From NCBI RefSeq assembly GCF_026341825.1, contig NZ_JAPENY010000002.1:434001-498000 (forward strand): 64,000 nucleotides of DNA. The letters are read 5' to 3'. Positions 1-64,000 of the stretch are shown in pieces. Origin of the DNA: Streptomyces sp. NBC_00620 (GTDB lineage: Bacteria > Actinomycetota > Actinomycetes > Streptomycetales > Streptomycetaceae). The position numbers and the translations under genes are program-made. Position 1 is the first letter of the stretch. Each line of letters starts with the position of its first letter. The notes beneath the pieces were generated by a model. It was not told the origin of the DNA. It saw nothing but the letters and a program-made list of their open reading frames with translations, and searched no databases.

Positions 1-51
1 CCGGTCTACCTCTGTGAAAGCAACAGCGACCGCTTCACACAGGAGACCCCG

Positions 52-507
52 ATGTCCGAGACCACCATCCCCGTCACCTCTGTCACCTGCGCCCCCTCCG
101 CCACCACCGCCGGAACCCCCCACAGCCGCGGCGCCCGGATCTCCCTCGGCGCCCTGCAGATCACACTCGGCCTCTTCTTCGCCCTCGCGAGCGCGCTGCC
201 CAAGCTGATCGCGCACCCGTCGGCGGCCGAGGGCTTCGACAAGCTCGGGTGGGGCAGCACGGGGATGTACATCATCGGCGTGCTCGAACTCGCCGGCGGT
301 ATCGCGCTGTTGATCCCGCTGCTGTCCTCGGTGGCGGCGGTGTCGCTCAGTGCGCTGATGGTCGGTGCGTTCATCGTGAACGTCACGGTCCTGCACGGGC
401 CGTACGTGGCGACGCCGCTCATCCTGATCCTGCCGCTGGCGTTGATCGCATGGGCCCGCAGGAGTCACACCACGGAGCTGCTCCGCCTGGTGCGACGACG
501 GGCCTGA
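52..507 (+). CDS. DoxX family membrane protein
   Basis: A 151-residue integral membrane protein of the DoxX type. The first ~27 residues are polar and low-complexity. They are followed by four hydrophobic segments at about 30-50, 72-92, 93-115 and 120-136, the four-helix layout of DoxX/SURF4-like proteins. The family is associated with redox or thiol stress systems but the precise activity of stand-alone members is unknown. ATG at 52 has a GGAG ribosome site about 7 nt upstream. The gene ends in a hairpin shared with the convergent S4 gene. Confident on family, not on role. Confidence 0.85.
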   Translation: MSETTIPVTSVTCAPSATTAGTPHSRGARISLGALQITLGLFFALASALPKLIAHPSAAEGFDKLGWGSTGMYIIGVLELAGGIALLIPLLSSVAAVSLSALMVGAFIVNVTVLHGPYVATPLILILPLALIAWARRSHTTELLRLVRRRA

Positions 508-529
508 GCGACCGGTCGCCGACCACCGT

Positions 530-576
530 GCACCGTCGAGGGCACCCCAGAACGACAGGGGCGCCCTCTACGGTGC
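530..576. terminator. bidirectional terminator hairpin
   Basis: Two 14-nt arms (530-543 and 563-576) pair with one mismatch around a 19-nt loop. The hairpin lies between the DoxX gene (+) and the S4 gene (-), which converge here. There is no strong U tract, as is common in high-GC actinobacteria. Confidence 0.55.
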
Positions 577-649
577 ATCGGCGTACCGGTTCTCGGAAGT
601 TCCCCTGACGGCTGACGGCTGACGGCCGGTGGCCGGTGGCCCTGGGTGT

Positions 650-1183
650 TCAGGAGCCGTCGGGGCCGGCCGGCGGGCCGGAGAGCCCGCGGAGGCGTTC
701 CATCTCGCGGCGGTCGCGCTTGGTCGGGCGGCCGGCGCCGCGGTCGCGGATGCCCGCGGGGGCGATGGCCTCGCGCGGCGGGGGCGGCGGGCTGTTGTCG
801 ACGAAGCACTCGGCGGCGACGGGCGGGCCGACCCGCTTGCGGATCACGCGCTTCACGACGACGACCCGCTCCCGGCCCGCATGCCGCAGCCGTACCTCGT
901 CGCCGACGCGCACGGCGTACGCGGGCTTGACGCGCTCGCCGTTCACTCGGACATGCCCGCCCCGGCATGCGGTGGCACCCATCGAGCGGGTCTTGACCAG
1001 ACGCACGGACCAGATCCAGCTGTCGACCCGCACGCTCTCGCCGCCGGCCGGGCCGGCGGCCTTGGCCGCGGCTACGGCATCGGCCGAACCGCCCGCGTCC
1101 TTCTTCTCGACCTTCTCGACGCCTTTGTCGACATCTGCGTCGACACCCGCATCGACGTCGACGTCCGCACCCTCTGAAGCCAT
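650..1183 (-). CDS. S4-domain RNA-binding protein (Hsp15-like)
   Basis: A 177-residue protein with an acidic, repetitive N-terminus (alternating Asp-Val/Ala, residues 7-20) and an S4 RNA-binding domain at about 51-100 (VRVDSWIWSVRLVKTRS ... GHVRVNGERVKPAYAVRVGDE). The C-terminal tail is basic (RPTKRDRREMERLR). Members such as Hsp15 bind stalled 50S-peptidyl-tRNA complexes; this specific role is an inference. The ATG at 1183 has no convincing Shine-Dalgarno site, but a TAAAGT box (complement of 1190-1195) ends 6 nt before it, suggesting a leaderless mRNA. Confidence 0.85.
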   Translation of the reverse strand: MASEGADVDVDAGVDADVDKGVEKVEKKDAGGSADAVAAAKAAGPAGGESVRVDSWIWSVRLVKTRSMGATACRGGHVRVNGERVKPAYAVRVGDEVRLRHAGRERVVVVKRVIRKRVGPPVAAECFVDNSPPPPPREAIAPAGIRDRGAGRPTKRDRREMERLRGLSGPPAGPDGS

Positions 1184-1356
1184 GCCTCGACTTTAGTCCC
1201 CCGGCCCGGGCGGCCCGGGGGAAATTTCCGTCGCACGGCCCACCCCGGATGCGACCGCCCGAGGGAGCCCGGAGGCTGTTGCCTGAGGTCGTCCAGGCGA
1301 CAGTAGGCGGCGAGGGGCGGCAGCAGGCAACGGCAGGCAACAGCGAGGGGCCCCAC

Positions 1357-2709
1357 GTGGAGACAGCAGCGAAGGTCGACGCGTTGATGGACGGCCTTCG
1401 CGCCGACCTGGAACGGCTCGCCGCCATTCCCTCCGTCGCCTTCCCCGGATTCCCGGCCGAGCCGGTCCAGGAGGCCCACGATCTCCTCGTACGGCTGCTG
1501 CGGGAGGCCGGAGTCGAGCGGATCGACCGTATCGACCTCCCCGACACCGCGCCCGTGATCTTCGCCGAGATCCCGCCGCCGAGCCCGGACGCGCCCACCG
1601 TCCTCCTCTACTCGCACTACGACGTGCAGCCGCCCGGTGACGAGAAGCTGTGGCTGTCGCCGCCCTTCGAGCCGACGCCAGTCGAGGGCGGACTCAGGGC
1701 GCGCGGGATCGCCGACGACAAGTCGAATGTGATCGCGCATCTGGGGATGCTGCGGGCGTACGAGGGGCGGCCGCCGGTCGGGGTGAAGATCGTGTTCGAG
1801 GGGCAGGAGGAGTACGGCAGCCCCTTCGACGACTATCCGCCGAGCGATCCCGAGCGGTTCGCCTGCGATGCCATGGTCATCGCCGACCTGGGGAACCTGC
1901 GGCCGGGCACGCCCACGCTGACCACCGGGCTGCGCGGTGCCTCCGAGGTGATCGTCGAGGTCCGCACGCTCGAAGAGCCGCGCCACAGCGGGGAGTTCGG
2001 CGGCGCGGCACCGGATGCGCTGCTGGTCCTGCTGACGGCTCTGTCCACGCTGCACGACGTGCACGGTGACGTGGCCGTGGAGGGGCTCAGGCGGGACGAG
2101 TGGACGGGGACGACGTACACCGAGGACGAGTTCCGGAGCCTGGCCGGTGTACGGGAAGGGCTGCCGCTGATCGGCAGCGGGAGCCTCGGTGAGCGGCTGT
2201 GGAGCGGGCCCGCGATCACCGTGATCGGCCTGGACGCGCCGAGCGTCGAGCACGCGGCGTCGGCCGTCGTCCCGTACGCGCGCGCCAAGCTCAACCTCCG
2301 CTTTCACCCGAAGCAGGACGCGAAGGAGGCGCGGGCGAGGCTCGTCGAGCATCTGCGCTCGCTGCGGCCCTTCGGTGTCCCGCTCACCGTCACGCCGGGC
2401 GACACGGGCCCCGGCTACGAGGCCTCGACCGGCGGTCCCGCCTACCGTGCCGCCCTCACCGCGCTGCGCGAGGCCTGGGGCGAGGACGCGTCGTACGTCG
2501 CGACGGGCGGTTCGATCCCGCTGGTCAACGGGCTGGCCCGGGCCGCCCCGAACGCCGAGGTGCTGCTCTTCGGCGCGCAGGACAGCATGTGCAATCTGCA
2601 CGCCCCCAACGAGCGGGTGCTCTTCTCGGAGCTGCGCAACACGGTGGTGGCGATGTGCGCCTTCGTACGGGAGTACGCGGCCGACTTCCGGGCCGAGGGG
2701 GCGCCTTGA
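1357..2709 (+). CDS. M20 family metallopeptidase / dipeptidase
   Basis: A 450-residue zinc peptidase of the M20/M25/M40 family. Visible signatures are the first metal-site motif LLYSHYDVQPPGDEKLW, the bridging Asp region RGIADDKSN, and the catalytic-base motif FEGQEEYGS. A typical dimerisation insert and a C-terminal metal ligand in HAPNER follow. The GTG at 1357 is preferred because GAGGGG lies 7 nt upstream; an in-frame extension upstream (from 1249) lacks such a site. The stop overlaps the start of the following permease by 4 nt, so the two are translationally coupled and probably import and cleave a peptide or N-acyl amino acid. Confidence 0.9.
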   Translation: METAAKVDALMDGLRADLERLAAIPSVAFPGFPAEPVQEAHDLLVRLLREAGVERIDRIDLPDTAPVIFAEIPPPSPDAPTVLLYSHYDVQPPGDEKLWLSPPFEPTPVEGGLRARGIADDKSNVIAHLGMLRAYEGRPPVGVKIVFEGQEEYGSPFDDYPPSDPERFACDAMVIADLGNLRPGTPTLTTGLRGASEVIVEVRTLEEPRHSGEFGGAAPDALLVLLTALSTLHDVHGDVAVEGLRRDEWTGTTYTEDEFRSLAGVREGLPLIGSGSLGERLWSGPAITVIGLDAPSVEHAASAVVPYARAKLNLRFHPKQDAKEARARLVEHLRSLRPFGVPLTVTPGDTGPGYEASTGGPAYRAALTALREAWGEDASYVATGGSIPLVNGLARAAPNAEVLLFGAQDSMCNLHAPNERVLFSELRNTVVAMCAFVREYAADFRAEGAP

Positions 2710-4223
2710 CCAGCACGATCGACACCGAAGAGCCTCCGCGTAAACACAAGTTCACCTTTCCCAGCGCGCTGACCGTCCTCGCCATCGTCACGATCGCGGT
2801 CTGGGCGCTGGCGTTTCTGATCCCATCCGGGCAGTACGACCGCGACGACGCGGGCGCGCCCGTCCAGGGCACCTACCACCGGGTCGACTCCGGCCAGAGC
2901 TTCGTCGACCGGCTCAACGACCTCTTCCTCTCTCCCGTCAACGGCCTCTACGGCGTCCAGGACGAGAAGAGCGGGCAGGTCGGGCCCGACATGGCCGGTG
3001 AACTGTACGGCAGCGCGGGCGTGTTCCTCTTCGTGCTCGCCATCGGGGCCTTCATCACCGTCGTCTTCGCCACGGGCGCCCTCGACCGGGGCATCGGGCG
3101 GCTCGCCCACCGGCTGCGTGAGCGCGGGGCGTTGCTCATCGCGGGCGTGATGGTGGTGTTCTCGGTGCTCGGCACGGTGGAGGGCTTCGCCGAGGAGACG
3201 CTCGGCTTCTACGGGCTGATCGTGCCGTTGATGCTGGCCCTGGGGTACGACCGGATGGTGGCCGTCGGCGCGATCATTCTCGGTGCCGGGATCGGTGTGC
3301 TGTGCTCGACGGTGAACCCCTTCGCGACGGGTGTGGCCTCGTCCGCCGCGGACATCTCGCTCGGTGACGGCATCGTGCTGAGGTTCGTGATGTGGGTGGT
3401 GCTGACGGCGGTGACGGTCGCGTACGTCATCCGGTACGCGCGGCGCGTGCAGAAGACCCCGGACCGGTCGCTCACCGGGTTCCTGCCCGGCGACCGCGAG
3501 CAGGCCAGCGAGGCCGCGGGCGAGGTGCCCGAGCTGACCGGCCTGCACAAGGCGGTCCTTGTCGCGACGGCGCTGGTCTTCGCCTTCATGATCTTCTCGG
3601 TGGTGCCCTGGGCGAGCGCGCTCACGGGCGAGGCGGACGCGACACCGTACGGCTTCGAACTCGGTTGGTCCTTCCCGCAGTTGGCGGCACTGTTCCTGTG
3701 CGCGGCGGTGCTGATCGGGCTGGTGGCGCGGATGGGCGAGCAGAAGCTGAGCGCGACGATCATCCAGGGTGCGGCGGACTTCATCTCCCCGGCGCTGGTG
3801 ATCGTGCTGGCGCGCGGAGTCACCGTGATCATGAACAACTCGAAGATCACCGACACCGTGCTGCATTCCATCGAGGGCGTCGTGAAGGGCACCTCCTCGG
3901 GCGTCTTCGCGATCATCGTCTTCGTCGTGAACCTGCCGCTGGCCTTCCTCATCCCGTCCACCTCGGGCCACGCGACCCTGGCCATGCCGATCCTCGCCCC
4001 GCTCGCCGACTTCGCGGGCGTCTCCCGCGCGGTGGTCGTCACCGCCTGGCAGTCCGCCAGCGGCTGGATGAACCTCTGGGTCCCCACCACCGCCGTCACC
4101 ATCGGCGGCGTCGCCCTCGCCAAGGTCGGCTACGACAAGTACCTCCGCTTCGTCTGGCCGCTCCTCGCCATCCTGTTCCTGCTGATCTGCGGGTTCGTGG
4201 CGGCCGGCGCGGCGATGACCTGA
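2706..4223 (+). CDS. YfcC/DcuC-type basic amino acid or C4-dicarboxylate permease
   Basis: A 505-residue polytopic membrane protein with about 12 hydrophobic segments. Family features are the early FLIPSGQYDR loop, the GTVEGFAEETLGFY motif, the STVNPFATG segment and the LIPSTSGHATLAMP re-entrant-like motif. These are characteristic of the YfcC family related to arginine/ornithine and C4-dicarboxylate carriers. The start is a TTG at 2706 overlapping the peptidase stop (TTGA), with GAGGGGG 5 nt upstream. Coupling to an M20 dipeptidase suggests import of a peptide or amino-acid conjugate; the substrate cannot be read from sequence. The stop codon is the first unit of a 9-bp tandem repeat. Confidence 0.88.
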   Translation: MTSTIDTEEPPRKHKFTFPSALTVLAIVTIAVWALAFLIPSGQYDRDDAGAPVQGTYHRVDSGQSFVDRLNDLFLSPVNGLYGVQDEKSGQVGPDMAGELYGSAGVFLFVLAIGAFITVVFATGALDRGIGRLAHRLRERGALLIAGVMVVFSVLGTVEGFAEETLGFYGLIVPLMLALGYDRMVAVGAIILGAGIGVLCSTVNPFATGVASSAADISLGDGIVLRFVMWVVLTAVTVAYVIRYARRVQKTPDRSLTGFLPGDREQASEAAGEVPELTGLHKAVLVATALVFAFMIFSVVPWASALTGEADATPYGFELGWSFPQLAALFLCAAVLIGLVARMGEQKLSATIIQGAADFISPALVIVLARGVTVIMNNSKITDTVLHSIEGVVKGTSSGVFAIIVFVVNLPLAFLIPSTSGHATLAMPILAPLADFAGVSRAVVVTAWQSASGWMNLWVPTTAVTIGGVALAKVGYDKYLRFVWPLLAILFLLICGFVAAGAAMT

Positions 4224-4265
4224 CCGACCTGACCGACCTGACCGACCTGACCGACCTGACCGACG
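4221..4265. repeat. five tandem 9-bp repeats starting at a stop codon
   Basis: TGACCGACC is repeated four times, followed by TGACCGACG. Because the unit is a multiple of three and begins with TGA, each copy repeats the permease stop codon in frame. It fills most of the gap to the uracil-DNA glycosylase gene, just upstream of that gene's -10 box (4281-4286). Confidence 0.95.
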
Positions 4266-4292
4266 TGATCGCCCCGGTCGTACGGTGGTGGC

Positions 4293-5039
4293 ATGGATGT
4301 CGGCGGTCTTGCGGAGCTGGACGGGCGGATCACGGGGTGCCGGGCCTGTCCCCGCCTTGTCGAGTGGCGTGAGGACGTGGCCCGTACCAAGCGCGCGGCC
4401 TTCGCCGACGAGACGTACTGGGGACGGCCGGTCCCGGGGTTCGGACCCGCCGACGCGTCCCTGCTGATCGTCGGCCTCGCGCCCGCCGCGCACGGTGCGA
4501 ACCGGACCGGGCGGATGTTCACAGGGGACCGCTCCGGGGATGTGCTCTACGCGGCGCTGCACGAGGTGGGACTCGCGTCGAAGGGGACCGCGGTGAGTGC
4601 GGACGACGGGCTGGAGCTGTACGGCGTACGCATCACCTCGCCCGTGCACTGCGCTCCGCCGGCCAACAAGCCGACGCCGGACGAGCGGGACGCCTGCCGG
4701 CCGTGGCTCGTGCGGGAACTGGAGCTGCTGCGGCCCTCACTGCGGGCGGTTGTCGTACTCGGAGCCTTCGGGTGGCAGGCCGCGCTGCCTGCCTTCGCCG
4801 CGGCGGGGTGGGCGGTGCCCCGTCCCCGCCCCGCGTTCGCACACGGAGCGCGGCTCACGCTCGGAGCGCCGCTCGAGTCCGGACCGCCGCTCGCGTCCGG
4901 CTCGATCGAGCTCTTCGGATGCTTCCACGTCAGCCAGCGCAACACCTTCACCGGGCGGCTGACCCCCGAGATGCTGCGGGAGGTGCTGCGCGCCGCGGCG
5001 GATGCGGCGGGGCTGCCGACGAAGCCGTACCCGGGCTAG
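4293..5039 (+). CDS. uracil-DNA glycosylase, family 5 (UdgB type)
   Basis: A 248-residue base-excision repair enzyme. Motif A is GLAPAAHGANRTGRMF (61-76), which carries the Ala-His of family 5 instead of the Glu/Asp of family 4. Motif B is HVSQRNTFTGRLTP (212-225). Four cysteines at 16, 19, 120 and 135 are placed to bind a 4Fe-4S cluster as in family 4/5 enzymes. Family 5 removes uracil and also hypoxanthine or xanthine from DNA. The ATG lacks a ribosome site; TACGGT (4281-4286) ends 6 nt upstream, so the mRNA is probably leaderless. Confidence 0.9.
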   Translation: MDVGGLAELDGRITGCRACPRLVEWREDVARTKRAAFADETYWGRPVPGFGPADASLLIVGLAPAAHGANRTGRMFTGDRSGDVLYAALHEVGLASKGTAVSADDGLELYGVRITSPVHCAPPANKPTPDERDACRPWLVRELELLRPSLRAVVVLGAFGWQAALPAFAAAGWAVPRPRPAFAHGARLTLGAPLESGPPLASGSIELFGCFHVSQRNTFTGRLTPEMLREVLRAAADAAGLPTKPYPG

Positions 5040-5066
5040 TGGCCGCTCCCCGCGTGCGGGGGTTCG

Positions 5067-5714
5067 CTAGCCGTCCCCGAAGAGATGGCGCACCGTCGAC
5101 CGGTAGTTGGCCTGGACGTGTGCGAGGGCGTGCGCGCGGGCGCGGTCCGGGTCGCCGGATGCGATGGAGTCGTACAACTCATGGTGTTCGGTGAGGAGTT
5201 GGGGCCACTCCTCGTTCTGCCGGGTGAGCCAGCGCAGGCGGCCGTCGACCGGTTCCATGACGGAGATCAGCAAGCTGTTGCCCGCCATGGCGAGGATGCG
5301 GTCGTGGAAACGGGTGTTGATGTCGGTGATCGTCTCGGCGTCCCCGGCGCGGGTCGCGGTCGCCGCGCGGTCGAGCAACTCCCGTAGTTCCGCGAGGTCT
5401 TGCGGCGTGGAACGGGAGGCGGCGAGCCCGGCCGCGTAGACCTCGAGGGCCTCGCGCAGTTCGAAGAGTTCCTTCACGTCGGTCGGGGTCAGCCGGCGCA
5501 CCACCGTGCGGCGCGGCGTCTCGAAGTGCACGAACCCCTCGCCGACCAGTGAACGGATCGCCTCGCGGACCGGGACCCGGGAGACCCCGAAGCGCTCGGC
5601 GAGCTCGCGTTCGACCAGCCGGTCGCCGGGGCGCAGCCGTCCGGCGATGATCTCCTGCCGTAGCGCGGCGAGAACGCGCTCCCGCACCGCACCCAGGGGT
5701 TCGATCTTCGTCAT
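5067..5714 (-). CDS. GntR family regulator, FadR/FCD subfamily
   Basis: A 215-residue transcription factor. The winged HTH is at about 8-72 (IIAGRLRPGDRLVERELAERFGVSRVPVREAIRSL) and the FCD ligand domain at about 78-205. The FCD domain carries the D...N-x-x-FH metal-site pattern (ITDINTRFHDRI) and a later His-rich helix (EHHELYDSI, HALAHVQ). It is divergent from the NCS1 permease and racemase genes. The perfect palindrome at 5807-5820 is of the type bound by FCD regulators, so it most likely controls that operon and itself, with a hydantoin/purine catabolite as possible inducer. Confidence 0.92.
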   Translation of the reverse strand: MTKIEPLGAVRERVLAALRQEIIAGRLRPGDRLVERELAERFGVSRVPVREAIRSLVGEGFVHFETPRRTVVRRLTPTDVKELFELREALEVYAAGLAASRSTPQDLAELRELLDRAATATRAGDAETITDINTRFHDRILAMAGNSLLISVMEPVDGRLRWLTRQNEEWPQLLTEHHELYDSIASGDPDRARAHALAHVQANYRSTVRHLFGDG

Positions 5715-5806
5715 GGGTCCATGTTCGCCGACCTCGGGGGTGTTTTACGGAGTCGTAACTGCAAGGACATGGGCGGACGTCATCGGCGGCGGGACTATGA
5801 CGACAG

Positions 5807-5820
5807 TTTGGTATACCAAA
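5807..5820. promoter_or_regulatory. GntR/FCD operator palindrome
   Basis: TTTGGTATACCAAA is a perfect 14-bp inverted repeat with the TGGTATACCA core expected for FadR-subfamily (FCD) GntR proteins. It lies in the 173-bp divergent intergenic region between the GntR gene (start 5714) and the NCS1 permease (start 5888). Its position suggests repression of both. Confidence 0.8.
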
Positions 5821-5887
5821 GTGATCTCAAAGCTGTACCGAACAAGACCGAAAGGCCGCCCTCCGTCCCCTCGCCCATGGAGGCCCC

Positions 5888-7351
5888 GTGTCCCTCGCCG
5901 ACCGTGCCGAAGCCACCGGCACCGCCGCGTTCGTCCCCGATCCCCGCCTCACCAACGAAGACCTCGCGCCCGCGCAGAAGCGGAACTGGAAGGTCTTCGA
6001 CCTCTTCGCCATGTGGATGTCCGACGTCCACAACCTCGGCAACTACACGTTCGCGGCAGGCCTGTTGGTCCTCGGCATGAACGTCTGGCAGATCTTCACC
6101 TCGCTGCTCGTCGGCTTCGTGATCATCTACGCCGGGATGAACCTGATGGGCCGGGTCGGGCAGCGCACCGGTGTGCCCTTCCCCGTCGTCAGCCGCATCA
6201 GCTTCGGCGTCTGGGGTGCCAACATCCCCGCGCTGATCAGGGCGGTCATCGCCATCATGTGGTACGGCATCCAGACCTATCTGGCGTCGGTGGCGGTCAA
6301 CGTGATGCTGCTCGCGGCCTGGCCCGGCCTGGAGTCCTGGACCCACCACTCCTTCCTCGGCCTGGACGCGCTCGGCTGGGTGTCGTTCGTCGCGCTCTGG
6401 CTTGTCCAGGCGATGATCATCAGCCAGGGCATGGAGTCGGTCCGCAAGTTCCAGGACTTCTGCGGCCCCGCCATCTGGCTGGTCATGATCGCCCTCGCCA
6501 TCTGGGTTCTGTCCAAGGCGGGTTGGACCATCTCCCTCACCTCGACCCCGCACCCGGTGTCGGTCGGCGAGCAGTGGCGGCAGTGGTTCGGCGCGATCGG
6601 GCTGATCCTGGCCACCTACGGCACCCTGATGCTCAACTTCTGCGACTTCTCGCGCTTCGCGCCCGGCTACAAGACCGTCAGGCGCGGCAACTTCTGGGGC
6701 CTGCCCGTCAATTCGACGGCCTTCGTGATCGTCTCGGTCATCGTCACGGCCGGTTCCATCGAGGTGTTCGGCGAGGCCATCACCGACCCGGCGCTGCTCG
6801 TCGCCAAGGTCGGCAACACCTGGGTCCTCGTCCTCGGCGCCCTGACCTTCGCCATCGCCACCATGGGCGTCAACATCGTCGCCAACTTCGTCTCACCGGC
6901 GTACGACCTCGCCAACGTCTGGCCGCAGAAGATCACCTTCAGGATCGGCGGCATGATCAGCACGGTGGCCGCGCTCCTTGTGACCCCCTGGAACCTCTTC
7001 TCCAACCCCACGGTCGTCAACTATTTCCTCGGCGGCCTCGGCGCCTTCCTGGGACCGCTGTTCGGCGTGATCATGCTCGACTACTACTGGGTCAAGCGCG
7101 GCCGCGTCGACGTCGACCAGCTCTTCAACGCCCAGCCGGGATCGCCCTATTACTACAAAAAAGGCGTCAACCCCAAGGCGCTGTGGGCGTTCCTTCCCTC
7201 CGCGGCGGTCGCGGCGGTACTCGCGCTGGTTAAGGACTTCAGCGACGTGGCCCCGTACTCCTGGTTCATCGGTACGGCGCTGGCGGCCGGACTGTACGCG
7301 CTGTTGTGCCGCTCGGAGCGCGCCGCCGTCCCCGCTTCTGCGGCGGGCTGA
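5888..7351 (+). CDS. NCS1 family permease (hydantoin/allantoin/cytosine type)
   Basis: A 487-residue nucleobase:cation symporter-1 with 12 predicted helices. The N-terminal signature region (NEDLAPAQKRNWKVFDLFAMWMSDVHNLGNYTFAAGLL) contains the Trp/Asn substrate-site pattern seen in Mhp1-like hydantoin and allantoin carriers. GTG start with GGAG 6 nt upstream. The racemase gene starts 2 nt after the stop, so it is one operon. With the racemase, hydantoins or allantoin are the likeliest substrates; cytosine or uracil cannot be excluded by reading alone. Confidence 0.9.
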   Translation: MSLADRAEATGTAAFVPDPRLTNEDLAPAQKRNWKVFDLFAMWMSDVHNLGNYTFAAGLLVLGMNVWQIFTSLLVGFVIIYAGMNLMGRVGQRTGVPFPVVSRISFGVWGANIPALIRAVIAIMWYGIQTYLASVAVNVMLLAAWPGLESWTHHSFLGLDALGWVSFVALWLVQAMIISQGMESVRKFQDFCGPAIWLVMIALAIWVLSKAGWTISLTSTPHPVSVGEQWRQWFGAIGLILATYGTLMLNFCDFSRFAPGYKTVRRGNFWGLPVNSTAFVIVSVIVTAGSIEVFGEAITDPALLVAKVGNTWVLVLGALTFAIATMGVNIVANFVSPAYDLANVWPQKITFRIGGMISTVAALLVTPWNLFSNPTVVNYFLGGLGAFLGPLFGVIMLDYYWVKRGRVDVDQLFNAQPGSPYYYKKGVNPKALWAFLPSAAVAAVLALVKDFSDVAPYSWFIGTALAAGLYALLCRSERAAVPASAAG

Positions 7352-7353
7352 GC

Positions 7354-8115
7354 GTGCGGATCGTCGTCACCAACTGCAACACGACGCAGGAGATGACCGA
7401 GGAGATCGTACGAGGTGCCCGGGCCGCCGCAGGCCCGGGCACCACCGTGACCGGACTGACCCCCGCCTGGGGACCGGAGTCCGCGGAGGGCTGGCTCGAC
7501 AGCCATCTCTCCGCGGCGGCCGTCCTCGACACCCTGCGGACGTACGAGGGTCCCTACGACGCCGTCGTCATGGCCGGGTTCGGGGAACACGGACGCGAGG
7601 GTGCCCGGGAGCTCGTCGACGTACCCGTCGTCGACATCACCGAGGCCGCCGCCCATCTCGCCTGCCTGCTCGGGCGGCGGTACGGCGTCGTCACCACCCT
7701 GGAGCGCTCGCGCGGCCAGATCGAGGACAGCCTGCACACGGCCGGGGTCGCCGCCCACTGCGCCGCCGTCGTCGGCACCGGGCTCGGCGTCCTCGACCTC
7801 GGCGACGCCCAGCGCACCGAGGATGCCTTCGTGGCAGCCGCCGAGCGGGCCCGGGCGGCCGGCGCCGAGGTACTCGTCCTCGGGTGCGCCGGGATGACGG
7901 GGCTGCAGCGGGCGGTGGGGGAGAAGCTCGGCCTGCCTGTCGTCGACGGGGTGGCCGCGGCGGTCAAGCTCGCCGAGTCGCTCGTCTCGCTGGGGCTCAC
8001 GACCAGCCGGGCGGGGAGCTACGCGAAGCCGTTGCCGAAGCGGCGGACGTGGGGGTCCCCCGGAGGCACGGGCACCGGTACTGGCAGGGGCACGGCCTCG
8101 CCTCCGTCGGAGTGA
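7354..8115 (+). CDS. aspartate/hydantoin racemase family protein
   Basis: A 253-residue enzyme of the Asp/Glu/hydantoin racemase superfamily. The two catalytic cysteine regions are recognisable: the GFGEHGREGA loop lacks Cys but is followed by VVDITEAAAH, and the second site is LVLGCAGMTGL. The N-terminus RIVVTNCNTTQEM matches hydantoin racemases. GTG at 7354 is preferred because it follows the permease stop by 2 nt; an ATG at 7306 would overlap the permease by 46 nt. The C-terminal 25 residues are Gly/Thr/Pro-rich and low-complexity. It probably racemises 5-substituted hydantoin or allantoin imported by the adjacent permease. Confidence 0.87.
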   Translation: MRIVVTNCNTTQEMTEEIVRGARAAAGPGTTVTGLTPAWGPESAEGWLDSHLSAAAVLDTLRTYEGPYDAVVMAGFGEHGREGARELVDVPVVDITEAAAHLACLLGRRYGVVTTLERSRGQIEDSLHTAGVAAHCAAVVGTGLGVLDLGDAQRTEDAFVAAAERARAAGAEVLVLGCAGMTGLQRAVGEKLGLPVVDGVAAAVKLAESLVSLGLTTSRAGSYAKPLPKRRTWGSPGGTGTGTGRGTASPPSE

Positions 8116-8215
8116 TCCTGCGGCGACCCGGCCGTGGACGGTGGGGCGGCGGCGGGCCCTGACCGCACCCTCTGGGGAGGACGGACAGTCGCCCACCCCG
8201 TGAACGGAGCCGCCC

Positions 8216-9160
8216 GTGCCGTCGCTGAGAGCACTCCTGGCCGCCGCACTCGTTGGTCTCTGCTGCACCGGCGCCTTCGGTGCAGCCGACGACCCCTTCT
8301 GGGTGGACCCCGACTCCCGCGCCGCCCGGCAGGCCGCCGAGTGGCGGGCCACGGGACGCACCGCGGACGCCCTGCTCATGGACCGCATCGCCACCCGCGC
8401 CCAGGCCGAGTGGCTCAACGGGCCCGGCCCGGAAGCGGTCGTGCGGGACCGTACGACCGCGGCCGCAGGCCAGGGACGTACGGCCGTGCTCGTCGCGTAC
8501 TACATCCCGAACCGCGACTGCGGCGCCTACTCCGGCGGAGGAGCACCGACCGCGGCGGCCTACCGCACCTGGGTCGACGAGTTCGCGGCGGGCCTCGGGG
8601 ACCGGGGCGCGTACGTGATCGTCGAACCGGACGCCGTGGCCCAACTGGTGGCGGGCTGCACCCGGGTCGTGGCGAAGGAGCGGTACGCGCTGCTCGCGTA
8701 CGCCGTCGACCGCTTCAAGCGGCAACCGGGCACCCGCGTCTACCTCGACGCGGGCAACTCCGCCTGGATTCCCGAGGCATGGCGCATGGTCGACGCCCTG
8801 ACGGAGTCGGGGGTCACCCGCGCGGACGGCGTCGCGCTCAACGTCTCCAACTTCCAGACCGACGCGGCCAGTTCGGCGTACGGGAAGTCGCTGTCGGAGG
8901 ACCTCGGCGGCACGCACTTCGTCGTCGACACGAGCAGGAACGGCAACGGGCCCTACACCGGTACGGATTCCTGGTGCAATCCGCCGGGCAGGGCCCTGGG
9001 TACGCCGCCGACCGTCCTGACGGGGGATCCGCTGATCGACGCGTATCTGTGGATCAAACGGCCGGGGGAGTCGGACGGGACGTGCCGGGGCGGGCCGGCG
9101 GCCGGGCAGTGGTGGGAGTCGTACGCGCTGGAGCTGGCGCGGAACGCGGGTACGCCTTAG
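8216..9160 (+). CDS. secreted glycoside hydrolase family 6 (cellulase-like)
   Basis: A 314-residue exported protein with a signal peptide (1-23, cleavage near FGA-AD). The GH6 core shows YYIPNRDCGAYSGGG (about 96-110, containing a conserved Asp) and VIVEPDAVAQL (about 135-145, the general-acid Asp motif). GNSAWI, NVSNF and VVDTSRNGNGP follow, and the C-terminal end has DAYLWIKRPGESDGTC. Family members are endo-beta-1,4-glucanases or cellobiohydrolases. No carbohydrate-binding module is present. GTG start with GGAG 6 nt upstream. The last 4 nt overlap the end of the convergent RidA gene. Confidence 0.9.
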   Translation: MPSLRALLAAALVGLCCTGAFGAADDPFWVDPDSRAARQAAEWRATGRTADALLMDRIATRAQAEWLNGPGPEAVVRDRTTAAAGQGRTAVLVAYYIPNRDCGAYSGGGAPTAAAYRTWVDEFAAGLGDRGAYVIVEPDAVAQLVAGCTRVVAKERYALLAYAVDRFKRQPGTRVYLDAGNSAWIPEAWRMVDALTESGVTRADGVALNVSNFQTDAASSAYGKSLSEDLGGTHFVVDTSRNGNGPYTGTDSWCNPPGRALGTPPTVLTGDPLIDAYLWIKRPGESDGTCRGGPAAGQWWESYALELARNAGTP

Positions 9161-9570
9161 GTGCGGTCCGGCTCGGGCACGACTGCGGTTGCCGTGATCT
9201 CCACCAGCTGGCCGGTGTACCCGAGGCAGGCCACCCCGATCAGCGTCGACGAGTGCGGGCCGACGCTGAGCCCGGACGCCTCGACGACCTCCCAGACCGC
9301 GGACAGCACCGCCGGCTCACTGCCGACGACGTACACGTCGGTCGACACGACATGCGTCATGTCGCTGCCGACCGCGCGCAGTTGCTCGTCGAGATTGGCC
9401 AGCACCTGCTGGGCCTGCCGTACGGGATCGGCCTCGCCGACGATGTTCCCCTTGGCGTCGAGGGGTACGGACCCGGCGAGGAAGGCGAGCTTCGTGCCTG
9501 CCTCGACCACGGACGCGTGGGAGTAGAGGGGCGGGGTGAAGAGGCTGGGGACGGTGACGCGCTGAACCAT
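9157..9570 (-). CDS. RidA family protein
   Basis: A 137-residue Rid/YjgF/YER057c/UK114 protein. RidA hydrolyses reactive enamine/imine intermediates from PLP enzymes, but many subfamily members lack the key Arg. Visible landmarks are LAFLAGSVPLDAKGNIVG, PVRQAQQVLANLDEQLRAVG and SSTLIGVACLGYTGQLVEITATAVV. The ATG at 9570 has GGGAG about 6 nt upstream. The final codons overlap the GH6 stop on the other strand. Confidence 0.9.
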   Translation of the reverse strand: MVQRVTVPSLFTPPLYSHASVVEAGTKLAFLAGSVPLDAKGNIVGEADPVRQAQQVLANLDEQLRAVGSDMTHVVSTDVYVVGSEPAVLSAVWEVVEASGLSVGPHSSTLIGVACLGYTGQLVEITATAVVPEPDRT

Positions 9571-9713
9571 GCGGGCTCCCGGGGATCTTCGGCTTCGGCC
9601 CGGCTCGGGCCTTCTTCGCCGGCGGTGGGCAACCTGCCGATGATGCGGGGCATGGGGGCGGGGCCGCATCCGAATATCGGGTCCACGTCGAGGGGCGAGT
9701 CGCGTCCAAGGTT

Positions 9714-9745
9714 CGAATCGTGCCGGGTGTCCGGGGCACGATTCG
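9714..9745. terminator. 11-bp perfect hairpin in the 9571-9827 gap
   Basis: Arms 9714-9724 and 9735-9745 pair perfectly around a 10-nt loop. It lies downstream of the asparaginase gene (-) and upstream of ridA (-), so it is best read as the asparaginase terminator. There is no U tract. Confidence 0.45.
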
Positions 9746-9783
9746 GTATCTGCGCCCCGATCCGCTGCCGGCCCGCCCCTGCT

Positions 9784-9824
9784 CGCGAACCGGCAGTCGC
9801 TCCTGCCCGCGAACCGGCAGTCGC
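9784..9824. repeat. 17-bp direct repeat
   Basis: CGCGAACCGGCAGTCGC occurs at 9784-9800 and 9808-9824, separated by 7 nt, immediately after the asparaginase stop codon. Confidence 0.9.
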
Positions 9825-9827
9825 CCC

Positions 9828-10970
9828 TTACTTCGTGGTGAACTGCGCCGTCCCCAGCGTCGCGAACCACGTCCGTATCTGCTTCTCGTCGTCCGTCGCC
9901 GCGAGGGAGAGGAGCAGGAGCAGCCGGGCCTTCTGTGCGGTCAGATCCTCCGCGCCGATGACGCCGGTGGTGCCGGCCGAGTCGTACACCGCCCCCGACC
10001 CGGTACGGGTGGTCGAGGCGAACGTCACCCCCTTCTTCACCGCCTCGGTCCGCGCGGTCGACATCGCGGGCGAGATACCGCCTGCGCCCGTGCCCGCGGT
10101 GACGATGCCCTTCGCCCCGGCGTCCGCGAACGCCGTGATCGCCTCACCGCCGGCGTCCTGGTAGGAGTACGCGATCTCCACCCTCGGCAGAGGCGTGCTC
10201 GACTTGTCACTCACCTTGCCGACGATCCGGTCCAGGTCGAAGGGTGTACGCCAGCTCGCCTTGCCGCACTTCTGGACGCGGGCCGGCGCCCGGTTGAGCC
10301 GGATGTTGTCCTGGTCGATGACGCCGAGTTCCCCGGAGGGACCGCTCTCGAAGGTGTCCATGCGCAGGGCGTTGGTCTTGCGGACCTCCCGCGCGGCCTG
10401 GATCTGGTCGTTGAGCATGACGACGGTGCCGTAGCACTTCGTCTTGTTGCTCGCGGCCAGCTTGATCGCGTTGTAGAGATTGGCGGGCGCGTCGGTGCCG
10501 ATGACCGTCCACGGCCGCATCGAACCGGTGAGGATCACCGGCTTGTCGCTGCGCACGGTCAGGTCGAGCCAGTACGCGAACTCCTCCATCGTGTCCGTAC
10601 CGGTGGTCACCACCACCGCGTCGTTCTTCTTGAGCGCGGCGTCGACGGACGCGGTGAGCTTGCGGTAGTCCGCGATGGAGTACCCGCTCGACCCCTTGTT
10701 CCCGAACTGCTCGGTCGTCACATCGGCGACCCCGTCCACCTCGGGCCGCAACTCGTCCACCATCTTGGAGATCGCGAGCTGCCCCGACTTGTAGTCCTGG
10801 AAGGAGACGCGGCTGGTACTGACTCCGGAGATGGTGCCGCCGGTCCCGATCACGGCGACCTCGGGCGCATCCTCCTTCTCCTTGGGCTGGGCACTCGCGC
10901 TGGACAGCGAGACCCCCGCGGCGACGGCGAACGTACAGAGCAGGGCGGCAGTACGGTGGGCGATCTTCAC
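9828..10970 (-). CDS. secreted type II asparaginase
   Basis: A 380-residue L-asparaginase with a Sec signal peptide (1-27, ending SSASA-QP). The first active-site motif GTGGTISG (42-49) supplies the nucleophilic Thr46. The second, TTGTDTMEE (122-130), supplies the Thr-Asp pair. TGSMRPWTVIGTDAPANL and GIVTAGTGAGG are further family blocks. It converts L-asparagine to aspartate plus ammonia outside the membrane. The C-terminus is complete. The promoter should lie in the 10971-11221 gap shared with the divergent amidase gene. Confidence 0.93.
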   Translation of the reverse strand: MKIAHRTAALLCTFAVAAGVSLSSASAQPKEKEDAPEVAVIGTGGTISGVSTSRVSFQDYKSGQLAISKMVDELRPEVDGVADVTTEQFGNKGSSGYSIADYRKLTASVDAALKKNDAVVVTTGTDTMEEFAYWLDLTVRSDKPVILTGSMRPWTVIGTDAPANLYNAIKLAASNKTKCYGTVVMLNDQIQAAREVRKTNALRMDTFESGPSGELGVIDQDNIRLNRAPARVQKCGKASWRTPFDLDRIVGKVSDKSSTPLPRVEIAYSYQDAGGEAITAFADAGAKGIVTAGTGAGGISPAMSTARTEAVKKGVTFASTTRTGSGAVYDSAGTTGVIGAEDLTAQKARLLLLLSLAATDDEKQIRTWFATLGTAQFTTK

Positions 10971-11171
10971 GTAACACGGCTCCTAGCAGGTCGGCGACAG
11001 ACGCTCGCCGCCGACCGTAGGAAGCGGTGTTTTCCCAGGCGTTGCGTGTACGTGTCAATTACCGTGCCGTGGCGTCGAGTTCGAATGCCAGGTGGAATTC
11101 GCGGACAAGGTGCGCGGGAGAGGAGTGCATCCGGTGACTGTGTCGGGGTGTGTGCGCCGAGGCGGTAATCC

Positions 11172-11186
11172 GGAGCCGTAGGCTCC
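11172..11186 (+). promoter_or_regulatory. promoter/palindrome upstream of amidase
   Basis: GGAGCC-GTA-GGCTCC is a perfect 6-bp inverted repeat with a 3-nt centre. TAGGCT (11179-11184) inside it is a reasonable -10 box for the amidase gene starting at 11222. A regulator or hairpin could act here. Confidence 0.4.
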
Positions 11187-11221
11187 GTCGAGTCTCCAAG
11201 GAACCTCGAAGGACGCCTCCC

Positions 11222-12343
11222 ATGACTGTTCCCCCCACCTCCCACCGCGCCCGGTCCCGTGTCACACGGCGCGGGTTGATCGGCGCCGCGGGCGCGGTCG
11301 CGGCAGGCGCCGCGCTCACGCCCGTCGTGATGGCGAACACCACGCCCGACGCCACGGACTCGGGTGCCGCCGAGGCCGGTACGAACTCCGAGACCTTCCC
11401 CAGGACCCGCGCCAAGGCGGCCACCGGCGAAGGGCCCGTAGAGGCGGCTTTCCCCATCGGTTACGTGGGTGTGAGCTGGGCCGATACGAGTGAAACCGCG
11501 GGCGGCGGCATCCGGCTGACCAACGCCGACGGAGGCAAGGGCACCTGGAAGTCCCTGAGCGGCAGCGGCTGTTCGGGCAGCAACGGCGGCGCGCTGCTCA
11601 TCCCCGCCGACCAGGCTTCCGGATATGAGCTGAAGGCACCGGACGGCGCGAGCGGTCTGCGCTCGCTGGCCCTCGACACCACGCAGGGCCCGCGGCGCGA
11701 GGTCGCCGTACCGAAGGACACGACCCGCGTGCGGGGCGTCGCCTATCTGTCGCGCGCGGCCTGGGGCGCGGACGAGTCGCTGCGCTTCAAGGCGGACGGT
11801 ACGGAGAACTCGCCGACGGTGTACTACCCGTTCCAGACGCTCACGGTCCACCACACCGACACCCCCAACGGCGACCCGGACCCGGCCGCCACGGTGCGCG
11901 CGATCTACCAGTTCCACGCGGTCACCAACGACTGGGGCGACATCGGCTACCACTTCCTCATCGACGAGAAGGGCCGTATCTACGAGGGCCGTTACTCGGG
12001 CGACGACGGCATCCCCGCGCACGACGCCGACGGCAAGCTCGTCACCGCCTTCCACGTGGGCGGCTTCAACTCGGGCAACCTCGGCATCGCCCTCCTCGGC
12101 ACCCTGGTCGACCAGGGCCCCACCGAAGCCGCCCGCACGGCCCTCACCCGCCTGACCCGAGTCCTGACCCGCCTCCACGGCGTCGACCCCAAGGCCCAGG
12201 TCACGTACACCAACCCGGTCAACGCCACCAAGAAGGACGTCCCCGAAATCAGCGGCCACCGCGACTGGATGGAGACGGACTGCCCGGGCGGGACGATGTA
12301 CGGGGAGCTCGCGGCGCTGCGGGAGGCGGTGGCCGGGAGCTGA
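11222..12343 (+). CDS. Tat-exported N-acetylmuramoyl-L-alanine amidase (PGRP/Amidase_2)
   Basis: A 373-residue exported amidase. The N-terminus has a twin-arginine signal (VTRRGLIGAAGAVAAGAAL, about 14-32). After a variable region the PGRP/Amidase_2 domain spans about 170-370. Zinc ligands are likely H210 or H211 (LTVHHT), H346 (SGHRDW) and C354 (DCPGG), with Y243 (IGYHF) nearby. The reaction cleaves the amide between N-acetylmuramate and L-alanine of peptidoglycan. ATG at 11222 is chosen for the AAGGA site 8 nt upstream and because the Tat motif follows directly. A role in cell-wall turnover or sporulation is inferred. Confidence 0.92.
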   Translation: MTVPPTSHRARSRVTRRGLIGAAGAVAAGAALTPVVMANTTPDATDSGAAEAGTNSETFPRTRAKAATGEGPVEAAFPIGYVGVSWADTSETAGGGIRLTNADGGKGTWKSLSGSGCSGSNGGALLIPADQASGYELKAPDGASGLRSLALDTTQGPRREVAVPKDTTRVRGVAYLSRAAWGADESLRFKADGTENSPTVYYPFQTLTVHHTDTPNGDPDPAATVRAIYQFHAVTNDWGDIGYHFLIDEKGRIYEGRYSGDDGIPAHDADGKLVTAFHVGGFNSGNLGIALLGTLVDQGPTEAARTALTRLTRVLTRLHGVDPKAQVTYTNPVNATKKDVPEISGHRDWMETDCPGGTMYGELAALREAVAGS

Positions 12344-12419
12344 CACCGGGACATGCCCCCGGGCCCGACGCCGAATAATCGTTCGAGAAGGTCCTGTTGG
12401 CGCTGATACCGTCACCGAC

Positions 12420-13151
12420 GTGGCGAAACTCAATCAGATCATCGCAGTGGAGAAGGGCATCAAGTCCAAGTCCCATCAGGACCTGACGTCCGCTCATCAT
12501 GGGCTGCAGAAGCCCGCGTTGCTGGCCGGCATCTCGCGGACGTACCAGCCGAAGGACGAGGAGGGCGAGCAGTTGCCGCCCGAGTCGACTCGGGTGCAGG
12601 TGCAGGCCGAGGACGTGCTGCGGGAGACCGCGGGGACGCTGACGCGGCTGTTCGATGTGACCGCCACCAAGGACTGGGCGAACTGCACGGCGCGCGCGGA
12701 TGTGAAGGTCGACGGGCGGGTGCTCGTCGCCGAGGTGCCCGTGTCGTATCTGCTGTTCCTCGAGAAGCAGCTCACCGACCTCAACACGTTTGTGCGGAAG
12801 CTGCCCGTCCTCGACGCCTCCGAGTCGTGGGTGCAGGATCCCTCCACCGATGCGTGGAAGACCGAGCCCGTGCGGACGCTTCGTACGAAGAAGGTGCCCC
12901 GAAACCACGTCAAGGCCGAGGCTACCGAGAAGCATCCCGCTCAGGTCGAGGTGTACTACGAGGACATACCCGTCGGGTACTGGACGACCGTGAAGTTCTC
13001 CGGCGCCCTGCCCGCCCGGCGCGTCAACGAACTCCTCGGCCGCGTCGAGAAGTTGCAGCAGGCCGTCAAGTTCGCCCGCGAGGAGGCGAACGGCGTGGAC
13101 GTCGTCGACCAGCACGTCGGCGACTCCGTGTTCGGCTACCTGTTCGGGTAG
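12420..13151 (+). CDS. conserved protein of unknown function (DUF7873-like), next to Y RNA
   Basis: A 243-residue soluble, basic protein without signal peptide or membrane segment. I recall this family (MAKLNQIIAVEKGIKSKSH... start) as a domain of unknown function, probably DUF7873, also found in actinophages, but could not check. Notable features are a lysine-rich N-terminus (AVEKGIKSKSHQDLTSAHHGLQKP), a central beta-rich part (TARADVKVDGRVLVAEVPVSYLLFLEKQLTDL), the motif ESWVQDP...WKTEP, and a C-terminal helical stretch. GTG at 12420 has no ribosome site; TGATAC (12404-12409) ends 10 nt upstream, so it may be leaderless. The structured RNA begins about 150 nt downstream on the same strand. 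Function unknown; RNA-related role is speculation from position. Confidence 0.85.
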   Translation: MAKLNQIIAVEKGIKSKSHQDLTSAHHGLQKPALLAGISRTYQPKDEEGEQLPPESTRVQVQAEDVLRETAGTLTRLFDVTATKDWANCTARADVKVDGRVLVAEVPVSYLLFLEKQLTDLNTFVRKLPVLDASESWVQDPSTDAWKTEPVRTLRTKKVPRNHVKAEATEKHPAQVEVYYEDIPVGYWTTVKFSGALPARRVNELLGRVEKLQQAVKFAREEANGVDVVDQHVGDSVFGYLFG

Positions 13152-13163
13152 CCTCCAGAACTC

Positions 13164-13185
13164 CCGGCCAATGCACCACGGCCGG
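13164..13185. terminator. hairpin after the DUF7873-like gene
   Basis: CCGGCC (13164-13169) pairs perfectly with GGCCGG (13180-13185) around a 10-nt loop, 12 nt after the stop codon. No U tract, so it may be an attenuator or weak terminator separating the gene from the RNA downstream. Confidence 0.35.
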
Positions 13186-13303
13186 GGTGCGCGAGGAGCG
13201 CAAAGCTGAAGCTGAAGCTTGTCGTGATGAGCGGTCGTACCCACCAAAGCAGTAAAGGGCGGACCGCGGTCAATCTCAGACTCTTGCTCCAGACTCAGTA
13301 TTC

Positions 13304-13462
13304 GCCGCCCATCGCCGGATCGACCGGGCCCAGGCCCCGGACGTCGAAATGCCGGTTCAAGTCCGGCCCGCACAGCTCGATGTGCGGTGGTCCAAAGGCA
13401 GGACGCGGCGACATGACGACTGACCTGGGTCCTCAAGCGTGCCGGCGTGTGAATTGGGTGGC
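13304..13462 (+). ncRNA. Y RNA-like noncoding RNA with circularly permuted tRNA mimic (YrlA type)
   Basis: The segment folds into a long interrupted stem capped by a complete tRNA-like module in permuted order. Stem: 13304-13310/13456-13462 (7 bp), 13313-13318/13442-13447 (6 bp), 13326-13334/13424-13432 (9 bp), 13338-13340/13420-13422 and 13342-13345/13415-13418. Module: T arm 13351-13355/13363-13367 with loop TTCAAGT (13356-13362); acceptor-like helix 13368-13374/13381-13387 (7 bp, perfect), closed by hexaloop GCTCGA; T at position 8 (13388); D arm 13390-13393/13401-13404 with loop AAAGGCA (A14, G18G19 and A21 equivalents). Nucleotide 13350 (T) could pair with A15 as a Levitt pair. No anticodon exists; the stem takes its place. 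This is the architecture known for bacterial Y RNAs, which bind Ro60-like Rsr proteins and mimic tRNA. Transcript ends are not known; plausibly from about 13280 to the terminator at 13511. Confidence 0.82.
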
Positions 13463-13468
13463 ATCACA

Positions 13469-13511
13469 GGGTCCGGGGGCCGGCTACGCCCTCGGGCCCG
13501 CTCCCGTTTTT
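13469..13511 (+). terminator. intrinsic terminator of the Y RNA-like transcript
   Basis: Arms 13469-13479 and 13489-13499 form an 11-bp GC-rich hairpin (two G-U pairs). After CTCCCG a run of five T follows at 13507-13511. This is one of the few clear U tracts in the window and lies 7 nt after the end of the structured RNA. Confidence 0.65.
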
Positions 13512-13715
13512 GCGTACATCGGCCATGGACGCCGGTCGCGTGCATCGGCTTCGTACAGGGGTTGCGTTCATAAAGAACGCGCCCTCCACGCGAAGCGTCA
13601 CCTCGCCGAAACACTTGCGTTCCATTCCCTCCAGTAACTCGATCTACCGTAGGCACCACAACAGCCCGGCCGATGTCGCCCGAAGGCGCCCCCGCCCTCG
13701 CCCGACAGGAGCCCC
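13512..13715. other. gap before the FUSC gene
   Basis: About 200 bp between the Y RNA terminator and the FUSC gene. It has short AT-richer stretches (CATAAAGAAC near 13570) that may hold the FUSC promoter, but I see no convincing -35/-10 pair and no reading frame with a ribosome site. Confidence 0.4.
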
Positions 13716-15587
13716 GTGCCACTCCCCAGCGTCGCCCTGCCGCCCTGGCTCGCCCATGCCCTGCGCGCCCAGCGGGGACCCGTTCCCTGGAGCGCGGTCG
13801 TCCGGGGTGCGCTGGCGGCCGGGCCGCTGCTGCTCGTGGCGGTGGTCGCCGGGCAGCCGTCCGTCGGAGTGGTCGCGGCGCTCGGGGCCATGCTCGCCGG
13901 GATCAACGACCGGCCCGGGAGCCGGCGGGCCGCCGTCAGGAGGATTGGGGTGCCCGGCCTCGCGGGGGCCGGAGGGCTGCTCGTCGGGTCGTACGCCGGA
14001 GAGCATGTCGGGGCGGTGACCCTCACCCTGTTCCTCACTGTTCTCGGGCTCGTCGCGGGCGGCATGAGCGCCGTCGGGCCCGTCGCCTCCGGGGCCGGCA
14101 CGCAGTTGCTCGTGGCCTGCGCCATCGGGGCCGGGATGCCGCTGCCCGAACCCGGGTGGCAGCGCGCGCTGTTCTACCTCGCCGGCGCCGGGTGGCTCAT
14201 CGCGCTGCGGCTCGCGCTGCCGACGACCGCGGTCACTGCCGGTGACTACCGGTTCGACGGGGAGCGGGACGCCGTCGGCGCCGTGTACGACGCGATCGCC
14301 GAGCTGCTGATCGCCGCAGGGGGGACGGACGCGACCGCTCGCAGGGTCGCGCTGACCGCCGCGCTCGACCACGCGCAGGACGCGCTCGCCGGGCCCCGGC
14401 TGCGGCGGTACGCCAGCTCCGGGGCCGAGCGGCGGCTGCATGCGCAGTACGCCGCCGCGCTGCCGCTCGCCGAGGCCGCGACCGCGCTCGCCTGGGTGGG
14501 AGAGGCGGTGCCCGCGCGGGCCGCGGAAGGACCCCGGCGGCTCGCCACCGCCGTACGGACCGGCGCGCACACCGGACCACTGCCCGCGCCCTCCCGCTCC
14601 GCGCCCGCCCTGCGCGCCCTCGACGACGCGCTGCTGCACGCCGCCGACGCCTTCGACGGGGGCGGCACCGGAAGGAACCTGCACACCCGGCGTCGTACCG
14701 CCCTGTCCCTCGCGCGCACCGCCTTCGGCGCGGGAGGGCGTGAGTACGGGCTCCGGGTCGCCCTCTGCTTCGGCGCGAGCGCGGGCGTGGCGCAGGCCCT
14801 GCACCACGCCCAGTGGTACGGGAACCACTCCCACTGGTACTGGCTCCCCGCGACCGCCGTCTTCCTCGTCAAGCCCGACCTCGGGCCGCTCGCCTCGCGG
14901 GTGCTGTGCCGGGCGGCGGGGACCGTCCTTGGCGCCATCGTCTTCGCGGGGCTCGCCGCACTGCTGCCCAGGCCCGCCGGGCTGGTCGCCGTCGTGGCCG
15001 TATGCGGCGCCCTGATCCCCGTCGCCACACGGCACTTCGCGGCGCAGACCGCCGTCGTCACCGTTCTCGTGCTCGCCCTCGTCATGGTGGCGGGGGAGCC
15101 GCCGGCCGCCTGGAGCCGCATCGGCGAGACGCTGCTGGCCTGCGCGATCGTGCTGCTCGTCGGGCATCTGCCGGCGCTCGGGCAGCGCGGAGGGACGGTA
15201 CGGGCCCGGCTCGCCCGCGCCGTGGAGGCGGCGGACGCCTACCTCGCGCATGTGCTGAACGAAGGCACGACGGACGACAAGGCCGGCCGCTGGGCCCTGC
15301 GCCGCGAGGCCTATCGCGCGCTCGCCGAGGCCCGTGCCGCGATCGACCTCGCCGCCGCCGAACTCCCCGCCCTCGCACGGCACGCGGAGGGCACGGACGA
15401 GGTGGCGGCCACCCTCGAACGACTCGTCGACACGACGACGGCGTGCGCGGTCCAGCTCGACGACAACGGGCGGCTCACGCCCCGCCACACCGAGCGGATC
15501 GTCGAACTCCTCCACGAACTGGCCGAGGGGCGGGCGCGGGCGGGGCTTCGTGTGAAGCAGGGGTCCGAGGTGCCCGTCGCTGTGTGA
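13716..15587 (+). CDS. FUSC family integral membrane protein (aromatic acid exporter-like)
   Basis: A 623-residue protein with the two-block FUSC layout. An N-terminal group of about six hydrophobic helices (about 22-170) is followed by a soluble helical part (170-340), a second helical group (about 350-490, including YGNHSHWYWLPATAVFLVKPDLGPLASRVLCRAAGT) and a C-terminal cytoplasmic region. FUSC proteins include p-hydroxybenzoate efflux (AaeB) and related exporters; the substrate here is unknown. GTG start with a GGAG site (AGGAGCCCC) 5 nt upstream. Followed by an amidohydrolase and a P450 on the same strand. Confidence 0.88.
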   Translation: MPLPSVALPPWLAHALRAQRGPVPWSAVVRGALAAGPLLLVAVVAGQPSVGVVAALGAMLAGINDRPGSRRAAVRRIGVPGLAGAGGLLVGSYAGEHVGAVTLTLFLTVLGLVAGGMSAVGPVASGAGTQLLVACAIGAGMPLPEPGWQRALFYLAGAGWLIALRLALPTTAVTAGDYRFDGERDAVGAVYDAIAELLIAAGGTDATARRVALTAALDHAQDALAGPRLRRYASSGAERRLHAQYAAALPLAEAATALAWVGEAVPARAAEGPRRLATAVRTGAHTGPLPAPSRSAPALRALDDALLHAADAFDGGGTGRNLHTRRRTALSLARTAFGAGGREYGLRVALCFGASAGVAQALHHAQWYGNHSHWYWLPATAVFLVKPDLGPLASRVLCRAAGTVLGAIVFAGLAALLPRPAGLVAVVAVCGALIPVATRHFAAQTAVVTVLVLALVMVAGEPPAAWSRIGETLLACAIVLLVGHLPALGQRGGTVRARLARAVEAADAYLAHVLNEGTTDDKAGRWALRREAYRALAEARAAIDLAAAELPALARHAEGTDEVAATLERLVDTTTACAVQLDDNGRLTPRHTERIVELLHELAEGRARAGLRVKQGSEVPVAV

Positions 15588-15673
15588 CGGTCGTGGCTGG
15601 TGCGGCCACCGGCTCGGTACCGGATCCGCCCTTCATGTCCCCCGGCGCCACGACACCGTCGTACGGTGACGCA

Positions 15674-17083
15674 ATGACGCCGTCTCCCGCGACTCCGTCC
15701 CCGGCCTCTTCCGGGCAAGGCCCCTCCTCCGCGCAGGGCCCCGCGGATCTCCTCATCACCGGATGCACCGCCCTCGTGCACGACGACCACGAGGGGATCG
15801 CCTTCGTCGAGGACGCCTCGATCGTCGTACGAGGAGGGGTCATCGAGGCCGTCACCGGCGGCGCGTCCGCCGTGGACGCCGTCGAGCGCATCGACGCCCG
15901 TGGCCAGGTGGCGATGCCCGGCCTCATCAACTGTCATACGCACTCGCCGATGGTCGCGTTGCGCGGCATCGCCGAGGATCTGCCCGCCGAGGAGTGGTTC
16001 AACGACTTCATCTGGCCGATCGAGTCCAACCTCACCGCCCGGGACGTTGAGTTGGGGGCACGGCTCGCCTGCGCCGAGATGATCCGCGGCGGGGTCACCT
16101 GCTTCGCCGACCACTACTTCTCGATGGACACCGTCGCCGCCGTGGTGGCGGAGAGCGGGCTGCGCGCGCATCTGGGGGAAGCGTTCTTCTCCTCGGGAGG
16201 TCCCGAAGGCCGGGAAAAGTCACTGGAGTTCGCGCTGCGGCACCGCGGATCGGCCGACGGCCGCATCACCACCGCCCTCGCCCCGCACGCCCCGTACACC
16301 GTGGACGACGCCGACCTCGCCGCGACCGCCGAACTCGCCCGCGCGCATGGCCTTCCCGTACACCTCCACGCCTCCGAGAGCCGCGACCAGACCGACAACA
16401 GCCTTGCCCGGCACGGCCGTACACCCATCGAGATCCTGGAGCGGACCGGGATCCTCGGCACCGGCACCAGTGTGCTCATCGCGCACGGCACCGGCATCAT
16501 CGAGCGCGACCTGCCGGTGCTGGAGCGCGCGGCGGCAGCGGGATCCGTTGCCGTCGCGACCGCGCCCCGCGGGTACTTGAAGTTCGCGTGGGGGCCGACG
16601 CCGGTGCGCGCCCTGCGTGAGATCGGTGTTCCCGTCGGGCTCGCCACGGACGGCGCCGCCTCCAACAACTCCCTGGACGTGTGGGAGTCCATGGCGCTCA
16701 CCTCACTCGTCCAGAAGTCGACCGAGGGCGACCCGCGATGGCTGACATCACGTCAAGCCCTGCACCACGCGACGCTCCAGAGCGCGCGGGCCGTCGGTCT
16801 CGGCGAGCGGGTCGGAAGCCTCGCGCCGGGGCGGCGGGCCGACATCATCCTGGTGGATCTCACCGGGCCGCACACCCAGCCGGTGCACGACCTCGCGGCC
16901 ACGCTCGTGCACAGCGCCCGCGCCGGCGACGTACGGACGACGATCGTCGACGGCCGGGTGCTGATGCGGGATCGCGAACTGCTCACACTCGATCTGCCGT
17001 CCACCGTCAGGGAGTTGGGGGAGCGGCTGCCCGCCTTGATCGACCGCAGTCACGGGAAGCGGATCCAGGAGTACGACACCTGA
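15674..17083 (+). CDS. amidohydrolase (MTA/SAH deaminase or chlorohydrolase type)
   Basis: A 469-residue metal-dependent hydrolase. Metal ligands: MPGLINCHTHSPMVALRG (H88, H90), HLHASES, and LATDGAASNNSLDVWESM. The block IAEDLPAEEWFNDFIWPIE and the TDGAASNN-x-LD motif match the MtaD-like branch that deaminates 5'-methylthioadenosine, S-adenosylhomocysteine or related N-heterocycles; guanine or s-triazine-type substrates are alternatives. The ATG at 15674 has TACGGT (15662-15667) ending 6 nt upstream and no ribosome site, so it is probably leaderless. An in-frame ATG at 15635 is less likely. The first ~22 residues are Ser/Pro-rich. Confidence 0.88.
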   Translation: MTPSPATPSPASSGQGPSSAQGPADLLITGCTALVHDDHEGIAFVEDASIVVRGGVIEAVTGGASAVDAVERIDARGQVAMPGLINCHTHSPMVALRGIAEDLPAEEWFNDFIWPIESNLTARDVELGARLACAEMIRGGVTCFADHYFSMDTVAAVVAESGLRAHLGEAFFSSGGPEGREKSLEFALRHRGSADGRITTALAPHAPYTVDDADLAATAELARAHGLPVHLHASESRDQTDNSLARHGRTPIEILERTGILGTGTSVLIAHGTGIIERDLPVLERAAAAGSVAVATAPRGYLKFAWGPTPVRALREIGVPVGLATDGAASNNSLDVWESMALTSLVQKSTEGDPRWLTSRQALHHATLQSARAVGLGERVGSLAPGRRADIILVDLTGPHTQPVHDLAATLVHSARAGDVRTTIVDGRVLMRDRELLTLDLPSTVRELGERLPALIDRSHGKRIQEYDT

Positions 17084-17126
17084 TCCGGGGCCACGACACC
17101 TGATCGACATTGCCTAGGGTGGAGCC

Positions 17127-18311
17127 ATGTCCACCCCACAGGACCCCGCAGCGGGCCTCATCGACAACCCGTACGCCGTCTACGACCGCCTCCGTGACAC
17201 CGCGCCCGTGCACCGCATCGCCGGTACCGACGGCAACCCCGCCTGGCTCGTCACGCGGTACGACGACGTACGCGAGGCCCTCGCGAACCCGCTGCTCTCA
17301 CTCGACAAGCGGCATGCGCTGCCCGGGAGTTACCAGGGGCTGGCACTGCCGCCCGCCCTCGACGCCAACCTCCTGAACATGGACCCGCCCGATCACACCC
17401 GCATCCGGCGCATGGTCGTACGGGCCTTCACACCGCGCCGGATCGAGCAACTGCGCACGCCCGTCAGAGAAACCGCCGACCGGCTCCTCAACGAGCTCGG
17501 AACACACGGCGCGACGGACCTCGTCGCCGCGTACGCCGCGCCTCTTCCCATCACCGTCATCTGCGATCTGCTCGGGATTCCGGACGAGCACCGCCGGGAC
17601 TTCCGGGTCTGGACGGACGTGCTCGTCGCACCCGACCCGGCTCGTCCGTCGGCGGCGAAGGAAGCGGTCGTGGCCATGCTCGGGTTCTTCACCCAACTCC
17701 TCGCGGCCAAGCGGAAAGAGCCCGCGGACGACCTGCTCTCGGATCTGATCGCGGTACGGGACGAGGGCGACCGGCTCACCGAGGACGAGCTGATGTCGCT
17801 CGTCTTCCTCATCCTGTTCGCCGGGTACGAGAACACGGTGCAGCTCATCGGCAACGCCGTCCTCGGGCTGCTCACCCACCCCGACCAGCTGGCCGCGCTG
17901 CGAGCGAACCCGGACCGACTCCCGGCCGCCGTCGAGGAGTTCGCCCGCCACGAAGGGCCCGGGCTGCTCGCCATCCGGCGCTTCCCCGTCGAGGACGTGA
18001 CGATCGGGGGCGTCACCGTTGCCGCGGGCGAGACCGTCCTGCTGTCCCTGTCCGCCGCCAACCGGGACCCGAGCCGCTTTCCCGACCCCGGCCGGCTCGA
18101 CCTCGGCCGCGACGCCTCCGGCCATCTCGCGCTCGGTCACGGCATCCACTACTGCCTGGGCGCGCCGCTGGCCCGCCTGGAGACGGAGATCGCCCTGTCC
18201 GCGCTCCTGGAACGCCTCCCGGATCTCGCCCTCGACGCCGACCCGGCCGAGCTGCGGTGGCGGCCCTCCCTGCGCGCCCGCGGCCTGCTCGTGCTTCCGG
18301 TGACGTACTGA
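17127..18311 (+). CDS. cytochrome P450
   Basis: A 394-residue soluble bacterial P450. The I-helix has FAGYENT (231-237), where the usual acid-alcohol pair is E-N-T. The ExxR motif is E271-F-A-R274. The heme loop is LGHGIHYCLGAPLARLE with Cys343. No ferredoxin or reductase gene is next to it. TAGGGT (17115-17120) ends 6 nt before the ATG and the GGAG there is too close to be a ribosome site, so a leaderless transcript is likely. Substrate unknown; proximity to an amidohydrolase and FUSC exporter may indicate a small catabolic or detoxification group. Confidence 0.94.
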   Translation: MSTPQDPAAGLIDNPYAVYDRLRDTAPVHRIAGTDGNPAWLVTRYDDVREALANPLLSLDKRHALPGSYQGLALPPALDANLLNMDPPDHTRIRRMVVRAFTPRRIEQLRTPVRETADRLLNELGTHGATDLVAAYAAPLPITVICDLLGIPDEHRRDFRVWTDVLVAPDPARPSAAKEAVVAMLGFFTQLLAAKRKEPADDLLSDLIAVRDEGDRLTEDELMSLVFLILFAGYENTVQLIGNAVLGLLTHPDQLAALRANPDRLPAAVEEFARHEGPGLLAIRRFPVEDVTIGGVTVAAGETVLLSLSAANRDPSRFPDPGRLDLGRDASGHLALGHGIHYCLGAPLARLETEIALSALLERLPDLALDADPAELRWRPSLRARGLLVLPVTY

Positions 18312-18350
18312 CGCCGTGACGTACTGATGCTGAGTGACGTACTGATGCCG
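18301..18350. repeat. three tandem copies of a 16-18 bp unit at the P450 stop
   Basis: Units at 18301-18316, 18317-18334 and 18335-18350 share TGACGTACTGAYGCYG. The first copy encodes the last codons and stop of the P450; the others are noncoding duplicates. Confidence 0.9.
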
Positions 18351-18444
18351 GGAAACCGGTCCAGAAAATTCTGCGTTCCGCCGATGAGTTCCGCTCCTCC
18401 CTCCGGTCCACCCACAGAAGGCACAGGTTTCATAGGAGGGGCAC

Positions 18445-19131
18445 ATGACGCTTCCGCAGATCGTTTCGCGCGACGAGTGGCGCGCCGCGCGCGAAGAACT
18501 GCTGGCCAAGGAGAAGGCCGCCACGCGTGCGCGGGACGCGCTCAACGCGGAGCGGCGCGGGCTGCCGATGGTCGAGGTCGACAAGGAGTACGTGTTCGAG
18601 GGCGGCGACGGGAAGGCGACACTGCTCGACCTCTTCGACGGACGCCACCAACTCGTCGTCTACCACTTCATGTTCGCGCCGGAGTGGGCCGCCGGCTGCC
18701 GCAGCTGCTCGGCGTTCCTCGACCAGATCGGGCACCTCGCGCATCTGCGGGCCAGGGATACGGAATTCGCCGCCGTCTCCCGTGCACCGCACACGAAAAT
18801 CCTGCCCTTCAAGGCGCGCATGGGCTGGACGGTGCCGTGGTACTCGTCGTACGACAACGAGTTCAACTACGACTACCAGGCATCCTTCGGCGGTGAAGAG
18901 CCCTACGAGCGGCCGGGGATGAGCTGTTTCCTGCGGGAGCGTGACCGTGTCTTCCACACGTACTCGACGTACGAACGCGGACTCGACGGGCTCGGCTCCA
19001 CGACCAGCCTGCTGGACCTCACCGCGCTGGGACGGCAGGAGGAGTGGGAGGAGCCCAGGGGGCGCTCATCGGCGCTGGGAGCACCCGCGGGCAGTGAACG
19101 GATCCGGTACCACGACGAGTACGCGGACTGA
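18445..19131 (+). CDS. DUF899 thioredoxin-like protein
   Basis: A 228-residue DUF899 family protein with a thioredoxin-like fold. Landmarks are VEVDKEYVFEGGDGKATLLDLFDGRHQLVVYHFMF, then the CRSC pair in AAGCRSCSAFLDQIGHL (Cys at about 84 and 87). AAVSRAPHTKILPFKARMGWTVPWYSSYDNEFNYD and the C-terminal SVFHTYSTYERG-like block follow. The family is found in actinobacteria and proteobacteria; catalytic role not established. ATG at 18445 with GGAGGGG 4-5 nt upstream. Confidence 0.9.
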   Translation: MTLPQIVSRDEWRAAREELLAKEKAATRARDALNAERRGLPMVEVDKEYVFEGGDGKATLLDLFDGRHQLVVYHFMFAPEWAAGCRSCSAFLDQIGHLAHLRARDTEFAAVSRAPHTKILPFKARMGWTVPWYSSYDNEFNYDYQASFGGEEPYERPGMSCFLRERDRVFHTYSTYERGLDGLGSTTSLLDLTALGRQEEWEEPRGRSSALGAPAGSERIRYHDEYAD

Positions 19132-19299
19132 TGCGCGTACCCCTCGCCGCATTCGCAAAAGGTGTGAACGGGCCGATAACGCCCTCACATCGAACCTGCG
19201 ACGAAGTGTCGACTACGTCTCAGTACCGTCACTTTGCGAGCCGTTCACCCCATGGAGGGCGTTTAACTCTACGAGAGCAGCGCTACGTGGAGGTACAAG

Positions 19300-19473
19300 G
19301 TGAACGGGCGAACGGTGCTGGAGCGCTTCCCCGCAGGTGGGCCGCGTGGGTCCTGGCCCGCGGAGGAGTTCGCGCAGGCGCGTCGCAAGGAGGGCCAGGC
19401 CGTGGAAGTGGTCATGGATCTCTCGACGGACGCGTTCTTGGTGGTCTTGCGTGTCGGCGACCTCGTCGAGTGA
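19300..19473 (+). CDS. 57-residue conserved-looking small protein
   Basis: GTG at 19300 with a strong GGAGG site 6 nt upstream opens a 58-codon frame (MNGRTVLERFPAGGPRGSWP ... LRVGDLVE). It shows normal high-GC third-position use. The C-terminal half (VEVVMDLSTDAFLVVLRVGDLVE) reads as a beta-hairpin-like segment. No family recognised. It lies convergent to the ABC exporter gene and 168 nt after DUF899. Confidence 0.65.
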   Translation: MNGRTVLERFPAGGPRGSWPAEEFAQARRKEGQAVEVVMDLSTDAFLVVLRVGDLVE

Positions 19474-19567
19474 GGTCGGGGGCTGGCCGGGGCTTCCTCC
19501 CCGTCACTGACCTGCGGCTGCCCGGGGCTTTCTCCCCGGCGGATCGACCTGCGGCCTCGCCGGTGGG

Positions 19568-21538
19568 TCAACCGGCCTCCCTGGTGGTCACCTTCGCGGT
19601 GAACTGCCCCGCCTGGAGCGAGTACAGCTCCGCATAGACGCCGCCCGTGGCCAGGAGTTCGTCCGGGCTGCCGGACTCCACGAGACGGCCCTGGTCGAGG
19701 ACGTGCACGAGATCGGCGTGGCGCACGGACGCCAGCCGGTGCGTGATCAGGATGACGGTCTGGCCGGTGCCCGCCAGCGCCCTGATCTTCTCGAAGACCT
19801 CCAGCTCGGCCCGGGCGTCGAGCGCCGCCGTCGGTTCGTCCACGATCAGGATGGCGCCGCGCCGGTACGCGGCCCGCGCGATGCCGAGCCGCTGCCACTG
19901 CCCGCCCGACAGCTCGTGACCGCCGCTGAAGCCGCGGGCGAGAAGCGTGTCGAGGCCGCGGGGCAGATCCGCGACGACGTCCTCCGCCCCCGCCTCGGCC
20001 ACCGATGAGGCGAGCCGCTCGTCCGTCAGTGGCGCCGAGGTGCGGCCGACCGCGACGTTGACGCGGGCCGTGAACGGCCACCGTTTGAAGTCCTGCGCCA
20101 CCATCGCGATGCGCTCGGCGAGTTGATGCCGATCGGCGGTCGCCGCGTCGACGTCGTCCCACAGGATCCGGCCGCGCTGGGGCGCGTACAGGCCCGCGAG
20201 CAGTTTCACCAGCGTGGTCTTGCCCGAGCCGTTCTCCCCGACCAGCGCCACGATCTTGCCGAGCGGCACGTTCAGGGTCACATCCGCGAGCGCGGGCCGG
20301 GTCGAGGTGCCCGGATAGGTGAACGTGACGTTCTCGAAGCGTATTTCGCGCGGATCGTCGGGCAGCGGCTCGCCGCCCACGGGGATCGCGCGCTCGGCCG
20401 CCTCGACGTACAGGCGCTGCAGGTCGCCCACGAACAGGCCGTCCTCGTGGAGGGAGTTGATCTCCAGGACGAGTGTGCCGAGGCTCGCGGAGCCGGTGCG
20501 GATCGCGATCACCGCCGTACCGGCGACGGAGAGTGCCATCGCGCCGGCGAGCAGCAGTCCGCCGAGGGTCGCGTACGTTGCCACGGTGGCGAGGCCGGTC
20601 CAGGCCGCCGCGATCAGGCCGGTGCGCGCGGAAAGCCGGGCCAGGCGCGCCTGTTCGGCCTCGGCGGACTCCGACATCGAGCGGTAGTGGCGCAACAGGA
20701 ACGGACCGACGCCGTGTACGCGGATCTCCGGAGCCGCAGCGGGCTCGGTGAGCAGGTTGCTGATCAGACGCCCGGCGCGGATGTGCTGCACCCAGGTGTG
20801 GAACGACTCGTAGTGGCGCCGGGCGTTCGTCAGCGCGCTCCACGCGCTCGGCAGCGTCATCGTCACGAGCAGCGGAAGCAGCGCGGGATGCAGCACGGTC
20901 AGGACACCCGCCGCCGCGCACAGCGAGATGATCGCGTTCACGACCCGGGCGGCGATCGTGATCATGCGGCGGGCGGAGTGGGCGCCGTACTGCGCGGTGT
21001 CCAGCAGCTTGTGGAAGGCGTCGTCCTCGATCGCGGCCAGCTCCACGGCCGCCGCCCGTTCCAGATACAGCTCGGTCGCGACCCGCTCGACCTTCGGCTC
21101 CAGCCGCCCGGTCGCATACGTCGACGCGGCCCGCAGCAGCGCCGCGAGCAGCATCACGACGGCGACGGTGATCAGCGCCGGGAGCGCCCCGCGCAACCGG
21201 TCCTCGACCGGGCCGCTCGCCATCAGCCGCCCCAGCACACTGTTGACGGCCAGCAGACTCACCGCCTGCGCCGCGCCGCGGGCCAGTTCGGCGCCCAGCA
21301 CGATACGGGCGGCGCGGCGGTCCGCCTTCCAGGCGAGCCGGAAACTGGACGCGAGCAGGGACGGCAGCCGCGTCATCATGGCGCGGAAGTTCAACTCCAG
21401 GAACGCGTCGGCGTGTTGGGACCAGCCCATGTCGTAGCGGAGCGGGCCGCCGAAGAGCAGGTGCTCCGATTCGGACGGTGCCGGTTTGTCGTCGTCCCGC
21501 TTGCCGCGCCGTGCTGTTTTCCTCGCGGACTTTCTCAC
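19568..21538 (-). CDS. ABC exporter, fused membrane and ATPase domains
   Basis: A 656-residue half-transporter. The N-terminal basic/acidic tail (1-40) precedes a six-helix ABC membrane domain (about 60-370). The ATPase has Walker A VGENGSGKTTLV, Q-loop AQDFKRWPFTARVN, signature LSGGQWQRLGIARA, Walker B ILIVDEPTAALD and H-loop LITHRLASV. The GTG at 21538 is chosen for the GGGGGAGG site 6 nt upstream; translation from further upstream would add a Cys/Arg-rich stretch without a ribosome site. Such exporters act as dimers; no partner gene is adjacent, so it probably homodimerises. Substrate unknown. Confidence 0.92.
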   Translation of the reverse strand: MRKSARKTARRGKRDDDKPAPSESEHLLFGGPLRYDMGWSQHADAFLELNFRAMMTRLPSLLASSFRLAWKADRRAARIVLGAELARGAAQAVSLLAVNSVLGRLMASGPVEDRLRGALPALITVAVVMLLAALLRAASTYATGRLEPKVERVATELYLERAAAVELAAIEDDAFHKLLDTAQYGAHSARRMITIAARVVNAIISLCAAAGVLTVLHPALLPLLVTMTLPSAWSALTNARRHYESFHTWVQHIRAGRLISNLLTEPAAAPEIRVHGVGPFLLRHYRSMSESAEAEQARLARLSARTGLIAAAWTGLATVATYATLGGLLLAGAMALSVAGTAVIAIRTGSASLGTLVLEINSLHEDGLFVGDLQRLYVEAAERAIPVGGEPLPDDPREIRFENVTFTYPGTSTRPALADVTLNVPLGKIVALVGENGSGKTTLVKLLAGLYAPQRGRILWDDVDAATADRHQLAERIAMVAQDFKRWPFTARVNVAVGRTSAPLTDERLASSVAEAGAEDVVADLPRGLDTLLARGFSGGHELSGGQWQRLGIARAAYRRGAILIVDEPTAALDARAELEVFEKIRALAGTGQTVILITHRLASVRHADLVHVLDQGRLVESGSPDELLATGGVYAELYSLQAGQFTAKVTTREAG

Positions 21539-21682
21539 CGTTGGCCTCCCCCGGAGTGGACGAACGGTGCATTCCCCCGGAACGGGGCGCTCCACCCAGG
21601 GCGGCCGCAGAGGTTCGAGGCAACCGGCGCACTTCGGATGCCGGCGCATTCGGATACGCCGGTGAGACTCGGCCGGGGGGAC

Positions 21683-22129
21683 CTACGCGCTGATCGGACG
21701 CGACCAGACGGGTGTAGTTCCCGTCACCTGGCACACGGCCAGATAGAGGGGGATCGGCGGGGTGTAAGGAACGGTGCCGGCGGGCTTGTGGATGAGCCCG
21801 GGGGTGTGGGGCGCGTCGGGTACGACCGCGCCCGTGGCGTAGTGCGCGGGCGCCGGCCACTCCAGGGCGACGTCGGAGTCGGAGGGCACGATCCACCACC
21901 AGCTCGCCCGGTCGGCGTAGACACAGCCCACGCGGGGCAGTCGCGGCAGCAGCAGCGGTCCGAAGCGGGCGGGCACCGACACCGCGTCGCACCCCAGCGG
22001 CACTGTCATGCCCTCGGGCACGGGGAGACGTCTGAGCGGCCCGGACGCCTGCTGCATGCGCTTGAGGCGGACGAGTGTGTCCAGGCTCAGGACCTCAGCC
22101 CGGGGCCCCGCGACCGACGTACCCCTCAC
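21683..22129 (-). CDS. conserved hypothetical protein coupled to HATPase gene
   Basis: A 148-residue protein (VRGTSVAGPRAEVLSLDTL...). The GTG at 22129 overlaps the upstream gene's stop as GTGA, with GGGGGA about 8 nt upstream, so it is translationally coupled to the HATPase gene; an in-frame ATG at 22147 is an alternative. The sequence has many Pro and aromatic residues (YADRASWWWIVPSDSDVALEWP) and a motif resembling a small beta-barrel. I recognise this kind of protein as a frequent neighbour of actinobacterial anti-sigma-like ATPases, but no function is known. Confidence 0.75.
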   Translation of the reverse strand: MRGTSVAGPRAEVLSLDTLVRLKRMQQASGPLRRLPVPEGMTVPLGCDAVSVPARFGPLLLPRLPRVGCVYADRASWWWIVPSDSDVALEWPAPAHYATGAVVPDAPHTPGLIHKPAGTVPYTPPIPLYLAVCQVTGTTPVWSRPISA

Positions 22130-22797
22130 AACACCATCCCCCAGCATGCTTCCGTCCCGGCGCCCCGGCCGTCGGCCGGAGGCTTCTTCGCGCTCCACCC
22201 GAGGTCGGAGCGGGGCTCGGTGGCCGCGTCACGCCGACTGGTCGAACGTCCGTTCGGTGAGTGCTCCAGCTCCGCCCAGACCAGCAGCCCGGGGCCCGTT
22301 TCCTGAGCCCCCCAGGCTCTGCACATGGCCTCGACGAGGAGCAATCCCCTCCCGTGCTCCTCCTCGGGCCGCTGGGACGAGGGGCGCGGCTCACCCGGGG
22401 CGCAGCCCTCGTCACGTACGGCTATCCGCACCAGGTCGTCTTCGTGGTGCAGCTCGCAGACGACCCGCTCACCGGCGGTGTGCACGATCGCGTTGGTGAC
22501 CAGCTCGGAGATGACGAGGGTCGCCGTGTCGCAGGTGTCCTCGCACACCGCCCAGCCGGACAGCCAGGCGTCGGTCAGACGTCTGGCCCGGGCCACGGAG
22601 CCCGGGTGCGCGGCCAGCTCAAAGCGGAACCGGCGCTCGGCGGCCAGGCCGGAGCGGGGCCCGGCGGCGGCACGGAGACCGGATCGGTCCTCGATGGCGG
22701 CACCGGGACCAAGCTGGTCCTGGGCGGCGGCGCCGGGACCGCAGCGGTCCTCGGCGGCGTCTGTTCCTAACGGCACGGACGGAGTCACGCTTGCCAC
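22126..22797 (-). CDS. anti-sigma-factor-like HATPase_c_2 protein
   Basis: A protein of about 223 residues with an N-terminal low-complexity region and a GHKL ATP-binding domain like RsbW/AbaA-type kinases. The N box is LVISELVTNAIVHT (Glu and Asn for Mg-ATP), then VRDEGCAPGEPRPSS and HGRGLLLVEAMCRAWG (G box). Such proteins sit next to WhiJ-like HTH genes in Streptomyces and are implicated in development or antibiotic control. Start uncertain: GTG 22797 (GGCGGGG upstream) chosen; TTG 22824 and further GTG codons are alternatives. Divergent from the XRE/DUF5753 gene. Confidence 0.85.
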   Translation of the reverse strand: MASVTPSVPLGTDAAEDRCGPGAAAQDQLGPGAAIEDRSGLRAAAGPRSGLAAERRFRFELAAHPGSVARARRLTDAWLSGWAVCEDTCDTATLVISELVTNAIVHTAGERVVCELHHEDDLVRIAVRDEGCAPGEPRPSSQRPEEEHGRGLLLVEAMCRAWGAQETGPGLLVWAELEHSPNGRSTSRRDAATEPRSDLGWSAKKPPADGRGAGTEACWGMVL

Positions 22798-22825
22798 TAT
22801 CGCCCCGCCGTGAACACTTGGCAAG
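22790..22825. promoter_or_regulatory. inverted repeat in the whiJ-type divergent region
   Basis: CTTGCCA (22790-22796) and TGGCAAG (22819-22825) form a perfect 7-bp inverted repeat with a 22-nt spacer at the start of the HATPase gene. It could be an operator for the divergent HTH protein. No direct support beyond position and symmetry. Confidence 0.35.
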
Positions 22826-22998
22826 AGCCACTATGAAAAATGCAGAGTGCTGTGTGACTCCGTGAAGGCGCGTGGCACACTGCTCGCAACAGCACGCCGA
22901 GCGGCGCCAGTTGGGATCGTGGAACGGACCCCGAACGGCGCCGTCCGGACTGTCAGGACCCTGTGAACCGACTGTGAGGCACCCTGTGGAGGTGGGAC

Positions 22999-23859
22999 GT
23001 GAGTGAACCGCGGTCCGCGCCGACGGTCGGCCAGGTCGTTCTCGGCCGACGCCTGCTTGACCTGCGGGAACGCGCGGGTCTCAAGCGTGAGGAAGCCGCG
23101 CGTGTGCTGCGCGTCGCGCCCGCCACGGTCCGCCGCATGGAGATGGCCGAGGTCTCCCTCAAAATTCCCTACCTCCAGCTCCTCCTGAAGTCGTACGGCG
23201 TCTCGGACGAAGAGGCCGAGGGCTTCGTGCTTCTGGCCGAGGAGGCCAACAAACCGGGCTGGTGGCAGCGGTTCCACGACATCCTGCCGGGCTGGTTCTC
23301 GATGTACGTCAGCCTGGAGGGCGCCGCGGCCCTGATCAGGCAGTACGAACCCCATTTCGTGCCCGGCATCCTGCAGACCGAGGAGTACGCGCGTGGCGTC
23401 CTGAAGGCGGGCGCCATCGGCCAGACGAGACCCGAGGACATCGAGCGGCATGTGGCGCTGCGCATGCAACGCCAGGATCTGCTCACCCGCGCGGACGCCC
23501 CGCGGATCTGGGCCGTGATGGACGAGACGGCCCTGCGCCGCCCCATCGGCGGCCCCGAGGTGATGCGCGCCCAGGTCGACAAGCTGCTCCAGGCCACGAA
23601 GCTGCCCAACCTGACGCTGCAGGTGATCCCGTTCTCCTCGGGACCGCACCCCGGCACGTACGGGCCCTTCGTGCTCTTCCGTTTTGCCGTGCCGGAACTC
23701 CCGGACATGGTCTACAGCGAGTACCTGACCGGCGCCGTCTATCTGGACGCGCGCTCAGAGGTGGCGACCCACCTCGAGGTCATGGACCGCATGGCGGCTC
23801 AGGCCGCTACTGCACATCGCACGAAGGAGATCCTCCGGGATCTCCGCAAGGAGCTGTGA
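22999..23859 (+). CDS. XRE-type HTH protein with DUF5753 (WhiJ-like)
   Basis: A 286-residue regulator. The HTH_31/XRE domain is at about 10-75 (LGRRLLDLRERAGLKREEAARVLRVAPATVRRMEMAE). DUF5753 occupies about 95-280 (YEPHFVPGILQTEEYARGVL ... RMQRQDLL ... VMDETALRRPIGG ... LQVIPFSSGPHPGTYGPFVLFRF). Paralogues are numerous in Streptomyces and act with DUF397 proteins and HATPases in developmental control (WhiJ/BldB-like modules). GTG start with GGAGGTGGGACG upstream. The DUF397 gene follows immediately: stop at 23857-23859, ATG at 23860. Confidence 0.93.
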   Translation: MSEPRSAPTVGQVVLGRRLLDLRERAGLKREEAARVLRVAPATVRRMEMAEVSLKIPYLQLLLKSYGVSDEEAEGFVLLAEEANKPGWWQRFHDILPGWFSMYVSLEGAAALIRQYEPHFVPGILQTEEYARGVLKAGAIGQTRPEDIERHVALRMQRQDLLTRADAPRIWAVMDETALRRPIGGPEVMRAQVDKLLQATKLPNLTLQVIPFSSGPHPGTYGPFVLFRFAVPELPDMVYSEYLTGAVYLDARSEVATHLEVMDRMAAQAATAHRTKEILRDLRKEL

Positions 23860-24123
23860 ATGGAACGCATCAGGCCGCGGATACGCAACGCGCGCATCTA
23901 CAACGGAATGCCCGCCCGCGAACTGGGCAGCGAGGGCTGGCACAAGCCGTGGAGCGGTGGCAACGGAGGCAACTGCCTGGAGGCGATGAAGCTCGCGGAC
24001 GGGCGCATCGCGGTACGCCAGTCGGCGGATCCGGACGGACCCGCCCTGATCTACACGCCCGGCGAGATGACCGCGTTCATCCAGGGGGCGAAAGCGGGGG
24101 AGGCGGACTTCCTACTGTCCTGA
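23860..24123 (+). CDS. DUF397 protein
   Basis: An 87-residue DUF397 protein with the family block WHKPWSGGNGGNCLEAMKLADGRIAVRQSADPDGPALIYTPGEMTAFIQGAKAGEADFLL. DUF397 proteins accompany WhiJ-like HTH regulators and are thought to modulate them. The start abuts the regulator's stop without a gap, so translation is coupled. The N-terminal 30 residues are longer than in many members. Confidence 0.93.
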   Translation: MERIRPRIRNARIYNGMPARELGSEGWHKPWSGGNGGNCLEAMKLADGRIAVRQSADPDGPALIYTPGEMTAFIQGAKAGEADFLLS

Positions 24124-24216
24124 TCCGATTGCGCTCCTCTGCTTACTGCTGTCTCAACTCCCTAATCTTGGTGCCGACTTGAACACCCACTACAGCTTGG
24201 ACTTACGGAGACCGTC

Positions 24217-24333
24217 ATGACCGGGCAGGGCCCCGTCGAGATCGACACGAGCAAGCCGCATCCCGCGCGGATGTACGACTGGTTCCTCGGCGGCAAGGAC
24301 TGGTCGGGAGCCGGCTCCGCATGCGGCGCGTGA
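24217..24333 (+). pseudogene. 5' fragment of SAM-dependent methyltransferase (DUF574)
   Basis: A 38-codon frame (MTGQGPVEIDTSKPHPARMY...) carries the invariant start of actinobacterial DUF574 methyltransferases: DTSKPHPARMYDWFLGGKD. Intact members are about 270 residues. The frame leaves the family after LGGKDW and stops within a sequence that duplicates the end of the downstream convergent phosphatase gene. A GGAG site lies 7 nt before the ATG (ACGGAGACCGTC). DUF574 genes commonly follow HTH/DUF397 pairs, so this is a truncated third member of the cluster. Confidence 0.8.
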
Positions 24334-24364
24334 CTGGAGCTAGAGCCAACTCCACATGCGGCGT
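24309..24364. repeat. imperfect direct repeat at the methyltransferase break
   Basis: A segment around 24309-24332 (AGCCGGCTCCGCATGCGGCG core) is repeated with a few changes around 24343-24364 (AGCCAACTCCACATGCGGCG core). The second copy encodes the C-terminal RRMWSWL of the minus-strand phosphatase; the first would read RRMRSRL in the same frame. This suggests a duplication or recombination junction that removed the methyltransferase body. Confidence 0.7.
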
Positions 24365-25083
24365 GGTGCGTCCACCAGGCGGCTGATCGCGATCACCGGG
24401 AACGGCGGCTGGTCCGCGCGGCCCGGGCCGAGACTCAGCCCGTAGTAGATCTGCTCGATCGACGGCGGTCCGACCGCGAGATTGCGCCGGACCGCCGCCG
24501 GAGGCGACTGCTGTCCGGTCCGTACGAGATACGCCGCGGCCATCGCCCCCGTACGGCCGACCCCCGCACCGCAGTGCACGAACACCGGCCCCGATGCCTC
24601 GCCGACCACATGGAGGAAGAGCTCCACCTGGCCGGGTGTCGGGGTCTGTCCGTCACGGACGGGCAGCCGTACGACATCGAGTCCGGCCCTGTGGGGACCG
24701 GCCAGCTGGGCCGCTGTGAGGTCCTCGGCGCGCAGGTCGACGACCGTGGTGACGCCGAGGCGCGCGAGCGCCCGATATCCCTCGGGGGAGGGTGCGGCCC
24801 CCCGCCACAACTTCCCCTGCTTGCCGACGGGTTGGAAGTGGTGGATGCCCTGCACCGAGTGCGTCCCTTCGGGTGCCGGGGTCTCCTCGCGGGCCCAGTA
24901 CGACAGCGCCAGGACCCCGAGCGCGCCGGTGGCCCACAGGGCGAGATAGCCGAGGGTGACTCCGGCGAGGTACCGCAGGATCGTCCTGCGCAACCGGCGT
25001 GTGGGCAGGGTGGGATGGGGCGGGGGTGCGGCGACGACAGCCATGGGCGACCCGGTGATCGGGGACGATGGGCGCGTTCGCAT
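24340..25083 (-). CDS. membrane-anchored dual-specificity/tyrosine phosphatase-like protein
   Basis: A protein of about 247 residues. A hydrophobic segment (about 34-58, ILRYLAGVTLGYLALWATGALGVLALSYW) anchors it, and a cysteine phosphatase domain follows. The P-loop is VFVHCGAGVGRTGAMAAA (Cys-x5-Arg complete), with the general-acid region VRLPVRDGQTPT upstream and VVDLRAEDL before it. Likely a protein or phospholipid phosphatase. Start at ATG 25083 is uncertain; ATG 25044 is an alternative. Confidence 0.85.
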   Translation of the reverse strand: MRTRPSSPITGSPMAVVAAPPPHPTLPTRRLRRTILRYLAGVTLGYLALWATGALGVLALSYWAREETPAPEGTHSVQGIHHFQPVGKQGKLWRGAAPSPEGYRALARLGVTTVVDLRAEDLTAAQLAGPHRAGLDVVRLPVRDGQTPTPGQVELFLHVVGEASGPVFVHCGAGVGRTGAMAAAYLVRTGQQSPPAAVRRNLAVGPPSIEQIYYGLSLGPGRADQPPFPVIAISRLVDAPRRMWSWL

Positions 25084-25150
25084 CGTAACCCGGGCCGGTG
25101 ATATGGGCGTTGTGCGCGCGGGCACTGTGCTCGCCGGTAGTGGCCCGGGC

Positions 25151-26110
25151 TCAGTCGTCGTCCGCGTCCGTGTCTCCGATGCCGACGACCGTGAGGTGGG
25201 TCCGGTCGAGGCTCGCGTCCTCCAGACAGCCGGTCAGCCTCATACGGTCGTGGTCGGTGAGCGCGGGCCGCACGACACCGGCGTACAGGCCGTCGCCCAG
25301 GCTGCCGAGGGTGGCCCGGCTCAGTGGCACGGACGTCGAGTCCCGGCAGCGTTCCCAGAGTTGGTGTGCCGCGAGGGTGCCCCGCTCCGCGGTCATGTCC
25401 TTGCCGCGCATGTCGATCCGGACGAGTACGGAGGTCGCCTCGGAGTCGTTCCCGTGCTCCTCGCGGGTCTGGGTGAGCTCGGCGAGGGCGCCCACGAGCG
25501 CGGTGAGCAGGACGGCACCTACGACACCTGCGACGACCAGGCGGACGGTCCGGCCCCGGTCGCGCCGGGCGCCGATCGGCGGCAGGTCGTCCAGATCGGT
25601 GTTCCCGGCCGCATCCGGCGCGGCCAGGATCGCCAACCGCCCGGCGAGCCGCCGCTCGGCCGACGGCCGTGCCGTGACCGACGCGATCCGCTGCACCAGC
25701 CACGCGAGCCCGGACAGCAGCACGCCGGTGACCATGAGCACGGGCACGAAGACGTACGAGTGGCTGCTGGGGTCGTCCAGCCATCGGAACCGGTCGTTCG
25801 ACGGTTCTCTCTGGCGTAGCCGGGCCAGTACGTCCTCCTGCCGCGACCCGCCCGACGCGCCCTGTCGGTGGAGTCGGGCGAACGCGTCCTCCTGGCGCCG
25901 GTCGGTCTCGCGCATCCGCTCCTCGATCCGCTCCTCGATCCGCGAAAGCCGTCCGAGCAGCACGATCCCGAGCAGCATCACCTCGACGACGAGCAGCAAC
26001 ACCCCGCAGAGAATGGCCCGTTGCCACTGCCACCGGTACAGGTAGACGACGACATACACGCCCGCGCCCGCGGCGGCCGAGCCTCCGAAGAGGTAGGCGA
26101 CGCGCCTCAT
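25151..26110 (-). CDS. membrane protein of unknown function with coiled-coil loop
   Basis: A 319-residue protein. Two N-terminal hydrophobic segments (about 4-25 and 31-52) are followed by a highly charged coiled-coil-like stretch (RLSRIEERIEERMRETDRRQEDAFARLHR). Then come a third segment (about 121-140), a long linker, and a fourth (about 190-212). The C-terminal domain of about 100 residues is presumably extracellular. No family recognised. The ATG overlaps the PEP-synthase-like gene's stop as ATGA, so the two are coupled. Confidence 0.75.
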   Translation of the reverse strand: MRRVAYLFGGSAAAGAGVYVVVYLYRWQWQRAILCGVLLLVVEVMLLGIVLLGRLSRIEERIEERMRETDRRQEDAFARLHRQGASGGSRQEDVLARLRQREPSNDRFRWLDDPSSHSYVFVPVLMVTGVLLSGLAWLVQRIASVTARPSAERRLAGRLAILAAPDAAGNTDLDDLPPIGARRDRGRTVRLVVAGVVGAVLLTALVGALAELTQTREEHGNDSEATSVLVRIDMRGKDMTAERGTLAAHQLWERCRDSTSVPLSRATLGSLGDGLYAGVVRPALTDHDRMRLTGCLEDASLDRTHLTVVGIGDTDADDD

Positions 26111-28536
26111 CGCGCGGCTCCCGACACCTGGCCGGTCATCAGATGTACGTCACCGGTGGTGCCGTCGACCGTGAGGCGGGAGCCCGGCCGGAACCGGTGC
26201 ACCGCATCGTCCGCGCCGACGACCGTGGGCAGGCCGAACTCCCTTGCCAGCACGGCAAGATGGGACAGCGGACTGCCCGTCTGGGCGACCAGTCCCGCGA
26301 GACCCGGCAGGAGCGGCGCGAGCGCCGGGTCGAGGGTGCGTACGACGAGGACGGCGTCCGGCGGGCGGGGCCCGATGCCGTCCCAGGCGGTACCGGCGGC
26401 GCGTCCGCCGGCCACCCCGCGCGCCCCGCCGCCGGTCCGCCGTCGTTCGGCGACGACCACCCCGCCGTCGGCCAGCCGGAACGCGTCGGGGAGTGGGGCG
26501 GACACGGACCGGGGGAGCCGCTCCTCCACGTCCCCCGGCAGCCGTGCGCCCTCCAGCGCCGCGACGAACTCCTCCCACCGCAGCAGCCCGACGCGCCCCG
26601 CATCGCTCAGCCCACCGCGCACCGTCAGCCTCAGCGCCCCCTCACACACCAGCCGCACCTGCAACTCCTGCACCCAGCGGATCCGGAGACGGAGGGCCTC
26701 ACGCGGGGGGAGCGGGCCGGGGGAGGTGCGGCGGAGGGCGGTCACGAGGGTGGGACTGGCGCTGTACGGCGTGGAGGCGGGGGCGCGATGGCTTGGTCCG
26801 GCTTCCTCGGCCGTGCGATGGCTTGGTCCGGCTACCTCGGCCGCGCGCCGCAGGACCTCGTCACCAGGGCCCGGCCGGGTCTCGTCCCGCAGGACTTGCC
26901 GGGTCCCAGTCTCGTCACCCGTGCCCGTCCGAGCCCCGATCGCGTGCCCCGCGCCCTGCTGGGGCCTGATCAGGTCTCCCGCGCCCTGCCGGGGCCCGAT
27001 CGCGTCTCCCGTACCCTGCCGGGTCCCGGCCTCGCCCCCCAGCCCCCCGGGCAGGCGCAACTCACCCCGCAGGCTGGGCGCCACGAGCGCCAGGACAACC
27101 GGCTCCGCGGCCACGATCCGGTTGTCCGGGACGCCCCGGGCGCGGGATTCCGCGAGGGCGACGAGGGCGGTGCCTGCCGCCGTGGTCGTGCGGTTCTCCG
27201 GGAGCAGGGCCCCGGCCAGGGCTTCCTGGGCGTGCAGGGAGACCAGGGTGGTGCGGGTCCAGCGGAGGGCGGCGACGAGGGCCGGCCCGGGGAGTTCGGC
27301 AGGCCGCGGGGTCTCGGTGAGCCGCCGGTCGACATCCGCGACGAGGTCCGTCGCCAGGCCCGGGAGCGCCACAGTCAGACGGCCCACCCGCCAGGCCGCA
27401 CCGAGACGGCGGGCGCCGGGCGCCGGGTTGAGGAACGCCAGCCGGCGGTGCATCGCGGGTACGACCCCGAGCAGCCGCAGATCCGCGGCGGCGCGTCCCC
27501 CGACCGCCGTGACGACCGGCACCGCCCGCAGCTGCCGCCGTGGCGCGCTGCCCCCGATGTCGAGCGCGGCGGCGAGCCCGCGCGCCATGGGCGCCAGCCA
27601 CAGATCCTCCTCCAGCGGCTCCAACTGCCCCGGCAGCGTCTCCGCCACCGGCCCGGGCCCGAGCAGCCGCGCCCGGCGCGCGGGCCGGGCCGCCATCGCC
27701 GTGATCGGGCGGCTCTGGAACAGCCACAGGCGCCCGTCACCGTCGAAGCCGAACTCGATGTCCTGAGGGCCGCCGAAGACGCGCCGGGCGCGCCGTGCGA
27801 GCCGGGCCAGACGGCGCAACTGGGCGGAGCTGAGCGGAGGTTCGTCCTCAGGAGAGGTACCGCTCGGCGGTTCCGTCCGAAGGGCCCGGCCCCATCGGTT
27901 CAACGAGTAGTTCGTGCCGGGCTGTTCACCGCTGACCAGCGTGTCGGGGCCGCCCCGCACCGCGCTCACCAGCATCCGGTCGGCCCGCCCCTCGACCGGA
28001 TCCGCCCCGAAGAGAACACCTCCGACACGGGCCCTCAGCATCGGCTGCACGAGCACCGCCATCGGCGCGGTGCTCCCGTCGGACCGGTGAGCCGAGTCGA
28101 GAACGGTCCGTATCGCCGTACGGAAGTCCCGCCAGCCGCGTACGTCGAGCACAGAGGCGAACTGGCCCGCCAGGGACGACTCCTGCGTGTCCTCCTGCGG
28201 AGAGGAGGACCGTACGACGAGGGGCCGGGCACCACCACCGGAGAGCTCGTGCCAGGCGCGGCGGAGGGCGGCGGGATCACCCGAGGTCTCGGAGATGCCG
28301 GAGATGTCGGAGACACCGGAGGCTTCGTACGGAACCACGAACCCGGGAAGCACCGGCAGTCCGGCGCGCGCCGCCCGCGCGAGATGCGCGGCCTTGGAAC
28401 CTGCGAACTGGGGGAGTGCTGCGGTGGGTTGATCCAAGGGGACGGCGTCGAGGCCGCGCGCCGCGCGCGCACTCCCGCCCCTGAGCTCTTCCCCGTCGCG
28501 CGCCCCGTCTTCATGCCGTTCATCGAGCGTTGTCAT
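26107..28536 (-). CDS. PEP/pyruvate-binding protein (PEP synthase / rifampin phosphotransferase-like)
   Basis: An 809-residue protein. The N-terminal PPDK_N ATP-grasp domain covers about 35-280 (GSKAAHLARAARAGLPVLPGFVV, VVRSSSPQEDTQESSLAGQF, VLVQPMLRARVGGVLFGADPV, QDIEFGFDGDGRLWLFQSRPI). The C-terminal swivelling phosphohistidine domain is at about 725-800 with TGSPLSHLAVLAREFGLPTVVG (catalytic His in SHLA). This order (ATP-grasp, middle, His domain; no PEP-binding TIM barrel) matches rifampin phosphotransferases and similar dikinases. The middle contains a low-complexity repeat region (about 505-590). Substrate unknown; an antibiotic-phosphorylating role is possible but not shown. Confidence 0.85.
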   Translation of the reverse strand: MTTLDERHEDGARDGEELRGGSARAARGLDAVPLDQPTAALPQFAGSKAAHLARAARAGLPVLPGFVVPYEASGVSDISGISETSGDPAALRRAWHELSGGGARPLVVRSSSPQEDTQESSLAGQFASVLDVRGWRDFRTAIRTVLDSAHRSDGSTAPMAVLVQPMLRARVGGVLFGADPVEGRADRMLVSAVRGGPDTLVSGEQPGTNYSLNRWGRALRTEPPSGTSPEDEPPLSSAQLRRLARLARRARRVFGGPQDIEFGFDGDGRLWLFQSRPITAMAARPARRARLLGPGPVAETLPGQLEPLEEDLWLAPMARGLAAALDIGGSAPRRQLRAVPVVTAVGGRAAADLRLLGVVPAMHRRLAFLNPAPGARRLGAAWRVGRLTVALPGLATDLVADVDRRLTETPRPAELPGPALVAALRWTRTTLVSLHAQEALAGALLPENRTTTAAGTALVALAESRARGVPDNRIVAAEPVVLALVAPSLRGELRLPGGLGGEAGTRQGTGDAIGPRQGAGDLIRPQQGAGHAIGARTGTGDETGTRQVLRDETRPGPGDEVLRRAAEVAGPSHRTAEEAGPSHRAPASTPYSASPTLVTALRRTSPGPLPPREALRLRIRWVQELQVRLVCEGALRLTVRGGLSDAGRVGLLRWEEFVAALEGARLPGDVEERLPRSVSAPLPDAFRLADGGVVVAERRRTGGGARGVAGGRAAGTAWDGIGPRPPDAVLVVRTLDPALAPLLPGLAGLVAQTGSPLSHLAVLAREFGLPTVVGADDAVHRFRPGSRLTVDGTTGDVHLMTGQVSGAAR
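26776..27030. repeat. degenerate ~30-bp tandem repeats inside the PEP-synthase-like gene
   Basis: CGATGGCTTGGTCCGGCTNC recurs with a 30-bp period near 26788-26847. A second family with a CGCGCCCTGCYGGGGCCYGA core recurs near 26957-27025. They encode repeated Gly-Thr/Ala-Gly-Asp-containing decapeptides and AGPSHR units. All are multiples of 3 bp so the frame is kept. Confidence 0.85.
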
Positions 28537-28780
28537 CGCTCACCCTCCAGGACCGACCGTCAACAGGGGGGACGCGCGGGGGTGGCCCTGCGCCTGACGA
28601 CGGAACGAAGGATGGGGGCGGGCCACCGTCATGACCGGTTCACGGCCGCGACAGCAACACGCCTCCTACGTTCAATGATCCCACCGTGGTTGGTTTGTAT
28701 GTCAGTTGGAGGTCACTTTCTGGCCAGCGACGACCGGCGGCGGGCAGTGGTGGTGGGCGGCGGCCGGTGAGCCCGGGTCG

Positions 28781-30190
28781 TCATCCCGGTGGCAGCACCC
28801 CGCACAACGCGTCAAGTGCCGCCCCATAGGCATGCTCGGCCGGCGTCGCGTACCCGACGACAAGGCCGTCCGGCGCCGACATCACCGCCCGCGGATGCCG
28901 GAACTCGCTCAGCCCGTCGAGCGCGACGCCCTGCCAGACCGCGGCCTTGACCGCCGACTGCTCGGTCCCCGGCGGCAGTCGCAGCACCGCGTGCAGCCCG
29001 GCCGCGATGCCGGTGATCTCGATGTGCGGGGCCCGTGCGGCGAGCGCGGCGACGAGACGGTCACGGCGCCCCCGGTACCGCTGCCGCATGCGCCGCACAT
29101 GACGGTCGTACGACCCGGACGTGATGAAGTCGGCGAGCGCGAGCTGCTCGGGTACGCCCGCCCATGCCTCCCGCTCGCCCTTGACCGCGAGCACGGCGTC
29201 GACGTACCGCTCCGGAAGGACCATCCAGCCGAGCCGCAGCGCGGGCGACAGGCTCTTGCTGACCGAGCCGATGTGGATGACCCGCTCCGGGTCAAGGCCC
29301 TGCACGGCGCCGACCGGCTTGCGGTCGTAGCGGAACTCCCCGTCGTAGTCGTCCTCCAGGATCACGCCGCCACGCGCGCGTGCCCAGTCGATCACGGCGG
29401 CACGCCGTTCGGGGTGCAGCGGTCCGCCGGTCGGGAACTGGTGCGCGGGCGTGAGCAGTACGGCCCTCTCCCGGCCCAACTCGCCGACCTGGGCGCCGTC
29501 TTCGTCCAGAGGCAGCGGCACGGTCCGTACGGACGCGGCGGTCAGCAGCTCGCGGTGGAAGCCGAGGCCGTACGACTCGACGGCCAGCGGGCCCCGTAGC
29601 ACCGCGGGAAAGAGCAGCCGCAGGGCATGCGCGAAACCGGAGCAGATCACGATCCGCCCGGGTTCCGTGCGCACGCCACGCGCGCGTGCCAGGTACTCGG
29701 CGAGCGCGTGACGCAGTTCGACGCGGCCCGCCGGATCGCCGGGCCCGAAGGCCTCGTTGGGCGCCTGCTGGAGGGCCCGCCGGTAGGACGCGAGCCAGGC
29801 GGTGCGCGGGAACGACGACGCGTCCGGCGTGCCCTGCCGCAGGTCGTGCAGAGGTCCACGCGCGCGTGGAGGTGCCTTTTTCGGTACGCGCGCGGGGGCG
29901 CCCAGTGCTTCGGCGCGCTCCGCGACCCGCGTGCCCGAGCCCTGCCGGGCGGTCAGCCAGCCCTCGGCGACGAGCTCGGCGTACGCGTCCGCGACCGTGT
30001 TGCGCGCGACGCCCAGGTCGGCCGCGAGCGAGCGGTACGGCGGCAGCCGGGTGCCCGGCGTGAGCCTGCCGCTGCGTACGGCCTCACGCAGGGCGCGGAT
30101 CAGCGCGGCCCGGCGCCCGCCGGACCCGGCCATCTCCAGGTGCAGGTCAGCACCGATCCGCTCGGCCGAATTGACCCATGTTTCTGCCAC
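28781..30190 (-). CDS. MocR/PdxR-type regulator (GntR HTH + aminotransferase fold)
   Basis: A 469-residue regulator. The GntR HTH is at about 25-90 (LIRALREAVRSGRLTPGTRLPPYRSLAADLGVARNTVADAYAELVAEGWL). The aminotransferase class I domain is at about 110-465 with the PLP lysine in IGSVSKSLSPALRLGW and VILEDDYDGEFRYD. MocR proteins sense PLP or amino-acid derivatives. It is divergent from the AhpD-like gene with facing promoters 20 nt apart. GTG at 30190 is the start; TAGGGT (complement of 30199-30204) ends 8 nt before it. The coding sequence carries three copies of CACGCGCGCGTG. Confidence 0.92.
   Translation of the reverse strand: MAETWVNSAERIGADLHLEMAGSGGRRAALIRALREAVRSGRLTPGTRLPPYRSLAADLGVARNTVADAYAELVAEGWLTARQGSGTRVAERAEALGAPARVPKKAPPRARGPLHDLRQGTPDASSFPRTAWLASYRRALQQAPNEAFGPGDPAGRVELRHALAEYLARARGVRTEPGRIVICSGFAHALRLLFPAVLRGPLAVESYGLGFHRELLTAASVRTVPLPLDEDGAQVGELGRERAVLLTPAHQFPTGGPLHPERRAAVIDWARARGGVILEDDYDGEFRYDRKPVGAVQGLDPERVIHIGSVSKSLSPALRLGWMVLPERYVDAVLAVKGEREAWAGVPEQLALADFITSGSYDRHVRRMRQRYRGRRDRLVAALAARAPHIEITGIAAGLHAVLRLPPGTEQSAVKAAVWQGVALDGLSEFRHPRAVMSAPDGLVVGYATPAEHAYGAALDALCGVLPPG
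29371..29868. repeat. three copies of palindrome CACGCGCGCGTG
   Basis: Exact copies at 29371-29382, 29677-29688 and 29857-29868, all within the MocR gene. Four more are at 38462-38473, 39158-39169, 40431-40442 and 52569-52580. Confidence 0.9.
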
Positions 30191-30198
30191 AGAAATGC

Positions 30199-30230
30199 AC
30201 CCTACAGCGGGTCTTTCGGGCCCGTAGATT
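30199..30230. promoter_or_regulatory. divergent MocR / AhpD-like promoter region
   Basis: ACCCTA at 30199-30204 is the -10 (TAGGGT) for the minus-strand MocR gene and TAGATT at 30225-30230 is the -10 for the plus-strand AhpD-like gene. Both lie 7-8 nt from their start codons (leaderless). The 20 nt between them (CAGCGGGTCTTTCGGGCCCG) would be covered by any bound regulator, most likely the MocR protein. Confidence 0.55.
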
Positions 30231-30237
30231 CATGGTC

Positions 30238-30744
30238 ATGACGACGAACACGAACACGAACATCGCTGAGGCTGCCGGAACCGCCGTGGCCGAAAACGGC
30301 CGCCTCGACTTCGCGAAGTCCGCGCCGAAGGTCTTCCGGGCCCTCATCGGTTTCGACGCGGCGGCCCGCGAGGGGCTCGACCCCGCCCTCGTCGAGCTCA
30401 TCCAGATCCGTGCCTCGCACCTCAACCACTGCGCGTACTGCCTCCACATGCACACCAATGACGCCCGCAAGGCCGGCGAGAGCGAGGACCGGCTGCACCT
30501 GGTCGCGGTGTGGCGCGAGGCCCGCCACTTCTTCACGGAGAAGGAACGCGCCGCCCTCGCCCTCACGGAGGCGGTCACCCTGGTCGCCGACGGAGGCGTC
30601 CCGGACGACGTCTACGCACAGGCCGCCGCGGTCTTCGACGACCAGGAACTGGCCCACGTCCTGGCCCTGATCCTCACGATCAACACCTGGAACCGGGTGG
30701 CGCTGTCGACGGCGAAGGTGGCGGGCACGGACGGGCGTGCCTGA
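30238..30744 (+). CDS. AhpD-like carboxymuconolactone decarboxylase family protein
   Basis: A 168-residue all-helical protein of the CMD/AhpD superfamily. The redox site is HLNHCAYCLHMHTNDARKAGES (Cys-x2-Cys with the downstream His), typical of alkylhydroperoxidase-like members. The ATG at 30238 lies 7 nt after TAGATT and has no ribosome site. An ATG at 30232 would sit almost on the -10 box and is unlikely. The repeated Thr-Asn N-terminus (TTNTNTN) is low-complexity. It is probably controlled by the adjacent MocR regulator. Confidence 0.9.
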   Translation: MTTNTNTNIAEAAGTAVAENGRLDFAKSAPKVFRALIGFDAAAREGLDPALVELIQIRASHLNHCAYCLHMHTNDARKAGESEDRLHLVAVWREARHFFTEKERAALALTEAVTLVADGGVPDDVYAQAAAVFDDQELAHVLALILTINTWNRVALSTAKVAGTDGRA

Positions 30745-30753
30745 CAGATGTGC

Positions 30754-32244
30754 CTACACCGCCATGGGCCGGTCGTACGGCCCGATGGGCGCCGGCAGTC
30801 GCGAGTCGCCGCCCGTCAGCCTGCGGTCCACCGCGGCCGCCACCGCGCGGCCCTCGGCGATGGCCCACACGATGAGGGACTGGCCGCGGGCCGCGTCCCC
30901 GGCTGCGTACACCCCGGGGACGTTGGTCGCGAACTCCGCGTCACGGGTGATCGTGCCGCGCGGATCGAGGGCGATCCCCAACTGGTCGATCAGGCCGTCG
31001 TGGCGGTCGGGCCCGGAGAAGCCGAGCGCGAGCAGCACCAGGTCGGCGGGGAGCGTCCGCGCGGAACCGGGGACCGGGCGGCGCCCGGCGTCCACCTCGA
31101 CGAGATGCAGCGAGCGCACATGCCCGGCAGCGTCCCCGGTGAAGCGGAGCGTGGACGCCGCGAAGAGCCGCGCGTCCGCGTCCGCCGCGGGCGCCGTCTC
31201 CAGCGCACCGGCCTCCTCGTGCGCGGCCGAGAGCCGGTAGATCTTCGGATACGTCGGCCAGGGCTCGGCGTCCTCGTCGCGCTCCGCCTCCGGCTGCGCG
31301 TAGATGTCGAGCTGGGTCACGGACGCCGCGCCCTCACGCACGGCGGTCCCCAGACAGTCGGCGCCGGTGTCCCCGCCGCCGACGATGACGACATGCTTGC
31401 CGGCGGCGGACAGCGGAGACGTCTCCAGGTCGCCTTCGCACACCCGGTCGGCGAGCGGCAGGTACTCCATCGCCTGGTGAATACCCTGCAACTCCCGCCC
31501 TGGTACGGGTAGTTCGCGCCAGGCAGTCGCACCCACGGCGAGGATCACGGCGTCGTAGCGTGCCCGCAGCTCCGCCGCCCCGATGTCCCGCCCGACCATC
31601 GTCGACGTACGGAACTTGGTTCCCTCCGCCCGCATTTGACCGAGTCGCCGGTCCAGATGCCGCTTCTCCATCTTGAACGCCGGGATCCCGTACCGCATGA
31701 GCCCGCCGATCCGGTCGGCCCGCTCGTACACGGCGACGGTGTGCCCGGCCCGCGTCAACTGCTGCGCCGCGGCAAGCCCGGTGGGCCCCGACCCGATGAC
31801 CGCGACGGTCCGCCCGGAGAGCCGGTCCGGCGGGCGGGGTGGCGTGAGACCGTCAGCCCAGGCGCGGTCGGCGATGGCGACCTCGACGTTCTTGATGGTG
31901 ACCGCGGGCTGGTTGATCGCGAGCACGCAGCCCGCCTCGCACGGCGCGGGGCACAACCGCCCGGTGAACTCGGGGAAGTTGTTCGTCGCGTGCAGCCGGT
32001 CGCTCGCCGCCCGCCAGTCGTCCCGGGAGACGAGATCGTTCCACTCGGGGATCAGATTGCCCAGCGGACAGGCGTCGTGGCAGAACGGGATCCCGCAGTC
32101 CATGCAGCGGTCCGCCTGCCTGCTGATGATCGGCAGCAGCGCCCCGGGGACGTACACCTCGTTCCAGTCCCGCACCCGTTCCCCGACGGGCCGACGCGGG
32201 TACTCCTCGCGCGGTGTCGTCATGAATCCCTTGGGATCGGCCAT
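30754..32244 (-). CDS. gltD: glutamate synthase small subunit (GltD-like)
   Basis: A 496-residue NADPH-dependent iron-sulfur flavoprotein. The N-terminal 4Fe-4S cysteines are in CMDCGIPFCHDACPLGNLIPEWN and CPAPCEAGC (about 47-110). The FAD site is VIGSGPTGLAAA, the NADPH site VIVGGGDTGADC, and the C-terminal ATG-type motif VPGVYAAGDAARG. It normally delivers electrons to the large subunit GltB for 2-oxoglutarate + glutamine to glutamate. No gltB is adjacent here. AAGGGAGA precedes the ATG by 5 nt. It may be a second copy or serve another partner. Confidence 0.92.
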   Translation of the reverse strand: MADPKGFMTTPREEYPRRPVGERVRDWNEVYVPGALLPIISRQADRCMDCGIPFCHDACPLGNLIPEWNDLVSRDDWRAASDRLHATNNFPEFTGRLCPAPCEAGCVLAINQPAVTIKNVEVAIADRAWADGLTPPRPPDRLSGRTVAVIGSGPTGLAAAQQLTRAGHTVAVYERADRIGGLMRYGIPAFKMEKRHLDRRLGQMRAEGTKFRTSTMVGRDIGAAELRARYDAVILAVGATAWRELPVPGRELQGIHQAMEYLPLADRVCEGDLETSPLSAAGKHVVIVGGGDTGADCLGTAVREGAASVTQLDIYAQPEAERDEDAEPWPTYPKIYRLSAAHEEAGALETAPAADADARLFAASTLRFTGDAAGHVRSLHLVEVDAGRRPVPGSARTLPADLVLLALGFSGPDRHDGLIDQLGIALDPRGTITRDAEFATNVPGVYAAGDAARGQSLIVWAIAEGRAVAAAVDRRLTGGDSRLPAPIGPYDRPMAV

Positions 32245-32390
32245 GGCCGTCTCCCTTGCGTACGCGACGGGCACGGGGCCGCGCGGCCGTCGGACGTCTT
32301 CGGCCCACGGCCTTCGGGCGGCACTCCTTTCCCGCCACGATACGTCGCCTCCGTGGGCCCCGCCGCTCAGCTGAGGGCTCGGACGAAGAC

Positions 32391-32870
32391 TCAGGCGAGG
32401 GCAAGGACGTACGAGATCGACGCGGCGGCCGCCGCGAACGTGCGCACGTGGTTCCACACCGTCCACTCGCGCACGTACGTGGGCCAGTACGCGGCGGCCT
32501 CCTGGCTCCCGGGGTCCATCTTGGCGAGCGCGTCGTTGCGCGGGACGTTCGCGGCGATGGTCACCCCGAAGCACCCGACCAGATACAGCGCACTCCCCAG
32601 CAGCAGTTCCACCGTCCCCTCGTCCGGCCACAGCACGAACGTGACCACCGCGATCACGGCGCACAGCAACGCCGACCCGATGAACGCCAGCATGAACGCC
32701 GGCCGCAGTACGACCACATTGATCGACTTCATCGCGGCGACCCCCTGCGCGGGCGGCAACTCGGCGAGCGCCCGCATCACGAACGTCGAGAACCCGTAGA
32801 ACACCCCGGCCACCAGCCCACACCCGAGCACACCCAGCAACGTCAGCACGAAGTACGGCCCATCGATCAT
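32391..32870 (-). CDS. DUF1772 (anthrone oxygenase-like) membrane protein
   Basis: A 159-residue four-helix membrane protein. Helices are near 5-30, 52-75, 78-102 and 135-155. The motif GVFYGFSTFVMRALAELPPAQGVAAMKSIN is typical of DUF1772, as are the N-x-x-N/R-like NVPRND segment and the terminal W-N-H-V-R-T motif (WTVWNHVRTFAA). Family members include anthrone oxidase-type proteins, function mostly unknown. ATG at 32870 chosen for GGGAG 6 nt upstream; starts at 32900-32906 would add about 10 acidic residues without a ribosome site. Confidence 0.85.
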   Translation of the reverse strand: MIDGPYFVLTLLGVLGCGLVAGVFYGFSTFVMRALAELPPAQGVAAMKSINVVVLRPAFMLAFIGSALLCAVIAVVTFVLWPDEGTVELLLGSALYLVGCFGVTIAANVPRNDALAKMDPGSQEAAAYWPTYVREWTVWNHVRTFAAAAASISYVLALA

Positions 32871-32906
32871 GTCCACTCCCACATCGACCCCGAAGTCCAT
32901 CACCAC

Positions 32907-33215
32907 AAGTGAAAACCCGTACGACGACGGTGACCATGCCTGAGCGGCGCGCGAACATACGCGAGCGTCCAGCCGACGGCACTCTCCGACGCCGGAGATC
33001 CTTCAGCCCGTCCGGCGTTTGAGGACGAGCGCGTCAGCGCGATACGGGGGTCTGGGGGCGGAGCCCCCAGGTACGGGACGGGTAGGGGCGGAGGGGGCGA
33101 AAACCTGCCTCTACCTCGGCGTGGGTGAGACATCCGGCTGGGATGGGCACCTGGTCGGGGATGAAGTGCCCGGGGACGAGACGGCCCGCGCAAGCGAGGC
33201 GACCCCACGCCCTCG
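32907..33215. repeat. intergenic region with dispersed Streptomyces-type repeat
   Basis: The 309-bp gap contains CCGTCCGGCGTTTGAGGACG (33007-33026) followed by CGATACGGGGGTCTGGGGGC and a GGGGGCGGAGCCCCC palindrome (about 33053-33068). I recognise this combination as a repeat found between genes in many Streptomyces genomes. The inverted GGGGGC/GCCCCC part can form a hairpin and may act as a terminator for the convergent or tandem genes. No credible gene. Confidence 0.65.
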
Positions 33216-33908
33216 TCACGACGACACCTCCCCAGCCCGCCACCCCCGCAACACGCCCTCCACCACCCCCGAGACCCGCCGCCGCGCCTCAAACCGACCC
33301 ACACCACTCATCAGCAACTGGTCATACCCCGTGTCCACGTGCCGCACGGCCGCCCCCACCGCCGAGACCACCGCGCCCTCGGACAACGCCCGGCCCGCGG
33401 CACTGCGCCCGACCCGCCCACTACCACGCACCGACGCGTGCGCGGCGATGTCCCGAGCCCGGTCGCCCGGACAGCCGGGAAACATCCGGAGGATCTCCCG
33501 CGCGAACGCCTCCGTGAACCGCAGATCCTCCGCCTCCCGCCGCCGAGTGTCCCGCGCCCGGCGCCGCCGCCGGGCCTCCGCGTCCGCCAGGCACCGTTCC
33601 TCGGCCCGGACGAGCGCCGCCTCCTCGACAAGCACGCCCTGCCGCTCGTACCGGCTCCTGCGCCGGTTGAACCGCACCACCACCGCCGACAGCGCACTCC
33701 CCTCCCGCGACCTCCGCGTCAGCGCGGTGTCGCCCCGCGGCAGGAACACCAGATGCCCGAGATCCGCGCAGTCCAGGCACCACGGCGCCCCCTCCTCCAG
33801 CACCAGCAGCGTGAGCGGCCCGGTCCGGCACGCGGCACACTGCCGCTTCTTGAGCGGCTGGACCACGAGAAGTCCAGTGCGGTGTACGGAAGTTGCGATC
33901 GGTGCCAT
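33216..33908 (-). CDS. DUF2293 domain protein
   Basis: A 230-residue protein. The N-terminus has a possible zinc-binding pair of CxxC-like motifs (QCAACRTG ... WCLDCADLGH, about 23-50). An Arg-rich helical middle follows (ARRRRRARDTRRREAEDL). The C-terminal DUF2293 domain is at about 145-215 (FPGCPGDRARDIAAHASVRGSGRVGRSAAGRAL ... AVRHVDTGYDQLLM). The basic middle and Cys pairs suggest nucleic-acid binding, not proven. ATG at 33908 with GGGGGAA about 10 nt upstream. Confidence 0.85.
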   Translation of the reverse strand: MAPIATSVHRTGLLVVQPLKKRQCAACRTGPLTLLVLEEGAPWCLDCADLGHLVFLPRGDTALTRRSREGSALSAVVVRFNRRRSRYERQGVLVEEAALVRAEERCLADAEARRRRRARDTRRREAEDLRFTEAFAREILRMFPGCPGDRARDIAAHASVRGSGRVGRSAAGRALSEGAVVSAVGAAVRHVDTGYDQLLMSGVGRFEARRRVSGVVEGVLRGWRAGEVSS

Positions 33909-34088
33909 AAGCGTTTCATTCCCCCGTCCGCCCCGGGATCTACGTCGTGGGCGAGCCGTCCCCAGGTAGCCACCGGATCCGCGCAACCCGGATGCCCCCT
34001 CCTCGACGCCACCCGCGCTTGAACTGCGACGCATCTCCCTCACCTCCCGCCCCACACACCTACGAGAACGCGTCCTGATCGCGGCATC

Positions 34089-34730
34089 ATGGGCCCTGTG
34101 CGACTCGAAGCGATCACCTGGGAACGGCTCGGCGACCTTCTCGCCGAGCGGCTGCTCGACCTGAAACCGGACGACGGCAGCCCCTGGCCACGTATCGCCT
34201 TCGACGGTGCCCCGGCCTCCCGCCCCGGCGACCTCGCGCACCGAGTCTCCGAGGCGCTCCGCATACGCGGCCGGTCCTCGCTGGTCGTCGGCACGGAGGG
34301 CTTCCTGCGTCCCTCGTCGCTGCGGCTCGAATACGGGCGCGAGGACGTGGATTCGTACTACGACGGCTGGTTCGACACCGGCGCGCTGTGGCGCGAGGTC
34401 TTCGGCCCCCTCGAACCCGGTGGTGACGGCCGTGTCCTGCCCGACCTCTGGGACCCGGCCACCGACCGCGCCACCCGCAGCCCGTACGTCCAACTCGCGC
34501 CCGGCAGCCCCCTGTTGCTGCACGGCCCCCTCCTCCTTCGCCACTGGTTCCCCTTCGACCTCAGCGTCCATGTGCTCCTTTCCCCGGGCGCGCTCCGCCG
34601 CCGTACCCCCGAGGCCGAGCACTGGACCCTCCCCGCCTTCGCGCGCTACGAGACCGAGACGGACCCGGGCGCCACGGCCGATGTCCTGGTGCGCGCCGAC
34701 GACCCGCGCCATCCGGCGTGGAACGGCTGA
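34089..34730 (+). CDS. uridine kinase-like protein with degenerate P-loop
   Basis: A 213-residue protein resembling actinobacterial uridine/nucleoside kinase-like proteins. At about 36-50 (PRIAFDGAPASRPGDLA) the strand and loop of a P-loop are present but GxxGxGK[ST] is not, so canonical ATP binding is doubtful. SSLVVGTEGFLRPSSLRLEYGREDVDSYYDGWFDTGAL resembles the acceptor-binding part and GPLLLRHWFPFDLSVHVLLSP a later strand. ATG 34089 or GTG 34098; both lack a ribosome site. Confidence 0.7.
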   Translation: MGPVRLEAITWERLGDLLAERLLDLKPDDGSPWPRIAFDGAPASRPGDLAHRVSEALRIRGRSSLVVGTEGFLRPSSLRLEYGREDVDSYYDGWFDTGALWREVFGPLEPGGDGRVLPDLWDPATDRATRSPYVQLAPGSPLLLHGPLLLRHWFPFDLSVHVLLSPGALRRRTPEAEHWTLPAFARYETETDPGATADVLVRADDPRHPAWNG

Positions 34731-34755
34731 TCGCGATCAGTTGTCCAAAACCCTT

Positions 34756-34782
34756 CTACATGCACGTGCATGTAGTTATGCT
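34756..34782 (+). promoter_or_regulatory. 20-bp perfect operator palindrome over a promoter
   Basis: CTACATGCACGTGCATGTAG at 34756-34775 is a perfect inverted repeat. It ends 1 nt before the -10 box TATGCT (34777-34782) of the PPOX/F420 gene (ATG 34790), so a dimer bound here would block RNA polymerase. The sequence style (TACATGCA half sites) resembles MarR/TetR-family operators; no regulator gene is adjacent. Confidence 0.75.
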
Positions 34783-34789
34783 GCTGGTC

Positions 34790-35185
34790 ATGACGATCTC
34801 CTTCGGTGAATCGGCCCGCGCTCTCCTCGATGCCAAGAACTTCGCCAGCGTCGCCACCCTCGGCCCCGGCGGCGCTCCCCAGAACTCCGTGGTCTGGATA
34901 AAACGTGAGGGCGACACCGTGCTGTTCTCCTCCACCGCCGGACGCCAGAAGGTGCGCAACCTCCAGCGGGACCCCCGCATCAGCCTCTCGGTCTTCGACC
35001 TCGCCAACCCCTACACCTCCGTGGAGATCCGCGGCACCGCCGAGATCCTCCCCGACGACGCCAAGCGCCTCCCGTACGAGCTCTCGCACAAGTACCTCGG
35101 CATCGACCCGCCGGCGGAGAAGGATGACGAGGTCCGCGTGATCATCCGTGTCGTCCCGGAGAAGATCGTCGGCTTCTCCGCCTGA
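34790..35185 (+). CDS. PPOX-class F420/flavin-binding protein
   Basis: A 131-residue split-barrel protein of the pyridoxamine 5'-phosphate oxidase-like class, commonly annotated in actinobacteria as F420-dependent oxidoreductase. Landmarks are ARALLDAKNFASVATLGPGGAPQNSVVWIKREGDTVLFSSTAGRQKVRNLQRDPRISLSVFDLANPYTSVEIRGTAEI. The ATG at 34790 is 7 nt after the -10 box and there is no ribosome site, so it is leaderless. Control by the 20-bp palindrome is likely. The substrate cannot be inferred. Confidence 0.9.
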   Translation: MTISFGESARALLDAKNFASVATLGPGGAPQNSVVWIKREGDTVLFSSTAGRQKVRNLQRDPRISLSVFDLANPYTSVEIRGTAEILPDDAKRLPYELSHKYLGIDPPAEKDDEVRVIIRVVPEKIVGFSA

Positions 35186-35319
35186 TCCGGAACCGGGAAA
35201 TCCGACCCGGAACCGGGAACTTCCGGGTGCGTTTCTCCGGGCGCGCGGCGAGAATGTAGGGCGCCGGGACTAGCGGTGCGTTCGCGCCGCGCCGGCCGTC
35301 CGGCACCGGGAGGTACTTC

Positions 35320-35748
35320 ATGACCACCGCCGGAGACATCATGCATCGTGGTGCCCAGTGGATCCCCGCCCACGAGACCCTGGACCGCGCCGCCCAGCTG
35401 ATGCGTGACCTCAACGTGGGCGCCCTGCCCATCAGTGACGAGAACGAACGGCTCTGCGGCATCCTCACGGACCGCGACATCGTGGTCGGGTGTGTGGCCA
35501 TGGGTCACGACCCGGCACGGGTCACCGCGGGCGAGATGGCCCAGGGCACTCCGCGCTGGATCGACTCGGGCGCTGATGTCGGCGAGGTGCTCCAGGAGAT
35601 GAAGGGGCACCAGATCCGCCGGCTTCCCGTGATCGAGAACAAGCGCCTGGTCGGCATGATCAGCGAGGCTGACCTGGCCCAGCACCTGACGGACGAGCAG
35701 CTCGCCGCCTGGGTCGAGAGCGTCTACGCGAGGAGCGCGACGAGCTGA
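35320..35748 (+). CDS. CBS-domain pair protein
   Basis: A 142-residue stand-alone Bateman module. CBS1 is about 6-60 (IMHRGAQWIPAHETLDRAAQLMRDLNVGALPISDENERLCGILTDRDIVV). CBS2 is about 72-125 (IDSGADVGEVLQEMKGHQIRRLPVIENKRLVGMISEADLAQHL). Such proteins bind adenosine nucleotides and regulate partners, here unknown. An ATG with GGGAGGTACTTC upstream. Confidence 0.92.
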   Translation: MTTAGDIMHRGAQWIPAHETLDRAAQLMRDLNVGALPISDENERLCGILTDRDIVVGCVAMGHDPARVTAGEMAQGTPRWIDSGADVGEVLQEMKGHQIRRLPVIENKRLVGMISEADLAQHLTDEQLAAWVESVYARSATS

Positions 35749-35886
35749 CCTCGTCGATCTTCCCGATCCCGCCGACCGCACCGATGCGGCCGCTCCCACT
35801 CCCAGTCCCGCTCCCGCGTCCCGTTCGTTCCCGAGTACGCCCCCTCGTCCGGTCGGCCGTGCCGGGCGAGAGGCGTCCCCGGGGTG

Positions 35887-37014
35887 TCACAGCCAGCCGT
35901 TGCGCCTGAATCCCCGGTACAGGACGAGGCAGGCGACGGTGATCACGCCGATGACCAGCGGGTAGCCGAACCGCCAGTGCAGCTCCGGCATGTTGTCGAA
36001 GTTCATGCCGTACACCCCACAGACCATCGTCGGCACGGCGATGACCGCCGCCCACGCCGTGATCTTCCGCATGTCCTCGTTCTGCGCGACTGTGACCTGT
36101 GCCAGATGCGCCTGCAGGATGGAATTGAGCAACTCGTCGAAGGCGGCGATCTGCTCGGTGACCCGCATCAGATGGTCGGAGACGTCGCGGAAGTAGGCCT
36201 GTATCTCCGGGGGGACCACCCGTATCGGCCGGGTGGTGAGCTCCTGGACCGGGCGGGCGAGCGGCACCACGGCCCGCTTCAGTTCAAGGAGTTCACGCTT
36301 GAGCTGGTAGATACGGCCCGCGTCGGCCCGTGCGCCGTTCTCGGCGAAGACGTCGGCCTCGACCTGGTCGATGTCCGCCTGGACCGAGTCCGTGACATTC
36401 ACGTAGTCGTCGACCACATGGTCCGCGATCGCGTGCAGCACCGCGGCCGGCCCCTTGGAGAGCTGTTGGGGATCGGACTCCAGCTCCTCGCGCAGCGGGC
36501 CCAGTGACCCGTGCCGTCCGTGCCGCACCGTGATGACGAAGTCGGGTCCGACGAAGACCATGATCTCGCCGGTGTTCACGACCTCGCTGGTCGCCGTCAG
36601 TTCCTTGTGCTCGACGTAGCAGACGGTCTTGAACACCGCGAACAGCGTCTCGCCGTACCGCTCGAGCTTCGGGCGCTGGTGGGCTTCCACCGCGTCCTCG
36701 ACGGCCAGGGGGTGAAGGTCGAAGAGGTCGGCGATGCCCGCGAACTCCCGGTCCGTCGGCTCGTGCAGCCCGAGCCAGACGAACCCATCGCTCTTCTTGC
36801 GGACCCGCTCCACGGTGTCGACCAGATCGCGGCCGCCGGGGACTCTGGCACCGTCCTGGTAAGCCACGCAGTTCACCACTGCCGTACCCAGCGGGGACCT
36901 GGCGTGGTGGCTCAGGTCGACACGGGTGTGTCGCCGTGCCAGCCGCGCCACCTTGCGGAGGCCGCTGACCTTGTCGAGGCCCGCGACCTTCCGCAGATTC
37001 CCTGCCATGGACAT
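35887..37014 (-). CDS. CorA family magnesium/cobalt transporter
   Basis: A 375-residue CorA-type channel. A long N-terminal cytoplasmic domain (about 40-305) precedes two C-terminal membrane helices. The signature YGMNFDNMPE (GMN motif) lies at the end of the first helix (about 330-345), and the second helix is LVIGVITVACLVLYRGF. The C-terminal RRNGWL is basic. ATG 37014 is chosen over ATG 37008 because AAGGAGAT is 5 nt upstream. Homopentameric Mg2+ uptake is the family role. Confidence 0.92.
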   Translation of the reverse strand: MSMAGNLRKVAGLDKVSGLRKVARLARRHTRVDLSHHARSPLGTAVVNCVAYQDGARVPGGRDLVDTVERVRKKSDGFVWLGLHEPTDREFAGIADLFDLHPLAVEDAVEAHQRPKLERYGETLFAVFKTVCYVEHKELTATSEVVNTGEIMVFVGPDFVITVRHGRHGSLGPLREELESDPQQLSKGPAAVLHAIADHVVDDYVNVTDSVQADIDQVEADVFAENGARADAGRIYQLKRELLELKRAVVPLARPVQELTTRPIRVVPPEIQAYFRDVSDHLMRVTEQIAAFDELLNSILQAHLAQVTVAQNEDMRKITAWAAVIAVPTMVCGVYGMNFDNMPELHWRFGYPLVIGVITVACLVLYRGFRRNGWL

Positions 37015-37216
37015 CTGGATCTCCTTGCGTGGATCCCCTCGCGCCGCACTTTGCGCCTTGGCGTGCCAGTTTGCCAGGCCGGTTCGCTCGCCGGGGAAGC
37101 CTGTGGGAACGGAGCATTCCGTTCCGGTATGCAGGTGGGTGCCGGGTTGTGGGTGAGTGTCGCCAACGGGAGCGTCGGCGATTCCGGACAAGCGGTCCAA
37201 CTGGGATGATCTCGCC

Positions 37217-38011
37217 ATGACGCGAACCGACGGGTATCTCCTCGACAACCGACAGACCGAGGCGGGACAGCGCTTCGACGCCTTCGCCACTCTCTTCGAC
37301 CCCACGACGTTCCGGCACCTCGAGCGCTTCGGCATCGGGTCCGGCTGGCGCTGCTGGGAGGTCGGCGCGGGCGGCACGTCCGTGGTGTCCTGGCTCGCCA
37401 AGAAGGTCGGCCCCACCGGACGGGTCATCGCGACCGACATCGACACGTCGTTGGTGGCGCCCGCCGCCCGTCCGCCGGTCGAGGTACGCGTCCACGACGT
37501 GGGTGCCGAGGAGCCGCCGGGTGAGGGCTTCGACCTCGTGCACGCCCGGCTCGTGCTGGTTCATGTGCCGGACCGGGAGCGGGCGTTGCGGTCGATGATC
37601 AAGGCTCTGCGGCCCGGCGGCCGGCTCCTCGTCGAGGACGCCGACCCCGCCCTGCAGCCACTGCTCTGCCTCGACGAGTACGGCCCCGAGCAACAGCTCG
37701 CGAACCGGCTGCGCCAGGGACTGCGCAGTCTGCTCGCGGAGCGCGGCGCCGATCTCGCGTACGGCCGAAAGCTCCCGCGGCTGCTCCGCGAGGCAGGGCT
37801 GCGCGGCGTGGAGGCCGACGCGTACTTCCCCGTCACCTCGCCCGCCTGCGCCGAGCTCGAATCCGCGACGATCCGTCAGATCCGGGACCAGCTCGTCACC
37901 GCGGGCCTCGCCACCCACGAGGAGATCGACCGCCACCTGGCCAATGTGGCCTCCGGTTCCCTGGACCTGGCGACGGCACCGATGATCTCGGCCTGGGGGC
38001 GCAAGGGTTAG
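37217..38011 (+). CDS. class I SAM-dependent methyltransferase
   Basis: A 264-residue methyltransferase. Motif I is WEVGAGGTSVVSWLAKKVGPTGRVIATDID (about 48-77), motif II EGFDLVHARLVLVHVPDRERAL, motif III ALRPGGRLLVEDADP. The acceptor domain C-terminal to it gives no substrate clue. GATGAT (37205-37210) ends 6 nt before the ATG and no ribosome site is present, so it is likely leaderless. It is divergent from corA. Confidence 0.88.
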   Translation: MTRTDGYLLDNRQTEAGQRFDAFATLFDPTTFRHLERFGIGSGWRCWEVGAGGTSVVSWLAKKVGPTGRVIATDIDTSLVAPAARPPVEVRVHDVGAEEPPGEGFDLVHARLVLVHVPDRERALRSMIKALRPGGRLLVEDADPALQPLLCLDEYGPEQQLANRLRQGLRSLLAERGADLAYGRKLPRLLREAGLRGVEADAYFPVTSPACAELESATIRQIRDQLVTAGLATHEEIDRHLANVASGSLDLATAPMISAWGRKG

Positions 38012-38039
38012 GAACGAGAGGGGAGTCGGCGAAGCGCGG

Positions 38040-38978
38040 TCACGCACTTGCCGGCGGTCTCCCTCCGACCCGCTCCACCGCCATCGCCCCCGCCCCGCAC
38101 CCCTCCACCGCTGCCTCCTCGGGCTCCGCGCCCGAGAGCAGGGCGGCGAGGAACGCTCCGGTGAAGGCGTCGCCCGCGCCCGTGGTGTCGTGAGGTGTGG
38201 CGGGCGACGCCGGAACACGGGCGTGGACGGCGCCCGCACGGGCCACCAGGGCTCCGTCGCCGCCCTGCTTGGCGACGACCAGGGGGACGTGGTGGCTCAA
38301 CTTGGCCGCCGCGTCCGCCGGATCGGGCAGCCCCGTCAGCAGGAAAGCCTCGTCACGGCTGGGCAGCAGGACATCGACACCCTCGGCGAGTGCGAGGAAG
38401 CGGTCCACGCCCAGTTGCGTGAGGAACCCCGCCGATGCCGGGTCCAGGCTCACCGGTACGCCACGCGCGCGTGCCGACTCAAGCGCCACCGACACCAGCG
38501 CCCGCCCCGACCCGGAGAAGAGCAGGTAACCCGACAGATGCAGCCGCGCGACCCCGTCGAGCAACGCGGCCGACCAGTCGCCGGGTTCGAGCCGCAGCGC
38601 GGCTCCGCTGTCCGTGAGGAACGTGCGCTCCGCCGAGGCGCCCGCGTCCACCAGGCAGATGACCGTCCCCGTCGGCGCCTCCGGATCGACGACGAGAAGA
38701 GGACGTACTCCGCAAGCCGCCAGCTCACGCTCGTGCCATACGGCCGCGTCCGCACCCACCCGTCCCAGCAACCGCACATCCGCGCAGCCCCAGTACGCCG
38801 CCCAGCATGCGACGTTGGCGCCTGCCCCGCCCGGCAGGGTACGTATCGTGGCGGCGGTGTCGGTGCCCGTCGCGAGCGGGCCGCGGTGCCGGGCGACGAC
38901 GTCGGTGACCACGTCACCGACGACGAGCAGCGCCCCCGTAGGCGCGCTCCCGGCAGCCGCGTGATGTCTCGCGCTCAC
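38040..38978 (-). CDS. psuK: PfkB-family sugar kinase, probable pseudouridine kinase
   Basis: A 312-residue ribokinase-like enzyme. The PfkB C-terminal signature is PHDTTGAGDAFTGAFLAALLSG and the N-terminal Gly-Gly substrate motif is LPGGAGANVACWAAYWG. The GTG start overlaps the psuG stop as GTGA, so it is coupled. In pseudouridine catabolism PsuK phosphorylates pseudouridine to its 5'-phosphate, the substrate of PsuG. Context is the main evidence for substrate choice; the fold alone would allow other sugars or nucleosides. Confidence 0.88.
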   Translation of the reverse strand: MSARHHAAAGSAPTGALLVVGDVVTDVVARHRGPLATGTDTAATIRTLPGGAGANVACWAAYWGCADVRLLGRVGADAAVWHERELAACGVRPLLVVDPEAPTGTVICLVDAGASAERTFLTDSGAALRLEPGDWSAALLDGVARLHLSGYLLFSGSGRALVSVALESARARGVPVSLDPASAGFLTQLGVDRFLALAEGVDVLLPSRDEAFLLTGLPDPADAAAKLSHHVPLVVAKQGGDGALVARAGAVHARVPASPATPHDTTGAGDAFTGAFLAALLSGAEPEEAAVEGCGAGAMAVERVGGRPPASA

Positions 38979-39883
38979 GCCGCTCCGGCCCAGGCGGCCG
39001 CGATCCGTCCCGCGAGGCGTACGTTGCCGCGTACCGCCGCGAGGTTGGCGCTCAGCGAGGCGCCGTCCGTGTGCCGGACCAGATAGTCGAGCAGGAACGG
39101 CGTCACGGCCTGCCCTGTCACGCCCTCCGCCTCGCACGCGTGCAGTGCGTCGGCGAGCACGCGCGCGTGGAGCGCGGGATCGAGCTGCTCCTCTTCAGGG
39201 ACGGGGTTCGCGACAATGAGCGCCGACTCCGGACCGTCCAGCGTGTCCTGCGCGCGCATGACATCCGCCACCTGCCCGGGCGACCGAAGCGTCCACTCCA
39301 CCGGATGCCCCGAGTCGGACAGATAGAAGCCGGGGAACCGTTCCGTGCCGTATCCGGCCACCGCCACGCCCAGCGTCTCCAGGCGCTGCAGCGTCGCGGG
39401 TACGTCCAGGATCGACTTGACGCCCGCACACACCACCGTGATCCGGGTACGCGCAAGAAGGCCCAGGTCGGCCGACTCGTCCTGCGTCACCGTCCACTCC
39501 CGGTGCACCCCGCCGAGCCCGCCCGTCGCGAACACCCGTACGCCCGCGCGGGCAGCCAGCAGTGCCGTCGCCGACACGGTCGTGGCCCCGCTCGCTCCCG
39601 ACGCCACGGCGAGCGGCAGATCGCGGTGGCCCAGCTTGCGGATCCCGTCCTCGTTGGCGACGCGCTCCAACTGCTCCTTGTCCAGTCCGACAAGGGGCCG
39701 CCCGTTGAGCACGGCGATCGTCGCGGGGACGGCGCCCTCCTGCCGTACGACATCCTCCAGCTCCAGAGCGACCTGCAGATTGCGCGGGCGCGGCAACCCG
39801 TGCGCGATGATCGTCGACTCCAGGGCCACCACCGGCCGGCGCGCGTCGAGCGCCTCTCGCACCTCTTGGGACACCACGATCAC
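38975..39883 (-). CDS. psuG: pseudouridine-5'-phosphate glycosidase
   Basis: A 302-residue glycosidase with hallmark blocks: PVVALESTIIAHGLPRPRNLQVALELE, GAVPATIAVLNGRPLVGL, DLPLAVASGASGATTVSATALLAARAGVRVFATGGLGGVHR and VCAGVKSILDVPATLQRLETLGVAVAGYG. These supply the catalytic Glu/Lys and Mn site residues. It breaks the C-C glycosidic bond of pseudouridine 5'-phosphate to uracil plus ribose 5-phosphate. First gene of the psuG-psuK pair. No nucleoside transporter is next to them, so internal RNA turnover may be the source. Confidence 0.95.
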   Translation of the reverse strand: MIVVSQEVREALDARRPVVALESTIIAHGLPRPRNLQVALELEDVVRQEGAVPATIAVLNGRPLVGLDKEQLERVANEDGIRKLGHRDLPLAVASGASGATTVSATALLAARAGVRVFATGGLGGVHREWTVTQDESADLGLLARTRITVVCAGVKSILDVPATLQRLETLGVAVAGYGTERFPGFYLSDSGHPVEWTLRSPGQVADVMRAQDTLDGPESALIVANPVPEEEQLDPALHARVLADALHACEAEGVTGQAVTPFLLDYLVRHTDGASLSANLAAVRGNVRLAGRIAAAWAGAA

Positions 39884-39985
39884 GCGTCTGCCTCCTGTTT
39901 GGTCGGTCGTCTTTCCTCATCTCTGGCGAGCGGCACGCCAGGTCAAACCCTTGCGGCCACCGCCGCGCGCCCTCAGCCTGGGGGC

Positions 39986-40414
39986 ATGACGGACAACTCG
40001 ACACGTCTCGACCATGTCGTCCTCTGGGTGCGCGATCCGGTCGCCTCGGCCGGCTTCTACGAGGAGGCGGTCGGCCTGGAGCCCCTGAGGGTCACCGAAT
40101 TCGCCGCGGGAAAGGCACCGTTCCCCTCCGTACGCCTCAATGAAGAGACCATTTTCGATCTGATGCCGCTCCCCATGGCGGCGTACATGAACATGGTCCC
40201 CGGAGGTGCCGACAGCGCCGGCCACCCGGTCAACCACGTATGCCTGTCCCTCCAGGGGGACGATTTCCAGGCGCTGCGGACCCGTCTGGAGGAGCGGACC
40301 GTCCCCGTCTCGGAATTCTCCTACGACTCCTTCGGCGCCCGCGGAATGGCCAAGCGCAGCTTCTATTTCCGTGACCCGGACGGAAACGTCTTCGAGGCGC
40401 GGCACTACGAGTAG
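39986..40414 (+). CDS. VOC/glyoxalase-like protein
   Basis: A 142-residue vicinal-oxygen-chelate protein with two beta-alpha-beta-beta-beta units. Likely metal ligands are His in RLDHVVLWVRDP, Glu in NEETIFDL, His in VNHVCLSL and Glu in GNVFEARHY. The family includes glyoxalase I, dioxygenases and resistance proteins; the substrate is unknown. Divergent from psuG and convergent with the formaldehyde dehydrogenase gene. Confidence 0.9.
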   Translation: MTDNSTRLDHVVLWVRDPVASAGFYEEAVGLEPLRVTEFAAGKAPFPSVRLNEETIFDLMPLPMAAYMNMVPGGADSAGHPVNHVCLSLQGDDFQALRTRLEERTVPVSEFSYDSFGARGMAKRSFYFRDPDGNVFEARHYE

Positions 40415-40420
40415 CGCGCG

Positions 40421-40452
40421 AAGGGGTGCCCACGCGCGCGTGGGCACCCCTT
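40421..40452. terminator. 32-bp perfect palindromic terminator
   Basis: AAGGGGTGCCCACGCG and CGCGTGGGCACCCCTT form a perfect inverted repeat with no spacer, between the convergent VOC (+) and formaldehyde dehydrogenase (-) genes. It can terminate in both directions. Its centre is one copy of CACGCGCGCGTG. Confidence 0.85.
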
Positions 40453-40459
40453 CAGGACC

Positions 40460-41686
40460 TCAGACCGGCCGTACGCCGGCCAGTGCCCCATGCGGATCGA
40501 GTACGTACTTGCGGCTGGCGCCCTGGTCGAACTCGGCGTAGCCGCGCGGTGCGTCGTCCAGGCTGATCACCGTGGCGTTGACCGCCTTGGCGATGTGCAC
40601 GCGCTCGTGCAGGATCGCCTTCATCAGCCCCCGGTGGTAACGCATCACCGGGCACTGCCCCGTGGTGAACTGATGACTCTTCGCCCACCCCAGGCCGAGC
40701 CGCACCTTCAGCGTCCCGGTCCGGGCGTCCTGGTCGACCCCGCCGGGGTCGTCCGTGACGTACAGCCCGGGTATGCCCAGGGCGCCGCCCGCGCGCGTGA
40801 CGCCCATCAGCGAGTTGAGGACGGTCGCGGGCGCCTCCTGGGCGTTCGGGCCGTGGGCCCGGGCCTCGAAGCCGACCGCGTCGACGGCCGCGTCGACCTC
40901 GGGCTCTCCGAGGATCTGCGCGATCTGGTCCTCCACGCTGCCGCGTGACACGTCGACGGTCTCGCAGCCGAAACTCCGTGCCTGGGCGAGGCGTTCGGCG
41001 TTGAGGTCCCCGACGATGACGACCGCGGCACCAAGGAGCTGCGCCGAAGCCGCGGCTGCGAGACCGACCGGGCCCGCTCCTGCGACGTACACCGTCGAAC
41101 CGACCCCGGCGCCCGCGGTGACCGCGCCGTGGAAGCCGGTCGGGAAGATGTCCGACAGCATGGTGAGGTCGAGGAGCTTCTCCCGTGCCTGGTCCCGGTC
41201 GGGGAACCGCAGCAGGTTGAAGTCCGCGTACGGGACCATGGCGTACTCGGCCTGCCCGCCGACCCAGCCGCCCATGTCGACATAGCCGTAGGCGGCGCCC
41301 GGCCGGGCCGGGTTGACGTTCAGGCAGATGCCCGTTTTCTGTTCCTTGCAGTTGCGGCACCGCCCGCAGGCGATGTTGAACGGCACCGAGACGATGTCCC
41401 CGACCTCGACGAACTCGACGTCCGGGCCGCGTTCCAGTACCTCTCCGGTGATTTCGTGTCCGAGGACCAGCCCCTCGGGCGCGGTCGTACGGCCCCGCAC
41501 CATGTGCTGGTCGCTTCCGCAGATGTTGCTGGCGAGCACCTTGAGGATGACCCCGTGCCGGCACTTGCGGCCGACGTTGTCGGGTGCCACTCCCGGCCCG
41601 TCCTGCAGTTCAAGCGTCGGGTGGTCGATGGTCCTGACCTCCACCGCACCCGGCTTGAGATACGCGACTGCCCTGTTTCCGGTCAT
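40460..41686 (-). CDS. fdhA: glutathione-independent formaldehyde dehydrogenase
   Basis: A 408-residue zinc alcohol dehydrogenase. Catalytic Zn ligands are in SNICGSDQHMVRGR and LGHEITG. The structural Zn site is FNIACGRCRNCKEQKTGICLN with four Cys. The cofactor motif is VYVAGAGPVGLAAAASAQLLGAAVVIVGD. The insertion PARPGAAYGYVDMGGWVGGQAEYAMVPYADFNLLRFPD and DIFPTGFHGAV are specific to the Pseudomonas FdhA type, which oxidises formaldehyde with tightly bound NAD and no thiol cofactor. Transcription ends at the palindromic terminator. Confidence 0.95.
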   Translation of the reverse strand: MTGNRAVAYLKPGAVEVRTIDHPTLELQDGPGVAPDNVGRKCRHGVILKVLASNICGSDQHMVRGRTTAPEGLVLGHEITGEVLERGPDVEFVEVGDIVSVPFNIACGRCRNCKEQKTGICLNVNPARPGAAYGYVDMGGWVGGQAEYAMVPYADFNLLRFPDRDQAREKLLDLTMLSDIFPTGFHGAVTAGAGVGSTVYVAGAGPVGLAAAASAQLLGAAVVIVGDLNAERLAQARSFGCETVDVSRGSVEDQIAQILGEPEVDAAVDAVGFEARAHGPNAQEAPATVLNSLMGVTRAGGALGIPGLYVTDDPGGVDQDARTGTLKVRLGLGWAKSHQFTTGQCPVMRYHRGLMKAILHERVHIAKAVNATVISLDDAPRGYAEFDQGASRKYVLDPHGALAGVRPV

Positions 41687-41833
41687 GCCTGTTCGCCGTC
41701 CTTTCAGCCCCGTTGCTTCGGACGTCAGCGGCTGTGCGCATGGCGGAGTCTGCTACCAGGTGTGCGGTCCGGCCACCCTTCGCGCCAGGGGTTTCTGGTC
41801 CCTGATGGCGGCTTGCCCTTAAGGTGACCGCTC

Positions 41834-42196
41834 ATGACCACGAACACCCAGGCCACGCCGTCCTTCGCCGTGCACATCCCCGATGCCGAGCTCGAGCCGG
41901 AGCCGCTCGACCCGGCCCAGATCGTCTCCGGCGACCCGGTCGTGACGGGCAAGGTGCTGTGGGAGTCGGCCGACGGCAAGCAGCTGCGCGGCATCTGGCA
42001 GATCACGCCCGGCGTGGTGACCGACACCGAGGCGAACGAGCTCTTCGTCGTCGTCAGCGGCCGTGCCACGATCGAGGTCGAGGACGGCGACGTCATCGAG
42101 GTGGGCCCCGGCGACGCGGCGATCCTGCGCGAGGGCGACCGCACGACCTGGACCGTCCACGAGACGCTCCGCAAGGCGTACCACATCAGCCTCTGA
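41834..42196 (+). CDS. cupin domain protein
   Basis: A 120-residue single-domain cupin. Two beta motifs are visible: WQITPGVVTDTEANELFVVVSGRATIEVEDGD and GPGDAAILREGDRTTWTVHETLRKAYHI. The first lacks the usual two His ligands (TDTEANE), so metal binding is uncertain. AAGGTGA lies about 6 nt before the ATG. It is divergent from fdhA; role unknown. Confidence 0.88.
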   Translation: MTTNTQATPSFAVHIPDAELEPEPLDPAQIVSGDPVVTGKVLWESADGKQLRGIWQITPGVVTDTEANELFVVVSGRATIEVEDGDVIEVGPGDAAILREGDRTTWTVHETLRKAYHISL

Positions 42197-42250
42197 GGGC
42201 CTGTTCGGCGCAGGGCACGCTTCCGCCTGGAAGAGCAGGGCCCGCTCCGC

Positions 42251-42805
42251 CTAGAACAGCGGCTCCGGAAGCACCCCTTCCAGCGCGAGTAGCTTCCGCT
42301 TGGTCTCCAGCCCGCCCCCGAAGCCCCCGATACCGCCGTCGCGCTCGACGACCCGGTGGCACGGCACGACGACCGGCAGCGGGTTCGAGCCCATGGCCAC
42401 GCCCACGGCCTGCGCCGCGCCCGGCTGGCCGACCCGGCCCGCCAGGTCGCCGTAGCCCACGACCGCGCCGTACGGGACGCCGGACGCCAGCTCGCGCAGC
42501 ACCTGGCGGTTGAACCCGGAGATCAGCGACCAGTCCAGCGGCAGCTCGAAGTCACGCCGCTCGCCCGCGAAGTACGCCGTGACCTGACGTATCGGCTCGG
42601 CCAGGAGCGGGGAGCCGGGTGCCTCGACGGGCTCGCTGCCCAGACGTGAGGCGAGCCGGTCGAGCGCCTTGTCGCGCACCGCGTCCGTGGCGTGGAACAC
42701 GACGTTCACCAGGCCGTCGCGCGTCGCCGCCAGCAGCAGCGGACCGATGTCCGTGCCGACGACCGCCCATACGACCTGCTGCTCGTTCTGCCCGTGGCTG
42801 TTCAT
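42251..42805 (-). CDS. ogt: methylated-DNA-protein cysteine methyltransferase
   Basis: A 184-residue O6-alkylguanine repair protein. The active site is PVVVPCHRVVERDGGIGGFGGGLETKRKLLALEG (Cys acceptor in PCHRV). The helix-turn-helix with Arg finger is GFNRQVLRELASGVPYGAVVGYGDLAGRVGQPGAAQAVGVAMGSNP. A single polypeptide without the Ada N-terminal domain. The ATG at 42805 is preceded by TACGGT (complement of 42813-42818) ending 7 nt away and no ribosome site, so it is leaderless. DNA repair links it to uvrB nearby. Confidence 0.94.
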   Translation of the reverse strand: MNSHGQNEQQVVWAVVGTDIGPLLLAATRDGLVNVVFHATDAVRDKALDRLASRLGSEPVEAPGSPLLAEPIRQVTAYFAGERRDFELPLDWSLISGFNRQVLRELASGVPYGAVVGYGDLAGRVGQPGAAQAVGVAMGSNPLPVVVPCHRVVERDGGIGGFGGGLETKRKLLALEGVLPEPLF

Positions 42806-43144
42806 GCGATCCACCGTACGGCGCACCACTGACAACGCCCCGCGACCGGACACGGACAGCATGAGCGTGACGGCGGAGAGTCAGCAGGTGCGGCCGGTGC
42901 CGGCGTGACACAGGAAGGCCAACGGAAAAGGGGTACGGGATGGCCACATATTGAATGGAGTTGGCCGAGTCCACACACTGGCGCCGCACAAGTGGGGCGA
43001 GGCCGTGTTTCTTTGCCGGAAAATCGTTCGACCGTTCCAGTGGGGGTCATACTCTCTGCCTCAACCCTGACCGTTCTTACGGTCCCGCGGGTGGGGGCAA
43101 TTCAGAAAATTCCGGGCGAAACCGGGCGGGAAGGATAGCCGCGC
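42806..43144. other. intergenic region between ogt and MHYT gene
   Basis: 339 bp. It holds the ogt promoter at its left end and a short AT-richer part (about 42935-43080) with TTGAAT and CATACT elements, likely containing the MHYT promoter. A 15-codon frame at 42861-42908 is present but unconvincing. No other gene seen. Confidence 0.5.
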
Positions 43145-44011
43145 ATGCAGGGCACGGTCGACGGCTTCAGCTACGGACTCGTCACACCGGTAGTGGCATA
43201 TCTCATGGCCTGCCTGGGAGGAGCGCTGGGGCTGCGCTGCACCACCAGATCGCTTCTCGTCGCCCGTTCCTGGCGGGCCGGCTGGCTCGCACTCGGCTCG
43301 GCCGCGATCGCCTCGGGCATATGGACCATGCACTTCATCGCGATGATGGGGTTCACGGTCGAGGAGACCCCGATCCGCTACGACAAACCGCTGACCTTCG
43401 CGAGCCTGGGCGTGGCCATCGTGATGGTCGGCGTCGGGATCTTCATCGTCGGCTACCGGGGAGCCACCGGTACGGCGCTCTTCACCGGGGGCACCATCAC
43501 CGGCCTGGGAGTCGCCTCGATGCACTACCTGGGCATGGCGAGCATCAGCCTCAACGGGAGGCTCGAGTACAACACCCTCACCGTCTCCGCCTCGGTCGTC
43601 ATCGCCGTCGTCGCCGCCACCGCCGCCCTGTGGGCCGCCGGGCAGGTCAGGGGATTCCTCTGGAGCGTGGGCGCCAGCCTCGTCATGGGGCTCGCCGTCA
43701 CCGGCATGCACTACACCGGCATGGCCGCCCTCAGCGTCCATCTGCACAGCACGTCCAGCACTCCCGTCGGGGACTCGACCGCCGCCCTGATCGCGCCCAT
43801 GATGATCGGCCCGCTGGTCTTCCTCTGTCTGGCGGGCGTCGTCGTGATGTTCGACCCCCTGATGGTCATGGGGAAGCCCGACTGGACGCCCAAGGACAAC
43901 AGGCCGGGCATCCCCGCCCACCCGGCCGTCCCGCACCCCGGCAGCCGTCCGCCGCTCCGCCCCGGCCGGGACCGTGGACGCCGGAGCTCCCGCACCCCGC
44001 AGAACTGGTGA
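43145..44011 (+). CDS. MHYT-domain membrane sensor
   Basis: A 288-residue integral membrane protein with seven helices. Three MHYT repeats carry their motif: [10 protein letters not shown] (about 60), [10 protein letters not shown] (about 122), [10 protein letters not shown] (about 185). They are proposed to bind copper and sense O2, CO or NO. There is no output domain (GGDEF/EAL) fused; the C-terminal 45 residues are Pro/Arg-rich and cytoplasmic. Ribosome site GGAAGG about 8 nt before ATG. It sits 40 nt ahead of uvrB. Confidence 0.93.
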
Positions 44012-44051
44012 TCCGGCACCGTTGTCAGTGCGGGGTCGTACGGTTGATTCC

Positions 44052-46181
44052 ATGCGGCCCGTATCCAAGATCGAACGTTCGGTGGCGCCCTTCGAGGTCG
44101 TCAGCCCCTACCAGCCGAGCGGTGACCAGCCGGCGGCCATCGCCGAGCTGGAAAAGCGCATCCGCGCAGGTGAGAAGGATGTCGTCCTGCTGGGTGCGAC
44201 CGGCACCGGCAAGTCCGCCACCACCGCGTGGATGATCGAGAAGCTCCAGCGCCCCACGCTCGTCATGGCACCGAACAAGACCTTGGCCGCCCAGCTGGCC
44301 AACGAGTTCCGCGAGCTGCTGCCGAACAATGCCGTCGAGTACTTCGTGTCGTACTACGACTACTACCAGCCCGAGGCGTACGTCCCGCAGTCGGACACCT
44401 ACATCGAGAAGGACTCCTCGGTCAACGAGGAGGTGGAGCGCCTGCGCCACTCCGCGACCAACTCGCTGCTCACCCGCCGCGACGTCATCGTGGTCGCCTC
44501 GGTCTCCTGCATCTACGGCCTCGGTACGCCGCAGGAGTACGTGGACCGGATGGTCCAGCTCAAGGTCGGCGACGAGATCGACCGCGACGACCTGCTGCGC
44601 CGCTTCGTGGACATCCAGTACACGCGCAACGACGTGGCCTTCGCGCGAGGCACCTTCCGGGTCCGCGGCGACACCATCGAGATCTTCCCGGTCTACGAGG
44701 AGCTGGCCGTCCGCATCGAGATGTTCGGCGACGAGATCGAGGCCCTCTCCACGCTCCATCCGCTCACCGGCGAGGTCATCAGTGACGACACCTCGCTGCA
44801 CGTCTTCCCGGCGTCCCACTACATCGCGGGCCCCGAGCGACTGGAGCGCGCCGCCAACGACATCGAGAAGGAGCTGGGGGAGCGCCTCGCCGAGTTGGAG
44901 AAGCAGAGCAAGCTCCTGGAGGCCCAGCGCCTGCGCATGCGTACGACCTACGACCTCGAGATGCTCCGCCAGATCGGCTCCTGCTCCGGCGTGGAGAACT
45001 ACTCGATGCATTTCGACGGCCGTGAGCCGGGCTCCCCGCCGAACACACTGATCGACTACTTCCCCGACGACTTCCTGCTCGTCCTCGACGAGTCGCACGT
45101 CACGGTCCCGCAGATCGGCGCCATGTACGAGGGCGACGCCTCCCGCAAGCGCACCCTCGTGGACCACGGTTTCAGGCTGCCCTCCGCGCTGGACAACCGT
45201 CCCCTGAAGTGGGAGGAGTTCCAGAAGCGCATCGGGCAGACGGTCTATCTGTCCGCTACCCCGGGGAAGTACGAACTCTCGCGGGGGGACGGTTTCGTCG
45301 AGCAGATCATCCGGCCCACCGGTCTCGTCGACCCCGAGGTCGTCGTCAAGCCCACCGAGGGCCAGATCGACGACCTGGTGCACGAGATCCGCAAGCGCAC
45401 CGAGAAGGACGAGCGCGTCCTGGTCACCACGCTCACCAAGAAGATGGCCGAGGACCTCACCGACTACTTCCTGGAGCTCGGCATCCAGGTGCGCTATCTG
45501 CACAGCGACGTCGACACCCTGCGCCGCGTCGAGCTGCTGCGGGAACTGCGCGCGGGCGAGTTCGACGTCCTGGTCGGCATCAACCTCCTCCGTGAGGGCC
45601 TGGACCTGCCCGAGGTCTCCCTGGTGGCGATCCTCGACGCCGACAAGGAGGGGTTCCTGCGGTCGGGCACCTCCCTCATCCAGACCATCGGCCGTGCGGC
45701 GCGCAACGTCTCCGGTCAGGTCCATATGTACGCCGACAAGATCACCCCGGCGATGGAGAAGGCCATCGACGAGACCAACCGCCGCCGGGAGAAGCAGGTC
45801 GCCTACAACAAGGAGAGGGGCATCGATCCGCAGCCTCTCCGCAAGAAGATCAACGACATCGTGGCGCAGATCGCCCGCGAGGGCGTCGACACGGAGCAGC
45901 TGCTCGGCTCGGGTTACCGCAAGGGGAGCGAGGGCAAGGGTGCCAAGGCCCCGGTGCCCGCGCTCGGCGGCAAGGCGGCCAGGTCCGCCAAGGGCAAGGG
46001 CAAGGAGACGGTTCCGACCGACCGCCCCGCGGCCGAACTTGCCGGGCAGATCGAGGAGATGACGGCGCGGATGCGTGCCGCGGCGGCCGATCTCCAGTTC
46101 GAGATCGCGGCCCGGCTGCGTGACGAGGTCTCCGAGATGAAGAAGGAGCTGCGGCAGATGAAGGAAGGCGGGCTCGCCTGA
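44052..46181 (+). CDS. uvrB: excinuclease ABC subunit B
   Basis: A 709-residue UvrB of nucleotide-excision repair. Walker A is [14 protein letters not shown] (about 40-55). The DNA-clamping beta-hairpin is in [23 protein letters not shown], motif [18 protein letters not shown]. Motifs V/VI are [32 protein letters not shown] and QTIGRAARN. The C-terminal UVR domain that contacts UvrC ends at about 700 ([41 protein letters not shown]). ATG 44052 is preceded by TACGGT (44039-44044) 7 nt away: leaderless. A Lys/Gly/Ala-rich linker precedes the UVR domain. Confidence 0.98.
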
Positions 46182-46340
46182 CGCCCTTATACCGGTGCCG
46201 GACCCCGGCCTGTACGCACTGTGTTGCAAGACCGACACAAAGTGCGCCCCAGGGTTCGGCACTGTCAGTGCCGCTGCGTAGGGTTCTGGTCATCCGTGGA
46301 CTCCGCGGAAACAGGGGACAGTTCGAGAGGGGATCTGCGC

Positions 46341-46955
46341 GTGGTCGACGTATCCAAGGGCGGTACGCCCGGTGGGCCTGGCGTCAATCTGACCAAGGGT
46401 CAGGCCATCAGTCTGGAGAAGAAGGGCGGGGGCACCCTCACCGCTGTGCGGATGGGGCTCGGCTGGCAGGCGGCACCCCGGCGCGGCCTGTTCGGCTCGC
46501 GCACCCGGGAGATCGACCTCGACGCCTCGGCCGTGCTGTTCGCCGACAAGCAGCCCGTCGACGTCGTGTTCTTCCGTCACCTCGTCAGCGACGACGGCTC
46601 CGTGCGGCACACCGGTGACAACCTCGTCGGCGGTGCGGGTCAGGGGGGCGACGACGAGTCGATCCTCGTCGACCTGCAGCGCATCCCGGTCCACATCGAC
46701 CAGATCGTCTTCACCGTGAACTCCTTCACGGGCCAGACGTTCCAGGAGGTGCAGAACGCGTTCTGCCGTCTGGTCGACGAGACCAACGGCCAGGAGCTCG
46801 CCCGCTACACGCTCGCAGGCGGTGGGCAGTACACGGCCCAGATCATGGCGAAGGTGCACCGAGCGGGGGCGGGCTGGCAGATGACGGCCATCGGCACGCC
46901 GGCCAACGGCCGCACGTTCCAGGACCTGATGCCCGCGATCCTGCCGCAGCTGTAG
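46341..46955 (+). CDS. TerD family protein
   Basis: A 204-residue stress-response protein of the TerD/CABP type. Landmarks are VNLTKGQAISLEKKGGGTLTAVRMGLGW, REIDLDASAVLFADKQPVDVVFFRHLVSDDGSVRHTGDNLVGGAGQGGDDESILVDLQRIPVHIDQIVFTVNSF. It includes the DLDAS and GDNLVGGAGQGGDDE calcium-binding motifs. GTG at 46341 chosen: it begins the conserved VDVSKGGTPGGPG and has GAGGGG about 9 nt upstream; upstream codons add a Cys/Arg-rich stretch. TTCGGC/TAGGGT at 46255-46260 and 46279-46284 may be its promoter. Tellurite resistance is not the only role of the family. Confidence 0.9.
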   Translation: MVDVSKGGTPGGPGVNLTKGQAISLEKKGGGTLTAVRMGLGWQAAPRRGLFGSRTREIDLDASAVLFADKQPVDVVFFRHLVSDDGSVRHTGDNLVGGAGQGGDDESILVDLQRIPVHIDQIVFTVNSFTGQTFQEVQNAFCRLVDETNGQELARYTLAGGGQYTAQIMAKVHRAGAGWQMTAIGTPANGRTFQDLMPAILPQL

Positions 46956-47000
46956 GCAGCCCGGCGCGCAGCACACGAAGCGACATAGGGGGACAAGGCG

Positions 47001-49028
47001 ATGACGGCCGAGCTGGTCCGGGGGCAGAACCATCCGCTCTCCCAGGTCCGTCTTGAGGTCCGCGTTTCGGCCGGCAAGCCGATCGTGGCCGGGGCCACGC
47101 TCAGCGATGAGCAGGGCAGGGTCCGCGGCGTCGAGTGGGTGGCCCACCCGGGCGCGCCCACTCTGCCCGGACTCGAGGTCTCCAGGCAGGCGGCGGCCGA
47201 CCACCGCCTCGCCTTCGACCTGGACGCCCTGTCGGAGGCGGTGCACCGGGTGAGTGTGCTGCTCGCGCTGCCCTCCGGGGTCGGCGGCCCGGTCCGGTTC
47301 GGAGCCGTCGCCGCCCCCTTCGTCGCCGTCACCGGGCTCGACGGCTCCGAGGTCGCCAGCTACACCGTCACCGGCCTGGACGCCGAGTCGGCCGTCGTCG
47401 CCCTGGAGCTCTACCGCAGACAGGACGCGTGGAAGGTCCGTGCGGTCGGCCAGGGATACGCGGGCGGTCTCGCGGAACTCCTCGCCGACCAGGGCCTGCC
47501 CGAGGCGCAGCAGCTCGCGGGCAGCATCAACGATGCGGTGGCCCAGGGACTGGCCCGCTCGGTGGCGGCACCCCCGCCCCGTACGCCGGACGCGGACCGC
47601 TCACGACAGGCGGCCACCTCGGCGACGGGAGGGGACCAGCCGTACGCGGGACCGCCCCAGGGCGCCTCCGGGAACGTATCGCCGCCGCAGTCCCCGTACG
47701 ACCTGCCCGGTGCGCAGGGCACCACAGCCCCGCAGACGAACTACCCCACGGGCGCCTCGCAGGCCGACCCGTCCGCCGTCACCCAGCCGTCCGCACCCGG
47801 CGCCGGCGATCCGATCAACTACACCCACCCCGGCAGGCAGAACGCCGCGGCGCCTCCGCCCCCGCCGACCGCACCTCCCGCACAGCCAGGGCAGCCCGCC
47901 CAGCCCGTCGCGGGCCACGCCACCGGCTGGTCCATGGAGGAGCGGCTCTACAACCAGGTGTGGGGCATGTTCGAGGACCTGGCCCGCACCACCGCCGCGT
48001 ATCGCAGCGCCGTCGACTTCGCCGACTCGCGGATGGAGCAGGAGCTCGACAAGGTCCTGTCCGACCCGCGCAGCCGCATCGGCGGGCAGGGCGATGCCGC
48101 GCGCGAGGCGGCTCAGGCCAAGCACGCCCAGCTGGTGGACCAGGCCCGGGCCGCCCTCGACCGGGACCTCGCGCAACTCCGTGCCGAGGCCGATGTCGTC
48201 GAGCCCGCGCTGCCCGCCGCGTACGCGCGCTGGGACAACCCGGTCTGGCACGGCTACCGGGTGCCCATGGAGGTTCCGATGGCCTTGCGCCTGGGTGATC
48301 TCCGTCTGCCGGAGAGTGAGAGTCTGAGCATTCCGATGCTGGTCCGGCTGCCGTTGGAGCGCGGGCTGTGGATCGACAGCGGCCGCGCCGCCCTCGGCGA
48401 CTCGCTCGCGGACTCCGACGAACTGCGTCGCCTCGCCATGGACACGGCGGTGGCGCATGCCGGGCGGCTGCTCGCGGTGCATCCCCCGGGCGAGTTCACG
48501 GTGCACGTCATAGATCCGGCCGGGTCGGGCGCCTCCTCCCTCACGCCGCTGGTGCGGTCGGGAGTGCTCGACGGCCCGCCCACCGTCGGAGCCGCGGGGG
48601 TGGCCGACGTCCTGGCCCGGCTCACCCAGCGCGTCGACCTGGTGCAGATGGCGGTGCGTGGGGGAGCGGCCGACTCGCTGCCCCCGGACCTCGACACCGC
48701 TGAACAGCTGCTGATCGTCAACGACTTCCCGCACGGTTTCGACGACCGCGCCGTGACCCAGCTGCGCTATCTCGCCGACGAGGGGCCGGCCGTCGGAGTC
48801 CACCTGATGATGGTGGCCGACCGGGAGGACGCCGAGGCCTACGGGCCGCTGCTCGACCCGCTCTGGCGCTCACTGCTGCGACTCACCCCGGTGCCCGACG
48901 ACCACCTCGCCGACCCCTGGGTCGGACACGCCTGGACGTACGAGCCCACGCTCGTCCCAGCGGGCAGTCAGGTGCTCCAGCAGGTCCTCACGCAGGTTGC
49001 GGCGGCCCGCCGTTCCTGGAACCGCTGA
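47001..49028 (+). CDS. TerD-like domain fused to degenerate FtsK/SpoIIIE-like domain
   Basis: A 675-residue protein. The N-terminal TerD-like domain (about 1-185) retains VRGQNHPLSQVRLEVRVSAGKP, FDLDALSEAVHRVSVLLALP and ALELYRRQDAWKVRAVGQGYAGGLAELLADQG. A Pro/Gln-rich linker (about 190-310) follows. A C-terminal region (about 320-675) begins with a coiled-coil-like helix and then resembles the ATPase part of FtsK-like secretion or partition proteins (VPMALRLGDLRLPESESLSIPMLVRLPLERGLWIDSG ... FTVHVIDPAGSG ... LLIVNDFPHGFDD). No Walker A GxxxxGK[ST] can be seen, so ATP hydrolysis is doubtful. ATG at 47001, 46 nt after the TerD gene. Confidence 0.8.
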   Translation: MTAELVRGQNHPLSQVRLEVRVSAGKPIVAGATLSDEQGRVRGVEWVAHPGAPTLPGLEVSRQAAADHRLAFDLDALSEAVHRVSVLLALPSGVGGPVRFGAVAAPFVAVTGLDGSEVASYTVTGLDAESAVVALELYRRQDAWKVRAVGQGYAGGLAELLADQGLPEAQQLAGSINDAVAQGLARSVAAPPPRTPDADRSRQAATSATGGDQPYAGPPQGASGNVSPPQSPYDLPGAQGTTAPQTNYPTGASQADPSAVTQPSAPGAGDPINYTHPGRQNAAAPPPPPTAPPAQPGQPAQPVAGHATGWSMEERLYNQVWGMFEDLARTTAAYRSAVDFADSRMEQELDKVLSDPRSRIGGQGDAAREAAQAKHAQLVDQARAALDRDLAQLRAEADVVEPALPAAYARWDNPVWHGYRVPMEVPMALRLGDLRLPESESLSIPMLVRLPLERGLWIDSGRAALGDSLADSDELRRLAMDTAVAHAGRLLAVHPPGEFTVHVIDPAGSGASSLTPLVRSGVLDGPPTVGAAGVADVLARLTQRVDLVQMAVRGGAADSLPPDLDTAEQLLIVNDFPHGFDDRAVTQLRYLADEGPAVGVHLMMVADREDAEAYGPLLDPLWRSLLRLTPVPDDHLADPWVGHAWTYEPTLVPAGSQVLQQVLTQVAAARRSWNR

Positions 49029-49067
49029 GGCCTTCAGAGGGTGTACCAAGTATCAGTAAAGTCTCCT

Positions 49068-49092
49068 GACCAGCAGTTTTGGTCTTTCTTTT
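49068..49092 (+). terminator. terminator of the ter operon
   Basis: GACCA (49068-49072) pairs with TGGTC (49080-49084) around a 7-nt loop and is followed by TTTCTTTT (49085-49092). It separates the TerD-FtsK-like gene from terC. Confidence 0.5.
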
Positions 49093-49134
49093 ACTAATCT
49101 CTTTACCTTTCCTTGGTGGTTCGGGTACTGTTTT

Positions 49135-49313
49135 CCTCACGGAGGGGAGTACTCCCTATCTACTGCGGCGCACCCGTCAATACGGATCAGGCCAGATCCC
49201 GGGGCGTCGGTCCGCAGGCACCGGGCGCATCACGCGCGCCGGCCGCCACGGGCGGAAGAGACCTCCAGCAGCGACGACGCTGAAATCTGCCGTTACGAAC
49301 TGCCGGAGGCGCA
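49135..49313 (+). promoter_or_regulatory. terC leader, yybP-ykoY (manganese) riboswitch-like
   Basis: The 285-bp leader has an AT-rich first part (about 49045-49140) and then a conserved-looking block, ACGGAGGGGAGTACTCCC (49139-49156) and CCGTCAATACGG (49174-49185). These match the paired GGGGAGUA and CGUCAAUAC features I recall from yybP-ykoY Mn2+ riboswitches, which commonly precede terC/alx genes. GC-rich hairpins follow (around 49195-49255). I could not fold the full aptamer by hand. The ribosome site GGAGG is at 49304-49308. Confidence 0.55.
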
Positions 49314-50303
49314 GTGGATGTTTCCGTGGCCCTATGGGTCCTGACGATCGCGGGCCTTGCCGCCCTCATTGCCGTCGACTTCTTCATCGGCCGCAAGCCG
49401 CATGACGTATCCATCAAGGAAGCCGGAATCTGGACGATCGTCTGGATCGTCCTGGCCGGACTGTTCGGGCTCGGACTGCTCGTCTTCTCCGGCGGCCAGC
49501 CCGCCGGAGAGTTCTTCGCCGGCTTCATCACCGAGAAATCGCTGAGCGTCGACAACCTCTTCGTCTTCGTCCTGATCATGGCGAAGTTCGCGGTGCCCAC
49601 GCAGTACCAGCAGCGGGTGCTCCTCGTCGGTGTGCTCATAGCCCTGGTCCTGCGCGCGATATTCATCGCCGCCGGTGCCGCGGTCCTCGCGAACTTCGCC
49701 TGGGTCTTCTACATCTTCGGCGCGTTCCTCATCTACACCGCCTGGAAGCTGATCCAGGAGGCCCGCGCCGACGACGAGGAAGAGGACTTCGAGGAGAACC
49801 GGCTGCTCAAGGCCGCTGAGCGACGCTTCGGCGTGGCCGACCGCTACCACGGCACCAAGCTGTGGATCCAGCAGAACGGCAAGCGCGTCATGACGCCGAT
49901 GCTGGTCGTGATGCTCGCGATCGGCACCACCGACGTGCTCTTCGCGCTGGACTCGATCCCCGCGATCTTCGGCCTGACCCAGGACCCGTACATCGTCTTC
50001 ACGGCCAACGCGTTCGCGCTGATGGGTCTGCGACAGCTGTACTTCCTCATCGGCGGCCTGCTCAGGAAGCTGGTCCACCTCAGCTACGGCCTGTCGGTCA
50101 TCCTCGGCTTCATCGGCGTCAAGCTGGTGCTGCACGCGCTGCACGAGTCGGGCGTCCATGTTCCCGAGATCTCCATCCCGGTCTCCCTCGGCGTGATCTG
50201 CGCTGTCCTGGTCGTCACGACGATCACCAGCCTGATCGCCTCCAAGAGGCAGGCGGCGCGGGAAGAGACCGAGAGCGCTCCGAAGGACAGCATCGACGTC
50301 TGA
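49314..50303 (+). CDS. TerC/Alx family membrane protein (probable Mn2+ exporter)
   Basis: A 329-residue protein with about nine hydrophobic helices. Motifs are SVDNLFVFVLIMAKFAVP (residues around 78-96, the Asp-Asn of TerC), LFALDSIPAIFGLTQDPYIVFTANAFALMGLRQLYFLIGGLL, and GVKLVLHAL. An acidic loop is near 150 (ADDEEEDFEENRLL). TerC/Alx proteins export Mn2+ in several bacteria and help load secreted metalloenzymes. GTG start with GGAGG 5 nt upstream. The riboswitch-like leader supports metal regulation. Confidence 0.93.
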   Translation: MDVSVALWVLTIAGLAALIAVDFFIGRKPHDVSIKEAGIWTIVWIVLAGLFGLGLLVFSGGQPAGEFFAGFITEKSLSVDNLFVFVLIMAKFAVPTQYQQRVLLVGVLIALVLRAIFIAAGAAVLANFAWVFYIFGAFLIYTAWKLIQEARADDEEEDFEENRLLKAAERRFGVADRYHGTKLWIQQNGKRVMTPMLVVMLAIGTTDVLFALDSIPAIFGLTQDPYIVFTANAFALMGLRQLYFLIGGLLRKLVHLSYGLSVILGFIGVKLVLHALHESGVHVPEISIPVSLGVICAVLVVTTITSLIASKRQAAREETESAPKDSIDV

Positions 50304-50330
50304 CGACGCCGGACGTAGGAACAACCACCC

Positions 50331-50371
50331 CCGGGAGCGGTACGCGGCGAATTGCCGAGCACCGCTCCCGG
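50331..50371. terminator. terC terminator hairpin
   Basis: CCGGGAGCGGT (50331-50341) pairs perfectly with ACCGCTCCCGG (50361-50371). Located 28 nt after terC. Confidence 0.65.
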
Positions 50372-50431
50372 TGCTTGCTTGGGACCTGAGCGCTCCCCGG
50401 CCGGGGGAGGCCCGGCCGGGTGGAGGCACCC

Positions 50432-50734
50432 ATGAAGTTCGTGCAGATCATCGACTTCGAGACCGAGCGCATGGACGAGATGCGGGAACTGGTGGACCAG
50501 GCGGCCCAGCGCGCCGCGGGCCGCACCGGCGGCCCCACACACCGTCTCGTTCTTCAGGACCGCAACACGCCCAACCGCTATCTCGTGCTGATCGAGTTCG
50601 AGTCGCACGAGGATGCCATGCGCAACAGCAACGACCCGGAGACGACCAGGATGGCGGAGCAACTGGCCGCGCTGTGTACCAGGCCGCCTTCCTTCACCGA
50701 CTGCGACGTACGGGAAATGACCGAGCTGAAGTAA
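50432..50734 (+). CDS. ABM-like small dimeric alpha-beta barrel protein
   Basis: A 100-residue protein resembling ferredoxin-fold antibiotic-biosynthesis-monooxygenase or stress-responsive AB-barrel proteins. Strand-helix-strand pattern: FVQIIDFETERMDEMRELVDQAAQ, then THRLVLQDRNTPNRYLVLIEFESHEDAMRNSNDPETTRMAEQLAALC. No catalytic residues are diagnostic. ATG at 50432 with TGGAGG about 6 nt upstream. Flanked by two strong hairpins, so probably monocistronic. Confidence 0.82.
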   Translation: MKFVQIIDFETERMDEMRELVDQAAQRAAGRTGGPTHRLVLQDRNTPNRYLVLIEFESHEDAMRNSNDPETTRMAEQLAALCTRPPSFTDCDVREMTELK

Positions 50735-50747
50735 CGGCCCGGTCCCG

Positions 50748-50788
50748 GGACAGGAGCCCCGCATCACCGGAATGCGGGGCCCCTGTCC
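50748..50788. terminator. 17-bp hairpin terminator
   Basis: Arms 50748-50764 and 50772-50788 pair with one mismatch around a 7-nt loop. Follows the ABM-like gene and precedes the Ca2+/H+ antiporter by 18 nt. Confidence 0.7.
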
Positions 50789-50806
50789 GCCTGAAAGGAT
50801 CACTGC

Positions 50807-51907
50807 ATGATCGTTCGGTTCCGGTCACTCATGACGCGATGGACGTCCGTCGTGCCCGTGATCGCACTGGTCCTGCTGGCCTTCACCTGGGGACGCGACC
50901 TGCCCGGAGCGGTCGTCGCGGTGGTGACGGTGGTCCTCGCCGGAGCCGTGCTGGCCGCCGTGCACCACGCCGAAGTGGTCGCTCACCGGGTCGGGGAACC
51001 CTTCGGCTCACTCGTCCTCGCCGTCGCCGTCACGATCATCGAGGTCGCCCTGATCGTCACCTTGATGGCGGACGGCGGCGACAAGAGCTCGACCCTGGCC
51101 CGCGACACGGTGTTCGCGGCCGTGATGATCACCTGCAACGGAATCGTCGGCGTGTGCCTGCTCGTCGCCTCACTGCGCCACGGACTGGCGGTCTTCAACG
51201 CGGAGGGCACCGGGGCCGCCCTCGCGACCGTGGCGACGCTGGCCACCCTCAGCCTGGTGTTCCCGACCTTCACCACCAGCAAGCCGGGCCCGGAGTTCTC
51301 CACGGCCCAGCTCACCTTCGCCGCGCTCGCCTCGCTGGTCCTGTACGGCCTGTTCGTCACGACCCAGACCGTGCGGCACCGCGACTACTTCCTGCCGATC
51401 ACCCGACAGGGCAAGGTCATCGACGTGGACGACCACGCCGACGCCCCGTCCGCCCGTACGACCCGCATCAGCCTGGGGCTGCTCGCCGTGGCCCTCGTCG
51501 GTGTGGTCGGTCTGGCCAAGGGCGTGTCGCCGACCATCGAGTCCGGGGTCGAAGCGGCGGGCATGCCGGCCGCCGTGGTCGGTGTGATCATCGCGCTGCT
51601 CGTGCTGCTCCCCGAGACCATCGCCGCACTGCGGTCGGCCCGCCGCGACCGCGTGCAGACCAGCCTGAACCTCGCTCTCGGCTCGGCGATGGCCAGCATC
51701 GGCCTCACGATCCCTGCCGTCGCGCTGGCCTCCGTCTGGCTCTCCGGACCGCTCGTGCTCGGTCTCGGCGCCACTCACATGGTGCTGCTTGCGCTGACCG
51801 TGGTGGTCAGCTCCCTGACGGTGGTTCCCGGGCGAGCCACGCCACTGCAGGGCGGCGTCCATCTGGTGCTGTTCGCGGCGTACCTGGAGCTGGCGATCAA
51901 CCCCTAG
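50807..51907 (+). CDS. Ca2+/H+ (or Na+/H+) antiporter, ChaA/CaCA type
   Basis: A 366-residue CaCA-superfamily exchanger with 11 helices. The two alpha repeats are [25 protein letters not shown] (about 62-87) and a second with [44 protein letters not shown] (about 262-310). Both have the conserved acidic residue (E in IIEV and LPET). It exports Ca2+ or Na+ against proton uptake. The hairpin before it and an AAAGGAT site lead to ATG 50807. Confidence 0.92.
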
Positions 51908-51944
51908 GGCGCGTCACTCGGTGGTTCGTGCCGCAAGCGGTACG

Positions 51945-53246
51945 TCACTCCGTCGCCGGTACGACCGTCAGCCGCGGCACCGGCCGGGTCTCCGGCAGCA
52001 GTGCGAAGCACCCCAGGCTGAGCAGCGCGATCCCCGTCAGATAGGCGGCCACACCCCAGGGGACCCCTTCCCCCTGCGCCACCGCCGTCGCCACGATCGG
52101 GGTGAGCGCGCCCCCGAGGACGCCGCCCAGGTTGTAGCCCACCGCCGCGCCGGTGCAGCGCACCCGGGGTTCGTACAACTCCGGCAGATACGCGGCGATG
52201 ACGGCGAACATCGTGATGAACGAGATCAGCGCCACCAGGAAGCCGAGGAACATCAGCAGGGGTTCACCGGTCGAAAGCAGCGCGATCATCGGGAACATCC
52301 ACAACGCGGCGCCCGCGCAGCCCACCAGACACAGCGGTCGCCGTCCGTAGCGGTCGCCGAGCAGCGCCATCAAGGGCGTCAGGGAGCCCTTCACCACCAC
52401 GGCGGCCATGATGCAGGACAGCATGACGGTACGGCTCACACCGAGCCGTTCGACTCCGTACGCGAGTGCCCAGGTCGTCACCGCGTAGAACACCGCGTAT
52501 CCGACCGCGAGGCCGCCGGCCGTCAGCAGCACCAGCCGCCAGTGATCGCGCACCACTTCGGCGAGCGGCACGCGCGCGTGGTCCCGCATTTCCAGGAACT
52601 GTGGACTCTCGACCAGCGAACTGCGCAGCCACAGCCCGGCCGCCGCGAGCACGCCCGCCGCCCAGAACGGCACCCGCCACCCCCAAGCCGCGAACTGTGC
52701 GTCGGACAGCGTCGCCGACAGCACCAGCATCACGCCGTTGGCCAGCACGAACCCCAGCGAAGGGCCGATCTGCGGGAAGCTCGACCACAGCCCGCGCCGC
52801 TCGGCGGGAGCGTGCTCGGCAGTCAGCAGCACCGCCCCGCCCCACTCCCCGCCAAGTCCGAGCCCTTGCAGAAAGCGCAGCACCAGAAGGAGTACGGGAG
52901 CGGCCACACCGATCGTGTTGTACGTCGGTACGCAGCCGACGGCGACGGTCGCCGCGCCGGTCAGCAGCAGCGAGGCGACGAGGACCGGCCGCCGCCCGTG
53001 CCGGTCCCCGATGTGCCCGAAGAGCACCGAGCCGAGCGGGCGTGCGACGAAGCCGACGCCGAACGTCGCGAAGGCCGCCAGTGTCCCCGCCAGCGGAGAG
53101 AACGTCGGGAAGAACAGCGGCCCGAGGACCAGCGCGGCCGCGGTGCCGTAGACGAAGAAGTCGTAGAACTCGATGGCCGTCCCGGCGAGCGAGGCGGCCG
53201 CGAGCCGGAGCATGGAGGGCTTCTTAACTGTGTGTACGTCTTGCAT
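51945..53246 (-). CDS. MFS transporter, metabolite:H+ symporter (MHS) family
   Basis: A 433-residue 12-helix transporter. MHS/ProP/ShiA features: [23 protein letters not shown] near residue 20, [21 protein letters not shown] (MFS motif A), [25 protein letters not shown] and GDRYGRRPL after helix 8. Substrates in this family include dicarboxylates, shikimate, proline/betaine and citrate; none can be chosen. The coding region contains one CACGCGCGCGTG copy (52569-52580). Confidence 0.92.
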
Positions 53247-53306
53247 GCCGCGTCAACTACCCACGGTGATCGGCGGTTACGGGGGCGCGCGGAGGCTCGT
53301 TCCGTG

Positions 53307-54353
53307 TCAGTAGGTGACCGTGATGCGCCGGGCCGGGCCGTCGACGCGGATGGTGCCTCCATAGGGGATGACGATCTGCGGATCGGTGTGACCGAAGTCC
53401 ACATCGAGGACGACCAGCATGTTGGGCGCATATATGTCGACGGCCCGGAGCACCGCCTCGTGCTGCTCCCGTACGTAACGGGCTCTGGCATCGGCGTCGT
53501 TGGGCTGCTCGAACGACCACGCCTTGGGGCGGGCCATCAGGAGCGCCGGGAAGCGCTGCAGCAGGCCGCGTTCGCCCATGCTGCGCAGGATCCAGAAGAC
53601 GTCGCTCGCTCTCGGCATCTCCTCCGAGGTCTCCAGGAACAGCACGTGTCCGTCGTACACGGAAGGATCACGGGCGATCTCGCGGTCCGCCATCAACAGC
53701 CAGGAGAGGATCTCGAGGTTGCCGCCCCAGGAGCGACCCTCGACTACGCGGTCCGGGCGGTGCCAGGTCCAGCCGTCGCCCGGTTCCGTCGGCGGCTCGG
53801 ACTTGAAGGTCGCCGGGTCCTCCCAGGGGCGGTTGACCTCACCGAATCGGTCGGCCGCGCGCAGCTCGTACGGCCCGGAGGTGAACAGCGCGGCCCGCAG
53901 CGACTCGGCGGTCAGCGGGTCCATGGCACCGGGGCGACCGAGCTCGCACATCACCGATCCGCCGTGGTAGCCGACGATTCCGGCGTTCCACAGGTATGCG
54001 AGGAGGTTGGTGTTGTCGCTGTACCCGAAGAACGGCTTCGGGTTCGCGCGGATCAACTCCCGGTCCAGCAAGGGCAGCACGGTGATCTGGTCGTCGCCGC
54101 CGATCGAGGAGATGACGGCCTTGATCGTCGGATCGGCGAACGCCGCGTGGATGTCGTCGGCACGCTCCTGAGGCGTCGAGCCCATCTTCCGGGTCGCCGG
54201 ATACTCGGCCGGTTCGAGGCCGTACTCCTTGCGCAGCCTCTCCAGCCCCAGCTCGTACGGAAGCGGCAGGAGCCCGGGGAGTCCGGAGGACGGCGAGATC
54301 ACCGCTGTCCGGTCGCCCGGCGAGGGCTTGGGAGGGTACGAGGGCGTCGTCAT
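53307..54353 (-). CDS. LD-carboxypeptidase (S66) / microcin C7 immunity-like
   Basis: A 348-residue S66 peptidase. The nucleophile is in [18 protein letters not shown] (Ser of GYSD), catalytic Glu/His are in the C-terminal domain ([25 protein letters not shown]). S66 members cleave L,D bonds of tetrapeptides in wall recycling or inactivate peptide-nucleotide antibiotics (MccF). The sequence around [11 protein letters not shown] is closer to MccF-like members. ATG 54353 with CATACC ending 8 nt upstream and no ribosome site suggests a leaderless mRNA. Confidence 0.9.
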
Positions 54354-54455
54354 GACGGGAGGGTATGGGGCGCTACCGGCTCGGCGCACCGTGATAAACC
54401 GGGTCTGAGCAGCGGTCCTCAATGGGCCGGCAGACCTGGAAGGACCGGAGGAACT

Positions 54456-54929
54456 GTGCCCCGCACACTCGCCAACGCCCCGATCATGATCCTCAACGGG
54501 CCCAACCTGAACCTTCTCGGGCAGCGCCAGCCGGAGATCTACGGCTCGGACACGCTCGCCGACGTCGAGGCCCTGTGTGCCAAGGCGGCGGCCGCGCACG
54601 GCGGCACGGTGGACTTCCGCCAGTCCAACCACGAGGGCGAGTTGGTGGACTGGATCCACGAGGCACGCCTGAACCACGCCGGGATCGTGATCAACCCGGC
54701 CGCCTACTCGCACACCTCCGTCGCGATCCTGGATGCGCTCAACACCTGCGACGGCCTTCCGGTGGTGGAGGTCCACATCTCCAACATCCACCAGCGCGAG
54801 GAGTTCCGGCACCACTCGTACGTCTCCCTCCGCGCCGACGGGGTGATCGCGGGGTGCGGTGTGCAGGGGTACGCGTTCGGGGTGGAGCGGGTCGCGGCGC
54901 TCGCGCGGACGGGTCAGACGGAGGCCTGA
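54456..54929 (+). CDS. aroQ: type II 3-dehydroquinate dehydratase
   Basis: A 157-residue type II dehydroquinase of the shikimate pathway (3-dehydroquinate to 3-dehydroshikimate). All blocks are intact: [18 protein letters not shown] with the catalytic Tyr, [34 protein letters not shown], and [22 protein letters not shown] with the His. GTG start with GGAGGA 5 nt upstream. The C-terminal RTGQTEA coding sequence runs into a degenerate 25-bp repeat. Confidence 0.97.
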
Positions 54930-54961
54930 CGGTGCTGGTCACCCGGAGGCCTGATGGTGCC

Positions 54962-55020
54962 GGGCAGGCGGAGGCGCGACGGCGTGGGGCAGGCGGAGGC
55001 GCGACGGCGTGGGGCAGGCA
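54962..55020. repeat. 25-bp tandem repeat after aroQ
   Basis: Two identical 25-bp units (54962-54986, 54987-55011; core GGGCAGGCGGAGGCGCGACG) and a partial third. Related GGAGGCCTGAC/TG units begin within the end of aroQ. Copy number might vary between strains. Confidence 0.92.
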
Positions 55021-55120
55021 CAGGCGCAGACCTGACGGAGCGGGGGCGTGCGACCGCCTGGCGAAATGGCAAGCGGATGCATGGAGTCCGATTGTCGGTG
55101 GCGGATGCCACGATCAATTC

Positions 55121-56878
55121 ATGGATTTCTTCGAGGGATTGATCGCCCCGGACGAGCCGGACGAGCCGCAACCGGAGACGCATCACCGGCTGGGCGCCTA
55201 TCGGCCGGGCGGGGACGAGCCGTTACCGCCCGCCGACTGGTTCCTGCCCGCGCAACTGCCGCAGGTCACCGAGCTGGGCGTCGGCCCGGATGTCCGGATC
55301 ATGCTCACCGGCTGGCAGGTGTGGCCCGGTTCGGTGACGCTCCGGCTGGGCGTGTTTCTGCGGACGATACGACAGGGCGGCCAGACGCACCCCGTGCGCT
55401 TCGGGGCAGGACGCGCGGGGGCCGGAGCTCTGCGCTTCGGCGTGCTGCTCGCCGACGGAAGGCGGGTCACGACCCTCGACGGGCACCCGTGGCCCGCGCC
55501 CACGGAGGGGCCGCCGCGGCCGACGCTCCAGTTGCGGGGCGGGGGCGGCGGCGGATTCCACTACCAAGTGGAGCTGCATCTCTCGCAGTTGCCGCCGGAA
55601 GGGCCCATGCAACTGGTGGCCGAGTGGCCCGACCAGGGTGTGCCCGAAACCCGTACGGAGATCGATGCGACGGTGCTGCGAGCCGCGGCCGCCGAGGCGG
55701 TCGAGATCTGGCCGGAGAGCGAGCCCCCACCCCCTGCGGAGCAGGGCGGGAAAGCGGGGAGTTTCGCGATCATCAGTATGGGGCCGTCGGAAATCATGGC
55801 GCAGGCGATCGTAGGCCCCGCGGGGCGGCGCGGCAGCCGGCCGGCAGGTCCGCCGCCGCCGACCCCGGAGCGCGGTGACTGGGAGGGCATGGGACTCGCG
55901 GGATGGCAGGACATCGACCTGGTCAGAGCACGCCTCGCGCACGGCGCTGACCCTGTGGCGCGACTGGATTCCTGGTCCGACGAGACGCCACTGCACCGCG
56001 CCGCGGAGTATGGCGTACCCGAGGTCGTCGCCGAACTCCTGAGGCACGTGCAGGACGTGGACGTGCCGGCGCGCGAGGAACGCACCCCGCTGTGGGAGGC
56101 GGTCTGCCACGGCAAGAGGGAGGCAGTGGAGTTGCTGCTCGCAGCGGGCGCCGACGCCTGGAGCCCGCAGATGGGCGGACGGTCTCCTGGCCGCCTCGCA
56201 CTCGCCACCGAGCTGGCCCCGCTTTTCCAGGCCCTGCCAAATGCCGTGCTCCTCACGCCGGATGAGCACGCGGCCCAGGAAGACGCCGACCGCAGGGCCG
56301 CCGTCTTTCACGACATGCACCTCGAGGGATTGTCGGTCGCCTTTGTGGCGTCGATCGACGAGGAGACGGCGATACGCCGCCTGGGCGCCGACCCGGCCGC
56401 CGCTCCGGTACTGGACCTCGACAGGGAGCCGGGTCCGTACGGCACAGGGCCCAACGGGTTCGACCCCGATGACTACGACCTCGCCGAGCGCTTTGTGGGC
56501 GTGACCGGAGTCCCCGGCGGGTGCGTCCTGATACAGCCCGCCTGGTACTACCTCAGCAGGCCGGACGTTCTCAACGCCCTCTCGCCCGGAACCACCGCGT
56601 ACGGGCTCTACTTCAATCCCAAGGGAGGCACCTTCGGAGAATTCTCGCGAGATGGCCGCAGCGAGCGGCACGAGGAGATCGGCTCCGTGTCCGGGGACGA
56701 ACCCGACCTCCACTGGCTGTACCGCTTCTGGCAGTGGGACAAGCCCGGGATGTGGGGCGCCCACTCCCTCGCGTACGCCTCACACATGGGCGGAATACGC
56801 GTGACCAACCGTGCTGCGGTCGTGGGGCCGCCGCGGCGCTGGGCGGAGATACCCGAGGACAGCGAGCTGCTGAGCTGA
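55121..56878 (+). CDS. large hypothetical protein with ankyrin repeats
   Basis: A 585-residue soluble protein in three parts. The N-terminal part (about 1-240) is a beta-rich domain of unknown type with Gly-rich loops (RGGGGGGFHYQVELHLSQLPPEGPM). The middle (about 265-360) has two to three ankyrin repeats (DIDLVRARLAHGADPVARLDSWSDETPLHRAAEYG, VPAREERTPLWEAVCHGKREAVELLLAAGADAW). The C-terminal part (about 400-585) is rich in aromatic residues (WYYLSRPDVLNALSPGTTAYGLYFNPKGGTFG). No enzyme family recognised. The start at ATG 55121 is chosen because DFFEGLIAPDE follows and CACGAT ends 6 nt upstream. This is protein interaction-type architecture. Confidence 0.8.
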   Translation: MDFFEGLIAPDEPDEPQPETHHRLGAYRPGGDEPLPPADWFLPAQLPQVTELGVGPDVRIMLTGWQVWPGSVTLRLGVFLRTIRQGGQTHPVRFGAGRAGAGALRFGVLLADGRRVTTLDGHPWPAPTEGPPRPTLQLRGGGGGGFHYQVELHLSQLPPEGPMQLVAEWPDQGVPETRTEIDATVLRAAAAEAVEIWPESEPPPPAEQGGKAGSFAIISMGPSEIMAQAIVGPAGRRGSRPAGPPPPTPERGDWEGMGLAGWQDIDLVRARLAHGADPVARLDSWSDETPLHRAAEYGVPEVVAELLRHVQDVDVPAREERTPLWEAVCHGKREAVELLLAAGADAWSPQMGGRSPGRLALATELAPLFQALPNAVLLTPDEHAAQEDADRRAAVFHDMHLEGLSVAFVASIDEETAIRRLGADPAAAPVLDLDREPGPYGTGPNGFDPDDYDLAERFVGVTGVPGGCVLIQPAWYYLSRPDVLNALSPGTTAYGLYFNPKGGTFGEFSRDGRSERHEEIGSVSGDEPDLHWLYRFWQWDKPGMWGAHSLAYASHMGGIRVTNRAAVVGPPRRWAEIPEDSELLS

Positions 56879-56945
56879 CGCACGCCTTCCCGAGCGCCGT
56901 GTCACCGGCTCCAAGGCCGATGTCATACCGGCTCCAAGCCGTGGG

Positions 56946-57698
56946 TCAGAGCCGCCCCGCCTCCACGATGCGCCGCAGGAAGCGCTGCGTCCGCTCTTCT
57001 TGCGGGTTCCCGAAGAGCTCCTCGGCCGTGCCGCGTTCGAGGACCACGCCGCCGTCGAGGAAGCAGACCTGATCCGCGACCTCGCGGGCGAAGCCCATCT
57101 CGTGCGTGGCCAGGACCATGGTCATGCCGTCGTCCTTCAAGTCCCGGACGACGGTGAGCACTTCGCCCACGAGTTCCGGGTCGAGGGCGGCGGTGATCTC
57201 GTCCAGGAGCAGCAGCCGCGGGCGTACGGCCAGCGCGCGGACGATCGCCGCTCGTTGCTGCTGGCCACCGCTCAGCCGGTCCGGATACTCGGCCGCCTTG
57301 GCGCCGAGCCCGAGCCGGTCGAGCAGCTCACGGGCGTGCGCCTCCGCCTCCGCGCGGCTCACGCCGTGCACACGGCGCGGAGCGAGGGTGATGTTCTCCA
57401 GGACGGTCATGTGCGGAAAGAGGTTGTACGCCTGGAAGACCACGCCGATACGGCGGCGTACCGCGTCCGGGTCGGTCCGCGGGTCGGTGATCTCCTCGTC
57501 GTCCAGCCAGATCGCGCCGTCGTCGATGTCCTCAAGGAGGTTGGCGCAGCGGAGCAGGGTGGACTTGCCGGAACCGGAGGCGCCGATCAGCGCGGTCACC
57601 GTGTGCGGGGCGACATCGAGGTCGACGTCCCGCAGCACGACCGACTCGCCGAAGGTCTTGCGGACGGACTCCATGCGCAGAACCGGAGCGGCGGTCAT
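56946..57698 (-). CDS. polar amino-acid ABC transporter ATPase (GlnQ-like)
   Basis: A 250-residue ABC ATPase. Walker [20 protein letters not shown]-loop VVFQAYNLFPHMTVLENI, signature LSGGQQQRAAIVRAL, Walker B LLLLDEITAALDPELV. The LDEIT variant and PLE-x-V phrase are typical of glutamine/polar amino-acid importers. ATG 57698 overlaps the permease stop (ATGA). Last gene of the operon. Confidence 0.94.
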   Translation of the reverse strand: MTAAPVLRMESVRKTFGESVVLRDVDLDVAPHTVTALIGASGSGKSTLLRCANLLEDIDDGAIWLDDEEITDPRTDPDAVRRRIGVVFQAYNLFPHMTVLENITLAPRRVHGVSRAEAEAHARELLDRLGLGAKAAEYPDRLSGGQQQRAAIVRALAVRPRLLLLDEITAALDPELVGEVLTVVRDLKDDGMTMVLATHEMGFAREVADQVCFLDGGVVLERGTAEELFGNPQEERTQRFLRRIVEAGRL

Positions 57699-58597
57699 AT
57701 GGTCCCTCCCTGTGCCCGCTGACGGTCCATCCGGGCCGTGACCCAGTCCGTGAAGCGGGTCATCGGGATGGTCAGTGCGACGAAGACCAGTCCCGCGACG
57801 ATGTACGGCGTGTAGTTGAGGCTGCGGCCCACGATGATGTCCGCGGCACGCACCGCGTCGACGGCGCCGCCGATCGAGACGAGTCCGGTGTCCTTCTGGA
57901 GGGACACCAGGTCGTTGAGGAGGGGCGGCACCTGGCGGCGTACGGCCTGGGGGAGTACGACGAACCGCAGGGACTGCCGGTTGGTGAGGCCCAGCGAGCG
58001 GGCCGCGGCGCGTTGCGAGGGGTGGATGGACTCGATGCCGGCGCGGAACACCTCGGCGACGTAGGCCGAGTACGTGAGCGTGAGCGCCGTGCCGCCCAGC
58101 AGGATCGGGTCCACCGTGACGCCCTGGAGCCGCAGCGCGGGGACACCCAGGACCACGATCATCAGGTTGATGATCAACGGGAGACCGCGGAAGAAGTCGG
58201 TGTACGCGGCGGCCAGCGCCCGCAGCGGGAAGAAGACCGGGCCGCGCAGGGTACGCGCGACGGCGATGAGCATGCCGAGGACGAGCACCGCGACACCGCA
58301 GATCAGGAGCAGCCGGACGTTGAGCCACAGCCCTTCGAGGACCTTGGGGAACGCCTCGCGCGCGTACTGCGCGTTGAAGAACGTCTCCTTGGTGCGCGGC
58401 CAGCCGGGAGCGTTGACGACGACGAGGTACAGGACGACGCCGGTGATCAGGGTGGAGAGCGCCGCGATCGCGGTCGCGCGGCGGGAGCGGGTGCGCTTGT
58501 AGCGCTCCCGCTCGATCCGCCGCTGCGACGGGACGTACGCCTCGCGCATGTCCTCTTCGGCGGAGCCGCCGCCGGGCTCGTCCTTCACGACCGTCAC
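57695..58597 (-). CDS. amino-acid ABC transporter permease (HisM/GlnP type)
   Basis: A 300-residue permease with a charged N-terminal tail and five helices. The HisMQ signature is YTDFFRGLPLIINLMIVVLG and the EAA loop is AARSLGLTNRQSLRFVVLPQAVRRQVPPLLNDLVSLQKDTGLVS. GTG start overlaps the binding-protein stop as GTGA. A homodimer is likely because no second permease is present. Confidence 0.94.
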   Translation of the reverse strand: MTVVKDEPGGGSAEEDMREAYVPSQRRIERERYKRTRSRRATAIAALSTLITGVVLYLVVVNAPGWPRTKETFFNAQYAREAFPKVLEGLWLNVRLLLICGVAVLVLGMLIAVARTLRGPVFFPLRALAAAYTDFFRGLPLIINLMIVVLGVPALRLQGVTVDPILLGGTALTLTYSAYVAEVFRAGIESIHPSQRAAARSLGLTNRQSLRFVVLPQAVRRQVPPLLNDLVSLQKDTGLVSIGGAVDAVRAADIIVGRSLNYTPYIVAGLVFVALTIPMTRFTDWVTARMDRQRAQGGTI

Positions 58598-59472
58598 TTG
58601 AGTACCGGAGCGTCAACGGCGTCGGACAGCCACTGCTTCTCGATCGAGGCCAGCGTGCCGTCCTCGCGCAGGGTGTCCACCGCGTCGGTCACGCACGAGG
58701 TCAGCGCGCTGCCCTTGTCGAGTACGAGCCCGAACTGCTCGGGCGTGCCACCGCTGTTCTCGAACTGTCCGACGATCTTCGCGTCCGTCACCTCGGCCGC
58801 TGTGATGTAGAAGGCGGTCGGCAGGTCGACCACGATGGCGTCGACCTGGCCGTTCTTCAGCGCGGACTTGGCCTGGTCGTTCTTCGCGTACGCAGCCGGG
58901 GCCTCGGTGGGCTTCACGACATCGTTGATGTAGTTGAGGCTGGTGGTGCCGACCTGGGCGCCCAGCTTCACGTCCTTGAGGTCCGCGATGCTCGTCGCCT
59001 TCGCCGCCTTGGAGTCCTTCAGCGCGATGACGGCCTGCCGGACGTCGTAGTAGCCGGACGAGAAGTCCACGGCCTTCTTGCGCTCGGCGCTGATCGACAC
59101 CTGGTTGATGTCGAAGTCGAAGGTCTTCTCGCCGGGCGCGAAGGCCTTGTTGAAGGGGACGCTCTGCCAGACCACATCGCTCTCGGCATAGCCCAGCTGC
59201 TTCGCCACGGCGTACGCGACCGCCGACTCGTAGCCCTCACCATTGGCGGGCTTGTCGTCCTTGAACCACGGTTCGTACGCGGGTTCGTCGGTCGCGATCG
59301 TCAGCTTGCCCGACGTCTCGGTGGCCAACTTGCCCTTGTCGCAGGCGTTCGCGGAGGGCGTGGCGTCAGCCTCGTCCTCGGGCTGCGGGGCGCAGCCCAC
59401 GGCGACGACGGCGAGCAGGGCGACGGTGGCGGCGGACGCGGTGCGGCGCAGGGCGCGTTGGGCGAGAGGCAT
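58594..59472 (-). CDS. amino-acid ABC transporter substrate-binding lipoprotein
   Basis: A 292-residue lipoprotein. The signal peptide (1-26) ends in a lipobox VAVGCAPQ with Cys26 as first mature residue. The SBP_bac_3 domain has TIATDEPAYEPWFKDDKPANGEGYESAVAYAVAKQLGY, FDFDINQVSISAERKKAVDFSSGYY and KSALKNGQVDAIVVDLPTAFYI. This is cluster F, polar amino acids (Gln, Asp/Glu, Cys or Arg). First gene of the operon; its promoter should be in the gap to the right. Confidence 0.94.
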   Translation of the reverse strand: MPLAQRALRRTASAATVALLAVVAVGCAPQPEDEADATPSANACDKGKLATETSGKLTIATDEPAYEPWFKDDKPANGEGYESAVAYAVAKQLGYAESDVVWQSVPFNKAFAPGEKTFDFDINQVSISAERKKAVDFSSGYYDVRQAVIALKDSKAAKATSIADLKDVKLGAQVGTTSLNYINDVVKPTEAPAAYAKNDQAKSALKNGQVDAIVVDLPTAFYITAAEVTDAKIVGQFENSGGTPEQFGLVLDKGSALTSCVTDAVDTLREDGTLASIEKQWLSDAVDAPVLK

Positions 59473-59888
59473 GGCGGGAGAGTGACAGTGCGGCGTCCTG
59501 TTTGTCCAGGTCACAAGGGCAACTGTCCGCATAGTGGGAACGGGTGTTGCATTCTTGTGAACGCACGCTGAGAGGGCCCGTCGAGCGTCCCGTCGAGACA
59601 CTTCGCCGGGGCCGCCGGCCGAGGGCGGGGATCGATAGGCCGGCGGCCCATCCGCGCAGGAGCCGTCATCCTGCACGGGGCTGCACTCATTGGACTGCGC
59701 CGGGGCGCGCACCGGGAGCGCGCGCGTGGCACCGGCGCGTGCGCTCGGTTCACACGGGGCGCGTGTTTTACGAAGCGCGCAGGGCGTGTGTGCATGGCTC
59801 ACGCGGGGGCGTACGCCTCATGACGTGCGCGGGGCGCGTGCGCCCGAACTCGCGCCCCGAACCGGGGTTCACCACCCCGCCGCGGCGT
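59473..59888. other. 416-bp gap with CG-rich repeats
   Basis: It lies between the SBP gene and the MBL gene, both on minus, and should carry the importer promoter and the MBL terminator. A TTGTCC/AGTGGG... style promoter could lie near 59500-59560. The region 59695-59890 has many GGGGCGCGTG-like blocks (59756-59765 and similar) and no credible reading frame. Confidence 0.5.
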
Positions 59889-60545
59889 TCACCACCCGCG
59901 TGCGCGCCACTCCGGCAGATGCGGTCGTTCCGCGCCCAGCGTCGTGTCGTTGCCGTGGCCCGGGTAGACCCAGGTCTCGTCGGACAGCGCACCGAAGATC
60001 TTTGTCTCGACATCGTGGATGAGGCTGGCGAACGCCGCCGGGTCCTTGCGTGTGTTGCCCACACCGCCCGGGAAGAGACAGTCCCCCGTGAACACATGCG
60101 GATGCCCGTGCGGGTCGTCGTAGACGAGCGCGATCGAGCCCGGCGTGTGCCCCACCAGGTGGCGTGCGGTGAGTTCCACGCGCCCCACCCGGATCGTGTC
60201 GCCGTCCTGGAGCGGCACATCGGTCGGCACCGGGATGCCGTCGACGTCGTCGCGGCCCGCGTAGGTGCGGGCGCCCGTCGACGCCACGACCTCGGCGAGT
60301 GCCTGCCAGTGGTCGCCGTGCTGGTGGGTGGTGACCACGGACGCGATGCCGTCGTCGCCGATCAGCGTGAGCAGGGTCGAGGCGTCGTTGGCCGCGTCGA
60401 TCAGGAGCTGCTCGTCGGTCGCCCGGCAGCGCAGCAGATAGGCGTTGTTGTCCATCGGGCCCACCGCGACCTTGGAGATCATCAGGTCCTGCAACTCGTG
60501 CACATCGGCAGGGCCGCCGACCTTCACCGCTCCGCTGTACGTCAT
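59889..60545 (-). CDS. MBL-fold metallo-hydrolase (glyoxalase II-like)
   Basis: A 218-residue metallo-beta-lactamase fold enzyme. The metal motif is VVTTHQHGDHWQALAE (HxHxDH); later ligands are His in HLVGHTPGS, Asp in VFTGDCLF and His in WVYPGHGN. Glyoxalase II-type or thioester hydrolysis, or mycothiol-conjugate hydrolysis, fits the family. It starts 9 nt after the mycothiol-dependent isomerase-like gene, so the two form an operon. TATAGG (complement of 60554-60559) could be an internal promoter. Confidence 0.9.
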   Translation of the reverse strand: MTYSGAVKVGGPADVHELQDLMISKVAVGPMDNNAYLLRCRATDEQLLIDAANDASTLLTLIGDDGIASVVTTHQHGDHWQALAEVVASTGARTYAGRDDVDGIPVPTDVPLQDGDTIRVGRVELTARHLVGHTPGSIALVYDDPHGHPHVFTGDCLFPGGVGNTRKDPAAFASLIHDVETKIFGALSDETWVYPGHGNDTTLGAERPHLPEWRARGW

Positions 60546-60554
60546 GTCGGCAGC

Positions 60555-61241
60555 CTATAGCGGCGGGAGGGCGGGGAGCGGGCCGCCGTCGGTGGTCAGC
60601 GCCGAACCGTCGCGGCGCCCGGCGAGCCAGCCGAGCAGATCGGCCTGGCGACCGGTGACGGTGATCGGTTCTCCCTCGCGGCGGCCGGAGGAAACCAGGC
60701 GGCCGTCGTCCCCCTCGATCACGAACGCGGGTACGTCGGGATGGCCCCGGAATCGGTCCGCAAGGAAGTCGATCTCGCGCTGAGTGAACTCCTCGGGGAG
60801 GTCCTCCAGCTCGTACCCGGTCCCCAGATCCACATGGTGCAGTTCGACCTCGACCCACCGCCGGAACGGCACCCTGGACGCGGAGTCCGTGACCCCGTTG
60901 CGCAGCTCCACTGTGCGGGACCAGTCCGCGGGAGCGGCGCCGGCCTCCTGGAAGCGCACGGCGCTCTCACGCACGTCTGTGAGCTGCACGTTCAAGGGGC
61001 GCGGGGCGTCCCGTTCGATTTCGGCGTCCCGCGCCTCTCCGGAGACGTACATGGGACGTCCGGCGAGGACGTTCACCAGAGCGTCCGCGTTGCGGGCGAG
61101 GTGGGCGAGGACATGGCCGCGGCTCCAGCCGGGAAGCCGTGACTGCTCGGCCACAGAAACGTTGTCCAGTTTGGCTGCTGCGGTGAGCAGCCGTTCGGTT
61201 GCGTCACGTACAGACGCCAGGTCACGCACATGATCGTTCAT
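60555..61241 (-). CDS. maleylpyruvate isomerase / mycothiol-dependent (MDMPI) family protein
   Basis: A 228-residue protein of the DinB-like mycothiol-dependent isomerase type. The N-terminal metal-site helices contain LPGWSRGHVLAHLARNADALVNVL (His pair) and a central VEVELHHVDLG with two His. The C-terminal MDMPI_C domain includes FVIEGDDGRLVSSG and VTGRQADLLGWLAGR. Mycothiol use is characteristic of actinobacteria. Coupling with a glyoxalase II-like hydrolase suggests thiol-dependent detoxification or aromatic catabolism. TATCGT ends 7 nt before ATG. Confidence 0.9.
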   Translation of the reverse strand: MNDHVRDLASVRDATERLLTAAAKLDNVSVAEQSRLPGWSRGHVLAHLARNADALVNVLAGRPMYVSGEARDAEIERDAPRPLNVQLTDVRESAVRFQEAGAAPADWSRTVELRNGVTDSASRVPFRRWVEVELHHVDLGTGYELEDLPEEFTQREIDFLADRFRGHPDVPAFVIEGDDGRLVSSGRREGEPITVTGRQADLLGWLAGRRDGSALTTDGGPLPALPPL

Positions 61242-61464
61242 GGGCTCGACGATAGCCCCGCCACACGTTCGGGTGAAGGCCGTTGGCCAGCCCCGCAAAT
61301 CGAATGCACGTGCTATAGGCTCGGGCGCGGCGTCGGGCATGCTGGATGGCCCGGGATTGTTGTGAACCAGGGAAACCGACCCGGCGCTGTCAGTGGCTCC
61401 CCCTAGTCTGAAAACGACGGGGGCCTCGCCCCTGTCACTTCTCTCAAGAAAGGTGCGGACCGGC

Positions 61465-64000
61465 GTGGCCGACCGTCTCATCGTCCGTGGAGCGCGCGAG
61501 CACAATCTGAAGAATGTCTCGCTCGACCTTCCGCGCGACTCGCTCATCGTCTTCACGGGCTTGTCGGGGTCGGGCAAGTCCTCCCTCGCCTTCGACACGA
61601 TCTTCGCCGAGGGGCAGCGCCGCTATGTCGAGTCGCTGTCCTCGTACGCCCGGCAGTTCCTCGGGCAGATGGACAAGCCGGACGTGGACTTCATCGAAGG
61701 CCTCTCCCCGGCGGTCTCCATCGACCAGAAGTCGACCTCGCGCAACCCGCGCTCGACGGTCGGCACCATCACCGAGGTCTACGACTACCTGCGCCTTCTC
61801 TTCGCGCGCATCGGCAAGCCGCACTGTCCCGAGTGCGGCCGCCCGATCACGCGCCAGTCGCCGCAGGCCATCGTCGACAAGGTCCTGGAGCTGCCGGAGG
61901 GGAGCCGCTTCCAGGTCCTGTCGCCGCTCGTGCGCGAGCGCAAGGGAGAGTTCGTCGACCTCTTCGCCGATCTCCAGACCAAGGGGTACAGCAGGGCCCG
62001 GGTCGACGGCGAGACGATCCAGCTCACCGAGCCGCCCACGCTGAAGAAGCAGGAGAAGCACACCATCGAGGTGGTCATCGACCGCCTCACGGTGAAGGAC
62101 GGTGCCAAGCGCCGCCTGACCGACTCCGTGGAGACCGCCCTCGGCCTGTCCGGCGGCATGGTCGTGCTCGACTTCGTCGACCTCCCCGCCGACGACCCCG
62201 AGCGCGAGCGCATGTACTCGGAGCACCTGTACTGCCCGTACGACGACCTGTCCTTCGAGGAGCTGGAGCCCCGCTCCTTCTCCTTCAACTCGCCCTTCGG
62301 CGCCTGCCCCGAGTGCACCGGTATCGGTACGCGCATGGAGGTCGACGCCGAGCTGATCGTCCCGGACGAGGACAAGTCCCTCGACGAAGGCGCCATCCAC
62401 CCGTGGTCGCACGGGCACACCAAGGACTACTTCGGCCGTCTCGTCGGCGCGCTCGCCGATGCGCTGGGATTCCGGACCGACATCCCCTTCGCCGGTCTTC
62501 CGCAGCGCGCCAAGAAGGCCCTGCTCTACGGGCACAAGACGCAGATCGAGGTCCGCTACCGCAACCGGTACGGGCGCGAGCGTGTGTACACCACCGCTTT
62601 CGAAGGGGCCGTCCCCTTCGTGAAGCGGCGGCACAGCGAGGCCGAGAGCGACGCCAGCCGCGAGCGCTTCGAGGGCTATATGCGCGAGGTGCCCTGCCCC
62701 ACCTGCGAGGGCACGCGCCTGAAGCCGCTCGTTCTTGCGGTCACCGTCATGGAGAGGTCGATCGCCGAGGTCTCCGCGATGTCCATCAGTGACTGCGCCG
62801 ACTTCCTGGGCAAGCTGAAGCTCAACGCGCGCGACAAGAAGATCGCCGAGCGCGTGCTGAAGGAGGTCAACGAACGGCTGCGCTTCCTGGTCGACGTCGG
62901 CCTCGACTACCTGTCGCTGAACCGGGCGGCCGGCACGCTTTCCGGCGGCGAGGCCCAGCGCATCCGTCTGGCCACTCAGATCGGCTCCGGACTCGTAGGC
63001 GTCCTGTACGTCCTCGACGAGCCCTCCATCGGCCTGCACCAGCGCGACAACCACCGCCTGATCGAGACCCTGGTCCGACTGCGCGACATGGGCAACACGC
63101 TCATCGTCGTCGAGCACGACGAGGACACCATCAAGGTCGCCGACTGGGTCGTCGACATCGGCCCCGGAGCGGGCGAGCACGGCGGCAAGGTCGTGCACAG
63201 CGGTTCTCTGAAGGACCTGCTGGCCAACCCCGACTCGGTCACCGGGCAGTACCTGTCGGGCAAGAAGCAGATTCCCCTCCCGGACATCCGCCGCCCCGCC
63301 GACCCGAGCCGCAGGCTCACGGTGCACGGCGCCCGGGAGAACAACCTCCAGGACATCGACGTGTCCTTCCCCCTCGGTGTCCTCACAGCCGTCACCGGTG
63401 TGTCGGGCTCGGGTAAGTCGACCCTGGTCAACGACATCCTGTACACGCACCTGGCCCGCGAGCTCAACGGTGCGCGGAGCGTTCCCGGGCGGCACACGCG
63501 CGTGGACGGCGACGACCTTGTGGACAAGGTCGTGCACGTCGACCAGTCGCCCATCGGCCGTACGCCCCGGTCCAACCCGGCGACGTACACCGGAGTCTTC
63601 GACCACGTCCGCAGGCTGTTCGCCGAGACGACCGAGGCGAAGGTGCGGGGCTATCTGCCCGGCCGCTTCTCCTTCAACGTCAAGGGCGGCCGCTGCGAGA
63701 ACTGCTCCGGCGACGGCACCATCAAGATCGAGATGAACTTCCTGCCGGACGTGTACGTCCCCTGCGAGGTCTGCCACGGGGCGCGCTACAACCGGGAGAC
63801 CCTGGAGGTCCACTACAAGGGCAAGTCCATCTCCGAGGTCCTCGACATGCCGATCGAAGAGGCGCTCGGCTTCTTCGAGGCCGTGCCCGCGATCTCCCGC
63901 CACCTCAGGACGCTCAACGACGTCGGTCTGGGTTACGTCCGGCTCGGCCAGTCCGCGCCGACGCTGTCAGGTGGTGAGGCGCAGCGAGTGAAGCTGGCCT
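61465..64000 (+). CDS. uvrA: excinuclease ABC subunit A (5' part; runs off the window)
   Basis: About 845 codons of UvrA are visible and open to the window end; the complete protein is usually about 1,000 residues, so the 3' end is missing. First Walker [37 protein letters not shown] and zinc ligands CPEC are present. First signature is [37 protein letters not shown]; second Walker [15 protein letters not shown]; second zinc finger CENCSGDG ... CEVCHG; the last visible bases give [16 protein letters not shown] start at 61465 with AAAGGTG about 11 nt upstream. It functions with UvrB (about 15 kb upstream) in damage recognition. Confidence 0.97.

Follow-up and report, generated by a model that had tools for sequence, protein, structure and literature searches.

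Does a permuted tRNA mimic in a Streptomyces genome have to be a Y RNA? The question is raised by a sequence on contig NZ_JAPENY010000002.1 of Streptomyces sp. NBC_00620, of which a stretch of 64,000 nucleotides, referred to as the window, was analysed. The protein partner known for bacterial Y RNAs is Rsr, a homologue of Ro60, and a preliminary description had taken positions 13304 to 13462 for a Y RNA-like RNA, comparing it with the YrlA group. The features of this part, all on the forward strand, are as follows.

13304-13462, forward strand: arm B, the element flagged by the preliminary description
13304-13311 and 13455-13462, forward strand: P1, read from the window sequence alone
13313-13318 (5' strand) and 13442-13447 (3' strand), forward strand: P2
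13319-13325 (5' side, ATCGACC) and 13433-13441 (3' side, consensus CTTAAACG), forward strand: conserved internal loop
13326-13334 (5' strand) and 13424-13432 (3' strand), forward strand: P3
13343-13346 and 13409-13412, forward strand: P4, below the head
13351-13404, forward strand: tRNA-like head B, composed of T arm, 7-bp acceptor hairpin and D arm
13351-13367, forward strand: T arm of head B, stem 13351-13355/13363-13367, loop TTCAAGT at 13356-13362
13368-13387, forward strand: acceptor-like hairpin linking the 3' and 5' halves, perfect 7-bp helix 13368-13374/13381-13387
between 13374 and 13381, forward strand: hexaloop GCTCGA closing the acceptor-like helix
13388-13404, forward strand: T8 (13388) and D arm, D stem 13390-13393/13401-13404
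13394, 13397-13398 and 13400, forward strand: equivalents of A14, GG and A21 in the D arm

All elements from which the permuted fold had been composed could be located: the T arm with its 5-bp stem and seven-base loop, the perfect acceptor-like helix with its hexaloop and the 3' half placed before the 5' half, T8 followed by a D arm with the three expected equivalents, and a long helical stem, P4 to P1, in place of the anticodon arm. The argument that such an arrangement is hard to obtain by chance also held, since the region 13304-13462 folded with a z-score of -3.2, only one of 200 shuffles being equally low, and its helices covaried in relatives. The minimum-energy fold of the single sequence (-81.3 kcal/mol) did not contain the T and D arms, whereas the tRNA-like structure reached -69.8 kcal/mol. 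The case for head B therefore rests on comparison and not on energy.

For this comparison a covariance model of arm B, designated R1, was built from 43 sequences with 35 pairs. It was derived from 46 relatives, of which two (L083 and L113) were excluded because of long loops and two others (L061 and L088) were also left out; the latter pair was subsequently matched by R1 with 96.5 and 73.5 bits. R1 matched the window at 13312-13450 over its full length with 122 bits, the window being a member of the seed. In the 43-sequence alignment 87.2% of the cells of the arm B structure were paired, as opposed to 40.5-43.4% when the alignment was slid, and the covariation score was 0.762 as opposed to 0.14-0.17. 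Helices that had not been used in sequence selection (P2, P3 in two parts and the D stem) scored 0.782 against 0.11-0.18. With neither set of helices did shuffles ever equal the observed covariation score or paired percentage. By a cruder measure, the number of pairs changed on both sides, the observed count was reached by 5 of 500 shuffles for the whole structure and by 42 of 500 for the P2/P3/D-stem set. Both-side changes occurred in all six pairs of P2 (94.0% of cells paired) and in all nine pairs of P3 (90.3% and 79.0% in its two parts); the D stem of head B was paired in 95.9% of cells. P4 was misaligned in this alignment (38.6% paired). In a swap test it nevertheless scored 13.0 against 9.6 (sd 0.37), a value attained by none of 300 swaps, and in both arms of 49 sequences P4 strands from one sequence matched each other better than strands taken from different sequences (no swap of 300 did as well in either arm). 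Sequences entered the seed only if a scan found in them the TC-R-A core of the T loop, T8 and almost complete pairing in the T and acceptor stems, so the invariance of these parts is partly built in. Head B was also present at all 30 DUF7873 loci taken from genomes of the order (see below), which were oriented by strand. Conservation and covariation, on which the preliminary description had made its proposal depend, were thus both found, and a permuted tRNA-like head on a long stem is confirmed in the window. The internal loop between P2 and P3 is a candidate protein site; its motif T[CT]AA[AG][CT]G, a pattern chosen on the same data, was present in 38 of 46 representatives.

The interval 13304-13462 correctly delimited arm B, but arm B is only one of two arms. 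The conserved element measures about 350 nt, from approximately 13160 to approximately 13505, and begins just past the stop codon of a DUF7873 gene. Its remaining features and the gene are:

12420-13151, forward strand: DUF7873 gene (PF25283), 243 aa, Pfam score 402 bits against a cut-off of 27
13163-13186, forward strand: hairpin H1 (CCCGGCC/GGCCGGG), directly after the stop codon, start of the conserved element
13188-13202, forward strand: hairpin H2 (TGCGC-GAGGA-GCGCA), seen in the sequence, with an equivalent by eye in the relatives inspected
13204-13299, forward strand: arm A, basal strands 13204-13217 and 13287-13299, stem 13231-13235/13263-13267
13275-13292, forward strand: conserved motif CTCAGACTCTTGCTCCAG of arm A (core consensus T-YGYTC)
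13469-13499, forward strand: 3' hairpin, terminator-like, with a GGCTACG segment at its tip

A hairpin at the position of H1 was also seen by eye in the Streptomyces relatives inspected. Arm A of the window was taken from the minimum-energy fold, with a z-score of only -1.2, and carries a plain hairpin in place of a tRNA-like head. Its core motif T-YGYTC, a pattern picked by eye on the same data, occurred in 38 of 46 representatives. The 3' hairpin folded with a z-score of -2.3, and 25 of 46 relatives have such a hairpin with the loop GGNYAYG; shuffled sequences gave a mean of 0.36 and a largest value of 2.

Elsewhere arm A frequently possesses a permuted head of its own. In a strict scan for two spaced heads, a second head (head A) lay 5' of head B at 123 of 202 loci, of which 122 were long enough for analysis and 49 remained after thinning. 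Head A showed 99.1% paired cells and a covariation score of 0.674 against 0.09-0.17 for slid alignments, although pairing of its T and acceptor stems had formed part of the selection. When as many as 900 bases 3' of the DUF7873 gene were scanned by looser criteria, which also admit chance hits, at least two permuted heads were detected at 55 of 80 viral loci (top-ranking among 213) and at 52 of 80 genome loci (top-ranking among at least 490), one head at 18 and 28 of these, and none at 7 and 0, respectively. As background, the same criteria gave matches in 20 of 158 stretches lying upstream and in 12 of 160 that had been shuffled. Among the best 80 of at least 490 genome candidates together with the window, head A was absent from 29 of 81 loci. 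At all 29 the corresponding stretch folded as a hairpin of at least five pairs, and its median length was 34 bases, compared with 86 where the head was present. Arm B was kept at 80 of 80 genome loci (best 80 of at least 490). Head A can evidently be lost and head B cannot, which suggests that the essential contact is made by B.

The constant neighbour of the RNA turned out to be the DUF7873 gene directly upstream, which the preliminary description had not linked to it. DUF7873 genes were found in 72 of 147 sampled genomes of the order, 73 genes in total. Downstream of 72 of these genes, on the same strand, came a full-length R1 match at a distance of 147-296 bases (median 208); the match behind the remaining one (in G029) is partial because the contig ends there, at base 4227. 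Conversely, there were 73 R1 matches at E<=1e-10 in this sample, all of full length, and 72 of them lay beside DUF7873. The exception, in G089 (locus L224, G089:C309:20200-23200), is an RNA without the gene, a tblastn search with the window protein finding nothing there. Weaker and mostly partial matches are more common, 143 of the 147 genomes having some match at E<=0.001. Eight R1 matches in the window's own genome were examined as loci; besides the RNA, they fall on tRNA clusters, tandem identical Asn and Val genes among them, and on the two RNAs of an Rsr locus. Among genome contigs with the gene (best 80 of at least 490, near-copies included; 78 named Streptomyces), R1 matched at all 80, including 74 of 74 outside the seed. 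The gene-RNA pair is nearly obligate. As to synteny in Streptomyces, the 2.5 kb flanks contained a FUSC gene at 29 and an amidase gene at 4 of 80 loci (best 80 of at least 490). In a thin sample of the phylum DUF7873 was detected in 6 of 296 genomes, all six of the window's genus.

Some single loci deserve mention. At L224 arm A appeared hairpin-like and, by eye, similarity to other loci started just past the expected position of the stop codon. Contig G003:C1 carries two DUF7873 genes (3313871-3314596 and 6402497-6403222), each with its RNA. Of 14 control genomes, Deinobacterium chartae alone matched DUF7873, and it alone matched TROVE.

The pair is also widespread in phages. By tblastn DUF7873 was detected in 73 phage records (Vibrio 29, Gordonia 12, Rhizobium 12, Klebsiella 7, Serratia 6, Arthrobacter 3, Pseudanabaena 2, Rhodococcus 1 and Microcoleus 1), and in a plasmid collection in four records, three from Streptomyces and one from Nonomuraea. 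R1 matched downstream of the gene in all nine phage records examined, five of which are in the seed; scores were 121 bits for Arthrobacter, 48 for Rhizobium and 31 (E 2e-6) for Vibrio phages. Among viral contigs of IMG/VR (best 80 of 213 loci), 76 of 80 had R1 matches of at least 50 bits, as did 48 of the 52 outside the seed, near-copies included. In the same set none was detectable near the gene in L055, L056 and L104, and only a weak match in L081. When frames overlapping DUF7873 were set aside, no other gene recurred nearly as widely around these 80 of 213 viral loci, the next eight neighbour clusters being present at 8-11 of 80. Four larger clusters (13-72 loci) were rejected as true neighbours; 211 of their 213 members start upstream of the DUF7873 stop codon, and these clusters seem to be alternative frames of that gene. 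In a DUF7873 tree (midpoint root, bootstrap not fully settled) seven Streptomycetaceae proteins formed one clade and joined four viral contigs (98/97), a topology suggestive of capture from phages.

The protein itself gives few clues. The upstream gene is a clear member of DUF7873, which Pfam describes as a family of unknown function, and no paper in the open-licence literature searched names it. The nearest protein, 98% identical, is from S. diastatochromogenes (among the best 80 of at least 490 genome candidates). Of five AlphaFold models two exceeded a pLDDT of 90 and three lay between 61 and 76; the best had a pLDDT of 92.4 and a pTM of 0.76. Foldseek found no match under E 0.001 among solved and viral structures, a PDB sequence search gave a best E of only 0.064, and the best VIA-align row (Z 7.2, rmsd 11.1 A over 175 residues) was at background level. 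No TROVE/Ro60 entry appeared in the VIA-align list, an absence that excludes nothing. PHROGs, NCBIfam and PADLOC returned no family for the two or three DUF7873 proteins searched. Six proteins were near neutral to acidic (pI 5.5-7.0). Because DUF7873 has no recognised fold and is not basic, RNA binding stays putative.

A constant pair of gene and RNA, with no other gene equally widespread, points to a ribonucleoprotein (RNP). The reading that we prefer, giving it about an even chance, is that of a two-component RNP module independent of Ro60 and probably of phage origin, in which the part of Rsr is played by DUF7873 and a tRNA-binding partner is recruited through the heads. The pattern for this is YrlA, a tRNA-like domain on a stem, in which, according to excerpts of PMC8394870, the stem holds Rsr and the head holds PNPase. 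DUF7873 and the RNA behind it would form one unit, and each arm would be able to carry a permuted head, arm B keeping it and arm A often losing it and being capped by a hairpin. By analogy with Rsr/Ro60 on the stem of a Y RNA, DUF7873 might bind the motifs at the bases of the arms (ATCGACC and its 3' counterpart in B, T-YGYTC in A). The L-shaped heads might dock on a tRNA-binding protein, as the head of YrlA does on PNPase. The RNA, which we infer to be transcribed, would in this way bring DUF7873 to the tRNA or RNA-decay machinery, and its role in infection could be to direct an RNA-decay or repair factor or to shield tRNAs. On the other hand, the analogy with YrlA is drawn from the head only. 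The viral loci without a detectable RNA near the gene (L055, L056 and L104) or with a weak match (L081), the two where the RNA is upstream or on the opposite strand (L107 and L112) and the RNA without a gene in G089 also speak against this reading.

On a broader scale, we find it slightly more probable than its contrary that the pair represents a widespread phage-borne class of RNP, made up of a two-headed tRNA-mimic RNA and a dedicated protein of unrecognised fold, that is either convergent with or split from Ro60/Y RNA and that many Streptomycetes have retained for cellular use. If this is true, the permuted tRNA-mimic design has been used more than once or has become separated from Ro60. 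Experiments on the purpose of permuted tRNA mimics would then have both a candidate protein partner and a covariance model to start from, and because the pair occurs in phages, frequently close to tRNA genes, the role of tRNA mimicry in infection can be put to a direct test. The pair was not described in the open-licence literature searched, nor in the excerpts of PMC8190616, PMC9569102, PMC8394870, PMC7824862 and PMC7790460.

The surroundings of the phage loci also invite another explanation. ARAGORN found 203 tRNA genes, 200 of them on the same strand, near 37 of 80 viral loci (best 80 of 213), and six of nine named phage records have annotated tRNAs within 3 kb. These raw counts fit a tRNA-linked role in infection. 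They would also fit a decoy or shield, whose tRNA-like heads would sequester or obstruct nucleases that cut tRNA, or enzymes that bind it, while a phage infects the cell, DUF7873 doing no more than stabilise the RNA. A role as competitive inhibitor has been suggested for YrlA in an excerpt of PMC7790460. We nevertheless consider a decoy rather unlikely, as it leaves the conserved base motifs unexplained. Moreover, the anticodon arm is the usual target of anticodon nucleases, and it is this arm that the head does not possess.

Could the element simply be a structured 3' untranslated region of the DUF7873 mRNA, acting in cis on its stability or in feedback by DUF7873? The short and constant distance behind the gene, the common strand and the 3' hairpin are what would be expected of it. 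However, the RNA occurs as an orphan in G089, lies upstream of DUF7873 in viral locus L107 and is on the other strand in L112. In Microcoleus phage My-WqHQDG (L037, 3001-5934) the DUF7873 gene is followed by a HEARO RNA (3950-4159, 129 bits) and a large open reading frame (4184-5461), probably a HEARO element with its own nuclease gene, and arm B is still recognisable beyond the insert (5704-5934, 51 bits). A purely cis-acting element is thus improbable, more so than a decoy.

The assignment to YrlA (RF02553) fared less well. The likeness is real in that a permuted head of T arm, acceptor and D arm sits on a long stem and the gene of a candidate protein partner adjoins, and this part of the preliminary description stands. 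In contrast to YrlA with its Rsr/Ro60, however, the partner DUF7873 is not a TROVE protein, the RNA has two arms and about 350 nt, its base motifs differ, it falls below the Rfam threshold and it is common in phages. No Rfam family reached its threshold over the window, and the YrlA model gave no match even at E<=5 within the 601 bases of 13140-13740. The gathering score of 69 bits was not reached in any source searched; the best relative (L038) scored 37.6 bits, below threshold though over the full length. A tandem tRNA-Asn pair in the own genome (L228/L214, G000:C2:3837863-3837975) scored 40.8 bits, and sub-threshold matches occurred in 13 of 14 control genomes. Since the model scores tandem tRNA-Asn genes above the relatives of this RNA, sub-threshold YrlA scores alone prove nothing, and workers should be warned that such matches can mark tandem tRNA genes.

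The own genome has one TROVE match, as the preliminary description had led one to look for, but it lies about 129 kb from the element and shows no linkage to it. A motif read by eye at that Rsr locus and repeated there, a putative Rsr site, had exact matches at that locus only and none in the window with up to three mismatches. Among the 147 genomes 45 had both DUF7873 and TROVE, 27 DUF7873 without TROVE, 35 TROVE only and 40 neither, an association that is not significant (Fisher p 0.07). Although the head is the same, related loci match the model below threshold and a TROVE gene exists in the same genome, an ordinary YrlA Y RNA bound by Rsr is very unlikely. Because there is no Rfam match, no linkage to rsr and no TROVE in 27 of 72 DUF7873 genomes, we call the RNA Y-RNA-like and leave it outside YrlA. 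The TROVE/Rsr locus (L001, G000:C3 575048-578227) is a classical-looking, separate Ro/Y RNA locus: its gene (685-2268) is preceded by two permuted tRNA-like RNAs, around 285-342 and 526-600.

That the element is a permuted tRNA gene processed to a working tRNA is scarcely credible. CCA-like letters do follow the acceptor strand (ACCA in 11 of 49 A heads, TCCA in 11 of 49 B heads), and ARAGORN reported a tRNA (Phe, Leu or undetermined) at 36 of 80 genome loci (L123-L202; best 80 of at least 490). On the other side there is no anticodon loop, the stem of arm B running instead into the covarying P3 and P2, and ARAGORN found no tRNA gene in the window. Its calls at L123-L202, from about +30 to +118 past the DUF7873 stop codon and thus over H1-H2 and the start of arm A, are taken as miscalls; genome annotations may list a tRNA there. 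Least credible of all is a relic of tandem identical tRNA genes: these are copies, so the 3' half of one can pair with the 5' half of the next, which may have been the origin of the head and agrees with the partial R1 matches on the tRNA-Asn and tRNA-Val pairs of the own genome, but the window contains no tRNA bodies, the 73 strong matches in the genomes of the order all cover the full model with P2 and P3 and lie, with one exception, beside DUF7873, and the P2/P3 stems persist through heavy compensatory change.

Other RNA classes were also compared. In tmRNA a tRNA-like part lies within a larger RNA, as it does here. The present element differs by its D stem and permuted order, and tmRNA had no Rfam match in the window at the gathering score, nor at E<=5 in 13140-13740. 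GOLLD RNA, described from phages and mycobacterial tRNA arrays, is likewise a large structured RNA near tRNA genes. The present RNA differs in its tRNA-like heads and in the protein gene that almost always accompanies it, and GOLLD had no Rfam match in the window. A Twister-sister match at 13345-13389 (E 5) was dismissed as chance; it coincides with the T arm and the acceptor hairpin. Two further RNA matches were seen beside phage loci. Arthrobacter phage Mimi (L032, 2165-2195) has an abiF RNA-like match of 33 bits against a threshold of 37. Gordonia phage Phendrix (L033, 1072-1600) has a tmRNA match of 89 bits against a cut-off of 47 inside a tRNA array, where the annotated features shown at the locus do not include a tmRNA.
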